49,396 nucleotides of DNA from a virus. The DNA is taken from IMG/VR virus record IMGVR_UViG_3300011113_000170, positions 1-49,396 of that record; one strand, given 5' to 3'. Of this stretch, positions 1 to 49,396 are shown piece by piece (the stretch's first letter is position 1; the number at the start of each line of letters is the position of its first letter). The position numbers and the translations under genes are program-made. The notes beneath the pieces were generated by a model. That model was given only the letters and a program-made list of their open reading frames with translations, was not told the origin of the DNA and did not search any database.

Positions 1-198
1 AGCAACAGCACCGAGGCACTGACTGACCTGCTGACTGAATACTGCGACACGAACAACCTGCCCCTCATGTCAGCCGACGAACTACTCCTGGTGGTGGGGG
101 CGCACTGGCAGTGGCTGCTAGCGTTCATCGCCCGCTGGAACGTGGTGGAGGGTGAGGAAGACTTCCAGTCTGCCATCCGCGCGAGGGGGGTGGAGTGA
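1..198 (+). CDS. Hypothetical protein, 5' end outside the window
   Basis: The reading frame is open from the first base to a TGA at 196-198 and gives 65 residues. It is acidic at both ends with a Trp-rich hydrophobic middle (VVGAHWQWLLAFIARW). No family was recognised. Its stop overlaps the GTG start of the next gene (GTGA, 195-198), so the two are probably translationally coupled. The true start is not visible; an internal ATG at 67 is possible but would cut the frame short. Confidence 0.6.
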   Translation, partial: SNSTEALTDLLTEYCDTNNLPLMSADELLLVVGAHWQWLLAFIARWNVVEGEEDFQSAIRARGVE

Positions 199-689
199 CG
201 TTAGATATAAGACCCGTCACTTTAAGGGCCGCAGCTGCGTTCGTCGCCGAGCATCATAGGCATAACAAGCCACCAAGGGGTCACAAGTTCAGCGTATCAG
301 TTTGGGACGGTGACCAGATGGTAGGGGTGGCGACAGCAGGGCGACCTGTCGCCCGCCACTTCGACGATGGCCTGACGTTAGAGGTCAACCGCACTTGCAC
401 AGACGGCACAATGAACGCCAACTCGATGCTGTACGGGGCTGTTTGGCGGGCCGCTAAGGCAATGGGGTATCTGCGCTGCATCACCTACACGCAGCACGAT
501 GAGACAGGTGCATCCCTGAAGGCGGCTGGCTGGGTCAAGGTGAAGGACATCCCTGCGCGGGGATCATGGGCCGCATCGACCAGCAACGAAAAGCTCAAAG
601 AGATGCGTGATCCTGTGGGCAACGGCGGTGTCGCCCGTGTCCTGTGGGAGATTAAACGGACTAGTGTAAAGAAACCCATTGACCTGTGA
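195..689 (+). CDS. XF1762-family protein (GNAT-like acetyltransferase fold)
   Basis: This 164-residue protein matches the phage/prophage XF1762 family as I remember it: an AAFVAEHHRHNKPPRGHKF block near residues 14-32, VGVATAGRPVAR near 43-54, LEVNRTCTDGT near 61-71, and SMLYGAVWRAAKAMGY followed by ITYTQHDETGASLKAAGW near 97-113. The last block resembles the acetyl-CoA binding half of GNAT enzymes. Substrate and role are unknown. It starts at GTG 195, overlapping the preceding stop. The family assignment is from recall of the motif pattern, and enzyme activity is an inference. Confidence 0.8.
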   Translation: MTLDIRPVTLRAAAAFVAEHHRHNKPPRGHKFSVSVWDGDQMVGVATAGRPVARHFDDGLTLEVNRTCTDGTMNANSMLYGAVWRAAKAMGYLRCITYTQHDETGASLKAAGWVKVKDIPARGSWAASTSNEKLKEMRDPVGNGGVARVLWEIKRTSVKKPIDL

Positions 690-705
690 CACACAGCGTG
701 TCACA
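685..705. repeat. Inverted repeat TGTGACAC-N5-GTGTCACA
   Basis: Two perfect 8-base arms (685-692 and 698-705) flank the spacer ACAGC. The repeat spans the end of the XF1762 gene and the start of a 65-base gap. It lacks a T-tract, so an operator or an mRNA hairpin is more likely than a terminator. The half-sites resemble CRP half-sites, but the spacing (11 bases between TGTGA and TCACA) is wrong for CRP. Confidence 0.5.
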
Positions 706-720
706 CACAGACACCACCAA

Positions 721-735
721 GCGGGAGCAACCCGC
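721..735. repeat. Short hairpin GCGGG-AGCAA-CCCGC
   Basis: A 5-bp stem with a 5-base loop lies just before the first extended ribosome-binding motif (GAGGAGCAAG, 741-750). Together with the repeat at 685-705 it makes this gap the most structured one in the left arm. A role in message stability or translation control is inferred only. Confidence 0.35.
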
Positions 736-754
736 GCATAGAGGAGCAAGCAAC

Positions 755-829
755 ATGGAGACCCCCCTGCAATCCGTTTTCGTGGTGGTCGCACTGACCG
801 CCTGTGTTTTCATCCTGATGCTAATCTGA
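755..829 (+). CDS. Membrane micropeptide, 24 residues
   Basis: METPLQSVFV leads into one continuous hydrophobic segment (about residues 8-24), so this would be a single-span membrane peptide with almost no soluble part. The start is supported by GAGGAGCAAG at 741-750, a copy of the motif used by other genes of this arm. The stop at 827-829 overlaps the ribosome-binding site of the next gene. It shares the 14-base stretch GGTGGTCGCACTGA (784-797) and the peptide VVAL with the 33-residue membrane peptide at 4582, suggesting related genes. Function unknown. Confidence 0.5.
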   Translation: METPLQSVFVVVALTACVFILMLI

Positions 830-840
830 GGAGCAAACCA
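828..840 (+). promoter_or_regulatory. Extended ribosome-binding motif GAGGAGCAAACCA (type copy)
   Basis: This Shine-Dalgarno core is followed by a conserved CAAACC tail that does not pair with the 16S anti-SD. Close copies end just before the start codons at 755, 1214, 1398, 1613, 2489, 3545 (shortened), 6517, 8533, 10013, 11627 and 12040. Starts checked in the right arm (48528, 47698, 47272, 46061, 39309) have ordinary SD sequences without this tail. Confidence 0.7.
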
Positions 841-1203
841 ATGGGCTACTACAGCGATGTGATGTTCGCCTTCTACCCAGCGAACGAGACAGAGACCAGC
901 GAAGTGGTGTCGTGGATCGAGCAGCACTGGCCAAAAGCCTGGTGCACCATCCTGCCGGACGACGACATCATCACCGTGAAGTACGACGATGTGAAGTGGT
1001 ACGACGATGCCGATTACGTGCAGGCAGCGTGGGCTGTGGTGCGCGAGTTCGAGCAGGCGTTCAACACCGAGGAATGGGAGCCACGCTTTCGGGCAAACTG
1101 GGAGATGGTGCGGCTTGGTGAGGATGACGAGGACACAGAGCGCGGCGGTTCGATGTACCGCGAGTATCGCTTGGGTATCCGCCGCGAAATCACAGTCTAC
1201 TGA
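841..1203 (+). CDS. Conserved phage protein, MGYYSDV type
   Basis: This 120-residue acidic protein opens with MGYYSDVMFAFYPA, an N-terminus I recognise from many small phage proteins of unknown function. It is rich in Asp, Glu and Trp (for example DDDIITVKYDDVKWYDDADY) and should form a compact alpha/beta protein without membrane segments or metal-binding motifs. It starts immediately after GAGGAGCAAACCA (828-840). It belongs to the block of small early genes whose products often act on the host, but nothing in the sequence shows a function. Confidence 0.7.
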   Translation: MGYYSDVMFAFYPANETETSEVVSWIEQHWPKAWCTILPDDDIITVKYDDVKWYDDADYVQAAWAVVREFEQAFNTEEWEPRFRANWEMVRLGEDDEDTERGGSMYREYRLGIRREITVY

Positions 1204-1213
1204 GGGGCAAACC

Positions 1214-1405
1214 ATGACCGACGAACCCAAAGTGTTCACCCTGCTGCGCCAGTACGACGAGGCCAAGGCGCAACTGTGGCGCATGGAGCAAGAGCTTAAC
1301 GCCGAGTGCATCAGCTACGCTCGCAGTAAGGGCCGTGCTTTCTTTTATCCCCACCACATCCGCAGCATCATGCGTCTATCCGAGAAGGAGCAAACCAATG
1401 CCTAA
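1214..1405 (+). CDS. Small hypothetical protein, 63 residues
   Basis: The ATG at 1214 follows GAGGGGCAAACC. The product is a charged, helical protein (LLRQYDEAKAQLWRMEQEL) probably forming a short coiled coil. The C-terminal residues KEQTNA are encoded by the ribosome-binding motif of the next gene, so the two genes overlap (1398-1405) and the motif serves as both coding sequence and initiation signal. A longer in-frame start at 1007 is rejected because it would overlap the preceding gene by about 200 bases. No family recognised. Confidence 0.65.
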   Translation: MTDEPKVFTLLRQYDEAKAQLWRMEQELNAECISYARSKGRAFFYPHHIRSIMRLSEKEQTNA

Positions 1406-1601
1406 GAAAGACCGCAGCTATTTCCGCACCCTGCCTTGGGAAGGCCTGAAGCGTTGGGTGAAGTACGGCACCGACACCGATACCAACTGGCAGGAGCTTG
1501 CCGTGGTGCTGGTGGAGCGGGCCGACGAGGAGCGCGAAGACGCCTACGATATGGGACGTGGCGACAACGGCGCGGGTTATCACCACTGGGATAGCAACTG
1601 A
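1398..1601 (+). CDS. Small hypothetical protein, 67 residues
   Basis: The start at 1398 directly follows AAGGAGCAAACCA (1385-1397) inside the end of the preceding gene. The product begins basic (MPKKDRSYFRTLPWEGLKRW) and ends acidic (ERADEEREDAYDMGRGD). No motif was recognised. Its stop lies just before the motif of the next gene (1600-1612), keeping the compact arrangement of this block. Confidence 0.65.
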   Translation: MPKKDRSYFRTLPWEGLKRWVKYGTDTDTNWQELAVVLVERADEEREDAYDMGRGDNGAGYHHWDSN

Positions 1602-1612
1602 GGAGCAAGCAC

Positions 1613-1885
1613 ATGAACGGCTACGGTGCATACAGCGGACGCTACACCCTCCACTTCGATTATGAACTGGAGCGGGGGGACGAAACTTGGGAAGTCGAAG
1701 TGATCTACGAGACTGACGGCGATGACTTGCAGATCGAGGATGTGCGGCACAACGGCTACAGCATCGAGACCACAGACGCCGAGGACGTGGCAATCATCAA
1801 GTACGCCCGCGAACGGGTCAGTGAGGATATCATGGACGCCGAAGCTGCCTACGGTGATTACCGCTACGACACACGGGAGGACTGA
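1613..1885 (+). CDS. Small acidic hypothetical protein, 90 residues
   Basis: The product is strongly acidic and Tyr-rich (MNGYGAYSGRYTLHFDYELE at the N-terminus, AEAAYGDYRYDTRED at the C-terminus), with alternating hydrophobic and charged residues typical of beta strands. The ATG follows GAGGAGCAAGCAC (1600-1612). The acidity could fit a DNA-mimic or host-protein inhibitor, but that is speculation; no family was recognised. Confidence 0.65.
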   Translation: MNGYGAYSGRYTLHFDYELERGDETWEVEVIYETDGDDLQIEDVRHNGYSIETTDAEDVAIIKYARERVSEDIMDAEAAYGDYRYDTRED

Positions 1886-1887
1886 AG

Positions 1888-2061
1888 ATGTACGATGATA
1901 ACGCGCAAGAGGAAACCGTCGAGTCCCTAGCCGAGGCGATGCGCGACCTGATCGATATCACGATGAACCACGCCCAACTCATCACGTCACTGATACGGGC
2001 GCTGGACGCAGCCGGAATAGATATCCCTGGTATCCGCTCACCACTGCCACCAACACACTGA
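1888..2061 (+). CDS. Small hypothetical protein, 57 residues
   Basis: The ATG at 1888 comes 2 bases after the preceding stop and a GGGAGGAC sequence gives a ribosome-binding site. The product (MYDDNAQEETVESLAEAM...) is predicted to be one long amphipathic helix with a Pro-rich tail (PGIRSPLPPTH). No family recognised. Confidence 0.55.
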   Translation: MYDDNAQEETVESLAEAMRDLIDITMNHAQLITSLIRALDAAGIDIPGIRSPLPPTH

Positions 2062-2075
2062 GGGAGTAGCACACG

Positions 2076-2270
2076 ATGCCCTACATCCACCGCACATTTC
2101 TGATCGACATCCATGAGGCGCTGTGCGGGGTCTACGATTACCTCGACAACCACGCCGATTGGAACACCGTCGACGGCGTACCCGAATCCAACCAAGCAGC
2201 GCGTCTGCTCTCAGACGTTACCGAGGTGCTTGACCGCCTCGATCGTCACCTACTGAAAGACACACAATGA
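2076..2270 (+). CDS. Small hypothetical protein, 64 residues
   Basis: The ATG at 2076 follows GAGGGAGTAGC. The product (MPYIHRTFLIDIHEALCGV...) looks all-helical with the hydrophobic pattern of a small helical bundle (LLSDVTEVLDRLDRHLL). It overlaps the next gene by ATGA (2267-2270). No known family was identified. Confidence 0.6.
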   Translation: MPYIHRTFLIDIHEALCGVYDYLDNHADWNTVDGVPESNQAARLLSDVTEVLDRLDRHLLKDTQ

Positions 2271-2440
2271 ACAAGGCACATCTCGCACATCTTGCACCCC
2301 TCACCCCTCCGCGCATGGCGCACGTCACCATGCGTCTCCCCCCAGAAACCCTCGCCTTTTACAAGCGGTTCGCCAACCCAAGCGCCGAGATGCGTGAGGT
2401 GCTGATTGCGTATGCAAAAGAACACACAGGATACGCTTGA
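2267..2440 (+). CDS. Possible ribbon-helix-helix DNA-binding protein, 57 residues
   Basis: After a His/Pro-rich N-terminus the product reads AHVTMRLPPETLAFYKRF, then PSAEMREVLIAYAKEH. A short beta strand (VTMRLPPE) followed by two helices is the pattern of ribbon-helix-helix regulators such as BrnA/CopG-type antitoxins. The start overlaps the upstream stop (ATGA). A candidate promoter (2437-2464) begins at its stop codon, so it could regulate the nuclease/methyltransferase genes downstream; that link is inferred. Confidence 0.45.
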   Translation: MNKAHLAHLAPLTPPRMAHVTMRLPPETLAFYKRFANPSAEMREVLIAYAKEHTGYA

Positions 2441-2464
2441 CAACCAACATAAAGAGGGTAAAAA
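2437..2464 (+). promoter_or_regulatory. Candidate sigma70 promoter TTGACA-16-TAAAAA
   Basis: A perfect -35 box (2437-2442) is followed after 16 bases by TAAAAA (2459-2464). It lies in a 48-base gap upstream of the VRR-NUC gene and overlaps the end of the RHH-like gene. The -10 box is imperfect. A second TTGACA with the same 16-base spacing occurs at 11572. Confidence 0.5.
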
Positions 2465-2488
2465 ACCCCAACCAAGAGGAGCAAACTC

Positions 2489-2791
2489 ATGGCGCAGACA
2501 CCAGAAAAGCGCGTGAAAACAAAGGTGGAGGCTGTCCTCAAGAACGAGGGGGCCTACTATTTTTTCCCTGCCACGCACGGCTATGGCCGCAGCGGGGTGC
2601 CGGATATCATCGCCTGTGTGAACGGTCGCTTCCTCGCCATTGAGTGCAAGGCAGGCGCTAACAAGCCGACCGCGCTGCAAACCCGTGAGATTGAGAGCAT
2701 CCGCCTCGCTGGCGGTGTGGCTGTGGTGGCTAACGAGGAGAACTGGGAGATGGTGCGCCCACTGGTGCGCGAAATGAAAGGAGGCGAGTGA
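2489..2791 (+). CDS. VRR-NUC domain nuclease
   Basis: This 100-residue protein is a complete stand-alone VRR-NUC domain of the PD-(D/E)xK superfamily. The catalytic pattern is visible: GVPDIIA (Asp39), then IECKAG (Glu52, Lys54), then LQ..EIESIRLAGGVAVVA. Phage members of this family are thought to act as Holliday-junction or flap endonucleases in recombination and DNA processing. The ATG follows GAGGAGCAAACTC and a candidate promoter. The gene overlaps the zinc-ribbon gene that follows (TGATG). Confidence 0.92.
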   Translation: MAQTPEKRVKTKVEAVLKNEGAYYFFPATHGYGRSGVPDIIACVNGRFLAIECKAGANKPTALQTREIESIRLAGGVAVVANEENWEMVRPLVREMKGGE

Positions 2792-3567
2792 TGGCTACGC
2801 GAGAAGAGTCACGCAAGAAACGAGAGCGCACTTGCGTCATCTGTGGTGCACAATTTCTGGTGGCTAAGACTGACCGCAAGGGGGCTTCGTGTTCGAAACC
2901 GTGTCTTTCGAAGATGCTCCGCCAAAGGCAATTAGGGAAGAAGGCGTCTGAAGAGACCAAAGCGAAGCGCAGTGTGGCAGTGAAAACTGTCCGCAACGAC
3001 CCAGAACGGAAGGCCGAGTGGGATGCCGCCATTCGCGCGGGGATTATGAAGCACCTGGCTGACCCTAACAATCGGGCTGCTGCTTCTGCTCGTTCCAGCG
3101 CAAATATGCGTAAGATGCATACTGACCCTGAGTTTCAGAAACGCAGAGACGAACGATCATCCAATGTGATGGAGGCTGTCTGGGTAAACCATAGAGAAAA
3201 ACTTACACAGCTTGCCGTCGAAAGATACGCACGGGGCGAGGCGTGTAACTCTGAAGAAGGCAGGCACAACAGTGCAATTGCAGCTAAGTGGATTATGAAA
3301 AAAGCCCAAGAGGCGCTCCGTGTAGAGACAGATTACAACGAGCGGTATGCAGAAATACAGGCGCGGTTACGCCGTGAGATGCCTTACGACGGGCCGTTAG
3401 ATAGCAGCGATTACTATGATTACTTGAGGAAATTAGGGAAGGCGGTTACGAGCCACCCAGAACTACGCAAGTTATCTGACGCTTTTATACGAGAAGCTAT
3501 CCCAAGGTTCAGCGCGGAATGGCTCAAAAAGAGGGAGGAGCAAGATGCGGGTTCTAGTCGCCTGTGA
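2791..3567 (+). CDS. Zinc-ribbon protein with NUMOD-like repeats
   Basis: The 258-residue product starts at ATG 2791 (GTG 2788 is an alternative; GGAG at 2780-2784 favours the ATG). Near the N-terminus CVICGAQF and CSKPCLSK form a four-Cys zinc ribbon. The middle holds repeats built on NDPE/ADPN/TDPE followed by R/K-rich helices (residues about 70-120), resembling the DNA-binding NUMOD segments next to homing nucleases. No GIY-YIG, HNH or LAGLIDADG active site is visible. The gene looks less GC-rich than its neighbours, suggesting recent acquisition. It overlaps the next gene by 23 bases. Function uncertain: DNA-binding protein or remnant of a mobile endonuclease. Confidence 0.65.
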   Translation: MATREESRKKRERTCVICGAQFLVAKTDRKGASCSKPCLSKMLRQRQLGKKASEETKAKRSVAVKTVRNDPERKAEWDAAIRAGIMKHLADPNNRAAASARSSANMRKMHTDPEFQKRRDERSSNVMEAVWVNHREKLTQLAVERYARGEACNSEEGRHNSAIAAKWIMKKAQEALRVETDYNERYAEIQARLRREMPYDGPLDSSDYYDYLRKLGKAVTSHPELRKLSDAFIREAIPRFSAEWLKKREEQDAGSSRL

Positions 3568-4174
3568 ATATAGCGCCACGGTGCGTGATGCCTTCCGTGC
3601 GCGTGGGCATGACGCCTGGTCTTGCGACCTGCTGCCGACTGATGGTGACCCCCAGTGGCACATCCAAGGTGATGCCCTAGTGCTTGCACACGGGCATGGT
3701 TGGGACTTGATGATTGCCCATCCGCCCTGCACCTACCTCACCAACAGTGGGGTAGCGTGGCTGCACAAAGACCCGTCACGCTGGGAGAAGCTGGACGAGG
3801 CAGCTGAGTTTTTCCGCGAGCTGCTTGACGCACCTGTGCCGCGCATCGCCATTGAGAACCCGATCATGCACAAGTATGCGAAGGAGCGGATCGGCGGGGT
3901 CAAGCAGACGCAATTGGTGCAGCCGTGGATGTTTGGCCACATGGAGCAGAAGGCAACGTGCCTGTGGCTAAAGAATCTGCCGCCTCTGGTGCCGACCAAC
4001 AACGTCAAGGCTGCGATGGATGCGCTACCTGACAACCAGCGCCAGCGCCTGCACTACCTCCCACCCAGTGCCGACCGGTGGAAGCTTCGTAGCACCACGT
4101 TCAAAGGGATTGCCGAGGCTATGGCCGAGCAGTGGGGGGATAAGGGAACTGTCACTAAGGGAAGTCCAGCATGA
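3545..4174 (+). CDS. DNA cytosine methyltransferase-like protein
   Basis: This 209-residue protein has an N-terminal Rossmann-type segment (MRVLVACEYSATVRDAFRARGHDAWSCD abbreviated: VLVACEYS, then W-S-C-D), HPPCTYLTNSG near residues 59-69, equivalent to the PPC motif IV of C5-cytosine methyltransferases, and IENP near 103, equivalent to motif VI (ENV). It is shorter than bacterial C5 enzymes and has no obvious target-recognition domain, so it may be minimal or modify nucleotides in another way. It probably protects or modifies phage DNA. It starts within the end of the preceding gene and overlaps the next by ATGA. Confidence 0.8.
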   Translation: MRVLVACEYSATVRDAFRARGHDAWSCDLLPTDGDPQWHIQGDALVLAHGHGWDLMIAHPPCTYLTNSGVAWLHKDPSRWEKLDEAAEFFRELLDAPVPRIAIENPIMHKYAKERIGGVKQTQLVQPWMFGHMEQKATCLWLKNLPPLVPTNNVKAAMDALPDNQRQRLHYLPPSADRWKLRSTTFKGIAEAMAEQWGDKGTVTKGSPA

Positions 4175-4422
4175 TTGAGATTGAAGAACGCATCCCCATG
4201 CCGCCCGTGGCTGTTGGGCGTCCACGCAAGTACCCGTTCGCAGAGCTTCGGGTTGGGGACAGCTTCACCATACCCCTGGTGGGTGTCATGCTCCGTAACG
4301 GTGACAAGGCTGTGGGGCGTCTCAACGCCGCCATGACGGCCTACGCGCGCAAATATGGTGGCAAGTTCACGGTGCGAACCGATCGTGAGAACAACGTGGC
4401 CCGCTGCTGGAGGGTGGCATGA
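4171..4422 (+). CDS. Conserved small phage protein with IP...RCWRV pattern
   Basis: The 83-residue product reads GRPRKYPFAELRVGDSFTIP, then a helix RLNAAMTAYARKYGGKF, and ends in NNVARCWRVA. I recognise this layout (VGDSF-IP, helix with GKF, terminal R-W-R-V) as a common phage family of unknown function, possibly DUF7303-like. A second shorter protein with the same layout lies at 16118-16312. It sits between the methyltransferase-like gene and the polymerase, overlapping both neighbours by 4 bases (ATGA). Confidence 0.7.
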   Translation: MIEIEERIPMPPVAVGRPRKYPFAELRVGDSFTIPLVGVMLRNGDKAVGRLNAAMTAYARKYGGKFTVRTDRENNVARCWRVA

Positions 4423-4589
4423 CAGCCGAACGCCGTTCTAGCAGAGACGCAAACGTGGTGATCCATAATCGTAGGTTCTACTGGCGCTACCCTGACGGGG
4501 CAATGAGACCAGTGGTGCTATCCGAGCGCGCCAAGGCGCACCTGTGGCAGGCCAAAGCAACAGTAGCGAGGGAGCAGATTGATGCATGA
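4419..4589 (+). CDS. Small hypothetical protein, 56 residues
   Basis: The start overlaps the previous stop (ATGA 4419-4422) and the stop overlaps the next start (4582-4589). The product (MTAERRSSRDANVVIHNRRF...) is basic with a YWRYPDG turn and a C-terminal helix. No family recognised. The overlaps on both sides support it as a real coupled gene. Confidence 0.55.
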   Translation: MTAERRSSRDANVVIHNRRFYWRYPDGAMRPVVLSERAKAHLWQAKATVAREQIDA

Positions 4590-4683
4590 CCCGATACTTT
4601 TCTGGACGGTGGTCGCACTGATTGTAGCCCCTAGCTACATACTGATTAAGCGGTCTTTCGACCGCGATGGGGATAAGCAATGA
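4582..4683 (+). CDS. Membrane micropeptide, 33 residues
   Basis: MHDPILFWTVVALIVAPSYI gives one transmembrane segment, followed by a charged tail (KRSFDRDGDKQ). The frame begins inside the end of the previous gene, behind GGGAGCAG, and ends over the polymerase start (ATGA 4680-4683). It shares VVAL and 14 identical bases (4608-4621) with the 24-residue peptide at 755. Function unknown. Confidence 0.5.
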   Translation: MHDPILFWTVVALIVAPSYILIKRSFDRDGDKQ

Positions 4684-6500
4684 CCGTCCTGACCGTAGAC
4701 TTCGAGACCTACTACAGCCAGCAGTATAGTCTCTCCAAGATCACAACGGAGGAGTACGTCCGTGACTCGCGCTTTGAGGTTATCGGCGTATCCGTAAAGG
4801 TGGACGACGAGCCCGCTGAGTGGTTCTCCGGCACAGCCAAGCAGACCAAGGCTTGGCTGGATAGGTTCGACTGGGCCAACAGCATCGCCATCGCGCACAA
4901 CGCGATGTTCGATATGGCCATCATGAACTGGCGGTTCGACATCCGACCCAAGCGCATTGTGGACACCCTGTCCATGCTGCGGGCACTGGATGGGCCGGAT
5001 GCTGGCAATAGCCTGGCACGAGCCGTCGAGCGGTACGGGCTGGGCGTCAAGGGCACCGAGGTTGTCAACGCGCTGGGCAAGGGGCGACTGGACTTCACGG
5101 CGGAAGAACTGGCGGCCTACGGCGACTACTGCATCAACGACGTGGAGCTGACGTACAAGCTGTTCAAGCGCATTGGTGAGGGCTTCCCGTCAGTGGAGTT
5201 TCGTCTGATCGACCTGACCATCCGAATGTTCTCTGAGCCGGCCCTCGTCCTAGATAAGCCGGTGTTGACCGACCACTTGGCCAATGTCCAAGCTCAGAAG
5301 GAAGCTCTCATGGCCAAGCTCAACTATGAGAAGGCCGACCTGATGAGCAACCCCAAGCTGGCCGAGCTGCTGGCGTTCCACGATGTTGTGCCGCCCATGA
5401 AGATCAGCCCAACCACAGGCAAGGAGACCTTTGCGTTTGCCAAGAACGACGAGGCGTTCAAGGAACTGCTGGAGCATGAGAACCCACAGGTGCAGGCCAT
5501 TGTCGCTGCGCGGCTAGGGGTGAAGTCCACCCTTGAGGAGACACGCACCGAGCGGTTCATCAAGATTGCGGAGCGTGGTGCGTTGCCTGTTCCGCTGCGC
5601 TATTACGCTGCACACACGGGGCGCTGGGGTGGCGACGACAAGGTCAACCTCCAGAACCTGCCGCGCAAGTCACCGCTGAAGAAAGCCATGCTGGCACCCG
5701 AGGGCTATGCGTTCATCGACTGCGATAGCAGCCAGATCGAAGCGCGCACCTTGGCTTGGCTTGCTGGACAGGATGACCTCGTGGCTGCCTTCGATGCCGG
5801 TGAGGACGTCTACAAGATCATGGCGTCATCCATCTACAATGTGCCTGTCGAAGAGGTGACGGACGGCCAACGGTTCGTGGGTAAAACCACCATCTTGGGT
5901 TGCGGTTACGGCATGGGAGCGGCCAAGTTCAAGGCGCAGCTGAAGACCTTTGGCGTGGACATGGAACTGGACGAATGCAAGCGCATCATCGAGGTGTATC
6001 GGGAGGCTTACGCGCAAATCCCGAAGCTGTGGCGGCAAGCTGGGAGCGCACTCGACGCCATGGCCAGCAACCAGACTGCCCCCTTGGGTCGTGACGGTGT
6101 GCTGACGGTGTGCGGTGCGGACGGTATCAAGCTGCCGAACGGTCTCTCCATCAAGTATCCCAACCTACGCACGGTGCGAACCCTAGAGGGCAAGACCGAG
6201 ATGGTCTACGATCAGAAGAAGGGTAAGGCCGTCATCCCTAACCGCATCTATGGTGGGAAGGCCGTCGAGAATATCTGTCAGGCCCTGGCCCGCATTGTGA
6301 TCGGTGAGCAGATGCTGATGGTCGCGCGGCGCTACCGTGTGGTGATGACCGTGCATGACGCTGTGGGTGCGCTAGCGCCCGCTAGCTCACGCGATGAAGC
6401 CCGTGCGTTCGTTGAGCAGTGTATGCGTATCCGCCCAAAGTGGGCAACGGCGTTGCCGTTAAACTGTGAGAGCAAGATGGGCCCCTCCTACGGGGGCTGA
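4680..6500 (+). CDS. Family A DNA polymerase with 3'-5' exonuclease domain
   Basis: This 606-residue replicative polymerase has an N-terminal DnaQ-like proofreading domain: DFETY (Asp7, Glu9), HNAMFD (Asp78) and YCIND (Tyr150, Asp154). The polymerase domain carries motif A FIDCDSSQIEAR (347-356), motif B R398-K402-L406-Y410-G411 and motif C VHDA (558-561). The residue equivalent to E. coli Phe762 is Leu406. Motif C has Ala where many family A enzymes have Glu. There is no 5'-3' exonuclease domain, as usual for phage enzymes; T7 gp5, at about 704 residues, is longer. With the SNF2-like helicase, SSB-like protein and primase-helicase downstream it forms the phage replication machinery. Confidence 0.97.
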   Translation: MTVLTVDFETYYSQQYSLSKITTEEYVRDSRFEVIGVSVKVDDEPAEWFSGTAKQTKAWLDRFDWANSIAIAHNAMFDMAIMNWRFDIRPKRIVDTLSMLRALDGPDAGNSLARAVERYGLGVKGTEVVNALGKGRLDFTAEELAAYGDYCINDVELTYKLFKRIGEGFPSVEFRLIDLTIRMFSEPALVLDKPVLTDHLANVQAQKEALMAKLNYEKADLMSNPKLAELLAFHDVVPPMKISPTTGKETFAFAKNDEAFKELLEHENPQVQAIVAARLGVKSTLEETRTERFIKIAERGALPVPLRYYAAHTGRWGGDDKVNLQNLPRKSPLKKAMLAPEGYAFIDCDSSQIEARTLAWLAGQDDLVAAFDAGEDVYKIMASSIYNVPVEEVTDGQRFVGKTTILGCGYGMGAAKFKAQLKTFGVDMELDECKRIIEVYREAYAQIPKLWRQAGSALDAMASNQTAPLGRDGVLTVCGADGIKLPNGLSIKYPNLRTVRTLEGKTEMVYDQKKGKAVIPNRIYGGKAVENICQALARIVIGEQMLMVARRYRVVMTVHDAVGALAPASSRDEARAFVEQCMRIRPKWATALPLNCESKMGPSYGG

Positions 6501-6516
6501 TGAAAGGAGCAAACCA

Positions 6517-6888
6517 ATGGACGATGAAATTGATAAGCTCAAGAAGCAGATTTTTGAGCTGAATAGTAAGCTACACGATACCGAGTATCAAAACAATACT
6601 CGCGAACTTACCGCCGCAGGTTGGCCCCCTGCCCTGATAAAGAGTACTTACGACCCTTTCGACTATGCTTTAGGCCTCAAAAACGGTACGGTTATATACT
6701 TCGAGTATGCGACCGCGTTTGGGCACAACCATGAGTGGGCTGTTCTGCATTTCCAAGATATACATTCCGGTTCGCAGGCCTACAAAACATCATTCAACCA
6801 CACCCACCAGATCGGCGGTAATGATCGCGGCCTTGAGGTGCGTGTAAGCGAAATCCTTTGGGCAGCAGATGCCCCATACGGGAGTTAA
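6517..6888 (+). CDS. Hypothetical protein, 123 residues
   Basis: The start is set by AAGGAGCAAACCA at 6504-6516; a longer in-frame start at 6466 would overlap the polymerase. The product begins with a short coiled coil (DDEIDKLKKQIFELNSKL) followed by an alpha/beta region rich in aromatics and His (FGHNHEWAVLHFQDIHSG, FNHTHQIGGNDRG). The His pairs could bind metal, but no family was recognised. The sequence is more AT-rich than its neighbours. Confidence 0.6.
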   Translation: MDDEIDKLKKQIFELNSKLHDTEYQNNTRELTAAGWPPALIKSTYDPFDYALGLKNGTVIYFEYATAFGHNHEWAVLHFQDIHSGSQAYKTSFNHTHQIGGNDRGLEVRVSEILWAADAPYGS

Positions 6889-6892
6889 GAAT

Positions 6893-7558
6893 ATGACTGA
6901 CTACAAATTCACCCAAGACTGGTTCAGCCACAACATCCCATTGTGGGAGCAGCTAAAGGGCTTGCTGCCGGAACGTAAGTCGTTCCTTGAGATCGGTTCG
7001 TTCGAGGGCCGTAGCGCCGTCTGGATCATTGAGAATATGATGAACCCTGGCGATTGGATCGACTGCGTCGATACGTGGGAAGGTAGCGAAGAACACAGCG
7101 TTGAGACCGTGCAGGGTATCGAAGCTCGGTTCGACCACAACATCATTGCGGCGCTCAACTGCAATTCGGCGCTTCACCGTAGCCGCGAGGGTAGCTGGGG
7201 GCACACACGGTTCGCAAGTGACGGGCCGGACAGGACCAACAACCGCGTCTACAAGTACAAGGCTACGTCCACCGAGTTTCTGGCGGGTAAGCTGGCGCAC
7301 TGGGTCGATGGTAAAAACCTGTACGACTTCATCTACATCGACGGTAGCCACACTGCCAAGGACGTGCTGACCGATGCGTGTATGGCGTGGCCGCTGCTGA
7401 AGCACGGGGGCTTGATGGTGTTCGACGACTACCTGTGGGGTGAGAGCCGCGACATCCTCCACCGTCCTAAGCTGGCTACGGACTTCTTTGTGAACACCTT
7501 TGCGGAATCACTCGACATCGTTCACATCGGCCACCAGTTTGCGGTGCGTAAGAAGTGA
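6893..7558 (+). CDS. Class I SAM-dependent methyltransferase (Methyltransf_24-like)
   Basis: The 221-residue product shows motif I LEIGSFEGRSAVWI near residues 32-45, the acidic loop DCVDTWEGS near 57-65, motif IV-like YDFIYIDGSHTAKDVLTDA near 144-162 and LLKHGGLMVFDDYLW near 168-182. This is the pattern of Methyltransf_24 enzymes that modify sugars or small molecules. It is separated by one HTH gene from a glycosyltransferase, which favours glycan methylation over DNA methylation, but the substrate is unknown. It starts 4 bases after the preceding stop; its stop overlaps the GTG start of the next gene. Confidence 0.85.
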   Translation: MTDYKFTQDWFSHNIPLWEQLKGLLPERKSFLEIGSFEGRSAVWIIENMMNPGDWIDCVDTWEGSEEHSVETVQGIEARFDHNIIAALNCNSALHRSREGSWGHTRFASDGPDRTNNRVYKYKATSTEFLAGKLAHWVDGKNLYDFIYIDGSHTAKDVLTDACMAWPLLKHGGLMVFDDYLWGESRDILHRPKLATDFFVNTFAESLDIVHIGHQFAVRKK

Positions 7559-7740
7559 CGGGTAACATCGTCAGTCGCCCCCGTAAGGTCGCCGGTTGGT
7601 GGACGCCCGAGAGGCGGCAGATAGCTTGGGATATGTACGTAGCTGGTAAGCCCTTTGAGGAGATTGCTGAACACTTTGGCGTGACCCTCGCCGCCGCTGC
7701 GCGGCAGGTATACCAGCACAAGAAGGAGCAGATGAAGTGA
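7555..7740 (+). CDS. Small helix-turn-helix protein, 61 residues
   Basis: GTG at 7555 overlaps the preceding stop (GTGA), and the stop again overlaps the next GTG (7737-7740). The core WTPERRQIAWDMYVAGKPF followed by EEIAEHFGVTLAAAARQVYQ is a plain helix-turn-helix with the usual hydrophobic spacing. It is probably a DNA-binding regulator or an adaptor of its operon; the target is unknown. Confidence 0.65.
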   Translation: MTGNIVSRPRKVAGWWTPERRQIAWDMYVAGKPFEEIAEHFGVTLAAAARQVYQHKKEQMK

Positions 7741-8522
7741 GTGACGAAATCAAGGTGAAGCCGGTCGAGGCCAAGCGCCCGAGCCTGATGATTGCTACCC
7801 CTATGTACGGTGGCATGTGCACAGGTGCGTATGTGCAAGGTCTGCTGTTTACGGTCGCCAAGATGCGTGAGCTGGGGGTGCATGTGGCGTGGTGCCAGAT
7901 CACCAACGAGAGCCTTATCACCCGCGCCCGTAACGAGTTGGCGCGTGTGTTCCTGGGGAGCGGTCACGATTATCTGATGTTCATCGACGCTGACATCGGC
8001 TTCGACGGGGACGCAGTGGCGCAGCTTATGCTCACTGACCGAGACATCGCTTGTGGCATCTACCCCAAGAAGGAAGTGAACTGGGATAGCGTCAAGCGCG
8101 CTGCAAGCGCAGGCAAGCTGGATGAGCTAGAGCATCACGCTGGGGCGTTCGTGTTCAACATGGTTGGCGGCGCAGACGCTGAGTCCGACGAGAGCGGCTG
8201 CATCGAGGTCCGCCACGGCGGCACTGGCTTCATGCTCATCAAGCGCGGCGTGTTCGAGCATCTTGCACCGCATGTGCCGACCTACCGAGTGTCATCCTTC
8301 CAAGACCCAGATACGGGTGAGTACGCTAAACCCCTCACCCACGAGTATTTCGCTACCAGTATCGACGAGAGCGGGGCCCTTCTGTCGGAGGACTACCATT
8401 TCTGTGAGCTGTGGCGGAAGCACGGCGGCAAAGTATACGCCCATCCCTTTGTCCGCCTGACACACACCGGCACGTACACATACGACGGTGATATCCTGAA
8501 GAGCGGTGGCAATCTGAAGTAA
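7737..8522 (+). CDS. GT-A type glycosyltransferase-like protein, copy 1
   Basis: The 261-residue product has LMIATPMYGG at the N-terminus, ESLITRARNELAR, then DYLMFIDADIGFD, a DxD motif as used by GT-A fold family 2-like glycosyltransferases to bind the nucleotide sugar. TGFMLIKRGVFE, the SEDYHFCELWRK acidic block and LTHTGTYTYDG near the C-terminus complete the pattern. A paralogue with matching blocks lies at 46058-46792 in the virion arm. Together with the methyltransferase upstream it may modify a glycan or a hypermodified base; the substrate cannot be read from the sequence. Confidence 0.85.
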   Translation: MSDEIKVKPVEAKRPSLMIATPMYGGMCTGAYVQGLLFTVAKMRELGVHVAWCQITNESLITRARNELARVFLGSGHDYLMFIDADIGFDGDAVAQLMLTDRDIACGIYPKKEVNWDSVKRAASAGKLDELEHHAGAFVFNMVGGADAESDESGCIEVRHGGTGFMLIKRGVFEHLAPHVPTYRVSSFQDPDTGEYAKPLTHEYFATSIDESGALLSEDYHFCELWRKHGGKVYAHPFVRLTHTGTYTYDGDILKSGGNLK

Positions 8523-8532
8523 GGAGCAAACT

Positions 8533-8961
8533 ATGACTAAGCGTAAACTGACGAAGAGCGCCTTGGCGCGCAAACTGCTGCGCCGGGGCCATAGCGTTAG
8601 CGAAACCGCAAAGATGGTAGGTATGGGTTATGGCCATGCGTGGGCTGTATACAGGGAGATGCAGATCAAAGAGCAGACAGCTTCGCCCGAGCCCGTCGTC
8701 TGTGAAGACAACACCGTCGAGCAGGTATTGGAAGAGCGTGGCAACGACTACGGTGATTACGCCAGCAAGGCGCAGTTTATTCAGGGTGTGAAGTACCTCA
8801 TGCGGACCAGCCCCAGCTGGGAAGCCATGGACGCTGACATGCGTGAAAGCATGGAGATGATTGCCCATAAGATGGGGCGTGTCGTGTACGGCAACCCGAC
8901 GCACAAGGATAACTTCCTCGATATCGCGGGTTATGCTAAGCTGGTGGCTGATCGTCTGTAA
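8533..8961 (+). CDS. DUF6378-like phage protein with N-terminal HTH
   Basis: Residues 1-50 (KSALARKLLRRGHSVSETA and the following MVGMGYGHAWAVYREMQ) look like a helix-turn-helix. The second half has ERGNDYGDY, ESMEMIAHKMGRVVYG, and DNFLDIAGYAKLVADRL, the signature of the DUF6378 family found in many phages. The conserved Glu, Asp and Lys positions resemble those of MazG-like helical phosphohydrolases, but the activity is not established. The ATG follows AAGGAGCAAACT (8521-8532). Confidence 0.8.
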   Translation: MTKRKLTKSALARKLLRRGHSVSETAKMVGMGYGHAWAVYREMQIKEQTASPEPVVCEDNTVEQVLEERGNDYGDYASKAQFIQGVKYLMRTSPSWEAMDADMRESMEMIAHKMGRVVYGNPTHKDNFLDIAGYAKLVADRL

Positions 8962-8981
8962 GGCAAACTGCGGGGGAAGCT

Positions 8982-9035
8982 ATGGCTTGGTACAATCCTT
9001 GGGCGGAAATCCGCTCTTTGAAAGTTAAAAACTAA
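8982..9035 (+). CDS. Possible 17-residue leader peptide
   Basis: ATG 8982 follows GGGGGAAGCT and gives MAWYNPWAEIRSLKVKN, ending in TAATG that overlaps the start of the nuclease gene. It could be a coupling leader for the downstream gene or simply a spurious frame. Support is only the ribosome-binding site and the stop/start overlap. Confidence 0.3.
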   Translation: MAWYNPWAEIRSLKVKN

Positions 9036-9697
9036 TGCCATCGTGGTCGTACAGCAGCATCAAGACTTTTTCACAATGTCCGAAGAAGTACTACCACCTC
9101 AAGGTGGCTAAGGATGTCAAGGATACTCAAGGGGCCGAGGCTCTTTTTGGTGAAGAAGCTCACGCTGCTGCTGAACACTACATCAAACACGGAACGCCGA
9201 TCCCTGGGAAATACAAGGTCATGCGACCCGCTGTGGAAGCACTGGCTCAATTTCCTGGGGAAAAGCACTGCGAGTTAAGGCTTGGGGTTACCCGTGACTT
9301 GGAGCCCTGTAGCTTCTTCGATAAGGCCGTATGGTGGCGTGGGATCGTGGACTTGTTGATCGTGGACGGCGATACCGCCCACATGATCGACTACAAGACC
9401 GGCAAGAACGCCAAGTACGCAGACATGCACCAGCTCGATCTGATGGCAGGCGCTGTGTTCGTGCACATGCCGGAGGTGCAGAAGATCAAGTCAGGCCTAG
9501 CCTTCGTGGTGAGCAACGAGTTTCCGAAGAAGACCCATTACCGAGAGCACCTAGCCACCTACATGTCTGTGTTCAACGACGAGCTAGACCGCTTGGAGGG
9601 GGCTTTGGAAAATGGTATATGGAACGCCAAATCCAGCCCGCTGTGTGGGTGGTGTCCGGTCGAAACTTGCGAGCACTGGCGGCCACGGAGGAAGTGA
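9035..9697 (+). CDS. Cas4/RecB-like PD-(D/E)xK nuclease with FeS-type cysteines
   Basis: This 220-residue protein begins SYSSIKTFSQCPKKYYH and has His43, GIVDLLI (Asp106) and MIDYKTGK (Asp119, Lys121), the RecB/Cas4 catalytic set. Cys15 and a C-terminal triplet (Cys204, Cys207, Cys212 in LCGWCPVETC) match the four cysteines that hold the iron-sulfur cluster in Cas4/AddB-type nucleases. It probably resects DNA ends for recombination. It overlaps the next gene (TGATG) and is followed by HNH-like and helicase genes. Confidence 0.9.
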   Translation: MPSWSYSSIKTFSQCPKKYYHLKVAKDVKDTQGAEALFGEEAHAAAEHYIKHGTPIPGKYKVMRPAVEALAQFPGEKHCELRLGVTRDLEPCSFFDKAVWWRGIVDLLIVDGDTAHMIDYKTGKNAKYADMHQLDLMAGAVFVHMPEVQKIKSGLAFVVSNEFPKKTHYREHLATYMSVFNDELDRLEGALENGIWNAKSSPLCGWCPVETCEHWRPRRK

Positions 9698-9993
9698 TGC
9701 CTTACAAGAATCCCGAAGACCGCAAGTACGGAACCTCTGCCAAGTACCAAGCACAGCCGGAGCAAGTTAAGAACCGTGTGGCCCGCAACGCTGCGCGCCG
9801 GAAGATGGTGCGGGAGGGCAAGGTAAAAAAGGGTGACAACAAGGACGTTGCCCACGTCAAAGCCTTCGACAAGGGTGGCTCCAACGGGGACGGTCTGCGC
9901 GTCGAAAGCGCCTCCAAGAACCGCTCCTTCAAGCGAGACAGCAAGCACAACCTGGTTTCAGAAGTAAGTAAGCGGGAACGAAAAAAGAAATAA
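9697..9993 (+). CDS. Small basic HNH-like protein
   Basis: The 98-residue product is very basic and contains DVAHVKAFDKGGSNGDG followed by LRVESASKNRSFKRD. The spacing His...GG..N....N is like the core of small phage HNH nucleases, although the zinc-binding cysteines are absent. Its position between a Cas4-like nuclease and a SNF2-like helicase is typical of phage recombination modules. The HNH assignment is tentative. The start at 9697 overlaps the previous stop. Confidence 0.6.
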   Translation: MPYKNPEDRKYGTSAKYQAQPEQVKNRVARNAARRKMVREGKVKKGDNKDVAHVKAFDKGGSNGDGLRVESASKNRSFKRDSKHNLVSEVSKRERKKK

Positions 9994-10012
9994 CCCGCAC
10001 TGAGGAGCAAAC

Positions 10013-11575
10013 ATGCGGATCATCGATAACAAGGTTCTCCTCGTGGAGACACGGGAGCCTGCGGCAATTATCGGGTCGATAAAGAAGAGCGCCCTGATGG
10101 AGCGCCGCAAGGACCTGAGCAAAGTCGCCGTGCACTGGGGTATCAAGGAAGCACAGAAGCTGACTGCCTTGGGTGTGGAAGATGTCCCATCTCCCATCCT
10201 GCGGGACTACGAGTGGACCGGCAGGCTCACACCCTTCGCGCACCAGAAGACCACGGCATCGTTTCTCAGCCTTCACCGCAAAGCGTTCTGCTTCAGCGAG
10301 GCGGGCACCGGCAAGACGGCAAGTGTCATCTGGTCGGCTGACTACCTGATGAAGAAGGGGCTCGTGAAGCGGGTGCTGGTGCTGTGCCCGCTCTCGATCA
10401 TGAAGGCCGCATGGCAGGGGGACCTGTTTAAGTTTGCCATGCACCGCAGCTGCTCTGTGGCGCACGGGGATGCGAAGCAGCGCAAGAAGATCATTGAGGC
10501 CGGCTCTGACTTCGTCATCATCAACTTCGACGGTGTGGCAGTCGTGGAGGAAACGATTGCCGCAGGGGGGTTCGATCTCATCGTCGTTGACGAGGCAACC
10601 GCATACAAGAACGCGCAGACCACGCGGTGGAAGGTGCTCAACCGGCTCATCAAGACAACTGATCCGCGCCTGTGGATGCTCACTGGTACGCCGGCGGCGC
10701 AGTCTCCGCTCGATGCCTACGGTCTTGCCAAGCTTGTGAACCCTGAAGGTTGCCCCCCACACTACGGGTCTTTCCGCGACTCGGTCATGTACAAGATCAC
10801 GCAGTTCAAGTGGGGGGTCAAACCACAGGCCAAGTCGGTTGTGCACCGCATACTGCAACCCGCCATACGGTTCGAGAAGAGCCAGTGCTTGGACCTGCCA
10901 CAGGTGACGCACACCGAACGCGAGGCACCGCTTACCGCGCAGCAGAAGAAGTACTACAAGCTCCTCAAGACCCAGATGATCATGGAGGCTGACGGGGAAG
11001 AGGTTAGCGCCGTCAACGCAGCCGCCCGCCTCAACAAGCTGCTCCAGATCAGTGGGGGTGCCGTCTACTCGGATACTGGCGAGGTCGTGCACTTTGATGT
11101 CAGCAACCGAATCAACGTCGTGCTGGAGGCCATCGAGGAGACCACCCGCAAGGTGCTGGTGTTTGTGCCGTTCACCCACACCATCGAGCTGTTGCGCAGC
11201 ACCCTAGAGAAAGAGAAGATCAGCTGCGATGTCATCAACGGCAAGGTGCCCCTCAACAAACGCAGCGATATCGTCGCGCGGTTCCAGTCCAGCGAGCATC
11301 CCCGTGTACTCCTCATCCAGCCGAAGGCGGCCTCGCACGGGCTCACGCTGACCGAAGCTGACACCATAATCTGGTACGCTCCGACGACCTCTGTCGAGAC
11401 CTACCTACAGGCCAACGCGCGCATCGACCGGCCAGGGCAGAAGCACCCGATGACCATCGTGCACATCAGCGGTAGCGACGTGGAAGTTAAGCTTTATCAG
11501 ATGCTTAAGGGTAACATCGCCAACCACCGACAAATTATTGACCTGTACCGCCAAGAAATTTTACAAAGTGCTTGA
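10013..11575 (+). CDS. SNF2-like superfamily 2 helicase/ATPase
   Basis: All main SF2 motifs are present in 520 residues: Q-like TPFAHQKTTASF; Walker A EAGTGKT (96-102); DEAT box II (193-196); motif III LTGTPAAQ (223-230); motif V-like PKAASHGLTLTEAD and motif VI QANARIDRPGQ in the C-terminal half. The linker and spacing match phage SNF2/Rad54-like helicases found next to nucleases and polymerases. It probably remodels DNA during replication or recombination. The ATG follows GAGGAGCAAAC (10002-10012). Confidence 0.95.
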   Translation: MRIIDNKVLLVETREPAAIIGSIKKSALMERRKDLSKVAVHWGIKEAQKLTALGVEDVPSPILRDYEWTGRLTPFAHQKTTASFLSLHRKAFCFSEAGTGKTASVIWSADYLMKKGLVKRVLVLCPLSIMKAAWQGDLFKFAMHRSCSVAHGDAKQRKKIIEAGSDFVIINFDGVAVVEETIAAGGFDLIVVDEATAYKNAQTTRWKVLNRLIKTTDPRLWMLTGTPAAQSPLDAYGLAKLVNPEGCPPHYGSFRDSVMYKITQFKWGVKPQAKSVVHRILQPAIRFEKSQCLDLPQVTHTEREAPLTAQQKKYYKLLKTQMIMEADGEEVSAVNAAARLNKLLQISGGAVYSDTGEVVHFDVSNRINVVLEAIEETTRKVLVFVPFTHTIELLRSTLEKEKISCDVINGKVPLNKRSDIVARFQSSEHPRVLLIQPKAASHGLTLTEADTIIWYAPTTSVETYLQANARIDRPGQKHPMTIVHISGSDVEVKLYQMLKGNIANHRQIIDLYRQEILQSA

Positions 11576-11599
11576 CATTGTGTAGTGTAAGAATATCTT
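11572..11599 (+). promoter_or_regulatory. Candidate sigma70 promoter TTGACA-16-TATCTT
   Basis: The perfect -35 hexamer (11572-11577) overlaps the helicase stop codon. TATCTT (11594-11599) follows at 16 bases, and the 51-base gap before the next gene leaves room for a leader. It would drive the SSB-like, HTH and primase-helicase genes. Together with 2437-2464 this suggests at least two promoters of the same design in the left arm. Confidence 0.55.
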
Positions 11600-11626
11600 A
11601 GGGAGACAACCAAGAAGGAGCAAACC

Positions 11627-12028
11627 ATGCAAGATGCCAAAGCCGACGAGCTCGTGCTCACATACCGGCGGATACGTGATGCGATTAACGAGAAGGAAGA
11701 AGCACACAAGGAGGAGATAGCTGCGCTCAAGGCCCAGCAGGACGTCGTCTCCGAAGCACTGCTGACGTTGTGCAACGACCAGAACCTAGACAGCATCCGC
11801 ACCGCTGCCGGTACGGTTACCCGCTCGACAACCACTCGGTTCTGGACGAGTGACTGGGAGTCGATGTATCAATTCATCAAGGACCGAGATGCGCCCTTCC
11901 TGCTTGAGCAGCGCATCCACAACGGCAACATGCGCCAGTTCCTTGAGGATAACCCAGAAGACCTGCCCATCGGCCTGAACGCCGATACCAAATATGTAGT
12001 CCGCGTACGTAAGCCAACTGGAAAGTAA
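11627..12028 (+). CDS. Conserved phage protein with N-terminal coiled coil
   Basis: Residues 10-50 form a heptad-rich helix (INEKEEAHKEEIAALKAQQD). The rest (RTAAGTVTRSTTTRFWTSDW, then RIHNGNMRQFLEDNPEDLP and a final VVRVRKP) is a block I recognise from many phages next to recombination or ssDNA-binding genes, with no assigned function. It is the first gene after a candidate promoter and has the full AAGGAGCAAACC start motif. Confidence 0.75.
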   Translation: MQDAKADELVLTYRRIRDAINEKEEAHKEEIAALKAQQDVVSEALLTLCNDQNLDSIRTAAGTVTRSTTTRFWTSDWESMYQFIKDRDAPFLLEQRIHNGNMRQFLEDNPEDLPIGLNADTKYVVRVRKPTGK

Positions 12029-12039
12029 GGAGAAACCAA

Positions 12040-12957
12040 ATGAGCAACCTGACCATCTTCAAGCAAGAAGGCGCTGTTTCGACGGTAGCCAAGCGCGAAC
12101 TGTCTGACCTCGCTAAGTCCTTGGCGACCCCGAGGAACACCCGCCGCATCGCCACCAACACCAACGGCACCTTCAAGCGCGTCGTCAACGGTGAGCAGAT
12201 CGGCAAAGCCATCCGTGGTGAGTTCAATGCCATCATCGTTGACGCACTGCCCAAGGTCAGCCGCACGTTCTACGCGGGTAAGTATGACCCCGATGCCAAG
12301 CCGACCCTGCCTGACTGCTGGTCGAACCTGGGTGATAAGCCGGAGGCAGCTGCGGGCAACCCGCAGGCTAGCAACTGCGCCTCGTGCCCCAAGAACGTCG
12401 TGGGTTCAGGTGAGAACGGTAAGGGCCGTGCATGCCGCTTCCAGCGCCGTATCGCGCTGCTGTTGGCCGGTGATGGAACCGGTGAAGTCTACCAGTTCAA
12501 CGTGCCCGCCAAGTCGCTCTTCGGTAAGGGCAGCGGCAACGTGCATCCGTTCGAGAGCTATGTGAAGTTCCTCATCGCCAACGGCGAAGGTCCCGACACG
12601 GTGGTGACCAACATCGCCTATAACCTCGATGCAGAGACCATGGAGCTTCAGTTCACTCCGATGCGCGGCGTCACCGATGAAGAGTACGCACTGGTCCAAG
12701 CAGCGCGCAGTGATCCGGCTACGCGTGAGATGATCGTGCTGACCGTAGCTGCGCAGGAAACGGCACCTGCAAAGACCCAGGAAGCTGCGGCACCGAAGCC
12801 CAAGATCGTCTACTCCGACGAGCCGGATGACGAGGAGGAAGAAGTCATCGCGGAACCCAAGAAGCGGGCACCCAAGAAGGGAGCCGACGTTGTGGTTGCG
12901 CAGGGTGATCTTGCCTCAGTCCTCAACGCTTGGGGCGACGAAGACGGGGACGAGTAA
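12040..12957 (+). CDS. Candidate ssDNA-binding protein with acidic tail
   Basis: The 305-residue product has a central cysteine cluster (PDCWSNLGDKP, then NCASCPKN and ACRFQRR) suggesting a structural zinc, beta-rich stretches, and a long flexible C-terminal region ending in NAWGDEDGDE. An acidic C-terminal tail is typical of phage and bacterial ssDNA-binding proteins, where it recruits partners. Residues 18-28, KRELSDLAKSL, recur almost exactly in the primase-helicase at residues 226-236. Location between helicase and primase genes supports the call, but sequence family membership was not confirmed. Confidence 0.6.
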   Translation: MSNLTIFKQEGAVSTVAKRELSDLAKSLATPRNTRRIATNTNGTFKRVVNGEQIGKAIRGEFNAIIVDALPKVSRTFYAGKYDPDAKPTLPDCWSNLGDKPEAAAGNPQASNCASCPKNVVGSGENGKGRACRFQRRIALLLAGDGTGEVYQFNVPAKSLFGKGSGNVHPFESYVKFLIANGEGPDTVVTNIAYNLDAETMELQFTPMRGVTDEEYALVQAARSDPATREMIVLTVAAQETAPAKTQEAAAPKPKIVYSDEPDDEEEEVIAEPKKRAPKKGADVVVAQGDLASVLNAWGDEDGDE

Positions 12958-12959
12958 GT

Positions 12960-13190
12960 ATGGTGCATGGCTATAGCCAGCGGCTCATAGAGCGGAACGG
13001 CCAAGCCAATAGGCATCTTCTAGGGGTGCGGCTGGGACAGGCATGCATAAAGCATCAAGTGCCTGTTTCAGCCGTGGCCCGTGAGTTCAAAGTATCGCGC
13101 CAAACTGTGTATAGCTGGTTCACTGGAGCGGCTAACCCTTCCGCACCGGTCCGCGCGTTGATGGACGCCTATATCGCCAAGCTATCGTAG
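12960..13190 (+). CDS. Helix-turn-helix regulator-like protein, 76 residues
   Basis: The HTH is clear: VPVSAVAREFKVSRQTVYSW, then FTGAANPSAPVRALMDAYIA. The layout (HTH followed by TG..NP) is like small phage regulators of the Cro/CI type. ATG 12960 lies 2 bases after the previous stop; a longer in-frame start at 12930 would overlap that gene. It could control the adjacent primase gene or the early-to-late switch, which is inference. Confidence 0.7.
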   Translation: MVHGYSQRLIERNGQANRHLLGVRLGQACIKHQVPVSAVAREFKVSRQTVYSWFTGAANPSAPVRALMDAYIAKLS

Positions 13191-13257
13191 GGCACCCGTC
13201 CTGCACTGCTCTTTTTCTGTAGGCGCGTTCTGCGCCCGATGAGTAGCGACCTCACAT

Positions 13258-16128
13258 ATGACCGACTTCGATCTTCTCAGAGCAGTACAACCAGATGATG
13301 GCTGGTTTGCTGTCGTGAGCCTCAAGGGCTCCGGCAAGGAATTGCAGCGAAGGCAGGACTTTTTATCCACGCGCGAAGAGGTTGATGTCCTCGTTGAACG
13401 CCGCTCGAAGGGCGGATGGAACGTGTTCTTCGGTGTCGCCAAGTACGCCACGGACGCGAACCGCACCAAGGAGAACGTCCAAGGGCTCAAGGCATTCTGG
13501 CTTGATATCGACTGCAGTGAAGCCAAGGCGCAGCCCAACCCCAAGACGGGACGCCCCGATGGCTACGTCGATCAAGCTACCGGATTGGCCGCGCTTCAAG
13601 CCTTCTGCCGTACTGTCGGGTTACCCCGTCCCATCATCGTCAACTCAGGGCGCGGCATACACGTATACTGGGCGCTGACGGGAACTGTCACAAGGGAGCA
13701 GTGGGAGCCTGTAGCCGAACGGCTGCGCAAGCTGTGCAACACCCATGAGCTTTACGTGGACCCCGCCGTCTTTGAGGTGGCGCGTATCCTGCGCGTGCCA
13801 GGCACGTTGAACTACAAGGACGATCCACCGCACAATGTCACGGTGCTGGCGACCGCTAAGCCCGTAGACTTCGAAGAGTTTTACAGCATCCTCGGGGTGA
13901 AGGCACCGGACCTGATCCCGCTTGAGACACCCAAGCGTGAGCTCTCTGAGCTTGCCAAGTCGCTGCAAGAGAACATCACTTCGAGCTTTGCCAAAATCCT
14001 ACAGCGCAGCATCGCTGGGAACGGCTGCCAGCAGCTGTTGGACTGCTACGAGAACCGGACTTCACTGGCTGAGAACCGCTGGTTCAGCGCCCTGTCGGTA
14101 GCGAAGTTCTGCGCGGACCAAGATACCGCCATCCACACTATGTCGGAGGGCCACCCAGACTACGACCCGCACAAGACGCTACAGAAGATAAAGCACATTG
14201 TCGGGCCGCACACCTGCGAGACATTCGAGCGCGGCAACCCAGGGGGTTGCGACGGGTGCCCGTTTGCGGAGAAGATCAAGTCGCCCATCACGCTGGGCAA
14301 TGAGGTGCTTGCAGCCACCGAAGAAGACAACGTGGTTGTTGAGGAGCCGGAGGAAGAAGGGTTTGCACCCAAGACCCACATCATCCCTGAGTACCCGTTC
14401 CCGTTCTTTCGAGGCAAAGCTGGGGGTATCTACCGTAAGGCTCCCCTAGGGCGGGATGGCAAGCCCACTGAGGAAGGCGACATCCTCGTGCTGCCCTATG
14501 ACTTCTACATCTTGAAGCGCATGCGCGACCCCATCGAGAAGGACGTGGCGGTCTTCAAGTTTCACACTCCGCAGGACGGTGTCCGCGAGTTTACGGCTCC
14601 CCTCATCAAGATTTCAGAGCCAGGAGATTTGCGCAAGCTCCTCGCAGGGGAGAGCATTCTGTGCGGTAAGAAGCGGTTTGAGTATTTAGCAGAGTACATA
14701 CGAGCGTCACTGATGGCGCTTTCAGAAAAACGAAAGGCAGAACAAATGAGACTTCAGTTTGGTTGGGCGGATAACGACAGCAAGTTTATCATCGGTGATT
14801 CGGAGGTCACGGTGGAGGGTACGTTCTACAGCCCGCCCTCGTCGATCACAGCGGCAATCGCAGAACGGATGGGGCCCGTAGGCTCACTGGACAAATGGAA
14901 AGAGGTCTTCAACCTCTACGGGCGTCCTGGTCTTGAGCCGCATGCGTTTGCTGCGCTGACAGGTTTTGGCGCACCGATCTTCAAGTTCCTTGGCCAGCGG
15001 GGGGCTATGCTCAACGTCATCCACCCGCACTCCGGTACGGGCAAGACCACCATCCTGCATATGTGCAACAGCATCTGGGGTACGCCGGATGCCCTGTGCT
15101 GCGTGAAGGAAGATACGCTGAACGCAAAGGTCTTGCGTCTCGGGGTCATGAACAATCTGCCGTACACGGTGGACGAGATGACCAACATGACACCGCAGGA
15201 CTTCTCCACGCTGGTGTACAACATCACCCAAGGGCGCGGTAAGGACCGCGTGAAAGCATCATCAAACGAACTGCGACACAATGCCACTACGTGGCAGACA
15301 ATGGCTTTGTGCTCATCGAACGCATCCTTCTACGAGAAGATGGGCGTGGCCAAGAACAGCCCTGACGGGGAGCTCATGCGCCTCGTGGAGTACAAGATCG
15401 ACTACACCGACACCCTTGACCCGTTGATGGCCAAGAACATGTTCGATCACCAGCTGATGGAAAACAACGGACACGCTGGGCGCATCTATGCTGCGTGGCT
15501 CGTCGCCAACCACGAGCAGGCTAAGAAGACCGCGCTTCAGATACAGTCGAAGCTTGACCGCGAGCTGAAGCTGACACAGCGCGAGCGTTTCTGGTCGGCA
15601 GTGCTGGCCGCTAACCTTGCTGGGGGCGCGATTGCTAAGCACATCGGCCTGATCGATTGGGATATGCCGCGCATCTACGACTGGGCATGCAAGATGCTGC
15701 TCAGCCTTCGCGAGGACGTACAGCCGCCGCGCAACAACGCCATCGAAGTGGTTGGTGACTTCATCCGTCGCAACATTCAGAGCATCTTGGTGGTCAACGA
15801 AGAAGCGGACGCACGGTCCAACATGCATGCCGCTCCGATACTGGAGCCGCGCAGCGAGCTTCTGATCCGCTGGGAGCCTGATACGCAGAAGATGTACATC
15901 GCAGCTGCACCGTTTAAGCGCGACTGCGCCCAGTTTCAGGTCAACTACAAAGAGACCATGCAGTACCTCACGGAGCGCGGGGTGCTCACCGGCAAGATGG
16001 TTAAGCGGCTAAACAAGGGCATGAAGATGGTTGCCCCGCCGGTCTACTGTCTGGAGCTCAACACTGCCTCGGAAGAGTTCTTCAGTGTGGGTGACGTCGT
16101 AGGTGTCGGGAGCGCCGATGCAGGTTGA
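13258..16128 (+). CDS. Primase-helicase (AEP-like primase plus DUF927-type helicase)
   Basis: This 956-residue protein has an N-terminal archaeo-eukaryotic primase-like domain: WLDID (Asp83, Asp85), NSGRGIHVYW (Ser130, His135) and VDPAVF (Asp168). A Cys/His cluster (His318, Cys320, Cys331, Cys334) follows. The C-terminal half is a P-loop ATPase: SGTGKTT (592-598) and YTVDEM (Asp639, Glu640), resembling DUF927 helicases. It should unwind DNA and prime synthesis for the family A polymerase. It carries the KRELSELAKSL peptide (226-236). No clear Shine-Dalgarno precedes ATG 13258, and a small hairpin (GGCGC-GTTCT-GCGCC, 13222-13236) lies just upstream, so translation may be regulated. Confidence 0.9.
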   Translation: MTDFDLLRAVQPDDGWFAVVSLKGSGKELQRRQDFLSTREEVDVLVERRSKGGWNVFFGVAKYATDANRTKENVQGLKAFWLDIDCSEAKAQPNPKTGRPDGYVDQATGLAALQAFCRTVGLPRPIIVNSGRGIHVYWALTGTVTREQWEPVAERLRKLCNTHELYVDPAVFEVARILRVPGTLNYKDDPPHNVTVLATAKPVDFEEFYSILGVKAPDLIPLETPKRELSELAKSLQENITSSFAKILQRSIAGNGCQQLLDCYENRTSLAENRWFSALSVAKFCADQDTAIHTMSEGHPDYDPHKTLQKIKHIVGPHTCETFERGNPGGCDGCPFAEKIKSPITLGNEVLAATEEDNVVVEEPEEEGFAPKTHIIPEYPFPFFRGKAGGIYRKAPLGRDGKPTEEGDILVLPYDFYILKRMRDPIEKDVAVFKFHTPQDGVREFTAPLIKISEPGDLRKLLAGESILCGKKRFEYLAEYIRASLMALSEKRKAEQMRLQFGWADNDSKFIIGDSEVTVEGTFYSPPSSITAAIAERMGPVGSLDKWKEVFNLYGRPGLEPHAFAALTGFGAPIFKFLGQRGAMLNVIHPHSGTGKTTILHMCNSIWGTPDALCCVKEDTLNAKVLRLGVMNNLPYTVDEMTNMTPQDFSTLVYNITQGRGKDRVKASSNELRHNATTWQTMALCSSNASFYEKMGVAKNSPDGELMRLVEYKIDYTDTLDPLMAKNMFDHQLMENNGHAGRIYAAWLVANHEQAKKTALQIQSKLDRELKLTQRERFWSAVLAANLAGGAIAKHIGLIDWDMPRIYDWACKMLLSLREDVQPPRNNAIEVVGDFIRRNIQSILVVNEEADARSNMHAAPILEPRSELLIRWEPDTQKMYIAAAPFKRDCAQFQVNYKETMQYLTERGVLTGKMVKRLNKGMKMVAPPVYCLELNTASEEFFSVGDVVGVGSADAG

Positions 16129-16312
16129 GAAGGTTAGTTACCAGGTCAACTGGAAGGCGTTCAGGCGGGGCACGTCGATCTTTATTCCGTGCCTCGACCC
16201 CGTTCGAGCAAAGCGAGAGGTGCGCCCTGTCATGGATCGGCTGCGATTCAGCGTCGTGATGAAATCTGTCGTCGAGGATGGCGTCAGGGGTTTACGTATC
16301 TGGCGCGTTTAG
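16118..16312 (+). CDS. Small protein resembling the 4171-4422 product
   Basis: The 64-residue product reads FRRGTSIFIPCLDP, a basic helix region, then FSVVMKSVVEDGVRGLRIWR-V. The order S-[FI]-[TF]-IP, helix, F-V, and a final R-W-R-V matches the protein at 4171, suggesting a shared fold. ATG 16118 overlaps the end of the primase gene; a GTG at 16103 is a longer alternative. It is the last gene of the left arm. Confidence 0.6.
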   Translation: MQVEKVSYQVNWKAFRRGTSIFIPCLDPVRAKREVRPVMDRLRFSVVMKSVVEDGVRGLRIWRV

Positions 16313-16324
16313 CTATATGGCGCG

Positions 16325-16343
16325 TGAGAGTTTGCTCCTCTCA
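16325..16343 (-). promoter_or_regulatory. Orphan reversed copy of the ribosome-binding motif
   Basis: On the minus strand this reads TGAGAGGAGCAAACTCTCA, containing GAGGAGCAAACTC, identical to the motif before the VRR-NUC gene. No minus-strand start codon follows at a useful distance. The flanks TGAGAG/CTCTCA also pair, making a 6-bp stem with a 7-base loop. It may be a remnant of a rearranged gene or a small RNA element. Confidence 0.45.
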
Positions 16344-16352
16344 GGTTGTACT

Positions 16353-16387
16353 AACCCCCGCTGGTTTCCCCCCAGCGGGGGTTTTTT
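16353..16387 (+). terminator. Rho-independent terminator at the convergence point
   Basis: AACCCCCGCTGG (16353-16364) pairs with CCAGCGGGGGTT (16372-16383) over a 7-base loop, and the T-run extends to 16387. The stem is long and GC-rich. The T-run is on the + strand side, so it mainly ends left-arm transcription; the minus side lacks a good T-tract. Confidence 0.9.
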
Positions 16388-19300
16388 CATTCGCTTCGCT
16401 TGGCCTTTGCGTAGACGCGGTTGAAGTTTTCGTAGACCTCGTTCTTGGCCTCAAGCACTGCCTCTCTCGAAGCGTAATCGCCGTCCCTGTTGTCCTTGTT
16501 GATCTTGCGTAGCTCCGACAGGGCATCCCCGAAGGCGTCCATAACCTCCGGATCGGTCTGCATGGGGAACTTCGCTTCGTTCTCAGCCTGCTTTTCGGAG
16601 TCGGGCTCCTCGTCGTTATAGACCGCATAAAGCGCGTTGAGCTGGTCGTAGTCCTCGTAGAACTTGTTCATGGGGGCAAACTCGCCGCCCCTACCAAAGA
16701 ACGACTTGATAATCGGTATACGGTTCGCAAGCATCTGATCCGGTTTGGCTTCACCCGCAACCAAGTCTACCGTATCGCGCCCAAAACCGTAGGCACCCCC
16801 AAGGAACTGCTGCACGATGTACCGGTACTGTTCCGGCTGCATGCTTGCCCAGCTTTCCACCGTATCGGTGCCACCTGCGAGAGAGTTCATACCTCGCGCG
16901 ATGAACTTCCATACCTCTCCGGTCTCTTCACGTCCAAGCTCCGATTTGGGCAGTGTGCCGTACTCAGACTTGTCGCTGTAGATTTTTGAACCGAAAGCAC
17001 TGCGATTGACGACCAAGTCCCAAAGCGGCTGCGTCGGATCAGGGATAATGAAGTTGACGATGCTGGTCAGCCCTTCGGTGCCCTCTGTCTTGATTGGCGA
17101 AGCCATGTTCGTGAAGCCGCTAACGATGTTAAACCCAGCCTCTTCCGGCGGGATGTCGTCCAGTACCGCAGCCATGATCTGGCCACCTGCGTAGTTGAAG
17201 AACCCCATGCCGAAAGCCACAGGGACCGCTACATACTCGTTTACACCGGGGCCATATCGGAAGATCATCCGCGACTGCGCAGTTGGATTGTTCACCTCAA
17301 GGATGTTCGGACGCCCATCTTCATCGTCATCACCCGCACCAGGGCCAAAGCGGTTGAAGAGGTACATTAACGCGCCGACCATAACTGCCTTGGAAAACAG
17401 CTTACGCGCAATCGTGCTGTAACGGCCCTGAGACAGCAACTTACGCGCGCCTTCCACAGTCGGGCTGAAGAAGAATGACCACGTATCTAGGTAAGGGGAC
17501 AGCTCGCCGCGCCGTGTCAGGTTTAGCGATGAGTCAAGCGCCAGCGCAGCTGCGTCCTCGCGATTGATACCCTGCTCGATAGCTGCTCGATACGTAGCAA
17601 AGCGCGCCTGCAAATCGATAAGCTGTGAAGCATTATCCAGCGCTTTCGCCGTCATATCCTTGGCCATCAGCGCAGCGGCTCTAGGGTCTCCGCGTTTAGC
17701 AGCGGCGTAGCGCTTAATGGCCTTAGCCGTGTCTTGCGCGTAGCGCTCAGCGTCCATAACCTGCGCGTGACCGATTGCACCACCATCCTCAAGGAATTGG
17801 TCGAACAGCAGCGTCAGTATTTCACCTTCAGCCGTGGTCGGGTCTTTACCTCTGAGGTAGTTGGTAATTGTGCTCAAACCGTCCAAAGAGGCAATATACC
17901 GAGCAGTCCGTTTAGCGAGTTTGGTGCCCGCTGCGGGGCCCCCCTTGATACCCTGCGCAGCATAGGCAGTAACGACAGCTTCGTTGAAGTCGCGAGCCCA
18001 AGCCGTGGTGCCGATATAGATCGGATTGTAACGGGTCTTGAACGACTTGATGGTATTCGAGACCTCCTGCGCACCGCGCATAAACTTACCCAGTTCCGGC
18101 GGCGTCATGTTGGCAAACGCACGATAGAGGGCGTTCCCCGCAGGTGTCTTGGCAAACTCAATATAGTAGGGCTTGCCGTCCTTCTTGACGATCATCAAGC
18201 TAGGGTTCTTCTGGGCCGCAAGCTGGTTCATGTTGACGGGGCCGTTCTCCCCCATCTTAGGCCGCGTGGTCAGACCACCAGCGTGCACTTCCTTCTTTGG
18301 CGTGTAGACCGTGACGAGGCCTTCGTGGCTCTTGGGGTCGCTGAGCACGTTGTTAAGGAAGGCTTCCTTGACCTTGTTCTGCTCGATACGGGCAATAGCA
18401 AACTGCGCATCGGACATGAGGTTAAAGAGCGGGTTGAACGGCATCGACTCGCGCCCACGCGCAGTCAGCACTTCACGGATACGGGTTCCGTTGCTCTCGG
18501 CGATGCCGCGTTCTTCAGCACTATGCGGATCAGGATCACCATCGACCTGCATATCTCCGTTCAGCGCGTAGCCCTTGAGCGGTGTGTAGAACGGCTGCGC
18601 CTTGCGCATAGCCTTCCAGTCGGCACGGGAGAGAAGCCCAGCCTTGACCCGCTGGTTGCCAACATAATCCACTAGGGCATCATGCAGCTTGGCGACTTCG
18701 CGCAACGCGGGGCCGAGACCTTCGAACTCAAGCTTGGCAAGTTGAGCCTGCGCCTGGGCATCGGTCAAGCCGGAGCCGTTTATCTCACCACTGCGCTCAA
18801 GGACCAGCGCGTTTCGCGCAGCGGCACTCCGCGCCCAGAGATACATCCCGACGTCCTTGGGATCGAGGCCCAGTTCTTTTACCTTGTCCTCGATCGGTTG
18901 TAGGTACCACCGGTTGAGCCGCATCTGACCACCGACCTTGCGGCTTTCCAGCAGTTCGAACTTGCGAGCCACATTGAGGTTGGGTGGCAGTTGCGTAAGA
19001 CCGTAGGAAGCGGCCAGTGCCCGTGCGTAGTCCTCCGCGTTCTGGTATTTGTAGTTTGCCGCACGGATAAACCGGCTTGACATGCTCTTGACGCGGCGTT
19101 CCATGTCAGCCGCAAAGCCAATAGCTTCGGCACGAGGACGATTGAGGGCCGCAGGGAATGCACCTTCGACAGTGTTGGGATCGGCTTCCAGCTGCTCTTC
19201 GACCGGAGTGACGTCCTCTTCCGAGTTATTAGCCCTCTGCGTGGCAGCCGTAGGCGCGGGCTGTGCGGCCTTGGCGCGTTCGACACCCCGCTTGTTAATC

Positions 19301-22300
19301 GCTGCGCTTTCATTGGTAAAAAATTGCTGGATTACAGGCCCAAGTTCTGGGTCCGCGCTGAGTTCCGCAAGCGTAGCCGTATCGTTATTTTCGACAAGGT
19401 CTATGACTTTATCGGCGATAGCATCAACCAGCTCTTCAGGCACAGGAGCATTGCGCCCCACCAACGAACCATAATCGGCAAGGTCGGTTCTAAATATATC
19501 CGTAGGCGCGGGCTCAGGCGCTGCTTGGGGGGTAAGTTCCGGTGGTACGACACCGGGTTCTTCTAGGTTTGCAAGCCTGACTGGTATGGACTGCGCACCC
19601 CGCAGGTAGGCGGCAACTACTCGGTGGTTCCCATCTACAATATAGTACTTGCCATTAGCGTATTCTACATACGGGACATCTGTAGACGGCGACGTTAGTG
19701 CGCGCTTGCCGACTTTGTCTTCAATTGCCGTCAAGGCTCCAATTGGAGCATCTACGACTACGGCATTTTTTTCAGCAGCGCGCCGACGCTCCATCAGAGC
19801 TTGGTTTTCCCGCTGGGTCTTGCCTACATGTAATTGGGTCCACGCGTCTACGTCGTACGGCAGTGGATTGACGTAGAAATCAGGTTCCCCCTCTACGGGA
19901 GTAAGGTCTTCAATACTTCTCGGCGTAGGCGCGGGCTCTTCCACCACTTCCGGCGCAGGCTCGGTCACCGTAGCGGCGTTGGCGCTATCCGCAAAGATAT
20001 TGCCAGGTCCTTCAGGGATCAGCTCAGAGGTAATAGGTTCTCCGCTCTCCGGAATCTGTGCCTCAAGGGACGCTGCATCGCCGCGCAAAATGCGTATCTC
20101 TGCTGGGCTGGGGTCGCCTAGCTCCGGATACTGGTCGAGTTGCTCAACAAACCCACGGTACTTGTCCGTGATGGTAGGATCGGCAAGGACTTGCTCCAGC
20201 AGTGCGTCTCGGCGCTGCGTAAACTCACCTTCAGGGCCAAACACGGCGTTAGCTGAATCGACACCCGCGATGCGTTCGATTTCGTACCGGCTAAGGGGAC
20301 CAAGACCCTTCCCCTGCATCTTGGCGTTGATGCGGTCAACCTTGGTGTCCGCAGAGATGCGGTCATCGTAGAGCACGCTCTCGATGATGTTTGCACGGTC
20401 AAGGACTCGCCGCCGCTCTTGGGCTGTCTCTTCACGACCCGCAGCCGTCTCGGCTTCAGACTCCGCGCGCAGCGCGTCATTCAGGCGCGCAACCTCAACC
20501 GGCGTCGGAGCCGCCAGACCATTCTGAGCCATGCGGTCTGCGAAGATGCTTACCTTATCAATCTGGTTGGAGTCGCCCGCAATTTCTTCGAGTGCCGCAG
20601 CGCGCTGCGCAGCCCGCTCCCGCATGCTGTCAACTTGAGCTTGGATTGCCTCGTCCGAGAGCACTGGGGCTTCTGATGTCGGTGCCGCCGTGGCGGTATC
20701 AGGGGCAGCTCCTTCAGGCGGCATTGTGACGAGGTTCATATACTCGTCGTTGAGCTTCGCCGCTTCGTCCAGCACCAGCATACGTGCGATGCGCTCTTCT
20801 TCCGAAATGCGCGCCCTACGCAAGCTATTCCGCTGCTTCTGGATATAGTCTTCCGTGCTCTCTGGGTTGCCCAACGCCATGCCGTTGTTGAGCGTTGTCG
20901 CAACGTTTTTGATAAAGCCGCCAACATCTAGATCAGACGAGGTCTCACCAAGAGCGGCGGTCAGACGCTGCGTAACAGCCGGAGCCGCGAGCGTCTCGGG
21001 GATAGGGACAGCACGGATACCATCAGTCGGGACCCGCATGCGGTATAGTTCATTGGCCGATGTCTGGTAGACTGTCCCGTCAGCGCGACGGACAAATACA
21101 TTGCCACCTTCATCAGGATCGGTCAGTCGCTGCACCCGTTGCCGCGTCAGCTGCGTGGGGTCTTCCGTGCTGGGCACGTTGATATTAAACTCTTCAACAG
21201 GAGCCGCAGTCTGCTCGAAAGCCTTCCGCCGGTTATCCGCTGCGCGCTTACCAAGAGCCCTAGTGGTTTCAAAGCCACCGCGCACCGTGCCACCCACAAG
21301 GCCGCCAAGGATAGCGTTCTCAGCGACGTTTTCCATCACATCTTGATTGGGGTTGTATGCCGCGCGCTCCAGCACGTTCTGGGCAAGCTGCGCCCCACCT
21401 TCCTGCATTGCTTCAGGAAGTGCACCACGGGTGGCAATTCGACCGACAGCCCGACTCTCAACTGCTTGGAGGGTTTCGCGGATTGCAGTGCGCGCGGCTT
21501 CCGGAACCAGCTTCCCTGCACCGGTTTGAGTGACGATGTCCGTGATACGCTTATTGACCGCAGTCCTGATCGGCCCTGGGAGGCTGTCCAGCATACGCCC
21601 AACTGGCAGCAGTTCAGTCAGGCCGATAGCACCCCCACCAGCCTGCACCAGCTTGCGTGTGGTCGGATCGATCTTCTGGCCCGTTTCCTTCTCGAAGTCA
21701 TCCATCTGCTGGCGCGCTTGAGAAGCACCCTGACCAGAACCAAGGATAGCCTGCGCACCACGGGCAATATAGGGAGCCGCCTTGGTAAGCGGCTTGAGCC
21801 TTTGCCCCAACAATTCCGCGCCGAGGTATGGGATAGTACTACCGAGACCGCCACCAAATGCTTCGATATTACGCATAAGCGGATCAAACTCGGCGGTTTC
21901 GCTCGCGCCCAGCCCAAGGCTCTTCGCAAAAGCCGTACCGCGTTCTTCCGCAGCGCGAGCAGTTTGTTCGCCTTCTTCGCCAGTGACACCCAAGGTACCG
22001 AGGAACTGTGACGTGCCTTCGATGGCTCCGCGCGCGGGAGCTTTAAGACCAGCAGCTACATACTCACCAAGAGTAGGCGCAGGAGCAACACGCCCCTCCC
22101 GCTCCATGAAAGCCCGCTCGCGGTTGATGCGCTTGGCAACTTCAGCGGCATCCGCCTTACGTTTTGCAAGCTGCTCTTCAGCAAACGACTCCCCACCAAA
22201 CAACCGCGATGGGGCCGCAAGAAACTTACCAATGGCACTCTGGTTGTAGGCTTCGAGCCTCTGAGTGTCCTGCGCCAGCTTCTCCTGCGCGGCGCGCTCT

Positions 22301-22431
22301 TCTGCATCGAGCTCTGCACTGCGCTTGAAGACCGAGGAATCCGTTGGTTCTGAACTCTGCCCCTGCCGGATAGACGCACGCGCCCGCGCAAGTGCGATAG
22401 CTCGACGTTGCTCTAGGGAAAATTCAGCCAT
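16387..22431 (-). CDS. Giant polyvalent/internal virion protein with ParB-like and LPD38-like regions
   Basis: This 2014-residue protein is the last gene of the virion arm. The N-terminal 400 residues are Ala/Gly/Glu-rich with amphipathic helices. Around residues 845-965 there is a ParB/Srx-like domain: VDAPIGALTAIED, then YIVDGNHRVVAAYLRGA and IPVRLANLEE. Residues about 1150-1650 resemble the large polyvalent-protein-associated domain LPD38 (YLWARSAAARNALVLERSGE; YNPIYIGTTAWARDFNEAV near 1467-1485). A membrane-like segment follows (AVMVGALMYLFNRFGPGAG). Such polyvalent proteins are thought to be packaged and injected to act early in the host; T7 gp16-like ejection is the closest functional comparison. 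Domain names are from pattern recall. Confidence 0.75.
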   Translation of the reverse strand: MAEFSLEQRRAIALARARASIRQGQSSEPTDSSVFKRSAELDAEERAAQEKLAQDTQRLEAYNQSAIGKFLAAPSRLFGGESFAEEQLAKRKADAAEVAKRINRERAFMEREGRVAPAPTLGEYVAAGLKAPARGAIEGTSQFLGTLGVTGEEGEQTARAAEERGTAFAKSLGLGASETAEFDPLMRNIEAFGGGLGSTIPYLGAELLGQRLKPLTKAAPYIARGAQAILGSGQGASQARQQMDDFEKETGQKIDPTTRKLVQAGGGAIGLTELLPVGRMLDSLPGPIRTAVNKRITDIVTQTGAGKLVPEAARTAIRETLQAVESRAVGRIATRGALPEAMQEGGAQLAQNVLERAAYNPNQDVMENVAENAILGGLVGGTVRGGFETTRALGKRAADNRRKAFEQTAAPVEEFNINVPSTEDPTQLTRQRVQRLTDPDEGGNVFVRRADGTVYQTSANELYRMRVPTDGIRAVPIPETLAAPAVTQRLTAALGETSSDLDVGGFIKNVATTLNNGMALGNPESTEDYIQKQRNSLRRARISEEERIARMLVLDEAAKLNDEYMNLVTMPPEGAAPDTATAAPTSEAPVLSDEAIQAQVDSMRERAAQRAAALEEIAGDSNQIDKVSIFADRMAQNGLAAPTPVEVARLNDALRAESEAETAAGREETAQERRRVLDRANIIESVLYDDRISADTKVDRINAKMQGKGLGPLSRYEIERIAGVDSANAVFGPEGEFTQRRDALLEQVLADPTITDKYRGFVEQLDQYPELGDPSPAEIRILRGDAASLEAQIPESGEPITSELIPEGPGNIFADSANAATVTEPAPEVVEEPAPTPRSIEDLTPVEGEPDFYVNPLPYDVDAWTQLHVGKTQRENQALMERRRAAEKNAVVVDAPIGALTAIEDKVGKRALTSPSTDVPYVEYANGKYYIVDGNHRVVAAYLRGAQSIPVRLANLEEPGVVPPELTPQAAPEPAPTDIFRTDLADYGSLVGRNAPVPEELVDAIADKVIDLVENNDTATLAELSADPELGPVIQQFFTNESAAINKRGVERAKAAQPAPTAATQRANNSEEDVTPVEEQLEADPNTVEGAFPAALNRPRAEAIGFAADMERRVKSMSSRFIRAANYKYQNAEDYARALAASYGLTQLPPNLNVARKFELLESRKVGGQMRLNRWYLQPIEDKVKELGLDPKDVGMYLWARSAAARNALVLERSGEINGSGLTDAQAQAQLAKLEFEGLGPALREVAKLHDALVDYVGNQRVKAGLLSRADWKAMRKAQPFYTPLKGYALNGDMQVDGDPDPHSAEERGIAESNGTRIREVLTARGRESMPFNPLFNLMSDAQFAIARIEQNKVKEAFLNNVLSDPKSHEGLVTVYTPKKEVHAGGLTTRPKMGENGPVNMNQLAAQKNPSLMIVKKDGKPYYIEFAKTPAGNALYRAFANMTPPELGKFMRGAQEVSNTIKSFKTRYNPIYIGTTAWARDFNEAVVTAYAAQGIKGGPAAGTKLAKRTARYIASLDGLSTITNYLRGKDPTTAEGEILTLLFDQFLEDGGAIGHAQVMDAERYAQDTAKAIKRYAAAKRGDPRAAALMAKDMTAKALDNASQLIDLQARFATYRAAIEQGINREDAAALALDSSLNLTRRGELSPYLDTWSFFFSPTVEGARKLLSQGRYSTIARKLFSKAVMVGALMYLFNRFGPGAGDDDEDGRPNILEVNNPTAQSRMIFRYGPGVNEYVAVPVAFGMGFFNYAGGQIMAAVLDDIPPEEAGFNIVSGFTNMASPIKTEGTEGLTSIVNFIIPDPTQPLWDLVVNRSAFGSKIYSDKSEYGTLPKSELGREETGEVWKFIARGMNSLAGGTDTVESWASMQPEQYRYIVQQFLGGAYGFGRDTVDLVAGEAKPDQMLANRIPIIKSFFGRGGEFAPMNKFYEDYDQLNALYAVYNDEEPDSEKQAENEAKFPMQTDPEVMDAFGDALSELRKINKDNRDGDYASREAVLEAKNEVYENFNRVYAKAKRSE

Positions 22432-22442
22432 TTAAGTATCTC

Positions 22443-23852
22443 TCACTGAAAGAGCGCACGGTCCTTCGGAGGCATAGCATCCCATTCAGCCTGCGTCACG
22501 CCCGCAGGAGGTTTTCCAGCCGAGGGATTCTTTAACACCCCCGTACCCGCAGTCGGCGCGGTTTTCTTGTCCTGCTCAGCTAGTTTAGCCATTTTAGGGA
22601 AGCGGTTCACAGCAATACTGGGTATTGCCTCTTGCCCAACAAGCCTCGCTACTTGGTTGTAATTGCGTAATGAAGTGGAGTATTGAGCCCTAGCCGCTTT
22701 GAAGTCAGCGTAATTGCCTTTTTTCTCCGCTTCCGCCATACTCTCGATAGCATCTTTCATGAGGTTTTTATTTTGCGTAGCAAGCTCTACCGCTTGCCCG
22801 AAAGTCGGTACCAAACCATCCTTACCTTTAGCACCAGCGGCAATATTTGCCTCTGTGATACCTCCAGAAACAGTCATCCTCGTCCGCTGAAGCGCATTTT
22901 CCCGTTCCAATCTCGCGTTTTCTCTGTCAGCCCTCATCTTGGCGACGGCCTGACCGATGTCGGTCGCCTTCAGACGGCCATCCATGACCATCTTGCCAAT
23001 TTCACGTTGCTCAGCATTGGTCGCGCCTTCGTCGGCAGCCAGCTGTTTAATGGCGTCACGCTGCTCGGCGCGCCGCTCCTTGCTGGCTTCCTGAAGACCC
23101 GGAAGAGCCTTACCGACACCTGCACCGAACGCCTGTAGCAGGCTACCTGGAGTGCTCGCCATGGTGGCACCCAGCTGCGCAAGGGCGAAATACTTATCCT
23201 CATCGCGGCGCTTCTTCAAACCTTCCTCAGAAAGCGCGCCTGCATAGAACTGCCGGAGGCGTTCAGCAGCTTCGCGCTTGGGTTGGCCACCCATAAAGTA
23301 GTCAGCTTTTAGCTTCTCTGGGTCGTTGAAGTAGGCTTGAGACGCAAGAAGGTCCGCTTCGGGGTCTTCTTGCTGTATCTGACCGGGCGAACCCATAGCA
23401 AAAGCCACGATGCCGCCGCCGGCATACTCGCCGTCCATGGGCTCATCGAACATGTTGTCCGGAACGGGGAGCGCAGCCAAGCCGCCGTCAGCCATACCCA
23501 TCGGAGGTGCACCCATAGGCGGAGCACCCATCGGAGGCGCAGGCGGCATACCGCCCATAGGCGGAGCACCCATCGGAGGAGCACCGAGAGGCGGACCCAT
23601 ACCACCCATAGGCGGAGCACCGGGAGGCGGAGCAGGCGGGGCTGGAGGGGCAAATACCTGCTGCGCTACGGACGGTTGCTGAGCGCCTTCCTGCATCTGC
23701 GCGTTGCGCATACGGTCGATGAACATACCCGCAAGGGTACCCGCCGTGGGGTCGACAAGCCCGGTCTGCATCGCCTGCGCGATCTTCTGCTTGTTACCGC
23801 CATATTCCTTGGCGATATCTTCTGGGGCTTGGAGGCTGAACGGTTTAGGCAT
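22443..23852 (-). CDS. Pro/Gly/Met-rich virion-region protein with PPMG repeats
   Basis: The 469-residue product has a short N-terminal helical region, then a low-complexity stretch (residues about 68-119) of PPMGAPPMG-type repeats. Directly after it comes MADGGLAALPVPDNMF (120-135) and EYAGGGIVAF (142-151). The first peptide recurs as MAEGGLAALPA in the protein at 26290-28113. The C-terminal half is helical and charged. It probably belongs to the internal or tail complex with its neighbours; no enzymatic motif is visible. It lies 11 bases from the start of the giant gene, so the two are cotranscribed. Confidence 0.7.
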   Translation of the reverse strand: MPKPFSLQAPEDIAKEYGGNKQKIAQAMQTGLVDPTAGTLAGMFIDRMRNAQMQEGAQQPSVAQQVFAPPAPPAPPPGAPPMGGMGPPLGAPPMGAPPMGGMPPAPPMGAPPMGAPPMGMADGGLAALPVPDNMFDEPMDGEYAGGGIVAFAMGSPGQIQQEDPEADLLASQAYFNDPEKLKADYFMGGQPKREAAERLRQFYAGALSEEGLKKRRDEDKYFALAQLGATMASTPGSLLQAFGAGVGKALPGLQEASKERRAEQRDAIKQLAADEGATNAEQREIGKMVMDGRLKATDIGQAVAKMRADRENARLERENALQRTRMTVSGGITEANIAAGAKGKDGLVPTFGQAVELATQNKNLMKDAIESMAEAEKKGNYADFKAARAQYSTSLRNYNQVARLVGQEAIPSIAVNRFPKMAKLAEQDKKTAPTAGTGVLKNPSAGKPPAGVTQAEWDAMPPKDRALFQ

Positions 23853-23862
23853 CTAATCCTCC

Positions 23863-25872
23863 TTACGGACCACCCATCAAGCGGGCCATACTCAGGCCAC
23901 CCAGACCGGCACCAAGTGCCTGTGAAGCAAACGACGGCGGCGTTGCGTAGCTCGTTTGGGTTGAGCTGAGACCCACCGGCAAGCCGCGCAGGATGTTGCT
24001 GAACTGACCCAGTCGTTCCATCTGGTAGTCGCGCTGGCGTAGGAAGTCCGCATAGCCTTGGTCGAGGTACTGCTGCTGGAGGCCACGTTGCTCAGCCGCT
24101 GCCGCACCCTGCGCTCCAAGCCGCTGGAGATTAGCCTGCTGTTGATACTGACCGAGGTTACCCAGCGTCTGACCCATCTGGCCTGCGGTCTGCAAGCCAG
24201 ACAACCTTTGGCCCGCGCCAAACTGGCGCGACTGCTCTCCGAGCCGCTGCGCTTCGAGGTTCTGCTGCTGGTTAGCCAGCGCCGCCTGAAGACCCGTTTG
24301 AGCCCCCAACTGCTGCGTACCCAGACGAGCTTGTAGATTGGCTTGCCCAACAGTGAGCCCAGCCTGTTGGTTAGCAAGCGCAGCGCGCATTGCCTGTTCA
24401 GAGTTCAGCCCTTGCGTCTGAAGCTGTGCCGCCAAGTTCTGGACGTTTGACTGCTGTTCCGACGAGAGGTTTGCCAGCGCTGCCTGAAGGCCAGTCTGAG
24501 TCCCCAGCTGCTGCGTTTGAAGCGCCGCCTGCTGGTCGGCCTGCGCCCGAGTGACGTCCACGCCCTGATTGGCAAGCGAAGCGCGCATTGCCTGTTCGGC
24601 GTTCATCCCTTGAGCTTGGAACTGCTGCGCTTGATTGTTGACCCGCGCCTGCTGCTCGTTCGAGAGGTTAGCGAGAGCGGCCTGCAATCCTTGCTGAGCA
24701 CCAAGCTCCTGCGTCTGCATACGCGACTGCAAGTTGGCCTGCGCGCGGGTAACATCCACACCTTGGTTAGCAAGCGAAGCGCGCATTGCCTGCTCGGCGT
24801 TCATCCCCTGCGCTTGGAACTGCTGGGCTTGATTATTGACTCGTGCCTGCTGCTCATTGGACAGGTTAGCAAGAGCCGCCTGCAAACCCGTCTGGGTGCC
24901 CAGCTGCTGCTGTTGAAGTGCAGCCTGCAAGTTCTGCTGACCCGTCGTCATTCCCGCTGCGCGGTCACGCTCAAACTGCTGTTGCGCCTGACCAAACGCC
25001 GCTTCCATACCGCGCGCTTCGATATCACCAAGCTGCTGACCGAGGTTACGTTCGCGCTCCAAGGAAGCAAGCGCTTGGCGGCTACCACCGTAAGTGCCCT
25101 GACGAGCAGACCCAAGGTCCTGAGCCACCTGTGCGCGCCGCGCATTGGTAACAGCTTCGCGCCGCTGCGGCTCCAGCGCCTGCTGGATAAACGGCGACAT
25201 ATAGCGCTGAGCCTGCTCAGACCCAAACATCTGCGGCCCAGCCATACGGAACTGTTCCAGCGGCTGCTGGCCAAAACCAGTCTGCGCACCCTGCATGTCA
25301 GAGGCACTTACCTGCTGCGCTGACACCTGTTGGGTAGGGCCAAACTGAAACGCCTGTAGGTCGGGGCGATAACCAGTCTGCGCCCCCTGCATCTCAGGAG
25401 CACTAACCTGCTGAGAGCTTACCTCACGAGCAGGCCCCATCTGGAACGCTTGCAGGTTAGGCTGAAAGTCTGTCCGCGCAGCGCCCATCTGTGGAGCGCC
25501 GTACTGCTGTGCCCCCACACCCATGGCAGGACCCATCTGGAACTGCTGAAGATTGGGTGCCCCCACCTGCTGCGCGTTGAACTGGCTGGGATCGTATTGC
25601 TGCCCTAGCGCGCCAAGACCCGCCTGATACGCCAGAGCGGAACCAGCACCGAACTGGTTTGGGGTGCTCAAGCCGAGGATGTTCTGTTGAACCTGCTCCT
25701 GCGCCGGGGTGAAGCCAGCAATACGAGGAGCTTGGTACGGAGTGTACGGCTGATACGACTCCGCCATCGCCCGGTTGGTGACGTTCTCGAAATACGGACG
25801 TGCGTATTCTGGTATATTGCTGCTCGTCGTGGTGACCTGCTGGGCCTGCGGAGGAGGTGTCGTCTTACCCAT
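23863..25872 (-). CDS. Gln/Ala-rich repeat protein, probable virion or tail component
   Basis: The 669-residue product has two repeat sets. Near residues 105-215 a 32-residue unit (LQAFQMGP..., QQVSAPEMQGAQTG) occurs three times. In the central part a 66-residue unit (GLQAALANLSNEQQ..., MNAEQAMRASLANQG...) occurs three times plus a partial fourth. These should form long Gln-rich helices, as in fibrous or internal tail proteins. The C-terminus is Gly/Leu-rich. The start overlaps the end of the upstream gene by 8 bases. Exact virion location unknown. Confidence 0.7.
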   Translation of the reverse strand: MGKTTPPPQAQQVTTTSSNIPEYARPYFENVTNRAMAESYQPYTPYQAPRIAGFTPAQEQVQQNILGLSTPNQFGAGSALAYQAGLGALGQQYDPSQFNAQQVGAPNLQQFQMGPAMGVGAQQYGAPQMGAARTDFQPNLQAFQMGPAREVSSQQVSAPEMQGAQTGYRPDLQAFQFGPTQQVSAQQVSASDMQGAQTGFGQQPLEQFRMAGPQMFGSEQAQRYMSPFIQQALEPQRREAVTNARRAQVAQDLGSARQGTYGGSRQALASLERERNLGQQLGDIEARGMEAAFGQAQQQFERDRAAGMTTGQQNLQAALQQQQLGTQTGLQAALANLSNEQQARVNNQAQQFQAQGMNAEQAMRASLANQGVDVTRAQANLQSRMQTQELGAQQGLQAALANLSNEQQARVNNQAQQFQAQGMNAEQAMRASLANQGVDVTRAQADQQAALQTQQLGTQTGLQAALANLSSEQQSNVQNLAAQLQTQGLNSEQAMRAALANQQAGLTVGQANLQARLGTQQLGAQTGLQAALANQQQNLEAQRLGEQSRQFGAGQRLSGLQTAGQMGQTLGNLGQYQQQANLQRLGAQGAAAAEQRGLQQQYLDQGYADFLRQRDYQMERLGQFSNILRGLPVGLSSTQTSYATPPSFASQALGAGLGGLSMARLMGGP
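24288..24905 (-). repeat. 198-bp tandem coding repeats
   Basis: Equivalent points of the repeat occur at about 24288, 24483, 24681 and 24879, giving a period of 198 bases (195 in the most diverged copy). The two middle copies are closest to each other. The unit encodes 66 residues of a Gln/Ala-rich helix. Homologous recombination between copies could change the length of the protein. Confidence 0.8.
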
Positions 25873-26293
25873 GAGTTACTCCCGCCGCTGGCAGCTGAAA
25901 AGTTTGCCACATAGCTTCGTAGCCGTCATCCTTAAACACGCGTGCCCAACCGAGACGCGCAGTAGCCTCAAGGCCGACGCAGTCGGTGTCGCGCGCGTAG
26001 CGCTGAAGGGTCTCGAACATAGGCTGCTTCCATGATGCAAAGTTGTCGCCCGTAACGAAGGGGCAACCGAGGAAACGCTTGCGGGGGTAATCCATGATCT
26101 GGGTAATTACGCAGCCTTTGATGGACTCGTCATCGAAGGCTATCCAGAGTAGGAACCCACCGCCTTCAACCATGGCGAGCACGTCATCAAGCTCGTACCG
26201 ACCATCGGTATACTCAAGCGCGTTCTCCACGTAACCCGCAACGGCAGGCCACACGTTCATTACGTGATCCGGAGGCACAAGAGAGATAATCAC
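25865..26293 (-). CDS. GNAT-like protein of the internal-virion gene cluster
   Basis: The 142-residue product reads FLLWIAFDDESIKGCVITQI in its middle (beta strands of an acetyltransferase fold), and EATARLGWARVFKDDGYEAM near the C-terminus, which looks like the last strand-helix-strand of GNAT proteins. The classic acetyl-CoA loop is not clear. It overlaps the preceding gene (ATGA) and the next (8 bases), so it is tightly linked to structural genes. Similar small proteins occur beside internal virion genes in other podoviruses; virion incorporation is inferred. Confidence 0.6.
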   Translation of the reverse strand: MIISLVPPDHVMNVWPAVAGYVENALEYTDGRYELDDVLAMVEGGGFLLWIAFDDESIKGCVITQIMDYPRKRFLGCPFVTGDNFASWKQPMFETLQRYARDTDCVGLEATARLGWARVFKDDGYEAMWQTFQLPAAGVTHG

Positions 26294-28113
26294 CTCAGAG
26301 CTCCCAGACCCTTGGCGACCTTGGTGTCCTGACCCCGACCCGCTTTCTTGCGAGCGTTATGGGCCTTACCCATAAGGGCGTAGAGCTTCTTGGTACCCTT
26401 GCTGTGGCTACCAGAGCCGAGGCGGCTGACCGCCTCCGGTGAGAAGATTACCTCGTCGCGCGCCACCCGAGCTTCTTGGCGGCCTCCGATACGTGCTGGC
26501 ACAGAATCACTAACCCCATCACCATTACCACGAACAGGACGACCACCCATGCGAGCCAGATGCTCAATACCAGCATTGCTGCTGCCATTGCCGAGTTCAG
26601 AGACTGTGCGAGCGTCAACAACAAAGGAGCCATCCTCCATATCCACTTCACCGCCTCTGGCGTATACGTTGTTCTGGCTGTCACGGCTAGAGCCAAACGC
26701 GCGCCGAAGACGCTCCGACATATCAGAGGGCATACCTCCGAAGAAGTAATCCTGACCACTAGAGAAATTCGGCACCTGTTCGGTGGGCGGCGCAAAGGTG
26801 AACTTCTGCTCACCTTGACCGGAAGCGGCAGGAGCCTGCGCGGCTTGAGCTGGCGCAGGTGTCCGAGTGGGATACATCGACGCCGTGATTGCGCCGGGGT
26901 TCTGGTTGAAAAAGTCTACAGAAGCTTGAAAGTCACCCGCAGCGGGAAGCGCAGCCAGACCACCTTCGGCCATGCCGGGGGCCGGCATAAAGCCCGGATA
27001 CGGGTTAGCATCTTCGAAGTAGCTGAACTCAGCACCGCCGGACTCGCGCATCTGCTCCGGAGTCTGGAACCGCACTTTACGCGGCTGGGGCAGGTACGGA
27101 CCTTTATAGTCGGACTTCTTTTCTTCCGGCATCCTGAGCGTAGGTGTGGATGCTTCGTTGGCTGCGCTAAGCAGACCATAACCCGCAGCGTAGGGAGCGT
27201 ATTTAGCGGCCATACCCTTACCAAGACCCTGCTTGGCCGTAGCGCCGAACTTGGAGAGAAAGCCTGTTTTAGCCGCAGGCGCAACAGCGCTCGTAACGGC
27301 TTGAGTGGCACCGGAAAGTGCAGCGGGGGCGGCAGCTTGAGTAGCCGCGCCGAGACCGCCACTGACAGCACCGATACCAGCAGGAGCAGCGCCAGCACTT
27401 ATAGCGCCCGGAATGGCTTGGGTAGCACCGGAAAGTGTAGCCTGCGCAGCAGGGGCTGTAGCAGCGCCAAGGGAACCAGCACCACCAGCGACGTTAGCAG
27501 CACTAAGGGGGGCAGAACCCCCAGCAACAATGTTGGCTACTCCGGGAACAGTCGCAGCACCGGCACCCATGTTTGCGCCCAGTATCCCTGCTTTACTGCT
27601 CAGCGCGCCGAAGGCGTTGTTGGAGATTGCCCCACCAAGCCCAGCAGCACCAGCAAGTGAGCCGCCACCGAACGCCTGAAGACCAGCCATCAGGCCCTTG
27701 GAGATGTCGCCAGTGAGCGCGGTCTGACCCAGACCAACTATACCAGCAGCAAGAGGTGCGCCAATACCGGTAGCGGCAAGGGCTGCGCCAAGAATAGTTG
27801 GCAACAGTTTCTTCAGGAAGTTAGCTTCGGGCAGGCCGGTGTCGGGGTTGATGGAGAGCGAACCGCCCATAGCCATGGCAAGCTGCTGGAGACCGCCGAC
27901 TTCACCCGGCGTCATGTGGACCAGCATGGAGTCGCCGTTGCGCCCGTAACCCTGAAGCTCTTGCGCCATCGGGTTCTGAGTAACAGACAAACCGCCCTGC
28001 GCCGGAAGACCGCCAGCGGTACCGGGCACCGGAGTACCAAGCATGGGGGGACGACCCGCAACAGACGTGTTGTTTGCGGATGCGCTAACCGGCGGCATTT
28101 CCTGTACGTTCAT
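26290..28113 (-). CDS. Gly/Ala-rich virion protein, possible internal or membrane-penetrating protein
   Basis: The 607-residue product contains LVHMTPGEVGGLQQLAMAMG near 64-83, then a long hydrophobic Gly/Ala region (residues about 101-300; LLPTILGAALAATGIGAPLA) that could insert into membranes or form a flexible core. MAEGGLAALPA lies at 381-391 and YARGGEVDMEDGSFVVDART near 486. The C-terminal part (GVSDSVPARIGGRQEARVAR, DEVIFSPEAVSRLG) is a block I recognise from marine phage structural proteins. It precedes other internal or tail genes. Role in DNA ejection is inferred. Confidence 0.7.
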   Translation of the reverse strand: MNVQEMPPVSASANNTSVAGRPPMLGTPVPGTAGGLPAQGGLSVTQNPMAQELQGYGRNGDSMLVHMTPGEVGGLQQLAMAMGGSLSINPDTGLPEANFLKKLLPTILGAALAATGIGAPLAAGIVGLGQTALTGDISKGLMAGLQAFGGGSLAGAAGLGGAISNNAFGALSSKAGILGANMGAGAATVPGVANIVAGGSAPLSAANVAGGAGSLGAATAPAAQATLSGATQAIPGAISAGAAPAGIGAVSGGLGAATQAAAPAALSGATQAVTSAVAPAAKTGFLSKFGATAKQGLGKGMAAKYAPYAAGYGLLSAANEASTPTLRMPEEKKSDYKGPYLPQPRKVRFQTPEQMRESGGAEFSYFEDANPYPGFMPAPGMAEGGLAALPAAGDFQASVDFFNQNPGAITASMYPTRTPAPAQAAQAPAASGQGEQKFTFAPPTEQVPNFSSGQDYFFGGMPSDMSERLRRAFGSSRDSQNNVYARGGEVDMEDGSFVVDARTVSELGNGSSNAGIEHLARMGGRPVRGNGDGVSDSVPARIGGRQEARVARDEVIFSPEAVSRLGSGSHSKGTKKLYALMGKAHNARKKAGRGQDTKVAKGLGALR

Positions 28114-28155
28114 AGGCCGTCGTTCCTACCTTACGGCTACGCTTATAGCCTCAAC

Positions 28156-28458
28156 TCAAACAGAAGTCACGGTCTCCCACGCGGACCCGCTATAGACGCA
28201 TAACTTGTCCAACGTCGTATCAAATACTACCCACCCTGCGCTAGGGGTAAGCGCGTTTTTTTCCGCCGTGGTGACCTGCTTCGTAGCGGCGATGCCGTTA
28301 AAAGTGTCTGCCGTGTATGACTGCGCGTAGTTAGGGGTGTTGCTGTCCAACTGGGAAAAGTAAGTCTCGATGACACGAACAACCTGCCGCAGGTACTGAG
28401 GGTCGTACTGCGCTGTGGGGTTGGGTAAGGGTGACGCCCTGAACCTAGTAAGAGCCAT
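28156..28458 (-). CDS. Small tail-associated structural protein
   Basis: The 100-residue product has an N-terminal extended region (MALTRFRASPLPNPTAQYDP), a helix (LRQVVRVIETYFSQLDS) and a C-terminal beta unit PSAGWVVFDTTLDKLCVYSG-SAW, a motif common at the end of phage tail and fibre proteins. It overlaps the neighbouring 641-residue protein gene by one base. Probably part of the same tail substructure. Confidence 0.6.
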   Translation of the reverse strand: MALTRFRASPLPNPTAQYDPQYLRQVVRVIETYFSQLDSNTPNYAQSYTADTFNGIAATKQVTTAEKNALTPSAGWVVFDTTLDKLCVYSGSAWETVTSV

Positions 28459-30383
28459 CAGCGCCTCCCGTCAGGACGCGCATCAAGGCGCGGTGCGCCG
28501 AGCTGCCACTGCACACCGAGTTGGTCGGAACGCACTTTAAGCGCCATCTGGCGGGCGCGGGCGCGGACAAAGACCTGATCGGTATAGACGCCAATCGAAG
28601 TCTCGATGACGCGCTGAGTATCCGCAGCGTCTGCGCTGAACGTACTGCCGGGGAAGTTGCGCGGGCGCACCTGTAGAGTGACCTCTGGCTCTATACCGAT
28701 TGCCGAGCCATCAAACCCGATGTCAGGGAGGATACGGCGCGTCAGCATGAACTGGTCGCCGTCATCAAGGTCAAAGTCCGACGACTGGATATAGCTAATC
28801 ATCGGATCAACATCGTCGTCCACGCCGGCTTCGTGGTAATAGAGAAAGCCATCGCCCGTGGTGACGACGCCCCCATCGACTGACACGGAGGTGTTAGCAG
28901 CCTGTGGGTACGGGCGGAGCGGAGTGTCAAGCCAAGCCGTGCGGTCGATGGTGCCGTAGTACCAGATGCGCTCAAGATGGTTATAGACCACGTAGGCGTT
29001 ATTATAGTCGCTCAGCGCCGTGGGGTAGAACCACCAGACTTCGTTCCACTGTTCGTTGGTGCCGCAGATAATCTGGTCGAATTGTTCGTAATTGATGTTC
29101 TTAAAGACGTGGTTGCGCAAGGTGCAGGGCAGCGTCTCGACGCGGCCCGTGTAGGCATAGAACTTATCCTGCCCCATCCAGTAGGTGATGTTGGCAGCCG
29201 AAGCCACCGCACGTGAGGAGGCAATCGAGATGTTATCCGCGTATTCCTGAAGCCCGAAGACATCGGTCGTACCGAGGAACTGGAGCGTGTAGAGGTTGGT
29301 GTCGGTCCAAACCAAGACTTCCTGCCGGGTTGGCAGGGCGCGCACGATACGGGAACCGCGTGAGACGCGTAGATCACCAGCGGTGTTGGTCTGGCTCGGG
29401 GTCCAGTCACCCGGAGTATCTTGATCGGCCCAGCGGATAAGCAACGGGTCGAAGTCGGCTTCGCTAGTTGAACCAAACGGCACCGCACCAAAGGCAAGGA
29501 GATGCTTGTCCTGCTGCGATACCAGCAGCTGCATAACCCGCACGGGTACCGAGGAAGCCGTGTAGCCCTCTCCAGTCGCATAGTCTTGCAGTGTAATAGC
29601 GTGCGTAGCCAGCGAAGTAGACGGGTCATCCGTCGACCCGCGAACCCACCAGTAAGGTGCACCGTTGCGGATATTCATCGCAAGGTCGTTGTCGAAGTTG
29701 TCAAACCACCAGTCACGTTGGAGGAGGTTGACACCGCCTGTGGTGCTCCCCAAACCCCAAGCGTCACGTCCCCACGCGCCCACACCCCATCCGATACCTG
29801 CAATCGTAATGGCATTACCCGGTTCGATTTCGGTTTGTACCGTATATCCCGCGCCACTTACGGACGCATTGGACGAAGCAGCTGTCGTTGTAACGAACGT
29901 AAAGCTATTGGCCCCGGTTACCGTAACCGTGCGAACGCCATTCAGCTCGCCAATAGGGACGCCGCCAAGAGCAGATGCAAACCCGGCAATGAGCACCGGT
30001 TCGCCGGTATCAAGCCATGAAGGAAGCGCGGTCGTCGTGGTCACCGTGACGAGCTTCTGGGTGTTAATCACCGCAAAGGTGTTCGACCCCGCCAGTGCAG
30101 TGGCAAAGGGCGTGATGTCGTTAAAATAGCCACCGTTCTCGATGTAGACTTTTTCGTCCGTACCAAGCGCAAGGAAGTTATCGTTGAACGTCGTGATCCA
30201 GTTCCACATCTGGCGGCACACGCCGTCAAACGCAGTCGGGGTAGCCTTAACCCAGCCGCCAATCTTTTCTGGGTACCCGGAGCGAAACCTGATCTTGTCG
30301 CACTCGTACCAGCCGCCCTCGTTGGAGTAGTCGGTCTGGTCGCGGTTCACACCCGGCTTAAACTGGAGCTTGATGAACGCCAC
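28458..30383 (-). CDS. Tail nozzle/stabilisation-type structural protein
   Basis: The 641-residue product starts MAFIKLQFKPGVNRDQTDYS, then NEGGWYECDKIRFRSGYPEK and IGGW, a signature of a large family in short-tailed aquatic phages. The rest is beta-rich with many W/Y/N and repeated DxxxLxxGT-type turns (NFLALGTDEKVYIENGG), fitting a propeller like the tail nozzle proteins T7 gp12 and P22 gp10. This is a functional analogy, not proven homology. It has no membrane segments. Confidence 0.75.
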   Translation of the reverse strand: MAFIKLQFKPGVNRDQTDYSNEGGWYECDKIRFRSGYPEKIGGWVKATPTAFDGVCRQMWNWITTFNDNFLALGTDEKVYIENGGYFNDITPFATALAGSNTFAVINTQKLVTVTTTTALPSWLDTGEPVLIAGFASALGGVPIGELNGVRTVTVTGANSFTFVTTTAASSNASVSGAGYTVQTEIEPGNAITIAGIGWGVGAWGRDAWGLGSTTGGVNLLQRDWWFDNFDNDLAMNIRNGAPYWWVRGSTDDPSTSLATHAITLQDYATGEGYTASSVPVRVMQLLVSQQDKHLLAFGAVPFGSTSEADFDPLLIRWADQDTPGDWTPSQTNTAGDLRVSRGSRIVRALPTRQEVLVWTDTNLYTLQFLGTTDVFGLQEYADNISIASSRAVASAANITYWMGQDKFYAYTGRVETLPCTLRNHVFKNINYEQFDQIICGTNEQWNEVWWFYPTALSDYNNAYVVYNHLERIWYYGTIDRTAWLDTPLRPYPQAANTSVSVDGGVVTTGDGFLYYHEAGVDDDVDPMISYIQSSDFDLDDGDQFMLTRRILPDIGFDGSAIGIEPEVTLQVRPRNFPGSTFSADAADTQRVIETSIGVYTDQVFVRARARQMALKVRSDQLGVQWQLGAPRLDARPDGRR

Positions 30384-30393
30384 CTACTACTCC

Positions 30394-30882
30394 TTACACG
30401 TCTGCGTTGGCGGTAAGACTGAATGTCGCGGTGGCAGAGATAGCAGGGTTTATGATACTCCGCACCCGCACCGTCCCTATGCACTGGGCAAAATCGCTGT
30501 CACCCACCTGCGGGTTTGTATAGGCCGTCACCACAAGGGAGCGCGTGGAAGAGAGGGCGTAGTACGGCGTGTTTCCCACGGCGGTGACATTAACCCCCGC
30601 AAATTGTATCTGCGTGGGGTCGATTGTGGAAACAATGGAGGAGACCTCCAGCCGCACTTCGTACAGGCTGCCAATCCCCGCCGTTGTGGGCGTAGCCCAC
30701 CGCGTGGCGGCGGTAGTTACGTTGACCGCAGAAGCGGAGGCAGTGGTGTTGGACAGTAGGGAAAAGCTGGCTTGCTGAAAGGAGGGCGAACTGCCGTTGG
30801 ATGTCATCAAGAAGTCGGCGTCAAAGCCCAAGGTAACCAGCTCTTGGCTCGCCCCCAGCATCACGCACATAATGCCGCTCAT
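30394..30882 (-). CDS. Beta-rich structural protein, 162 residues
   Basis: The start ATG at 30882 overlaps the stop of the tail fibre gene (TGATG); a longer frame to 30939 would run into that gene. The product begins MSGIMCVMLGASQELVTLG and continues with Ser/Thr/Val-rich strands (ASASAVNVTTAATRWATPTT, SLVVTAYTNPQVGDSD). It looks like an accessory tail fibre or decoration protein. No family recognised. Confidence 0.6.
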   Translation of the reverse strand: MSGIMCVMLGASQELVTLGFDADFLMTSNGSSPSFQQASFSLLSNTTASASAVNVTTAATRWATPTTAGIGSLYEVRLEVSSIVSTIDPTQIQFAGVNVTAVGNTPYYALSSTRSLVVTAYTNPQVGDSDFAQCIGTVRVRSIINPAISATATFSLTANADV

Positions 30883-32666
30883 CAGGACACCCCCGCGCCG
30901 GAGACCATGAAGGTGGGCGTGCCACCACCGACAACGCACAACACCGAGGCCATGCCGTAAGCCCCAAGCGCGCGAGTGCCCGTCGTGGCGGTGCCCGCAA
31001 GGCGAAGCGTGACGCTGGCTCCCTGCGTGATGTTGATGGCTGAGCCGCTGCTGTTGACAACGACGAAGCTGTCTCCGGCGCTGAACACACTGGCGTTTAT
31101 CGTGACCGCAGAGCTCACGTAGAGATGCTTGCCAACGTCAGACGCGGCGGCGGTCGTGTTCGTGCCCTGCGGAACCTGCAAGTAGCCGATGACGAAAGAG
31201 TTGATCGTAGCCGACGCAGCCACCGAAGTGACGCTACCGCTCAGCGTGATGTTGCCAGTGCTGGTAACCGTGCCGGAGAGAGACAGACCGTTGACCGAGC
31301 CAGTGCCGCCGACAGAGGTGACCGTGCCGACCGAAACCGAGCCGCCAAGCGAGATAGACGACCCGTTGATGGTGATGGCGGAGTTGGTCAGTGCGCTGTT
31401 GGCAATGCCAGAAAGCGTACCCCCAAGCGTGATGTTGCCGGTGCTGGTAACCGTGCCAGAAAGCGTGAGACCGTTGACTGTGCCGGTACCTGCTACGCTG
31501 GTAACCGTGCCGACTGAAACCGAGCCACCAAGTGAAATAGGCGACCCGTTAATAGTGATGGCGGAGTTGGTCAGCGCACTGTTGGCAACGCCCGACAGAG
31601 TGCCGCCAAGGGTGAGACTGCCGGTGCTGGTAACGGTGCCCGTGAGGGTGAGGCCATTGACCGTGCCCGTGCCGCTAACCGAGGTGACGGAACCACCACC
31701 GGTGCCCGCGCCGATTGCAGTGCGGAACGTAGCGGCGTCCAGAGCAGAGACCGTGTTGTCCGCATTGAAGCGTGGGAACGTAACCGCGCTGGGGTTGGTG
31801 ATAATAAAGAGATTATCGCCCAGCGTGGTTGAACCAAGTGAGGTTCGCGCACCCGCAGCAGTCGTGGCGTTAGTACCACCGTTAGCAATAGGAAGCGTAC
31901 CGGAGACCTGCGTGGTCAGGCTAACACCAGAGAGAGCGCCACCAAGGGTGAGCGTACCCGATGAGGTAACGGTGCCCGTAAGAGTGATGCCGTTGACTGT
32001 GCCTGTGGTAGCAACTGAGGTAACGGTACCCGTGGTCGAGCTAGTACCCGCACCAATCGCACTTCGGAAAGTTGCAGCGTCAAGTGCAGAAACAGTATTG
32101 TCGGCGTTAAACCGGGGAAATGTGATTGCCGATGGGTTAGCCAGCGTGAAGACGTTTCCGCCAACAGTTGTTGCGCCAAGTGCTGTACGCGCAGCGGCGG
32201 CAGTGTTCCCACCAGTACCACCAGAAGCAATAGGGAGAAACGTGCCAAGCGTCAGCGACGTGAGGTGAGTAGTTACATCTACGACGTTTGTACCATTATT
32301 GTAGACCCACATGGTCTTACCGGCAGGGACAGCGATGCCGGTTCCTGTCGTGTTCTTGACGGTGATGGTGCCGTCAGTGCCATTGTTGATGATATACGGT
32401 TTCTCAATCGCCGGGACGATGAGGTTATAACCCGCAGTGGCAGTACCCGTCAGATTGAGGCGTACGTTACGCGCATTTTGTGGGCCGTTTGTATTTGTCA
32501 GCGTAATCGTCACGTTGGCGCTAGAGAAGGAGATAGGGTCCGAAGTACCCGCAATAGCTTCTTCAATGGCTGTACCAAGGTTGGTATTGGTGACGTCGCC
32601 CCACGTGGTGTTGTTCTCACCCGTGGCCATCAACTGGATTTTGAGGTTGCTGTACGTGCTAGGCAT
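30882..32666 (-). CDS. Tail fibre protein with tandem beta repeats
   Basis: The 594-residue product starts MPSTYSNLKIQLMATGENNT followed by TWGDVTNTNL, a common fibre N-terminus. It then has the fibre motif LPIASGGTGGNTAAAARTAL twice (second copy GGTNATTAAGARTSLG), FNADNTVSALDAATF twice, and a 61-residue repeat (GTVTSV.GTGTVNGLTL, LGGTLSG.ANSALTNSAI, SLGGSVSV) in tandem. Such Gly/Thr/Ser-rich repeats form trimeric beta structures in fibres. The C-terminal 100 residues differ and may be the receptor tip. Confidence 0.85.
   Translation of the reverse strand: MPSTYSNLKIQLMATGENNTTWGDVTNTNLGTAIEEAIAGTSDPISFSSANVTITLTNTNGPQNARNVRLNLTGTATAGYNLIVPAIEKPYIINNGTDGTITVKNTTGTGIAVPAGKTMWVYNNGTNVVDVTTHLTSLTLGTFLPIASGGTGGNTAAAARTALGATTVGGNVFTLANPSAITFPRFNADNTVSALDAATFRSAIGAGTSSTTGTVTSVATTGTVNGITLTGTVTSSGTLTLGGALSGVSLTTQVSGTLPIANGGTNATTAAGARTSLGSTTLGDNLFIITNPSAVTFPRFNADNTVSALDAATFRTAIGAGTGGGSVTSVSGTGTVNGLTLTGTVTSTGSLTLGGTLSGVANSALTNSAITINGSPISLGGSVSVGTVTSVAGTGTVNGLTLSGTVTSTGNITLGGTLSGIANSALTNSAITINGSSISLGGSVSVGTVTSVGGTGSVNGLSLSGTVTSTGNITLSGSVTSVAASATINSFVIGYLQVPQGTNTTAAASDVGKHLYVSSAVTINASVFSAGDSFVVVNSSGSAINITQGASVTLRLAGTATTGTRALGAYGMASVLCVVGGGTPTFMVSGAGVS
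31255..31700 (-). repeat. 183-bp tandem coding repeats in the tail fibre gene
   Basis: Matching positions at about 31315 and 31498 show a 183-base period (61 codons), with further diverged partial copies on both sides. The copies differ mostly at third codon positions, so the protein repeat is under selection. They are a likely site of recombinational length change. Confidence 0.75.
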
Positions 32667-32675
32667 GTTCGTCCC

Positions 32676-34022
32676 TTACGTTGGTATCTCTACCCATACC
32701 ACGGTGTTCCCGTCGTTTATAGCACTCCACGTGGTGGATTGCGAGGCGTTCACTGAGGTCCAGCTTGGCGTCTGATTATCGTCTATAGCAGACCAAGTTA
32801 CGCTTTGCGAGTCGTTGACGTCTTGCCAGTTGGGTACCTGATTGTCGTTGATGACACCCCAGACGAGCGGAGTAGTGACTGACCCGATAGCCTGTACGCC
32901 GGTAACAAGCACGTTGGTACCGAGGGAGATAGCTACGCCGCCAAGGGAGACAGTGGCGGATACGCCGGAGACGTAATAGCTCGACCTAGTAGCGACCGTG
33001 CCAACCGCGCCCGAAGCAGCAACGCCAGTGAGTGCGACGTTCGCTTTACCCGCAACCTCGACTGCGCCGATAGTCCCGGTGGCTTCAACTCCGGTAGATG
33101 GGATATTGCAATTAGCTGCAACAAGGGCTGTACCTACAGAAGCAGTGGCTTCCACGCCTGTGGCGTCTACGCTTACTCTAAAAGCAGTTGTGACATCACC
33201 CACCGCGCCCGAAGCAGCAACGCCAGTGAGTGCGACGTTCGCTTTACCCGCGACACTAACCGTACCTAAATCCGCAAATACCGTGTACGGCTCAGTGATT
33301 TCGATATTGGCGTTGTACTGGAAATCTACGGTGCCAACGGCACCCGAAGCAGAAACACCCGTGGTCGTAACCGCAACGCTGGCTACCGAAAAAATAGTTA
33401 CGGTGCCGACAAGGCCCAAGCAGGGGTTCTCGTGGGGTTCCGTCGAGATAGAGCCGCCGGCAGCAATACCTACGCCGTCAATAATAGCTACAGCCGCAAC
33501 GCCCGTAAGGGTTACGTTGTTCCCGAACTGTGTGGTGACACTACCAACCGAACCGGTGGCTAGGACCCCCGTAACCGGGGCCGGTTCAGCCGCGCTAACT
33601 ATAGCGGTGCCGAGCGAACAAATAGCTTCCACGCCTGTCAGGGTGACATTGGCGCGAGTGACAACAGTTACGGTACCGACAAGCCCAAAACCGGGATCGT
33701 CGTTGGGGTCCACCGATATAGAACCGCTAACAGCAACGCCTACACCGTCGATGGTAGCTTGGGCTACGACGCCTGTAATGGCAAAGTTAGCGGCACCAGT
33801 GACGCTGACCGACCCAACAAACCCGGTAGCCGAAACAGCCGAAAGGTCTACGGTAACCCCACTACCGCCGCCGGGTGCAAGGCCATAAACAGGTTGCGCG
33901 GCTACGCTATAGTCGAGCGTTGCCGAAGACGGGCTGAGCGCCTTGGCTTCGATGTACGCTGCCGGCTGACCGGCACCCGAGTAGTCTAGGGTTAGAACAT
34001 CAGTCCGAGTTGGGAGCGGCAT
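32676..34022 (-). CDS. Repetitive tail protein with TGV.A.G.VG beta repeats and C-terminal W repeats
   Basis: The 448-residue product consists mostly of a short repeat of about 17-20 residues: TGV-A-x-G-x-VG-xV (for example VALTGVAASGAVGTV). This suggests a beta-solenoid or fibre shaft. The last 60 residues switch to WxxINDNQxPxW / VNxSQSxTW units, a motif seen at the ends of phage tail proteins. The N-terminus MPLPTRTDVLTLDYSGAGQP is probably the attachment part. It lies between fibre and tailspike genes and overlaps the next small gene by 23 bases. Confidence 0.7.
   Translation of the reverse strand: MPLPTRTDVLTLDYSGAGQPAAYIEAKALSPSSATLDYSVAAQPVYGLAPGGGSGVTVDLSAVSATGFVGSVSVTGAANFAITGVVAQATIDGVGVAVSGSISVDPNDDPGFGLVGTVTVVTRANVTLTGVEAICSLGTAIVSAAEPAPVTGVLATGSVGSVTTQFGNNVTLTGVAAVAIIDGVGIAAGGSISTEPHENPCLGLVGTVTIFSVASVAVTTTGVSASGAVGTVDFQYNANIEITEPYTVFADLGTVSVAGKANVALTGVAASGAVGDVTTAFRVSVDATGVEATASVGTALVAANCNIPSTGVEATGTIGAVEVAGKANVALTGVAASGAVGTVATRSSYYVSGVSATVSLGGVAISLGTNVLVTGVQAIGSVTTPLVWGVINDNQVPNWQDVNDSQSVTWSAIDDNQTPSWTSVNASQSTTWSAINDGNTVVWVEIPT
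33004..33251 (-). repeat. Perfect 50-bp direct repeat, copies 198 bp apart
   Basis: Bases 33004-33053 and 33202-33251 are identical. Both encode GKANVALTGVAASGAVG on the minus strand. Identity at all codon positions, unlike the other diverged repeat units of this gene, points to a recent duplication or gene conversion. Confidence 0.85.
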
Positions 34023-34185
34023 CTGACTGCTCCTGCATCATCGCGTCGTAACGCGCGGCCTCGACCTGCACTTCCTCGTCTGTGGGGTCAGACTGGAACT
34101 TAAACGTCACGGTTTGACCGCTGATGGCCACGCGGATGCGCCACTTGCCGGCAACATCTTTTTCCCTGTCGATGATCTCGTACAT
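34000..34185 (-). CDS. Small hypothetical protein, 61 residues
   Basis: The product MYEIIDREKDVAGKWRIRVA continues with strands (ISGQTVTFKFQSDPTDEEV) and a C-terminal helix. It sits between the tailspike and the repetitive tail protein and overlaps the latter's start. It may be a small tail accessory protein or chaperone; no family recognised. Confidence 0.55.
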   Translation of the reverse strand: MYEIIDREKDVAGKWRIRVAISGQTVTFKFQSDPTDEEVQVEAARYDAMMQEQSDAAPNSD

Positions 34186-34188
34186 GGC

Positions 34189-36750
34189 TTATGCCTGTGA
34201 CGCTGTGATGTTGCTGACGTAACCGGAAAACGTGGTGCCGCCGAAGGCGTAGGCATAGATGTCAACACCACCAGCTTTAGTGGGGGTAAAAGTGATTGTC
34301 ACCGTTTCCCATGTGTCTGCTGCTGCGGTCATGTCAGCGGTTACGTTCGAAGAAACCCCAGAAATCTGACCTCCGGGGCATATAAGGCGCATGGTAAGGC
34401 CAGTGTTAGTGCGCCGCATACGTACTGTAATAGTAACGAGACTGCTTGCCGCACACACGACTGTACCAAGCTTTAAACGCAAAGGGAATAAGGTCGTTGC
34501 AGAAGTACTGGTGGGGCGCATCAGCCAGCTAGTAGTAGCAGGGCTATCGACGACAGCAGTCTGCTGGTTTACCGTACCGATGCCTTGGAAAACCCAGCTA
34601 TTGTTGTCAGTGTTATCGTGCCGGTTGGAATAGACAAACATTTGACCGAAAAAGCCCGATGAGATGCTGACCTCTGTGGTTTCGTTAATGGTAAAGTTGC
34701 TAAGGTATGCTTGTGTGGGATATGCTGTTCCCCCCTGCGTTATACCGCTACCGTTACCTGATGTGCTACCACCACCAATGACAAAATTTGCAGAGCCTGA
34801 AAAAGTCATGGCGGGGACACCTACACAATTCGTTATTGAAGCGGTTTTAATTAGCCAGTTAAAAACACCGTTTGTCTGAATACCTGCGGTGTTACTATTC
34901 ACTACAGTAATACTTTCAATAGTTACATCTACTCCACCCATATTCATACCAAGAGCATTATTAAGGCTGTATATATTACCTATTGTAACGCCCCTAGCAC
35001 TTGATATGTTCATACCGCCAAAACTGCTGTTATTATTATTTACCCAAATGTTACCGAAAGTTGTGTCAGACACAGTACCGTTGAAGTTCACACCGACGCC
35101 ACAGTTTGTGGCGTATATTGTCCCGATAGTGAAGGAAGTTGAGCTACTCAATAGGTTATAGCCCTGTGCATAACGGACAACATTCATACGGTCGAAGCTT
35201 AAAAAACTTCTGGAGGAGGGAGCAACGCCAGACTGATTTTCGTTAGACCCATCAAACCATGTCTGCCCTGTCTGTGTAGACATATCTGTCCGGTTCCACC
35301 CTCCTGAATAGGATATAAGGTTACCAGAGGTGCCGCTTTCATTTGGGACTATGCTTTGAGCTACGTTATTGACAGTTCCAAGGGGCTTAACAGGTTCACT
35401 CTTGTATGTGCTAACTGTCTCTGTGGTTCCGCTATACCCCAACTGATTTTGGTTTGTTGGAAGGAACGCGTTTGAGTTTGAAATCATCATAGCGTCATAA
35501 TTAATAAACTGCGCCGCATACCACGCCTCGACCCCAGTGCCGTCACTTTTTGAAAGCACTGAACTGAGGGTTAAGCTATCAGCCGAGGAAGACGCCTTAC
35601 AAGCTATAATGTTATCAAATATCATAGTCTGCGCGTTGTTATCAATCGTTATATAAAACGCAACAGAACGTATGGCGGAGTTTAAATTAACTCCTAGGTC
35701 TACTGTAATTGGGTTCCATACGTTAGTATTTGTTAGTGGTGGTATAGTGCATGTGTGTGCGACTGTGTCGCCCACCGTGTCGGTGCAAAGGGCTATATAG
35801 CCGGGAGTGGCCACTGTTGACCCCCCAGAAAACTGCTTAACCCAGAAAGCAACCTGCTGATATGTAGACAAGTCGAGCGTTGCTGGGAGCGTGTAGTATG
35901 CGACTTTACCTGTTGTGAAGGTCGCGTTAACAGCTAGCTGTGCAGCCGAATAGCCTTCCTTGTAGTCTGTTAGGTTTTGCGTGCAGGTGACGTTTGCAGT
36001 AGCAGCAGTCCATATAGGTTTCTGCCCTAGTCCACCACATAATGCGATATTCTGGTTTACTGGCGAATCCAGCTTTACAATATTCCTATTGATTTGTTGC
36101 GCACTTCCACCGCTACCCACCCCGTTACCTGTGGTATTTGAACCGTTAAGCTGGAGGATTTGGAACGTGTTTGCTGCTGTTGTACCGACTTTCCACACGC
36201 CTAGAGCGTTAGTGTTCGTGGCATGACTTGTAATCAGTACATAGTCACCTGTTACAAACCCGTGGGCAGTAGACGTAATGACGATAGGTGTCGCGTTCGT
36301 TGAAGATGTTATAACTTTGCTAGCGGGCTTTAGGCCACCAGTCCACAAAGCGTTGCCAACTAGTGATGGGCCAGCCGTAGCCTTTATACGTATAGTGTCG
36401 CCGGGAATAGTCCTGACTGCTGTTGCGCCAATGTTAACCGTCTTCCACCGGCCCCCGATGAAGTACTGGCGCGCTGACAGCGAAGCTAGCGCTGTACCGC
36501 CTGTAATTTGGACGACGGTCAACGCTGTTGCCGAGACCCACGCTGTCACGCGGTACACGGCATAGATTGTACCGTTGAAGATCGACAGGTACTGGTCGAT
36601 AAGCGACCCGTCATTCGGGAACGACGCAGACGCGCTTGTAAACGCGCCAAGAGTGGTAAGCGCGCCATCCGCAGCCGAAGCCAGCAACGCGAAGCTAGTG
36701 CCCCCGTAGTTGTCGTTTCCGCTCTCGTAGTCGATATACAGTGTGGGCAT
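34189..36750 (-). CDS. Tailspike/receptor-binding protein with beta-helix region
   Basis: The 853-residue product starts MPTLYIDYESGNDNYGGTSF, a typical spike or pectate-lyase-like beginning. The middle (residues about 530-720) is Asn/Ser/Gly-rich with repeated short strands (TIGTIYATNCGVGVNFNGTV, ITVVNSNTAGIQTNG) like a right-handed parallel beta-helix. The C-terminus is beta-rich (TWETVTITFTPTKAGGVDIY) and could be a carbohydrate-binding domain. The DNA is clearly more AT-rich than the rest, mainly at about 34650-36000. Enzymatic residues cannot be assigned. Confidence 0.75.
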   Translation of the reverse strand: MPTLYIDYESGNDNYGGTSFALLASAADGALTTLGAFTSASASFPNDGSLIDQYLSIFNGTIYAVYRVTAWVSATALTVVQITGGTALASLSARQYFIGGRWKTVNIGATAVRTIPGDTIRIKATAGPSLVGNALWTGGLKPASKVITSSTNATPIVITSTAHGFVTGDYVLITSHATNTNALGVWKVGTTAANTFQILQLNGSNTTGNGVGSGGSAQQINRNIVKLDSPVNQNIALCGGLGQKPIWTAATANVTCTQNLTDYKEGYSAAQLAVNATFTTGKVAYYTLPATLDLSTYQQVAFWVKQFSGGSTVATPGYIALCTDTVGDTVAHTCTIPPLTNTNVWNPITVDLGVNLNSAIRSVAFYITIDNNAQTMIFDNIIACKASSSADSLTLSSVLSKSDGTGVEAWYAAQFINYDAMMISNSNAFLPTNQNQLGYSGTTETVSTYKSEPVKPLGTVNNVAQSIVPNESGTSGNLISYSGGWNRTDMSTQTGQTWFDGSNENQSGVAPSSRSFLSFDRMNVVRYAQGYNLLSSSTSFTIGTIYATNCGVGVNFNGTVSDTTFGNIWVNNNNSSFGGMNISSARGVTIGNIYSLNNALGMNMGGVDVTIESITVVNSNTAGIQTNGVFNWLIKTASITNCVGVPAMTFSGSANFVIGGGSTSGNGSGITQGGTAYPTQAYLSNFTINETTEVSISSGFFGQMFVYSNRHDNTDNNSWVFQGIGTVNQQTAVVDSPATTSWLMRPTSTSATTLFPLRLKLGTVVCAASSLVTITVRMRRTNTGLTMRLICPGGQISGVSSNVTADMTAAADTWETVTITFTPTKAGGVDIYAYAFGGTTFSGYVSNITASQA

Positions 36751-36774
36751 AGCAACCCTTTTCCCTTGCGTATC

Positions 36775-37122
36775 TTATTGCACGCTTACGGCATTTTTCC
36801 AAGCTTCAACCGTCAGGCGGTGCTTGGTGGCGCAATCCGCGTATTTTGCAATCATGTCCGCTTCCCAGAGCGCCCGTTCAGGGTCGAGCAGTACCAGCGG
36901 CGGGTTCTGAAGCGCTGGGCACTTCGACGCTAGGTTCGCCGGAGGACGCGGCATTGGCGTCACGGATACCGCTTTCGAGCAGCTTACGCACAGCATCAGG
37001 AGCGGCACAATCAACAGGAACGGCAGGAGCCGTTTTGTATATTTCGCGAATGGTATAGGTTCTCTCGGTCGCCACCCCATTGGCTTTATCGCGTTGGGCC
37101 TCGTACGTTTGCGAAATAACAT
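36775..37122 (-). CDS. o-spanin-like lipoprotein (Rz1-like), overlapping the i-spanin gene
   Basis: In the frame overlapping the i-spanin gene, this 115-residue product has a basic N-terminus, a hydrophobic segment KRLLPFLLIVPLLMLCVSCS and a Pro-rich stretch (TPMPRPPANLASKCP), as in Rz1 proteins. The lipobox is imperfect (CVSC with Cys rather than Leu at -3), so lipid attachment is probable but not certain. GAGGTGGTAG before ATG 37122 supports that start; ATG 37080 is an alternative. Long for an Rz1 protein, it extends about 100 bases past the i-spanin stop. Confidence 0.65.
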   Translation of the reverse strand: MLFRKRTRPNAIKPMGWRPREPIPFAKYTKRLLPFLLIVPLLMLCVSCSKAVSVTPMPRPPANLASKCPALQNPPLVLLDPERALWEADMIAKYADCATKHRLTVEAWKNAVSVQ

Positions 37123-37279
37123 CTACCACCTCTTGCTTTTTGACGCGCTGCTTCTCAGCCTTTTCCATAGCCTTTGCGTACGCTGCGTCACACTGCCAGT
37201 CGCGGACCTTATACCCTGCGGCTGCACCAACAATGAGAGCGCCTGCCGCTGCGTATAGCATAATAGGGTTAGGGATCAT
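36878..37279 (-). CDS. i-spanin (Rz-like)
   Basis: The 133-residue product has a single N-terminal membrane anchor (PIMLYAAAGALIVGAAAGYK), then a charged coiled coil (AKAMEKAEKQRVKKQEVVDV) and a periplasmic C-terminus. This is the layout of Rz proteins that bridge the inner and outer membranes with Rz1 for the last lysis step in Gram-negative hosts. ATG 37279 overlaps the endolysin stop (ATGA); GTG 37288 is a longer alternative. The second half of the gene contains the overlapping o-spanin frame. Confidence 0.8.
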   Translation of the reverse strand: MIPNPIMLYAAAGALIVGAAAGYKVRDWQCDAAYAKAMEKAEKQRVKKQEVVDVISQTYEAQRDKANGVATERTYTIREIYKTAPAVPVDCAAPDAVRKLLESGIRDANAASSGEPSVEVPSASEPAAGTARP

Positions 37280-37890
37280 GCCACCCACCCAGCGAACTTC
37301 TTCGTCTTCGCCATGCGGTCATCGAGGCCGTGGGTGCCACCGTTGATCCGCTTTGTCAGCGCTAGGATGGCGGCGTCGTTGATGCCTTGGTCGCAGATAC
37401 CCCAGAGCTTGTTCTTGTCGAAAAACCACAAGGCCGACTCAAAGCAGAGCTCGGTTGCCACTAGGTCGGGGTTTGTCATCACGTCCGGGCGGTTGATGTA
37501 GTTGGAAAACGCTTGGTAGTTCAGCTTACCCGTCAGCTGGAGCGCGCCGCGCCCACGGTACTTCCAGCCATCCCCCGACCACTCATCATCGTTACCCATG
37601 CGGCTGGCATAAACGCGGTTGGCAATTTTCTGCGGCTGGCGCTCATACATCTTGGCCATGGCATCGGTGGGGAAATACTTACCAAAGATGCCGCGCAGGC
37701 CCTTCGCACCATAGTTCAGGTTCTCGCTGAACGCCGTGAAGTTGCCACTCTCGTGCGCCGTCTGGGCAAAGAAGTGCGCAGCGCGGTTAGGCGACAGCTT
37801 GTAGTAGGTAGCGGCAGCCTTGAGCGTACCGGGGCCAAACGCACCGTCAGCGGTGACGCCAATCTTTTTCTGGAGGTTTACGAGGCTCAT
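37276..37890 (-). CDS. Endolysin, GH19 chitinase/lysozyme-like
   Basis: The 204-residue product begins with a short peptidoglycan-binding-like repeat (KKIGVTADGAFGPGTLKAA), then the GH19 core: FFAQTAHESGNF (Glu47), FSENLNY (Glu56, second catalytic candidate), YRGRGALQLTGKLNY (111-125) and LTKRINGGTHGLDDR. Glycoside hydrolase 19 endolysins cut the sugar backbone of peptidoglycan. There is no signal peptide, so release should depend on a holin. It lies between small membrane protein genes and the spanins. Confidence 0.93.
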   Translation of the reverse strand: MSLVNLQKKIGVTADGAFGPGTLKAAATYYKLSPNRAAHFFAQTAHESGNFTAFSENLNYGAKGLRGIFGKYFPTDAMAKMYERQPQKIANRVYASRMGNDDEWSGDGWKYRGRGALQLTGKLNYQAFSNYINRPDVMTNPDLVATELCFESALWFFDKNKLWGICDQGINDAAILALTKRINGGTHGLDDRMAKTKKFAGWVA

Positions 37891-38054
37891 CCGTCCTTCC
37901 TCTTGTTCCAGAGTTCAAAGAGCGTCTTGATCTTCTCCTCCGCCACACCGAGGCGCACATCCATCTTGGCGAGGATGATGGTCAGGGAGATGAACGCCAA
38001 AACGACGGGCCAGAGCTGGCCGATCAGTTCAACGGTGGAGAGATTACCAGTCAC
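37887..38054 (-). CDS. Small membrane protein with coiled-coil tail, holin/antiholin candidate
   Basis: GTG 38054 directly follows the upstream stop, and the stop overlaps the endolysin start (TGA/ATG 37887-37890). The 55-residue product has one hydrophobic segment (LIGQLWPVVLAFISLTIILA) and a charged helix (DVRLGVAEEKIKTLFELWNK). Position immediately before the endolysin favours a lysis role such as holin or antiholin, but the family is not recognised. Confidence 0.6.
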   Translation of the reverse strand: MTGNLSTVELIGQLWPVVLAFISLTIILAKMDVRLGVAEEKIKTLFELWNKRKDG

Positions 38055-38471
38055 TTACGCCCCCGGATTGCGCCAGTCAGGGAAGTCGCTCTCGTCAACC
38101 ACGCCGTCACCGTTGGCATCGTAACGCAGGTCGTTGCGATACTTCTCCCACGGAGCCATGCCATCATCGTCAACCACAGGGGCCGGTTCAGGCGCAGGCT
38201 CTTCTGGCTTCTTATCACGCGCATTAGCGTTGAGGCTCAGACCACCCAACAGGCCAACGAACGCGCCGATGACCATGTTGAACGCGGGGCCAACAATCTC
38301 GAAGACCTTGTCGCTGTCTACCAAATGGTTCGGTGCGAACAGGCCGATGACCAGCGCGGCCACGACGACCAGCACGACGCAGGCCAAGGTGATCACGGCG
38401 ATGCGGATCGTGAACTCGACCGTGTCCTCGATACCGTCGCGGGTGCTTTCAAAACGATCCCAGAAGCTCAC
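38055..38471 (-). CDS. Holin-like membrane protein with dockerin-like calcium loop
   Basis: The 138-residue product has two strongly hydrophobic segments (about 24-45 and 56-80), a linker rich in Pro and Glu (KKPEEPAPEPAPVVDDD) and a C-terminal loop YDANGDGVVDESDF. The loop has ligands Asp118, Asn120, Asp122, Asp126 and Asp129 in EF-hand/dockerin spacing. Two transmembrane segments next to an endolysin suggest a holin. The calcium-binding tail is unusual for holins. It overlaps the next upstream gene by ATGA. Confidence 0.7.
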   Translation of the reverse strand: MSFWDRFESTRDGIEDTVEFTIRIAVITLACVVLVVVAALVIGLFAPNHLVDSDKVFEIVGPAFNMVIGAFVGLLGGLSLNANARDKKPEEPAPEPAPVVDDDGMAPWEKYRNDLRYDANGDGVVDESDFPDWRNPGA

Positions 38472-38830
38472 ATCAGGTTCCTCAGTTTGTAGGTCGTGGT
38501 GAGGTACACCTCAGTCACACCGTCGATGAGGTTGGCCACGGCACGGTTGCCCTTACAGATTTTCTCGTGGTTCTTCTCGATCCACTCTGCGTCCTCGACG
38601 AGGATGAGCTGGATATCCGTCGCCTTGGTCTTCGGAGCGCGCACCGGGCCGATAAGCTCAAACGCGCCTTGGTATGCCTCTACCAAGCTATCCAGAGCTT
38701 CAATGACCTCTTCGTAGAACTTGCCTAGGGTCTTGTGGCGCGCGTATGCACCGACGCCGTTAGCGGTCCAGTGCTCAAAATGAGCTACGTTGCGGGCGTA
38801 AAACACCCGGCTGATGAGCTCTTCAATCAT
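38468..38830 (-). CDS. DUF5856-like helical protein (ferritin/Dps-like)
   Basis: The 120-residue all-helical product has FYARNVAHFEHW, YARHKTLGKFYEEVIEALDS, LVEAYQGAFELIG, EWIEKNHEKICKG and a C-terminal YLTTTYKLRNL. This matches the DUF5856 family of phage proteins, which resemble four-helix ferritin or Dps-like bundles with conserved His and Glu. Iron binding or a structural role is possible. It overlaps both neighbours (ATGA and a single base). Confidence 0.75.
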   Translation of the reverse strand: MIEELISRVFYARNVAHFEHWTANGVGAYARHKTLGKFYEEVIEALDSLVEAYQGAFELIGPVRAPKTKATDIQLILVEDAEWIEKNHEKICKGNRAVANLIDGVTEVYLTTTYKLRNLM

Positions 38831-39309
38831 CAGGCGATCCGGATGATGGCGGTCGTGTTGGTTGCTGACGGGAAGATGATAGTAAAGTCACCGTTCGAAG
38901 CGGTCTTGTCCGAACCGAAGTCCAGCGAAGCCACAGCGGCGTTGGTCAGCGTGGTGTTCGCGTTCGAGTTAGCCGAAGGTGTGGTGTTGTAGATCAGCGC
39001 GCCACGGGCCGTGAACGACGCGTTGGCAAAGGTCAGGTCCGAGAAGTCGGTGAAGCCGACACCGGTCGAGGCGGTGTTGTTCGACGTAACCACGCCGAGA
39101 TTGACCAGCGTACCACCGCCAGCGGTGTAGTTCGTACCCGAAGACGAGACTTCGTTTGACGAGGTATACGCCGTGGTGTTTGCGTCGATGGTAGCCGACG
39201 AGGTGTACAAGGCGAGCTTAAACGTATCGCCGCCAGTGGCGCGGAAGTCGTGCACGGCCAGCATAAGCTCGGCCTTAAAGCTGGTAGCCATGGCTTGGGT
39301 AATCGGCAA
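38830..39309 (-). CDS. Virion structural protein, TTG start
   Basis: The product (MPITQAMATSFKAELMLAVH, then TFKLALYTSSATIDANTTAY) is a beta-rich Ser/Thr/Asn protein of 159 residues, a type common in aquatic phages. The TTG at 39309 is preceded by AAGGAGACCTCCA at good spacing, whereas the next ATG (39291) is too far from it, so the TTG is preferred. It may be a head decoration or tail protein. Confidence 0.7.
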   Translation of the reverse strand: MPITQAMATSFKAELMLAVHDFRATGGDTFKLALYTSSATIDANTTAYTSSNEVSSSGTNYTAGGGTLVNLGVVTSNNTASTGVGFTDFSDLTFANASFTARGALIYNTTPSANSNANTTLTNAAVASLDFGSDKTASNGDFTIIFPSATNTTAIIRIA

Positions 39310-39320
39310 TGGAGGTCTCC

Positions 39321-39602
39321 TTATGCGTCGAGGATCGGGATCAACTCTGGATGCCCCGCCTGTTTGAACTTGCTAACCAGAGTCACGTTATGAGACCGCA
39401 CCGCTTCATGCATATAATGCACAAGCACTTGACGGATGTTGCCTTTGAAGGCTTCGGCCTGCTCGCGGATAGCCGGATGTGTCTGGCTTCCTACATAGAT
39501 AATCTTGTCCAGCGCGCGTTCGGCAATCTCTTCGGGCGTGAAACCACGCCCTTCGGTCGCCATAACCATCACGTCTCCGACGCCACTAATCCCGTTAAAC
39601 AT
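39321..39602 (-). CDS. Conserved helical phage protein, 93 residues
   Basis: The product has GRGFTPEEIAERALDKIIYV, HPAIREQAEAFKGNIRQVLV and HYMHEAVRSHN, a helical family found with structural genes of many marine phages. No function assigned. GAGGTAAGCG precedes ATG 39602. It lies between the adaptor and the TTG-start structural gene and is probably an assembly factor or minor virion protein. Confidence 0.7.
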   Translation of the reverse strand: MFNGISGVGDVMVMATEGRGFTPEEIAERALDKIIYVGSQTHPAIREQAEAFKGNIRQVLVHYMHEAVRSHNVTLVSKFKQAGHPELIPILDA

Positions 39603-39605
39603 CGC

Positions 39606-40286
39606 TTACCTCACCGGGTAGCGGACCTGCTCGGTCCGATACATGTCCTGACGGTTCTTGCCTTCGCCCAGCTGCTTCAGCAGGTTTAGCGCTTCGTCGT
39701 AGCGCTTTTGGTAGCTAGCAATCACGTCCTGCTCACCCTTCATGAAGGTATAAGCCTCCAGCAGGGAGCCGTAAAGCAGCACGCTTTCGAAGTTGTCCCC
39801 GAGCCACGAGGTGCTCGCAGTCGTGATCGACGGCGGGTAGTAGAAATAGTGCAGCTCGACCTCATAGTTATCGTCCGGGGTAGGCCCGAGGATATACGAG
39901 TTTTCGTCAAAATAGGCGTAGTGAGACGGGAGACCTTCATCGTTAGGGTTGGGAAACGCCTGACGGATGTAGCTGACGTCTTTGTTCAGCAGGTACTCAT
40001 AGTTGCCATCGCCGTCGATCACAGCCAGTGAGAAGTTGGCCAGCCAGTCAGACGGCACCGAGAGGTACTTGTTACCCGCCGTGCAGTTACCCGTCACGTT
40101 CTTGCGCAGGTCCAGCAGTTGGACCGCGTTGAAGATACGCTCTTCGGCGTTGACGATGAAGGTATTGATCTGCTCCGTTGAGGTAAACGTCACCGTCCCC
40201 GTGCCGGCAGAATCCGTCCACGAGGTGTTGGGGAAGTCGTTTTCGACATACCCCTTGATGGCCTCAAAGAGCTGAGCGTAGTTCAT
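39606..40286 (-). CDS. Head-tail adaptor protein (SU10-adaptor type)
   Basis: The 226-residue product begins MNYAQLFEAIKGYVENDFPN, then EQINTFIVNAEERIFNAVQL, LPSDWL-type turn (YLSVPSDWLANFSLAVIDGD), and later YFYYPPSITTASTSWLGDN and LLYGSLLEAYTFMKGEQDVI. This is the layout of the SU10-type adaptor and other gp4/gp11-like connector proteins that bind under the portal. ATG 40286 overlaps the upstream stop (TGATG); an in-frame TTG one codon earlier is less likely. A second, different adaptor-like gene lies at 41429. Confidence 0.8.
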   Translation of the reverse strand: MNYAQLFEAIKGYVENDFPNTSWTDSAGTGTVTFTSTEQINTFIVNAEERIFNAVQLLDLRKNVTGNCTAGNKYLSVPSDWLANFSLAVIDGDGNYEYLLNKDVSYIRQAFPNPNDEGLPSHYAYFDENSYILGPTPDDNYEVELHYFYYPPSITTASTSWLGDNFESVLLYGSLLEAYTFMKGEQDVIASYQKRYDEALNLLKQLGEGKNRQDMYRTEQVRYPVR

Positions 40287-40429
40287 CAACCCATCTTCGT
40301 ACTGTGCCCAGTGCCCTTGGTCGCCGCACCGGTGCCGCGCGTCTTCTGGGTCTGGGTGTTGGCGATGTTGTTCGGGTAGCCGCTGTTGTTCTTACCAACA
40401 GGGACCTGCTTCGGAGTGCCGTTAGCCAT
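40286..40429 (-). CDS. Small basic protein, 47 residues
   Basis: The product (MANGTPKQVPVGKNNSGYPN, ending KTRGTGAATKGTGHSTKMG) is Gly/Thr/Lys-rich and probably disordered. It overlaps both neighbours (8 bases with the upstream gene, TGATG with the adaptor). It belongs to the group of small basic proteins of the virion arm; function unknown. Confidence 0.55.
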   Translation of the reverse strand: MANGTPKQVPVGKNNSGYPNNIANTQTQKTRGTGAATKGTGHSTKMG

Positions 40430-40547
40430 TTTTGTTCACCTTACCCATGTCCTTGACCGGCTTCTTACCGCTCTTCTGGTTGGCGAGCTTGGCGAGGTTA
40501 CGACCCATCGCCAGCATCTGCGCGTTTGTCTTACCACCCTTGGCCAT
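40422..40547 (-). CDS. Small basic protein starting MAKGGK, 41 residues
   Basis: The product MAKGGKTNAQMLAMGRNLAK continues with a Lys-rich helix and ends KDMGKVNKNG. Its N-terminus is the AKGG box found inside several other proteins of this arm. It lies 1 base from the zinc-ribbon gene and overlaps the next. No family recognised. Confidence 0.55.
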   Translation of the reverse strand: MAKGGKTNAQMLAMGRNLAKLANQKSGKKPVKDMGKVNKNG

Positions 40548-40548
40548 C

Positions 40549-40941
40549 TTAGTTCTCCGTCGTTACCGTCACAGTGCCTACCTGACCTTGTCCTAATAGC
40601 GTATTTGGAAGCCCAGATAAACCCAGTGGATTATCGAGACCAACGGGGTTCCAGCCCCACTGGATCACGCGGCTACCTTCGCTTGGGAAGCCATTGTCGT
40701 TCAAGCCGCTTTGCAAGTAGCTGACGTCCGGGCGAGGATTACGCAGCGCTTGCGGATCGTCCACGGGGTACATACCCAGCTGCAACTGAGGCTGGTCAGG
40801 TTCCCAGCACGTATAGCAGACAAGGATGTTGACGTTCTTCGTCTTGATGACGAGCTGCTTGAGCTCCTTCAGCTTGTAACGCTGACCACAACGGTCGCAC
40901 TCCGCGATGGCCCGTTTGCCGGAGGCAAAGCGATTAGGCAC
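40549..40941 (-). CDS. Zinc-ribbon structural protein
   Basis: The 130-residue product starts MPNRFASGKRAIAECDRCGQ and has a second pair YTCW (CDRC...CYTC), a four-Cys zinc ribbon, followed by DQPQLQLGMYPVDDPQALRN. This family is common next to connector genes in aquatic phages. The GTG start follows GGGAGGATATAA, which lies within the 3' end of the LAGLIDADG gene. Role in head closure or tail attachment is inferred. Confidence 0.7.
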   Translation of the reverse strand: MPNRFASGKRAIAECDRCGQRYKLKELKQLVIKTKNVNILVCYTCWEPDQPQLQLGMYPVDDPQALRNPRPDVSYLQSGLNDNGFPSEGSRVIQWGWNPVGLDNPLGLSGLPNTLLGQGQVGTVTVTTEN

Positions 40942-41425
40942 TTATATCCTCCCTCACTGCCGAAGCCGTCTTCATCGACGCCCGGATGTCCCTGAGTTTT
41001 TGCCCAATCTCCATACGCCGGTTATGGACCTCGTCAGGCAGTGGGTTATAGGGACCCGCATATTTCCTGCCGTCTGCTGGCGTAAGTGGGTACTGAAGCG
41101 CTAACTCTACTTGCTCCTTCTTCACTACCACATAAGGGGCTATGGCTTCAAGGAACGCTATCGCATCTTTACTGCGTACGCGCCACACGTAGCAGACAGA
41201 GTTGTTCATGTGGTGTCGACGGTTCTTGGTTATCGGTGTTATATTACCGCCAAAATGCTCCTTGAACAGATTCAGGCACGGTGTAGATGTCTGAGTAACG
41301 GACGCGGTTAGCAAGTTACGTACTCTACGCCGGGTGTTTTTGTTCTTGGATATCTCAACAAAAACAGAGCCTTCGCCGTCGAAAAACCCCGCAGCCCATG
41401 CCAAGAACGATGGGCCGTAGGACAT
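40934..41425 (-). CDS. LAGLIDADG homing endonuclease
   Basis: The 163-residue product has a single LAGLIDADG motif, WAAGFFDGEGSV (10-21), followed by a basic strand region, so it probably works as a homodimer. Motif residues Gly and Asp/Glu are intact. It is free-standing between an adaptor gene (3-base gap) and the zinc-ribbon gene, whose ribosome-binding site it contains. It is less GC-rich than its neighbours, as expected of a mobile gene. Confidence 0.88.
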   Translation of the reverse strand: MSYGPSFLAWAAGFFDGEGSVFVEISKNKNTRRRVRNLLTASVTQTSTPCLNLFKEHFGGNITPITKNRRHHMNNSVCYVWRVRSKDAIAFLEAIAPYVVVKKEQVELALQYPLTPADGRKYAGPYNPLPDEVHNRRMEIGQKLRDIRASMKTASAVREDISA

Positions 41426-41428
41426 AAC

Positions 41429-42145
41429 TTATCGGAAATACTGGCGTGGAGCAATTCGCAGGGCGGCTTTCTCTCGGTCTTCGTCAGCAGCCTGCTGCCA
41501 AGCTTCGTCGTACATCTGCTTCAGCATGATGGACCGCTCCAGCGCGTCGGGGATTTTCAACGAGAGATGATACGCCAAGCCCGCCACGAGGCACGGCAGG
41601 AAGCGGAAAGGGATGTCCTGTGTGTTGACGCCCGTACCGGAGTCCTTAATACGCCGCAGGCGGTAGTAGAAGAAGGTGTAGTAGTTGTTCTGGTCCGGGG
41701 CGGGCCACACGTTGATCTGCGGGTTAGCGACCCCCGTGGCTGGGTAGTCTGCACCTGACCGGCGGTTGATCCACACCTGAATAGGACGCCCCTGCGCGTT
41801 CTTGTTAGGGATCGTGATGTAGGTATCGGCGCTGATGCGGGTGATGTTGATGTCGATCTGGTTCGGACCCGAACCCGCGTTGGTGCGGATAACTTGCTCC
41901 AGAAGATCAATTGTATCCACAGGCAGGTCGTAGGTGATTTGTCCCTGCACCATGGGGACCGACCCCTGCTCAAGAGTCCACAGGTTTATCCCCCGGTTGG
42001 CCCACTCGATGGTCAGCAGGTTCAGGCTGCGCCGCGCCGTGCGGAAGTCGTAGCCCGTGCGCAACTCAGCACCGCAGCGCTCAAAAGCCTCTTCGATGAG
42101 GCTATTAAGGTCCAGATTAAACTCTGCCGTGCTGGTCGTAGTCAT
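41429..42145 (-). CDS. Second adaptor/connector-like protein
   Basis: The 238-residue product (LDLNSLIEEAFERCGAELRT, ARRSLNLLTIEWANRGINLW, QGQITYDLPVDTIDLLEQVI, PFRFLPCLVAGLAYHLSLKI, MLKQMYDEAWQQAADEDREK) has the helical-beta-helical layout of tail-tube-A or gp11-like connector proteins. The YDLPVDTI turn resembles that of adaptor proteins. It and the gene at 39606 probably build successive rings between portal and tail. Confidence 0.75.
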   Translation of the reverse strand: MTTTSTAEFNLDLNSLIEEAFERCGAELRTGYDFRTARRSLNLLTIEWANRGINLWTLEQGSVPMVQGQITYDLPVDTIDLLEQVIRTNAGSGPNQIDINITRISADTYITIPNKNAQGRPIQVWINRRSGADYPATGVANPQINVWPAPDQNNYYTFFYYRLRRIKDSGTGVNTQDIPFRFLPCLVAGLAYHLSLKIPDALERSIMLKQMYDEAWQQAADEDREKAALRIAPRQYFR

Positions 42146-43095
42146 TAGCGGTTGTAACCCCTCTGGCGGTTAGCCAGCTGCTGAATACCACGCATAGCTT
42201 GCATACGCGGCGGCTCCGGCCTAACCTGCTGCGGCATCTGCGGCTTAAAATCGGCCAAACCACCCGCAACAAGCCGATTAGCACGGTCTTGCATACTTCC
42301 GAGGGGTTGGTTCATCATCGGCATCTGCGGCTGCCCGCCTACCTGATTGAGGCTCTGCTGCATCTGCTCAGGAGAGAACCCCAGCATCCCCGGACGCCCT
42401 TGCGCTTGAAGCTGCTGATTTAACGCGTAAATTTGCTGAGCCTGTGCTGCCTGTTGCGGCTGCTGCATCTGCGCCTGCGTAGCTTGGCCTAGCGTGGGCG
42501 GCTGTGGAGCGCCCATCGGACCCCCGGTGAGGTCGGGTCTGCTGTTTTGGCCGAAGCCGCTACCCATAGATTGTAGCGTTGCAGCTTGAGCCGCAGCTTG
42601 AGATGGCCCAAATTCTTGCGGGGGCTGCATCTGTCGGTCATAAAAGTCGCGGCTACCCCCACCCGGTCCAATCATCGGCATCTGCGGAGCCTGCTGGCCC
42701 ATCTGCTGCTGGCCCCTGAAGCTTTGGAGCGCCTGCTGCAACTGCGACTGGATTGACTGCTGCTGCTGGTTACCGAAACCGCCGGGGTTCTGCTGCGGTT
42801 GCTGTGGACGGAGAGAACCTAAAAGCCCTCCCGACTGCTGCGGCGGCTGGGCAATGTTTATAGCCATCCCGTTACCAAAGCCCTCGTACGCTGGCTGCTG
42901 CGGCATCTGCGAAGCCTGCTGCTGACGCATGAAGTCTTGGAACGCGCCCATACCGCCGCCATAACCACCGAGGTTCTGCTGCGGCATCTGCGGTTCCATC
43001 GGCTGCATCGGCTTTTGCAGCATCGGGGACTGTTGGCCACCAAAACCGCCGCCCATCTGCGGTTGCCCCAGCTGGCCTGCAACCGGCTTACCCAT
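42145..43095 (-). CDS. Gln/Pro/Met/Gly-rich low-complexity protein
   Basis: The 316-residue product starts MGKPVAGQLGQPQMGGGFGG and is dominated by QQPQ, MPQQ and GGFG tracts, with scattered hydrophobic anchors. It should be disordered. Like the PPMG and Gln-rich proteins at 22443 and 23863 it may be a flexible virion or scaffold component. ATG 43095 is preferred over the longer frame to 43143, which overlaps the upstream gene further. Confidence 0.6.
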   Translation of the reverse strand: MGKPVAGQLGQPQMGGGFGGQQSPMLQKPMQPMEPQMPQQNLGGYGGGMGAFQDFMRQQQASQMPQQPAYEGFGNGMAINIAQPPQQSGGLLGSLRPQQPQQNPGGFGNQQQQSIQSQLQQALQSFRGQQQMGQQAPQMPMIGPGGGSRDFYDRQMQPPQEFGPSQAAAQAATLQSMGSGFGQNSRPDLTGGPMGAPQPPTLGQATQAQMQQPQQAAQAQQIYALNQQLQAQGRPGMLGFSPEQMQQSLNQVGGQPQMPMMNQPLGSMQDRANRLVAGGLADFKPQMPQQVRPEPPRMQAMRGIQQLANRQRGYNR

Positions 43096-43378
43096 CGTAC
43101 TTCCCTTTCTGTCTACGCGCTGCCTGTACACGCTTAGGTGCACCCGGAGGTTGCCCCAACCGTTTCTTCTGAGCGATACGCGTCTTCTTCTCCGTGGGGG
43201 TCATTTCCGACGACGTCTTGGGGGTCTTATCAGAAATACGCTTGCTGGGTCTACAATAAGGTGTGCCGCGCTTCTCACCGGGCTGACGCCCGCAGGCTTT
43301 ACCCGTACGGACGTCCTTCCAGTCCTCTTGGAACCAGCGCTTAAGCGAAGCGCCTTTCTCGGTCTTACGAACTGCCAC
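43088..43378 (-). CDS. DUF5872-like basic protein
   Basis: The product (VAVRKTEKGASLKRWFQEDW, KDVRTGKACGRQPGEKRGTP, YCRPSKRISDKTPKTSSEMT) shows the DUF5872 pattern: LK-W-F-E-W, CGR, YC-PS-R and a Lys-rich tail. GTG 43378 overlaps the end of the upstream gene. Members are small basic phage proteins of unknown function, perhaps DNA-associated in the capsid. A longer frame to 43504 is rejected because it would run far into the upstream gene. Confidence 0.75.
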   Translation of the reverse strand: MAVRKTEKGASLKRWFQEDWKDVRTGKACGRQPGEKRGTPYCRPSKRISDKTPKTSSEMTPTEKKTRIAQKKRLGQPPGAPKRVQAARRQKGKYDG

Positions 43379-43643
43379 CTTTGTTACCCCAGTTCTTGGC
43401 ACCGACCTTACGGCACTTGGAGATAGCACCCGAGGCGTAGGCGGAAGGGAAGACTTTGTAGCGCGCCTTGACCTTGGAGTAGCACTCATCCTTGGTGCTA
43501 CCACCTTCAGCCATGCGCTTTGCCTTAACCTTGCCGCCCTTGGCGTACATGGTGACCTCGCCGGGGTTGTCCTTCCGACGAATAGTCTTCGCCTTTGGCA
43601 TCTTAGATGCCTTTATGGCACCCATACCCCGACTCGGTCGCAT
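43365..43643 (-). CDS. Small basic protein with two AxGG boxes
   Basis: The product starts MRPSRGMGAIKASKMPKAKT and contains MYAKGGKVKAKRMAEGGSTK and DECYSKVKARYKVFPSAYAS, then GAISKCRKVGAKNWGNKGGS. The MRPSRGMGAI N-terminus and YKVFPSAYASGAI block are typical of small marine phage proteins of unknown role. ATG 43643 lies 1 base after the upstream stop (TGATATG). Two Cys residues and high Lys content suggest nucleic-acid or assembly contacts. Confidence 0.7.
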   Translation of the reverse strand: MRPSRGMGAIKASKMPKAKTIRRKDNPGEVTMYAKGGKVKAKRMAEGGSTKDECYSKVKARYKVFPSAYASGAISKCRKVGAKNWGNKGGSS

Positions 43644-43644
43644 A

Positions 43645-43905
43645 TCAGCAGCTCTTTCCGCCCATGGCCATCTTCGGCATCTTGGTGTCGGTCTTGCCCT
43701 TCTTGGCAACGCCGTCAGCAGCCTTGTGACCACCGGCCAGACCGCCAGCGGCCTTCTTCGGCATCATCTTCTTCATACCCATCTTCTTGTCCTTCATCTC
43801 GAACTCCTTACCGACCTTAGAGGGAACGCCCACCTTCTTGGCGAACTTGGGGTTGTTGGCCACAGCGGCCATGAAGCTCTTCTGCTTGGGGGTCTTGCTA
43901 GGCAT
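43645..43905 (-). CDS. DUF3008-like protein with ADGVA..GKT tag
   Basis: The 86-residue product reads MPSKTPKQKSFMAAVANNPK, FAKKVGVPSKVGKEFEMKDK (the DUF3008-type core), then KAAGGLAGGHKAADGVAKKG and KTDTKMPKMAMGGKSC. The C-terminal part carries a variant of the ADGCA..GKT tag found on three proteins encoded at 44333-46061. It is highly basic. Stop and next start are coupled (TGATATG). Confidence 0.75.
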   Translation of the reverse strand: MPSKTPKQKSFMAAVANNPKFAKKVGVPSKVGKEFEMKDKKMGMKKMMPKKAAGGLAGGHKAADGVAKKGKTDTKMPKMAMGGKSC

Positions 43906-43906
43906 G

Positions 43907-44071
43907 TTAGTCCTTCCCGAGAAATTTTTGCACCGTATCTGTCTCATAGATACGGATGCTAGTCCAGATGATGGTGAAGATGGCGGCAACAGCCGGAAGC
44001 ACGTCCATTAAAGTCCCAACAACGGTAAACACCGAGGCTGCGTCGATCATAGTCTTTTCGCCATCAGTCAT
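43907..44071 (-). CDS. Small membrane protein, holin-like
   Basis: The 54-residue product has one hydrophobic segment (FTVVGTLMDVLPAVAAIFTI, continuing IIWTSI) and a short tail RIYETDTVQKFLGKD. I recognise the W-S/T-IRIYET-TVQ tail from many small phage membrane proteins, some annotated as holins. ATG 44071 is coupled to the upstream stop (TGATATG). It is separate from the endolysin cassette at 37.3-38.5 kb. Confidence 0.65.
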   Translation of the reverse strand: MTDGEKTMIDAASVFTVVGTLMDVLPAVAAIFTIIWTSIRIYETDTVQKFLGKD

Positions 44072-44072
44072 A

Positions 44073-44333
44073 TCAGCAATCCCATTTACGAAGCGAGAGC
44101 GCTTTACGCGTCGGGCGACCCTTCTCGTCTTTCATAGGTCCCGGCATACCTGACATCCGAGCGCAAAAGCTCTTACGACGCCCCGCAGCTTTTGGTGACT
44201 TCGCTGCTTCCTTAGCTGATACCGGCGGCTTGAGGTTCATCCCCTGAGCTTTGGCCGACGCACGCCCCTTGGCGTTCAAGCCACCCTTGGGGTTCTTGCC
44301 TTCCTTACGCGTCCAAGCCGGGGACTTAGCCAT
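44073..44333 (-). CDS. DUF6321-like basic protein
   Basis: The 86-residue product is AKSPAWTRKEGKNPKGGLNA, KGRASAKAQGMNLKPPVSAK, EAAKSPKAAGRRKSFCARMS and ends in SLRKWDC, the signature of DUF6321 proteins found in many aquatic phages. It is very basic with two Cys residues near the C-terminus. Binding to nucleic acid inside the capsid is plausible but unproven. The start overlaps the upstream stop (TAATG). Confidence 0.85.
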   Translation of the reverse strand: MAKSPAWTRKEGKNPKGGLNAKGRASAKAQGMNLKPPVSAKEAAKSPKAAGRRKSFCARMSGMPGPMKDEKGRPTRKALSLRKWDC

Positions 44334-45238
44334 TAGCAGATTTTCCCCTTGGTCTTGCCGCGCACCGCGCAGCCGTCACCGCGCTTGGAGACGGAGCCGC
44401 CCTTGGCCATACCCGGCGTCCGTGGAATAGCGCGGCTAGCAGCGTCGGAAAGACTGGCCGTGGTCGCCCTACCGATATTAGAAGCCAGCCGTTTTTCCTC
44501 GGCTTCTTTCTTGTCTTTCATGGCTTTCGTGGCAGCCAGACTGCGATCTGCGTCGGCGTTCAAATCTTTCACAAACTTGCGAATTTGCGTGTCATCCAGA
44601 CTGCGATCTGCGGCCTTGTCGTTGTCGCTCATGAACTTGCGAATCTGCGTGTCCGTCATCGGAGAATTACTGGTATCTATGTTACGCGCAATATTCTTCA
44701 TCGGAGTCTTGGCGCTGAAGGGGTCGGTCGCTTTCGTTTCAGCCACAGGCTTAGCTTTAGGCTTTTCACCCGCCAGCTGCGTGCCGTAGGACTTGCCCAT
44801 CCATTTAAAAGTATCAGGGCCGCCAGCGAGCGCTTTCTTCCGCGCCGCAGCAAAAGCATCTCGGAACGACTGTTTCTTCGCTTCTTTCGCCTGAGCGGCA
44901 TTCGCTTTGCGCGCTTCCGCTCCCTTAGATTCCAAGCCAGAAGTGTCAAACGATGTCTTTGACCGAGACGCTTCTTCCAGACCCTTCATGTCGATGTCGA
45001 CCGGCTTCACCTTACCACCTTTGGCGTATTTCTGCACCGCCTTCAGGTCCTCGGCATTTTTCTTGGACATGCGATTACCTGAAGCGATGGCATCGCCAAC
45101 TGACGGGCGGGTGCTCCGCGTAGCGGGCATGAGCTTTTTGGTCTCAGCGCCAACCTGACGCGAGACACGGTTGCCCGACTCCATCGACTCCTTCATCGAC
45201 GGCATACCGCCCGAGCCGAACTTGCGCTTCTTCATCAT
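44333..45238 (-). CDS. Basic protein with AKGG box and C-terminal GDGCA tag
   Basis: The 301-residue product has YAKGGKVKPVD near 71-81, SFRDAFAAARKKALAGGPDT followed by FKWMGKSYGTQLAGE (a block common in marine phage proteins), an internal duplication DTQIRKFMSDNDKAADRSL / DTQIRKFVKDLNADADRSL, and a C-terminal tag MAKGGSVSKRGDGCAVRGKT (277-296) followed by KGKIC. Otherwise rich in Lys, Ala and Ser and probably partly disordered. It overlaps both neighbours. Confidence 0.7.
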   Translation of the reverse strand: MMKKRKFGSGGMPSMKESMESGNRVSRQVGAETKKLMPATRSTRPSVGDAIASGNRMSKKNAEDLKAVQKYAKGGKVKPVDIDMKGLEEASRSKTSFDTSGLESKGAEARKANAAQAKEAKKQSFRDAFAAARKKALAGGPDTFKWMGKSYGTQLAGEKPKAKPVAETKATDPFSAKTPMKNIARNIDTSNSPMTDTQIRKFMSDNDKAADRSLDDTQIRKFVKDLNADADRSLAATKAMKDKKEAEEKRLASNIGRATTASLSDAASRAIPRTPGMAKGGSVSKRGDGCAVRGKTKGKIC

Positions 45239-45555
45239 ACGAACCGTCCCTTCGTCTTACCCTTGGTGGCGCAGCCATCGGCGCGCTTGGAGGCGCTACC
45301 GCCCTTGGCCATCTTCTTAACCGCGCCGCCTCGCTTCATGCCGCCAGCAGACGCTTCTTCAGCGTCCTTCGCTGCGTCTTCCGCCCTGTTGGCGCGCAGT
45401 TTTTTCCGCTGACTAGAAGCGAGCATGGGCATTAGGCCGCCTAGCGGGCCCATAGCATCACCAAGGCCGCCGAGAGCGTTACCGAACAGACCCTGCCCGC
45501 TGACGGCCCCATACATCGGGGAGATGGAGCCGAGGATTTTGTCGATCTTAGCCAT
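45235..45555 (-). CDS. Small protein with C-terminal ADGCA tag
   Basis: The 106-residue product starts with a Gly-rich hydrophobic half (LFGNALGGLGDAMGPLGGLM), then a charged helix (RKKLRANRAEDAAKDAEEAS), KRGGAVKK and the tag MAKGGSASKRADGCATKGKT at 82-101. The tag's DNA (45238-45312) is closely similar to that of the next upstream gene. Hydrophobic Gly-rich plus basic tail could fit a capsid-internal or membrane-contacting protein. Confidence 0.7.
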   Translation of the reverse strand: MAKIDKILGSISPMYGAVSGQGLFGNALGGLGDAMGPLGGLMPMLASSQRKKLRANRAEDAAKDAEEASAGGMKRGGAVKKMAKGGSASKRADGCATKGKTKGRFV

Positions 45556-46061
45556 CAGACGAACCTTCCTTTAGTTTTACCCTTGGTGGCGCAGCCGTCA
45601 GCGCGCTTGGAGGCGGTGGAACCGCCCTTGGCCATCTTCTTGACAGGTTTCTTTTTAACTTTACCGCCTTTGGCAAATTCAAAATTCGCGTTGGCACCAA
45701 ACATAGGTGCCCCTTGCCTACCCATCAGTCCTCGGCCAAGACCCGCACCAACATTGAAATTTTTACCTTGGTATTCTGCACCGTACACCGGCCCTGCAAC
45801 AGTACCAACCTTACCAAACCGCACGGTATTAGCGGGCTGTGAAGCACCTCCACGCGCAGCAGGGGGAGGAGCGGGCATACCACCACCGCCTTCACCCGGC
45901 ATCGACGGGCCCATACCACCGCCGCCGGGTACGTTCAGATCGGCTAGGTTAAACTGACCAAAGCGCCGACCAGTTACCGTGACCGGTGCGTCTTCAGGTT
46001 CCACGCGCATGACGTTGTTGCTGATAACACCCCCATCGCGGTACCGCTTCTTGCGCTTCAT
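45555..46061 (-). CDS. Gly-rich protein with AKGG box and C-terminal ADGCA tag
   Basis: The 168-residue product starts MKRKKRYRDGGVISNNVMRV, has a Gly/Pro-rich middle (VPGGGGMGPSMPGEGGGGMP), a beta-like section (TVAGPVYGAEYQGKNFNVGA), then FAKGGKVKKKPVKK and the tag MAKGGSTASKRADGCATKGK (143-162). It shares the last 40 residues with the protein at 45235. AAGGATGTAGC precedes ATG 46061, an ordinary ribosome-binding site. Confidence 0.7.
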   Translation of the reverse strand: MKRKKRYRDGGVISNNVMRVEPEDAPVTVTGRRFGQFNLADLNVPGGGGMGPSMPGEGGGGMPAPPPAARGGASQPANTVRFGKVGTVAGPVYGAEYQGKNFNVGAGLGRGLMGRQGAPMFGANANFEFAKGGKVKKKPVKKMAKGGSTASKRADGCATKGKTKGRFV

Positions 46062-46792
46062 GCTACATCCTTCTGCGGAACAACCATCGGGTAGAGGACG
46101 TCGTCCCCAAAGTTACCGGTGTACTCCTGCACACCCATGTGACCGAGGCTAATGGTCGGGTCGACCCACACTTCATAACCCAGCTCGCGGGCACGGTCGC
46201 AGAACAGGAAGTCCTCGCCCATGTAACCCTCGTCGGTGAGCTTGAAGTCGAACAGGGCCGGGACCGTCTTCTCGCAGCGCTTGTCGTAGTACTTCCACTC
46301 CGGATGCGCAGCGATCATGGTCTCGATGACGTTACGCTGAATCAGCATGAACGCTGTAGCTACGCGCGTAGCCCGAACAAGACCCATACCATTCATCGTC
46401 AGCTCGCCGTTTTCATCATGGTCGAGGTTTGCGATGTAGGTTTTGTTGACGTCCCGGACGCGGGGGACACCCGCCACAATACCCTTCTTGGGGTCTTGCG
46501 CCCACGCCATCAGGCGCAGGATGTCTTCGGGTTCGAAGTTGATGTCCGAGTCGATGAACAGCAGGTAATCAGCGTCCGACTCAAGCAGGTCCTGCACCAG
46601 CAGGTTGCGCGCCCGAGAGACCACTGAGCAGCCACAGACGCTGCCGATGTTGATGTCGATACCGTGCTTAGGAGCCAGCTGCGCGAAGCGAGCAAGCGAG
46701 ACCGCAAGCTTCAGCGACACCTTGAAGTCGTAGGCGGGGAGGCCGATGAAGACCCCTTTTCCCGCCATATCGAAGCCTTTGACTGCTTGCAT
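46058..46792 (-). CDS. GT-A type glycosyltransferase-like protein, copy 2
   Basis: The 244-residue product has GVFIGLPAYDFKVSLKLAVS, SVVSRARNLLVQDLLESDAD, YLLFIDSDINFEPEDILRLM (DxD motif), TAFMLIQRNVIETM, GYMGEDFLFCDRARELGYEV and WVDPTISLGHMGVQEYTG. Block order matches the protein at 7737-8522. It is expressed with virion genes, so it may act late, for example on virion proteins, DNA or host glycan. The substrate is unknown. The stop overlaps the start of the downstream gene. Confidence 0.88.
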   Translation of the reverse strand: MQAVKGFDMAGKGVFIGLPAYDFKVSLKLAVSLARFAQLAPKHGIDINIGSVCGCSVVSRARNLLVQDLLESDADYLLFIDSDINFEPEDILRLMAWAQDPKKGIVAGVPRVRDVNKTYIANLDHDENGELTMNGMGLVRATRVATAFMLIQRNVIETMIAAHPEWKYYDKRCEKTVPALFDFKLTDEGYMGEDFLFCDRARELGYEVWVDPTISLGHMGVQEYTGNFGDDVLYPMVVPQKDVA

Positions 46793-46795
46793 ATG

Positions 46796-47272
46796 TCACC
46801 CGTAGAAGACTGTAGCAGTTATGTTAGCGGGTAATCCCACGTAAATCCCATTGTCAGCAAGGATGCCTTCGCCGGGAACAAGGATAGAATACGCCACAGC
46901 GTTATAGCTATCGGCTTCCAGCAAGACGGTCATGTAGACATTCACGTTACCCGTACCAGATGCCGCCGTAGTAACCGTGAAGGAAGTGGCATTAGCCGTA
47001 AGAACGGTGTACTTGCCGTCCACGCCGCTACCGCTGGTGAAATCCATCCATACCGTATCACCAGCAACGAGACTATTCGCCACCGTAACCGTCATCGTAG
47101 TGGATACGATATTATACGTACCCGCTTGCGGATTATTGTCCATGAAAAGGGCGTTCCTCGCTGCCGCAGCTGCGTTAGCGGAGAGGATAGCCCCCTTCAG
47201 ACGGGTGCGGGAACCGTATATAACACCTGAAGTAGACCGGTGTTGGGATTTGACATCGTATTGCATACCCAT
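46796..47272 (-). CDS. Capsid-region structural protein, 158 residues
   Basis: The product (MGMQYDVKSQHRSTSGVIYG, SRTRLKGAILSANAAAAARN) then becomes beta-rich (TMTVTVANSLVAGDTVWMDF, TSFTVTTAASGTGNVNVYMT). It is probably a head decoration or capsid-associated protein, given its place shortly after the capsid gene. AGGAGGG upstream supports ATG 47272. No family confirmed. Confidence 0.65.
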   Translation of the reverse strand: MGMQYDVKSQHRSTSGVIYGSRTRLKGAILSANAAAAARNALFMDNNPQAGTYNIVSTTMTVTVANSLVAGDTVWMDFTSGSGVDGKYTVLTANATSFTVTTAASGTGNVNVYMTVLLEADSYNAVAYSILVPGEGILADNGIYVGLPANITATVFYG

Positions 47273-47296
47273 AGGGGTGGCCCTCCTATCGAGCTA

Positions 47297-47698
47297 TTAC
47301 GATGCGGTCGTAATCGCGGCCCAGCCTGTCGTGCCGTTCGTGTTGATGTACGCACGAGTTGAAGTCGAGCTACCATCGCTACGCAGGTAAAGCGAACCTT
47401 GAGCAGCCGAAACGGTCGGGGCACCGGAACCGAAATAGATGCCCATGTTGTTAGCCGTATTGGTTGCGATAAACGCAGAAGCGCCGCCAGCGACAAGCGC
47501 GACGTTGCTGTCAGCCGTGACGTTGCCAGTTGCCGCTACCGAAGCTGCCGTGACAGCACCAGTTGCCGCCAGAGAAGTAACCGACATGGCAGGGCCAAGG
47601 GTGGAGGTGACGGTAACCGTACCGGTCGATTGGTTGATCGAGATGGTCTCGAAGCCGTTCTCAGAACGTACCGGACCGTTGAACGTGGTATTCGCCAT
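47297..47698 (-). CDS. Capsid-proximal structural protein, MANTTFNGPVRSE type
   Basis: The 133-residue product starts MANTTFNGPVRSENGFETIS and is Ala/Thr/Ser-rich with repeating strands (SLAATGAVTAASVAATGNVT). The NGPVRSE-GF N-terminus is a common opening of structural proteins encoded beside capsid genes in aquatic phages. It ends GTTGWAAITTAS, a fibre-like C-terminus. It may be a decoration fibre. Confidence 0.7.
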   Translation of the reverse strand: MANTTFNGPVRSENGFETISINQSTGTVTVTSTLGPAMSVTSLAATGAVTAASVAATGNVTADSNVALVAGGASAFIATNTANNMGIYFGSGAPTVSAAQGSLYLRSDGSSTSTRAYINTNGTTGWAAITTAS

Positions 47699-47711
47699 TA
47701 TTTATCTCCGT

Positions 47712-47743
47712 GTAGTAGCACCTACCCATGCCGTCGCTACTAC
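47712..47743. repeat. Inverted repeat GTAGTAGC-N16-GCTACTAC
   Basis: Perfect 8-base arms (47712-47719 and 47736-47743) lie in the 101-base gap between the homing endonuclease and the structural gene downstream of it. No T-tract follows on the minus strand, so a hairpin in the 5' leader of the structural gene or a protein-binding site is more likely than a terminator. Confidence 0.4.
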
Positions 47744-47799
47744 GTCTGCTAGGGCAGTCGACACGGGTTAAACACCTAGTGGCGTACTTGTAGCACGGT

Positions 47800-48528
47800 T
47801 CAAACATCGTGGGAAGAGCCGACGTAGCGGAAGACCCAGCCTCGGTACGGACCGCGAGTAAGAGGTTTTTCAGACTTCACGGCTCGGTTCACTGTAGGTG
47901 GCGTTAGCCCAAAAGCTTCTCGGAGAGCTGCGATGCTGAGGAACGCTGTGACGACACCAGCCGGGTCGACTGCCTCGACGGCCTTACTGACCTTGGCCTT
48001 GAACGCATCAGAGCGGGGCTTACCGTAGTTATAGTTTTTCTCGCCAGACAGGCTAGCGCTGATCTTGGCGCGTACAGCGGCAGACTTTGGCTTACCCAGC
48101 AGGTACTGCCTGATTTTATCGCGGGACTCGGGGGTATGCGCGCGACCCCGGCTGTGGACCCCAATTGCCTCGCGGGCCTCGTCGGTATGCTTATACCCCC
48201 ACGTTGGGCTTAGCTCGCCACTCATACCGAGGAAGGGAGCGGTGGCGTCGGTGCCGATATTGTAGCAGTAGTCTTTCCCGACGTGCTCCTTGAGCCAGCG
48301 GTTTTCCGCAGCGAGCAGCTGTGCGCGGTCCTCAACCAGCTCAACCGCGACGAAGACAAACGCCTGCTCCCCGTACTTGTTCCACGCAGCCTGAAGATGA
48401 CGGTTTTTGTGTTTGCCGGTGCGCAGCTCCGAGAAATGCCGTGCCTTACGCTTCCGCAGGTTCACGGCGCTTCCAACGTAGAACTTGTTGTTCACGGCGT
48501 TGATGATTTTGTAGATGCCTTGGTTCAT
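47800..48528 (-). CDS. GIY-YIG homing endonuclease with NUMOD repeats
   Basis: The 242-residue product has the GIY-YIG catalytic domain at residues 4-90 (GIYKIINAVNN, FYVGSAVNLRKR, LQAAWNKYGEQAFVF, ENRWLKEHVG), then NUMOD3-type repeats (YKHTDEAREAIGVHSRGRAH, PESRDKIRQYLLGK, AAVRAKISASLSGEKN) and a C-terminal helix-turn-helix NUMOD1-like part (SIAALREAFGLTPPTVNRAV). AGGAGGTCGTC before ATG 48528 is a near-perfect ribosome-binding site. It is inserted between the capsid terminator and the next structural gene; a longer frame to 48609 would start inside the terminator. Confidence 0.93.
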   Translation of the reverse strand: MNQGIYKIINAVNNKFYVGSAVNLRKRKARHFSELRTGKHKNRHLQAAWNKYGEQAFVFVAVELVEDRAQLLAAENRWLKEHVGKDYCYNIGTDATAPFLGMSGELSPTWGYKHTDEAREAIGVHSRGRAHTPESRDKIRQYLLGKPKSAAVRAKISASLSGEKNYNYGKPRSDAFKAKVSKAVEAVDPAGVVTAFLSIAALREAFGLTPPTVNRAVKSEKPLTRGPYRGWVFRYVGSSHDV

Positions 48529-48580
48529 GACGACCTCCTGTGCTGGGGGTACATGAACTAAACGAATAACACAAGAAGAT

Positions 48581-48607
48581 AAAAAGGAGGGGGCCGAAGC
48601 CCCCTCC
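48581..48607 (-). terminator. Rho-independent terminator after the capsid gene
   Basis: Read on the minus strand, GGAGGGGGC-TTCG-GCCCCCTCC forms a 9-bp stem closed by a cUUCGg tetraloop and is followed by TTTTT. It lies 28 bases past the capsid stop codon and should reduce transcription into the endonuclease and downstream genes. Confidence 0.92.
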
Positions 48608-48635
48608 AAAAACCTAGACTTCCCTAGGGTTTAGC

Positions 48636-49396
48636 TCAAGCAGCGCCTTCGCTACCGTACATTCCGAGCGGATCCGACCACCCAAAACTGTAACGCTCGC
48701 GGCTCTTGTAGCGAACGTTACCGGTGTCGAAGTCACCATCCATGTTCTGCGCCATCGGCGTACGAACAAAGTGCTTCAGGCCGTTCGGCACATCGGTCGT
48801 CAGGAACCATGCGTCCGGGTCGGTCAGGAAGTGGTTGACCGTGTACCCTTCAGGGATGGAGCCGTTCGACTTGATGGCGTTGATGTCGTTGTCAGCGGTC
48901 GACACGCGGAGTTCGGTCTCCAGCAGTCGAGTCGCAACGAACATCAGGCTCGGCGGAACAACCAGCTTCTTCGGCTTAGCCGCGATCAGCAGGCCACGCT
49001 CGTCGGTCCACGCAGCAATCTGGATGACCGCAGCCTCAAGCGAGGTTTCGTTGAGGTCAGCCGCAGTGGCGGGGATGTTCGAGTTGACACCGCCACCAAC
49101 CAGCGGGTGCGAAGCCGAGAACAGAGCCACGCCGTCGCCACCGGGATAATCGGAGTCGAAGCCGTTGTTCAGGACAGCCGCAGCTTTGGTCTGCTTGGTG
49201 TACGCCATGGCACGAGCAAGTGCCTTGGTGTAGCGGGCCGACAGCGAGTCGTACAGGTTGTCTTCGATGGCTTCTTCCGTGATGGAAAACCCGAGAGCAA
49301 TCGTCTCGTGGTTGTAGCGAGCCGTCCAAGCTTCCTGCGCGTTGTCATAAGCGATGGCCGAACCTTCGTTCTTCACCGGCGCAGCCGAGAAGCCCG
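48636..49396 (-). CDS. Major capsid protein, N-terminus outside the window
   Basis: The visible 253 residues include ARYNHETIALGFSITEEAIE, DNLYDSLSARYTKALARAMA, AAVLNNGFDSDYPGGDGVAL, FSASHPLVGGG, LVVPPSLMFVATRLLETELR, WFLTTDVPNGLKHFVRTPMA and YKSRERYSFGWSDPLGMYGS. This matches HK97-fold major capsid proteins of many environmental phages. The frame stays open to the right edge, so the start codon is beyond it. A strong terminator follows. High expression is expected. Confidence 0.93.
   Translation of the reverse strand, partial: GFSAAPVKNEGSAIAYDNAQEAWTARYNHETIALGFSITEEAIEDNLYDSLSARYTKALARAMAYTKQTKAAAVLNNGFDSDYPGGDGVALFSASHPLVGGGVNSNIPATAADLNETSLEAAVIQIAAWTDERGLLIAAKPKKLVVPPSLMFVATRLLETELRVSTADNDINAIKSNGSIPEGYTVNHFLTDPDAWFLTTDVPNGLKHFVRTPMAQNMDGDFDTGNVRYKSRERYSFGWSDPLGMYGSEGAA

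What the first reader, a model, noticed from the sequence alone, without database searches (positions are those of the whole stretch)
43645..46061. Shared C-terminal ADGCA..GKT tag on otherwise unrelated virion-arm proteins
Three proteins (ending at 44333, 45235 and 45555) finish with nearly the same 25-residue segment: MAKGGSxSKR[AG]DGCA followed by [TV][KR]GKTKG and two or three last residues. A fourth (43645-43905) has the variant AADGVAKKGKTDTK near its end. The bodies of these proteins differ: Gly-rich hydrophobic, Gly/Pro-rich, Lys/Ala-rich and DUF3008-like. A detachable end shared this way looks like a sorting, packaging, maturation or anchoring signal with one basic, Cys-containing core. 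I do not know a described function for it.
Basis: partly seen in the sequence, partly recalled or inferred. Interest (0 to 1): 0.78.

Follow-up and report, generated by a model that had tools for sequence, protein, structure and literature searches.

The report
Lineage-matched C-terminal tag on phage proteins
In a large group of uncultured aquatic phages, several otherwise unrelated, floppy, positively charged proteins encoded between the capsid and neck genes all end in the same short tail, and sister phages put a different tail on the same proteins, so the tail is probably an address label that brings them into the virus particle.

Summary
Three adjacent window genes end in MAKGGS..SKR[AG]DGCA[TV][KR]GKTKG[RK][FI][VC]; a fourth has a variant. 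In viral contigs the core lies within 20 residues of the stop in 136 of 136 cases. It sits on mostly unrelated, basic, disordered bodies (194 clusters of 448). It occurs almost only between the major capsid gene and the SU10/Pam1-type adaptor gene (223 tags between, 0 before, 3 after, 0 on the other strand). 58 of 59 testable tag loci have this capsid type. Selection is on protein, not DNA. Cys is not essential (Ile or Val replace it). Sister phages use other C-terminal tags on homologous bodies: RGAGIARKGVRPAKMR and RGCGAVMxxRRKxT. They never co-occur with this tag (0 of 245 loci), and one clade nested inside the tag's capsid clade has switched. Best reading: a lineage-matched C-terminal address peptide that recruits small disordered basic proteins to the virion, working like the T4 capsid-targeting sequence but not a member of it. 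Virion presence and the binding partner are inferred, not shown.

The parts
45555..46061 (-). tagged protein A, 168 aa, Gly/Pro-rich, pI 10.8
   Evidence: ORF; no Pfam or PHROG match; composition; rapidly diverging orthologue L110:10402-10815
45558..45635 (-). tag of A: MAKGGSTASKRADGCATKGKTKGRFV
45235..45555 (-). tagged protein B, 106 aa, Gly-rich hydrophobic N-terminal half; family of 19 tagged members
   Evidence: AlphaFold2 mean pLDDT 54.9, no structure in the last 41 residues
45238..45312 (-). tag of B: MAKGGSASKRADGCATKGKTKGRFV
44333..45238 (-). tagged protein C, 301 aa, Lys/Ala-rich; its N-terminal segment is fused to a B-like protein in L110
44336..44410 (-). tag of C: MAKGGSVSKRGDGCAVRGKTKGKIC
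43645..43905 (-). protein D, phrog_16759-type N-terminal domain with variant tag AADGVAKKGKTDTK followed by MPKMAMGGKSC
44073..44333 (-). DUF6321 protein, untagged here; relatives carry it with the tag appended (18 of 188)
40286..40429 (-). 47-aa protein with a second C-terminal motif, RGTGAATKGTGHSTKMG (T5), found in tagged and sister phages alike
48636..49376 (-). major capsid protein (5' end cut by contig end); upstream border of the tag zone
   Evidence: phrog_371
41429..42145 (-). SU10-type adaptor protein; downstream border of the tag zone
   Evidence: PF24175

Best explanation
The tag is a short linear C-terminal address peptide: R-[AG]-D-G-[ICV]-A-x-[RK]-G-K-T-[KR]-G-[RK]-hydrophobic-hydrophobic-COOH on a flexible Gly/Ser/Lys linker. 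It is recognised by one lineage-specific partner in the phage head-neck assembly. By carrying it, several unrelated, disordered, strongly basic late proteins are recruited into or anchored on the virion, most likely inside the head with the DNA. The bodies diverge, fuse and turn over quickly while the address stays constant. Shown: C-terminality, protein-level selection, unrelated bodies, restriction to the capsid-adaptor block, and lineage-matched exchange for other tags on homologous bodies. Inferred: recognition by a single partner, presence in virions, internal location, and the bodies' roles (DNA neutralisation or injected factors).
For: C-terminal in 136/136 pattern hits, a property the pattern did not force. 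Bodies: 194 clusters in 448. All motif hits: 2 of 604 had more than 52 residues after them. Position: 223 tags between MCP and adaptor, 0 upstream, 3 downstream, 0 opposite strand. A tag-independent search by capsid protein found a tag in 31 of 32 loci with at least 3.5 kb downstream. 58/59 tag loci have the same MCP type and 50/50 the adaptor. Synonymous codon use in the tag is close to background, third-position identity 0.46 within and 0.43 between contigs. Bodies pI about 10, 86% called disordered. Same bodies, other tag: 89 T1 bodies have T4-tagged homologues, and T1 never co-occurs with T3 or T4. Tag type clusters on the MCP tree, 3 changes against 46 in shuffles. DUF6321 occurs with (18) and without (170) the tag.
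Against: No mass spectrometry or structure of a tag-bearing phage was found; the only isolates are MinM2, Pag-Yong1 and Pra-JY27, with one variant tag each. No folded or enzymatic cargo domain was seen among 110 bodies. A clade with 77-81% identical MCP uses other tags, so the partner is probably not simply the capsid protein. No head protein tested separates tag types perfectly. Gene position alone does not prove virion presence.
Confidence: 0.5

Rival explanations
1. The tag is a basic DNA-binding or DNA-condensing tail; the tagged proteins are histone-like packing proteins and the tail contacts DNA, not a protein receptor.
For: Tag net charge about +6; whole proteins all pI above 9; neighbours (DUF6321, DUF5872, 43365 gene) also pI above 10.
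Against: The D-G, the alternating small residues and the hydrophobic C-terminal pair are as conserved as the charges, and the distance to the end is fixed at 3 residues in most. Non-specific DNA binding does not predict lineage-exclusive tags on homologous bodies.
Confidence: 0.17
2. The tag is read by a host or phage factor during infection (chaperone, protease, membrane or lysis machinery) and the proteins are not virion parts.
For: Hydrophobic C-terminal residues resemble recognition sites of C-terminal-end proteases (established knowledge of Prc/Tsp). The tag type can switch on a nearly constant capsid protein, which could follow a host change.
Against: Strict confinement to the capsid-adaptor block; the tag persists on up to 6 proteins per genome.
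Confidence: 0.18
3. The tag is a propeptide or cleavage signal removed by a head maturation protease.
For: Terminal location; many phage head proteins are processed (established knowledge).
Against: The genes between GroES and MCP in relative DSL-LC04 match only PHROGs of unknown function, with no protease call. The window tags lack the x-x-E site of T4-type proteases. Residues after the core vary from 3 to about 20.
Confidence: 0.08
4. It is a selfish DNA/RNA element or a translational-coupling signal that happens to be translated.
For: Stop and next start often overlap (227 of 517 ORFs); window copies A and B are 89% identical in DNA over 63 nt.
Against: Codon choice in the tag is about as free as elsewhere; third-position identity 0.43 between contigs. 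A form of the core sits near the N-terminus of a 60-aa family downstream of the adaptor.
Confidence: 0.03

Closest known systems
Capsid targeting sequence (CTS) of T4 internal proteins IPI, IPII, IPIII and Alt
   Same: Short conserved end shared by otherwise diverse small basic proteins; [quoted passage not shown]
   Different: CTS is N-terminal and removed by gp21 after a Glu (general knowledge); the present tag is C-terminal with no such site and no sequence relation. No targeting has been shown here.
Encapsulin cargo-loading peptides
   Same: C-terminal peptide on a flexible linker shared by unrelated cargo (general knowledge).
   Different: Different sequence; encapsulin cargo are folded enzymes, these bodies are disordered; no lumenal binding site identified.
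C-terminal tails of sister phages: T4 tag RGAGIARKGVRPAKMR, T3 tag RGCGAVMxxRRKxT, T5 RGTGAATKG (found here)
   Same: C-terminal, on small basic proteins of the same head-neck block; some on homologous bodies.
   Different: Different sequence; T3 and T4 tags never occur with the window tag, T5 occurs with all.
DUF6321, DUF5872 and phrog_16759 small basic modules
   Same: Neighbouring small basic proteins of unknown function that mix and match in phage proteins.
   Different: They are domains of 35-110 residues; the tag is about 15-25 residues and can be added to DUF6321 and to the phrog_16759 domain.

Membership tests
T4-type capsid targeting sequence | N-terminal location | tested here: not met
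   C-terminal in 136/136
T4-type capsid targeting sequence | cleavage by prohead protease after a Glu-containing site | tested here: not met
   No Glu in the window tags or the T1 core consensus; no protease among head genes of relative L304; cleavage itself not testable
T4-type capsid targeting sequence | directs proteins into the prohead | not testable with these tools
   Needs virion mass spectrometry or a packaging assay
T4-type capsid targeting sequence | shared by diverse, otherwise unrelated small basic proteins | tested here: met
   194 clusters of 448 bodies; pI about 10
Encapsulin cargo-loading peptide | C-terminal peptide on an unstructured linker | tested here: met
   (pLDDT about 50 over the tail)
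Encapsulin cargo-loading peptide | sequence or structural match to a solved shell-bound peptide | tested here: not met
   Profile search of PDB chains: no meaningful match
Full-length paralogue family | bodies align beyond the tag | tested here: not met
   Window bodies: best E 0.18; sub-families exist, e.g. 19 members for B
Mobile DNA element inserted in genes | conservation at the nucleotide level | tested here: not met

The most novel reading that the evidence does not exclude
A previously undescribed family of C-terminal 'postcode' peptides operates across an abundant lineage of environmental tailed phages. Each lineage stamps one postcode on a rapidly changing set of disordered basic proteins for virion loading, and lineages switch postcodes as a set, which implies a matching receptor that co-switches.
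Probability: 0.4. Interest if true: 0.85.

Novelty: new variant of a known kind. Interest (0 to 1): 0.7.

Why it matters
If true, it is a modular signal for loading proteins into phage particles, found in hundreds of uncultured aquatic phages whose head-neck genes are almost all unannotated. It would annotate many orphan genes at once, give a portable peptide for packaging cargo into phage heads, and make phage internal-protein sorting testable outside T4. Tag switching offers a way to find the receptor by comparison.

Tried and rejected
DNA/RNA element: rejected by codon freedom. Full-length paralogy: rejected. Cys chemistry as the core: rejected, because Ile and Val substitute (the C/I ratio itself depends on which patterns were scanned). 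'Bodies swapped wholesale in a 98%-MCP relative': my first reading; withdrawn after one search showed a diverged orthologue of A and a B-C fusion in L110. Cellular carrier L226 (Patulibacter MAG): a chimera at the contig edge. Known defence or enzyme domains in bodies: none above weak chance level in Pfam, NCBIfam or PADLOC. Finding the receptor by tree congruence with MCP, adaptor or the 39606 gene: none fits perfectly. Searches for isolates with T3, T4 or T5 tags: only phage 023Pt_psg01, which has T3. Literature on the motif strings or on shared phage C-terminal tails: nothing relevant.

Full report
WHAT IS THERE. The window is a 49,396-base virus record. It begins, on the minus strand, inside a major capsid gene (48636-49376; phrog_371). 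Next come a GIY-YIG homing endonuclease (47800-48534), a protein resembling the cement protein of relatives (47297-47698; by sequence and position), an unknown gene (46796-47272) and a glycosyltransferase-like gene (46058-46792). Then come the three tagged genes A, B and C, a DUF6321 gene, a small membrane protein, gene D with the variant tag, two further small basic genes, a Gln-rich gene and the SU10-type adaptor gene (41429-42145). Chance would give 0.025 such cores per window.

IS IT C-TERMINAL AND GENERAL? Every one of 136 motif copies was in an open frame with at most 20 residues after it, and 105 had exactly three. A second scan with Ile in place of Cys gave the same picture. The residues inside the core are fixed by the pattern, so they prove nothing. 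What the pattern did not force is the position before the stop, the upstream SASKR, the last three residues [RK]-[MIFY]-[VCIL], and the gene neighbourhood. Across 84,980 bacterial and archaeal genomes only three contigs matched. Two carry several tagged ORFs next to MCP or adaptor homologues, so they are phage. The third is a chimera at a contig edge.

UNRELATED BODIES. After removal of the tail and linker, 448 bodies fell into 194 clusters. Of 110 representatives, one matched DUF6321 and none matched a known enzyme or structural domain convincingly. The bodies are small (median whole protein 128 aa), basic (all whole proteins pI above 9), nearly free of Cys, and 86% are disordered by charge-hydropathy. 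AlphaFold2 on B with 16 relatives gave mean pLDDT 54.9 and no structure in the last 41 residues. Some carriers are families: B has 19 members with a Gly-rich hydrophobic start. In L110, whose capsid protein is 98% identical, A survives as a diverged orthologue, and B- and C-like segments are fused into one protein with one tag. So bodies evolve and recombine fast under a constant tail.

PROTEIN, NOT DNA. At seven fixed-residue positions the tag uses synonymous codons about as freely as the bodies do. Third-position identity is 0.46 within and 0.43 between contigs. The Cys place holds Ile, Cys or Val.

WHERE IT LIES. In 105 loci with both genes in order, 223 tags lie between MCP and adaptor, none before, three after and none on the opposite strand. 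Starting from the capsid protein instead of the tag, 31 of 32 loci with at least 3.5 kb downstream carry the tag. Of tag loci with enough flank, 58/59 encode this MCP and 50/50 the adaptor. Tagged phages have MCPs at least 74% identical to the window's over long alignments. Cultured relatives at 61-63% (Pelagibacter HTVC023P and HTVC027P, Roseobacter CRP-901), the Dishui Lake genome DSL-LC04 and more distant ones lack it. MinM2, Pag-Yong1 and Pra-JY27 (71%) have one variant, RDGCAKRGRTKGRFI.

SISTER TAGS. DSL-LC04 has a homologue of a tagged body that ends YAKGGLVTSKGQGRVIRSKKTRIC instead. From recollection of marine phage tails I tested RGCGAVMxxRRKxT (T3): 120 of 120 contigs have it within 9 residues of the stop, in the same head-neck lineage. 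Reading those loci showed another, RGAGIARKGVRPAKMR (T4), with 131 of 133 copies at a fixed distance from the stop. The window tag (T1) never shares a contig with T3 or T4 (0 of 245 T1 loci), whereas T3 and T4 share 52 and the RGTGAATKG tail (T5) occurs with all. Fragmentary contigs limit this test, but the shared T5 shows the contigs are long enough. 89 T1 bodies have T4-tagged homologues; for example the phrog_16759-type body in L136 (T1) and L502 (T4) is 78% identical over 36 residues. On an MCP tree of 160 sequences T1 needs 3 changes against 46 in shuffles. Eight T3/T4 contigs (L336, L347, L383, L399, L419, L420, L425, L428) form a supported clade inside the T1 capsid clade, so the tag set switched there. 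Trees of adaptor and a downstream gene need 4-5 changes. T1, T4 and T5 share a loose pattern R-x-x-G-[ICA]-A-x-[RK]-G; that they are one family is inference.

HOW IT MOST LIKELY WORKS. A constant end on changing bodies, one version per lineage, placed in the late head-neck block and exchanged as a set, is what a recognition peptide for a shared partner looks like. The best-known parallel is the T4 capsid targeting sequence (PMC3012670). It is a parallel in logic only: location and processing differ, so this is not filed as a member. Because the bodies are disordered and basic, I favour proteins packed in the head beside DNA; whether they neutralise DNA or are injected is open. Virion presence has not been shown.

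LIMITS. Collection scans were cut at 120 contigs; no virion proteome of a carrier was found; recognition partner unknown; complexes could not be modelled.

Noticed in passing
window 40286-40429 (-): 47-aa protein ending RGTGAATKGTGHSTKMG; this tail type is C-terminal and found in T1, T3 and T4 phages alike, close to the adaptor gene.
   Followed up: partly
window 40422-40547 (-): 41-aa protein (GRNLAKLANQK) whose relatives in other tagged phages carry a tag-like core ADGIAKKGKTEG near their N-terminus, about 1.1-1.4 kb after the adaptor start.
   Followed up: partly
window 47800-48534 (-): GIY-YIG homing endonuclease between capsid and cement-like genes; absent at that place in the 98%-MCP relative L110.
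   Followed up: no
window 43365-43676 and 43088-43504 (-): Small basic modules (KARYKVFPSAYASGA and DUF5872) that recur with other C-terminal tails in marine sister phages.
   Followed up: partly
L226 1-260: Patulibacter MAG contig whose edge joins bacterial sequence to a phage tag fragment: likely a misassembly.
   Followed up: yes
L301, L304, L306, upstream of MCP: Relatives encode a GroES-like co-chaperonin upstream of the capsid gene.
   Followed up: no
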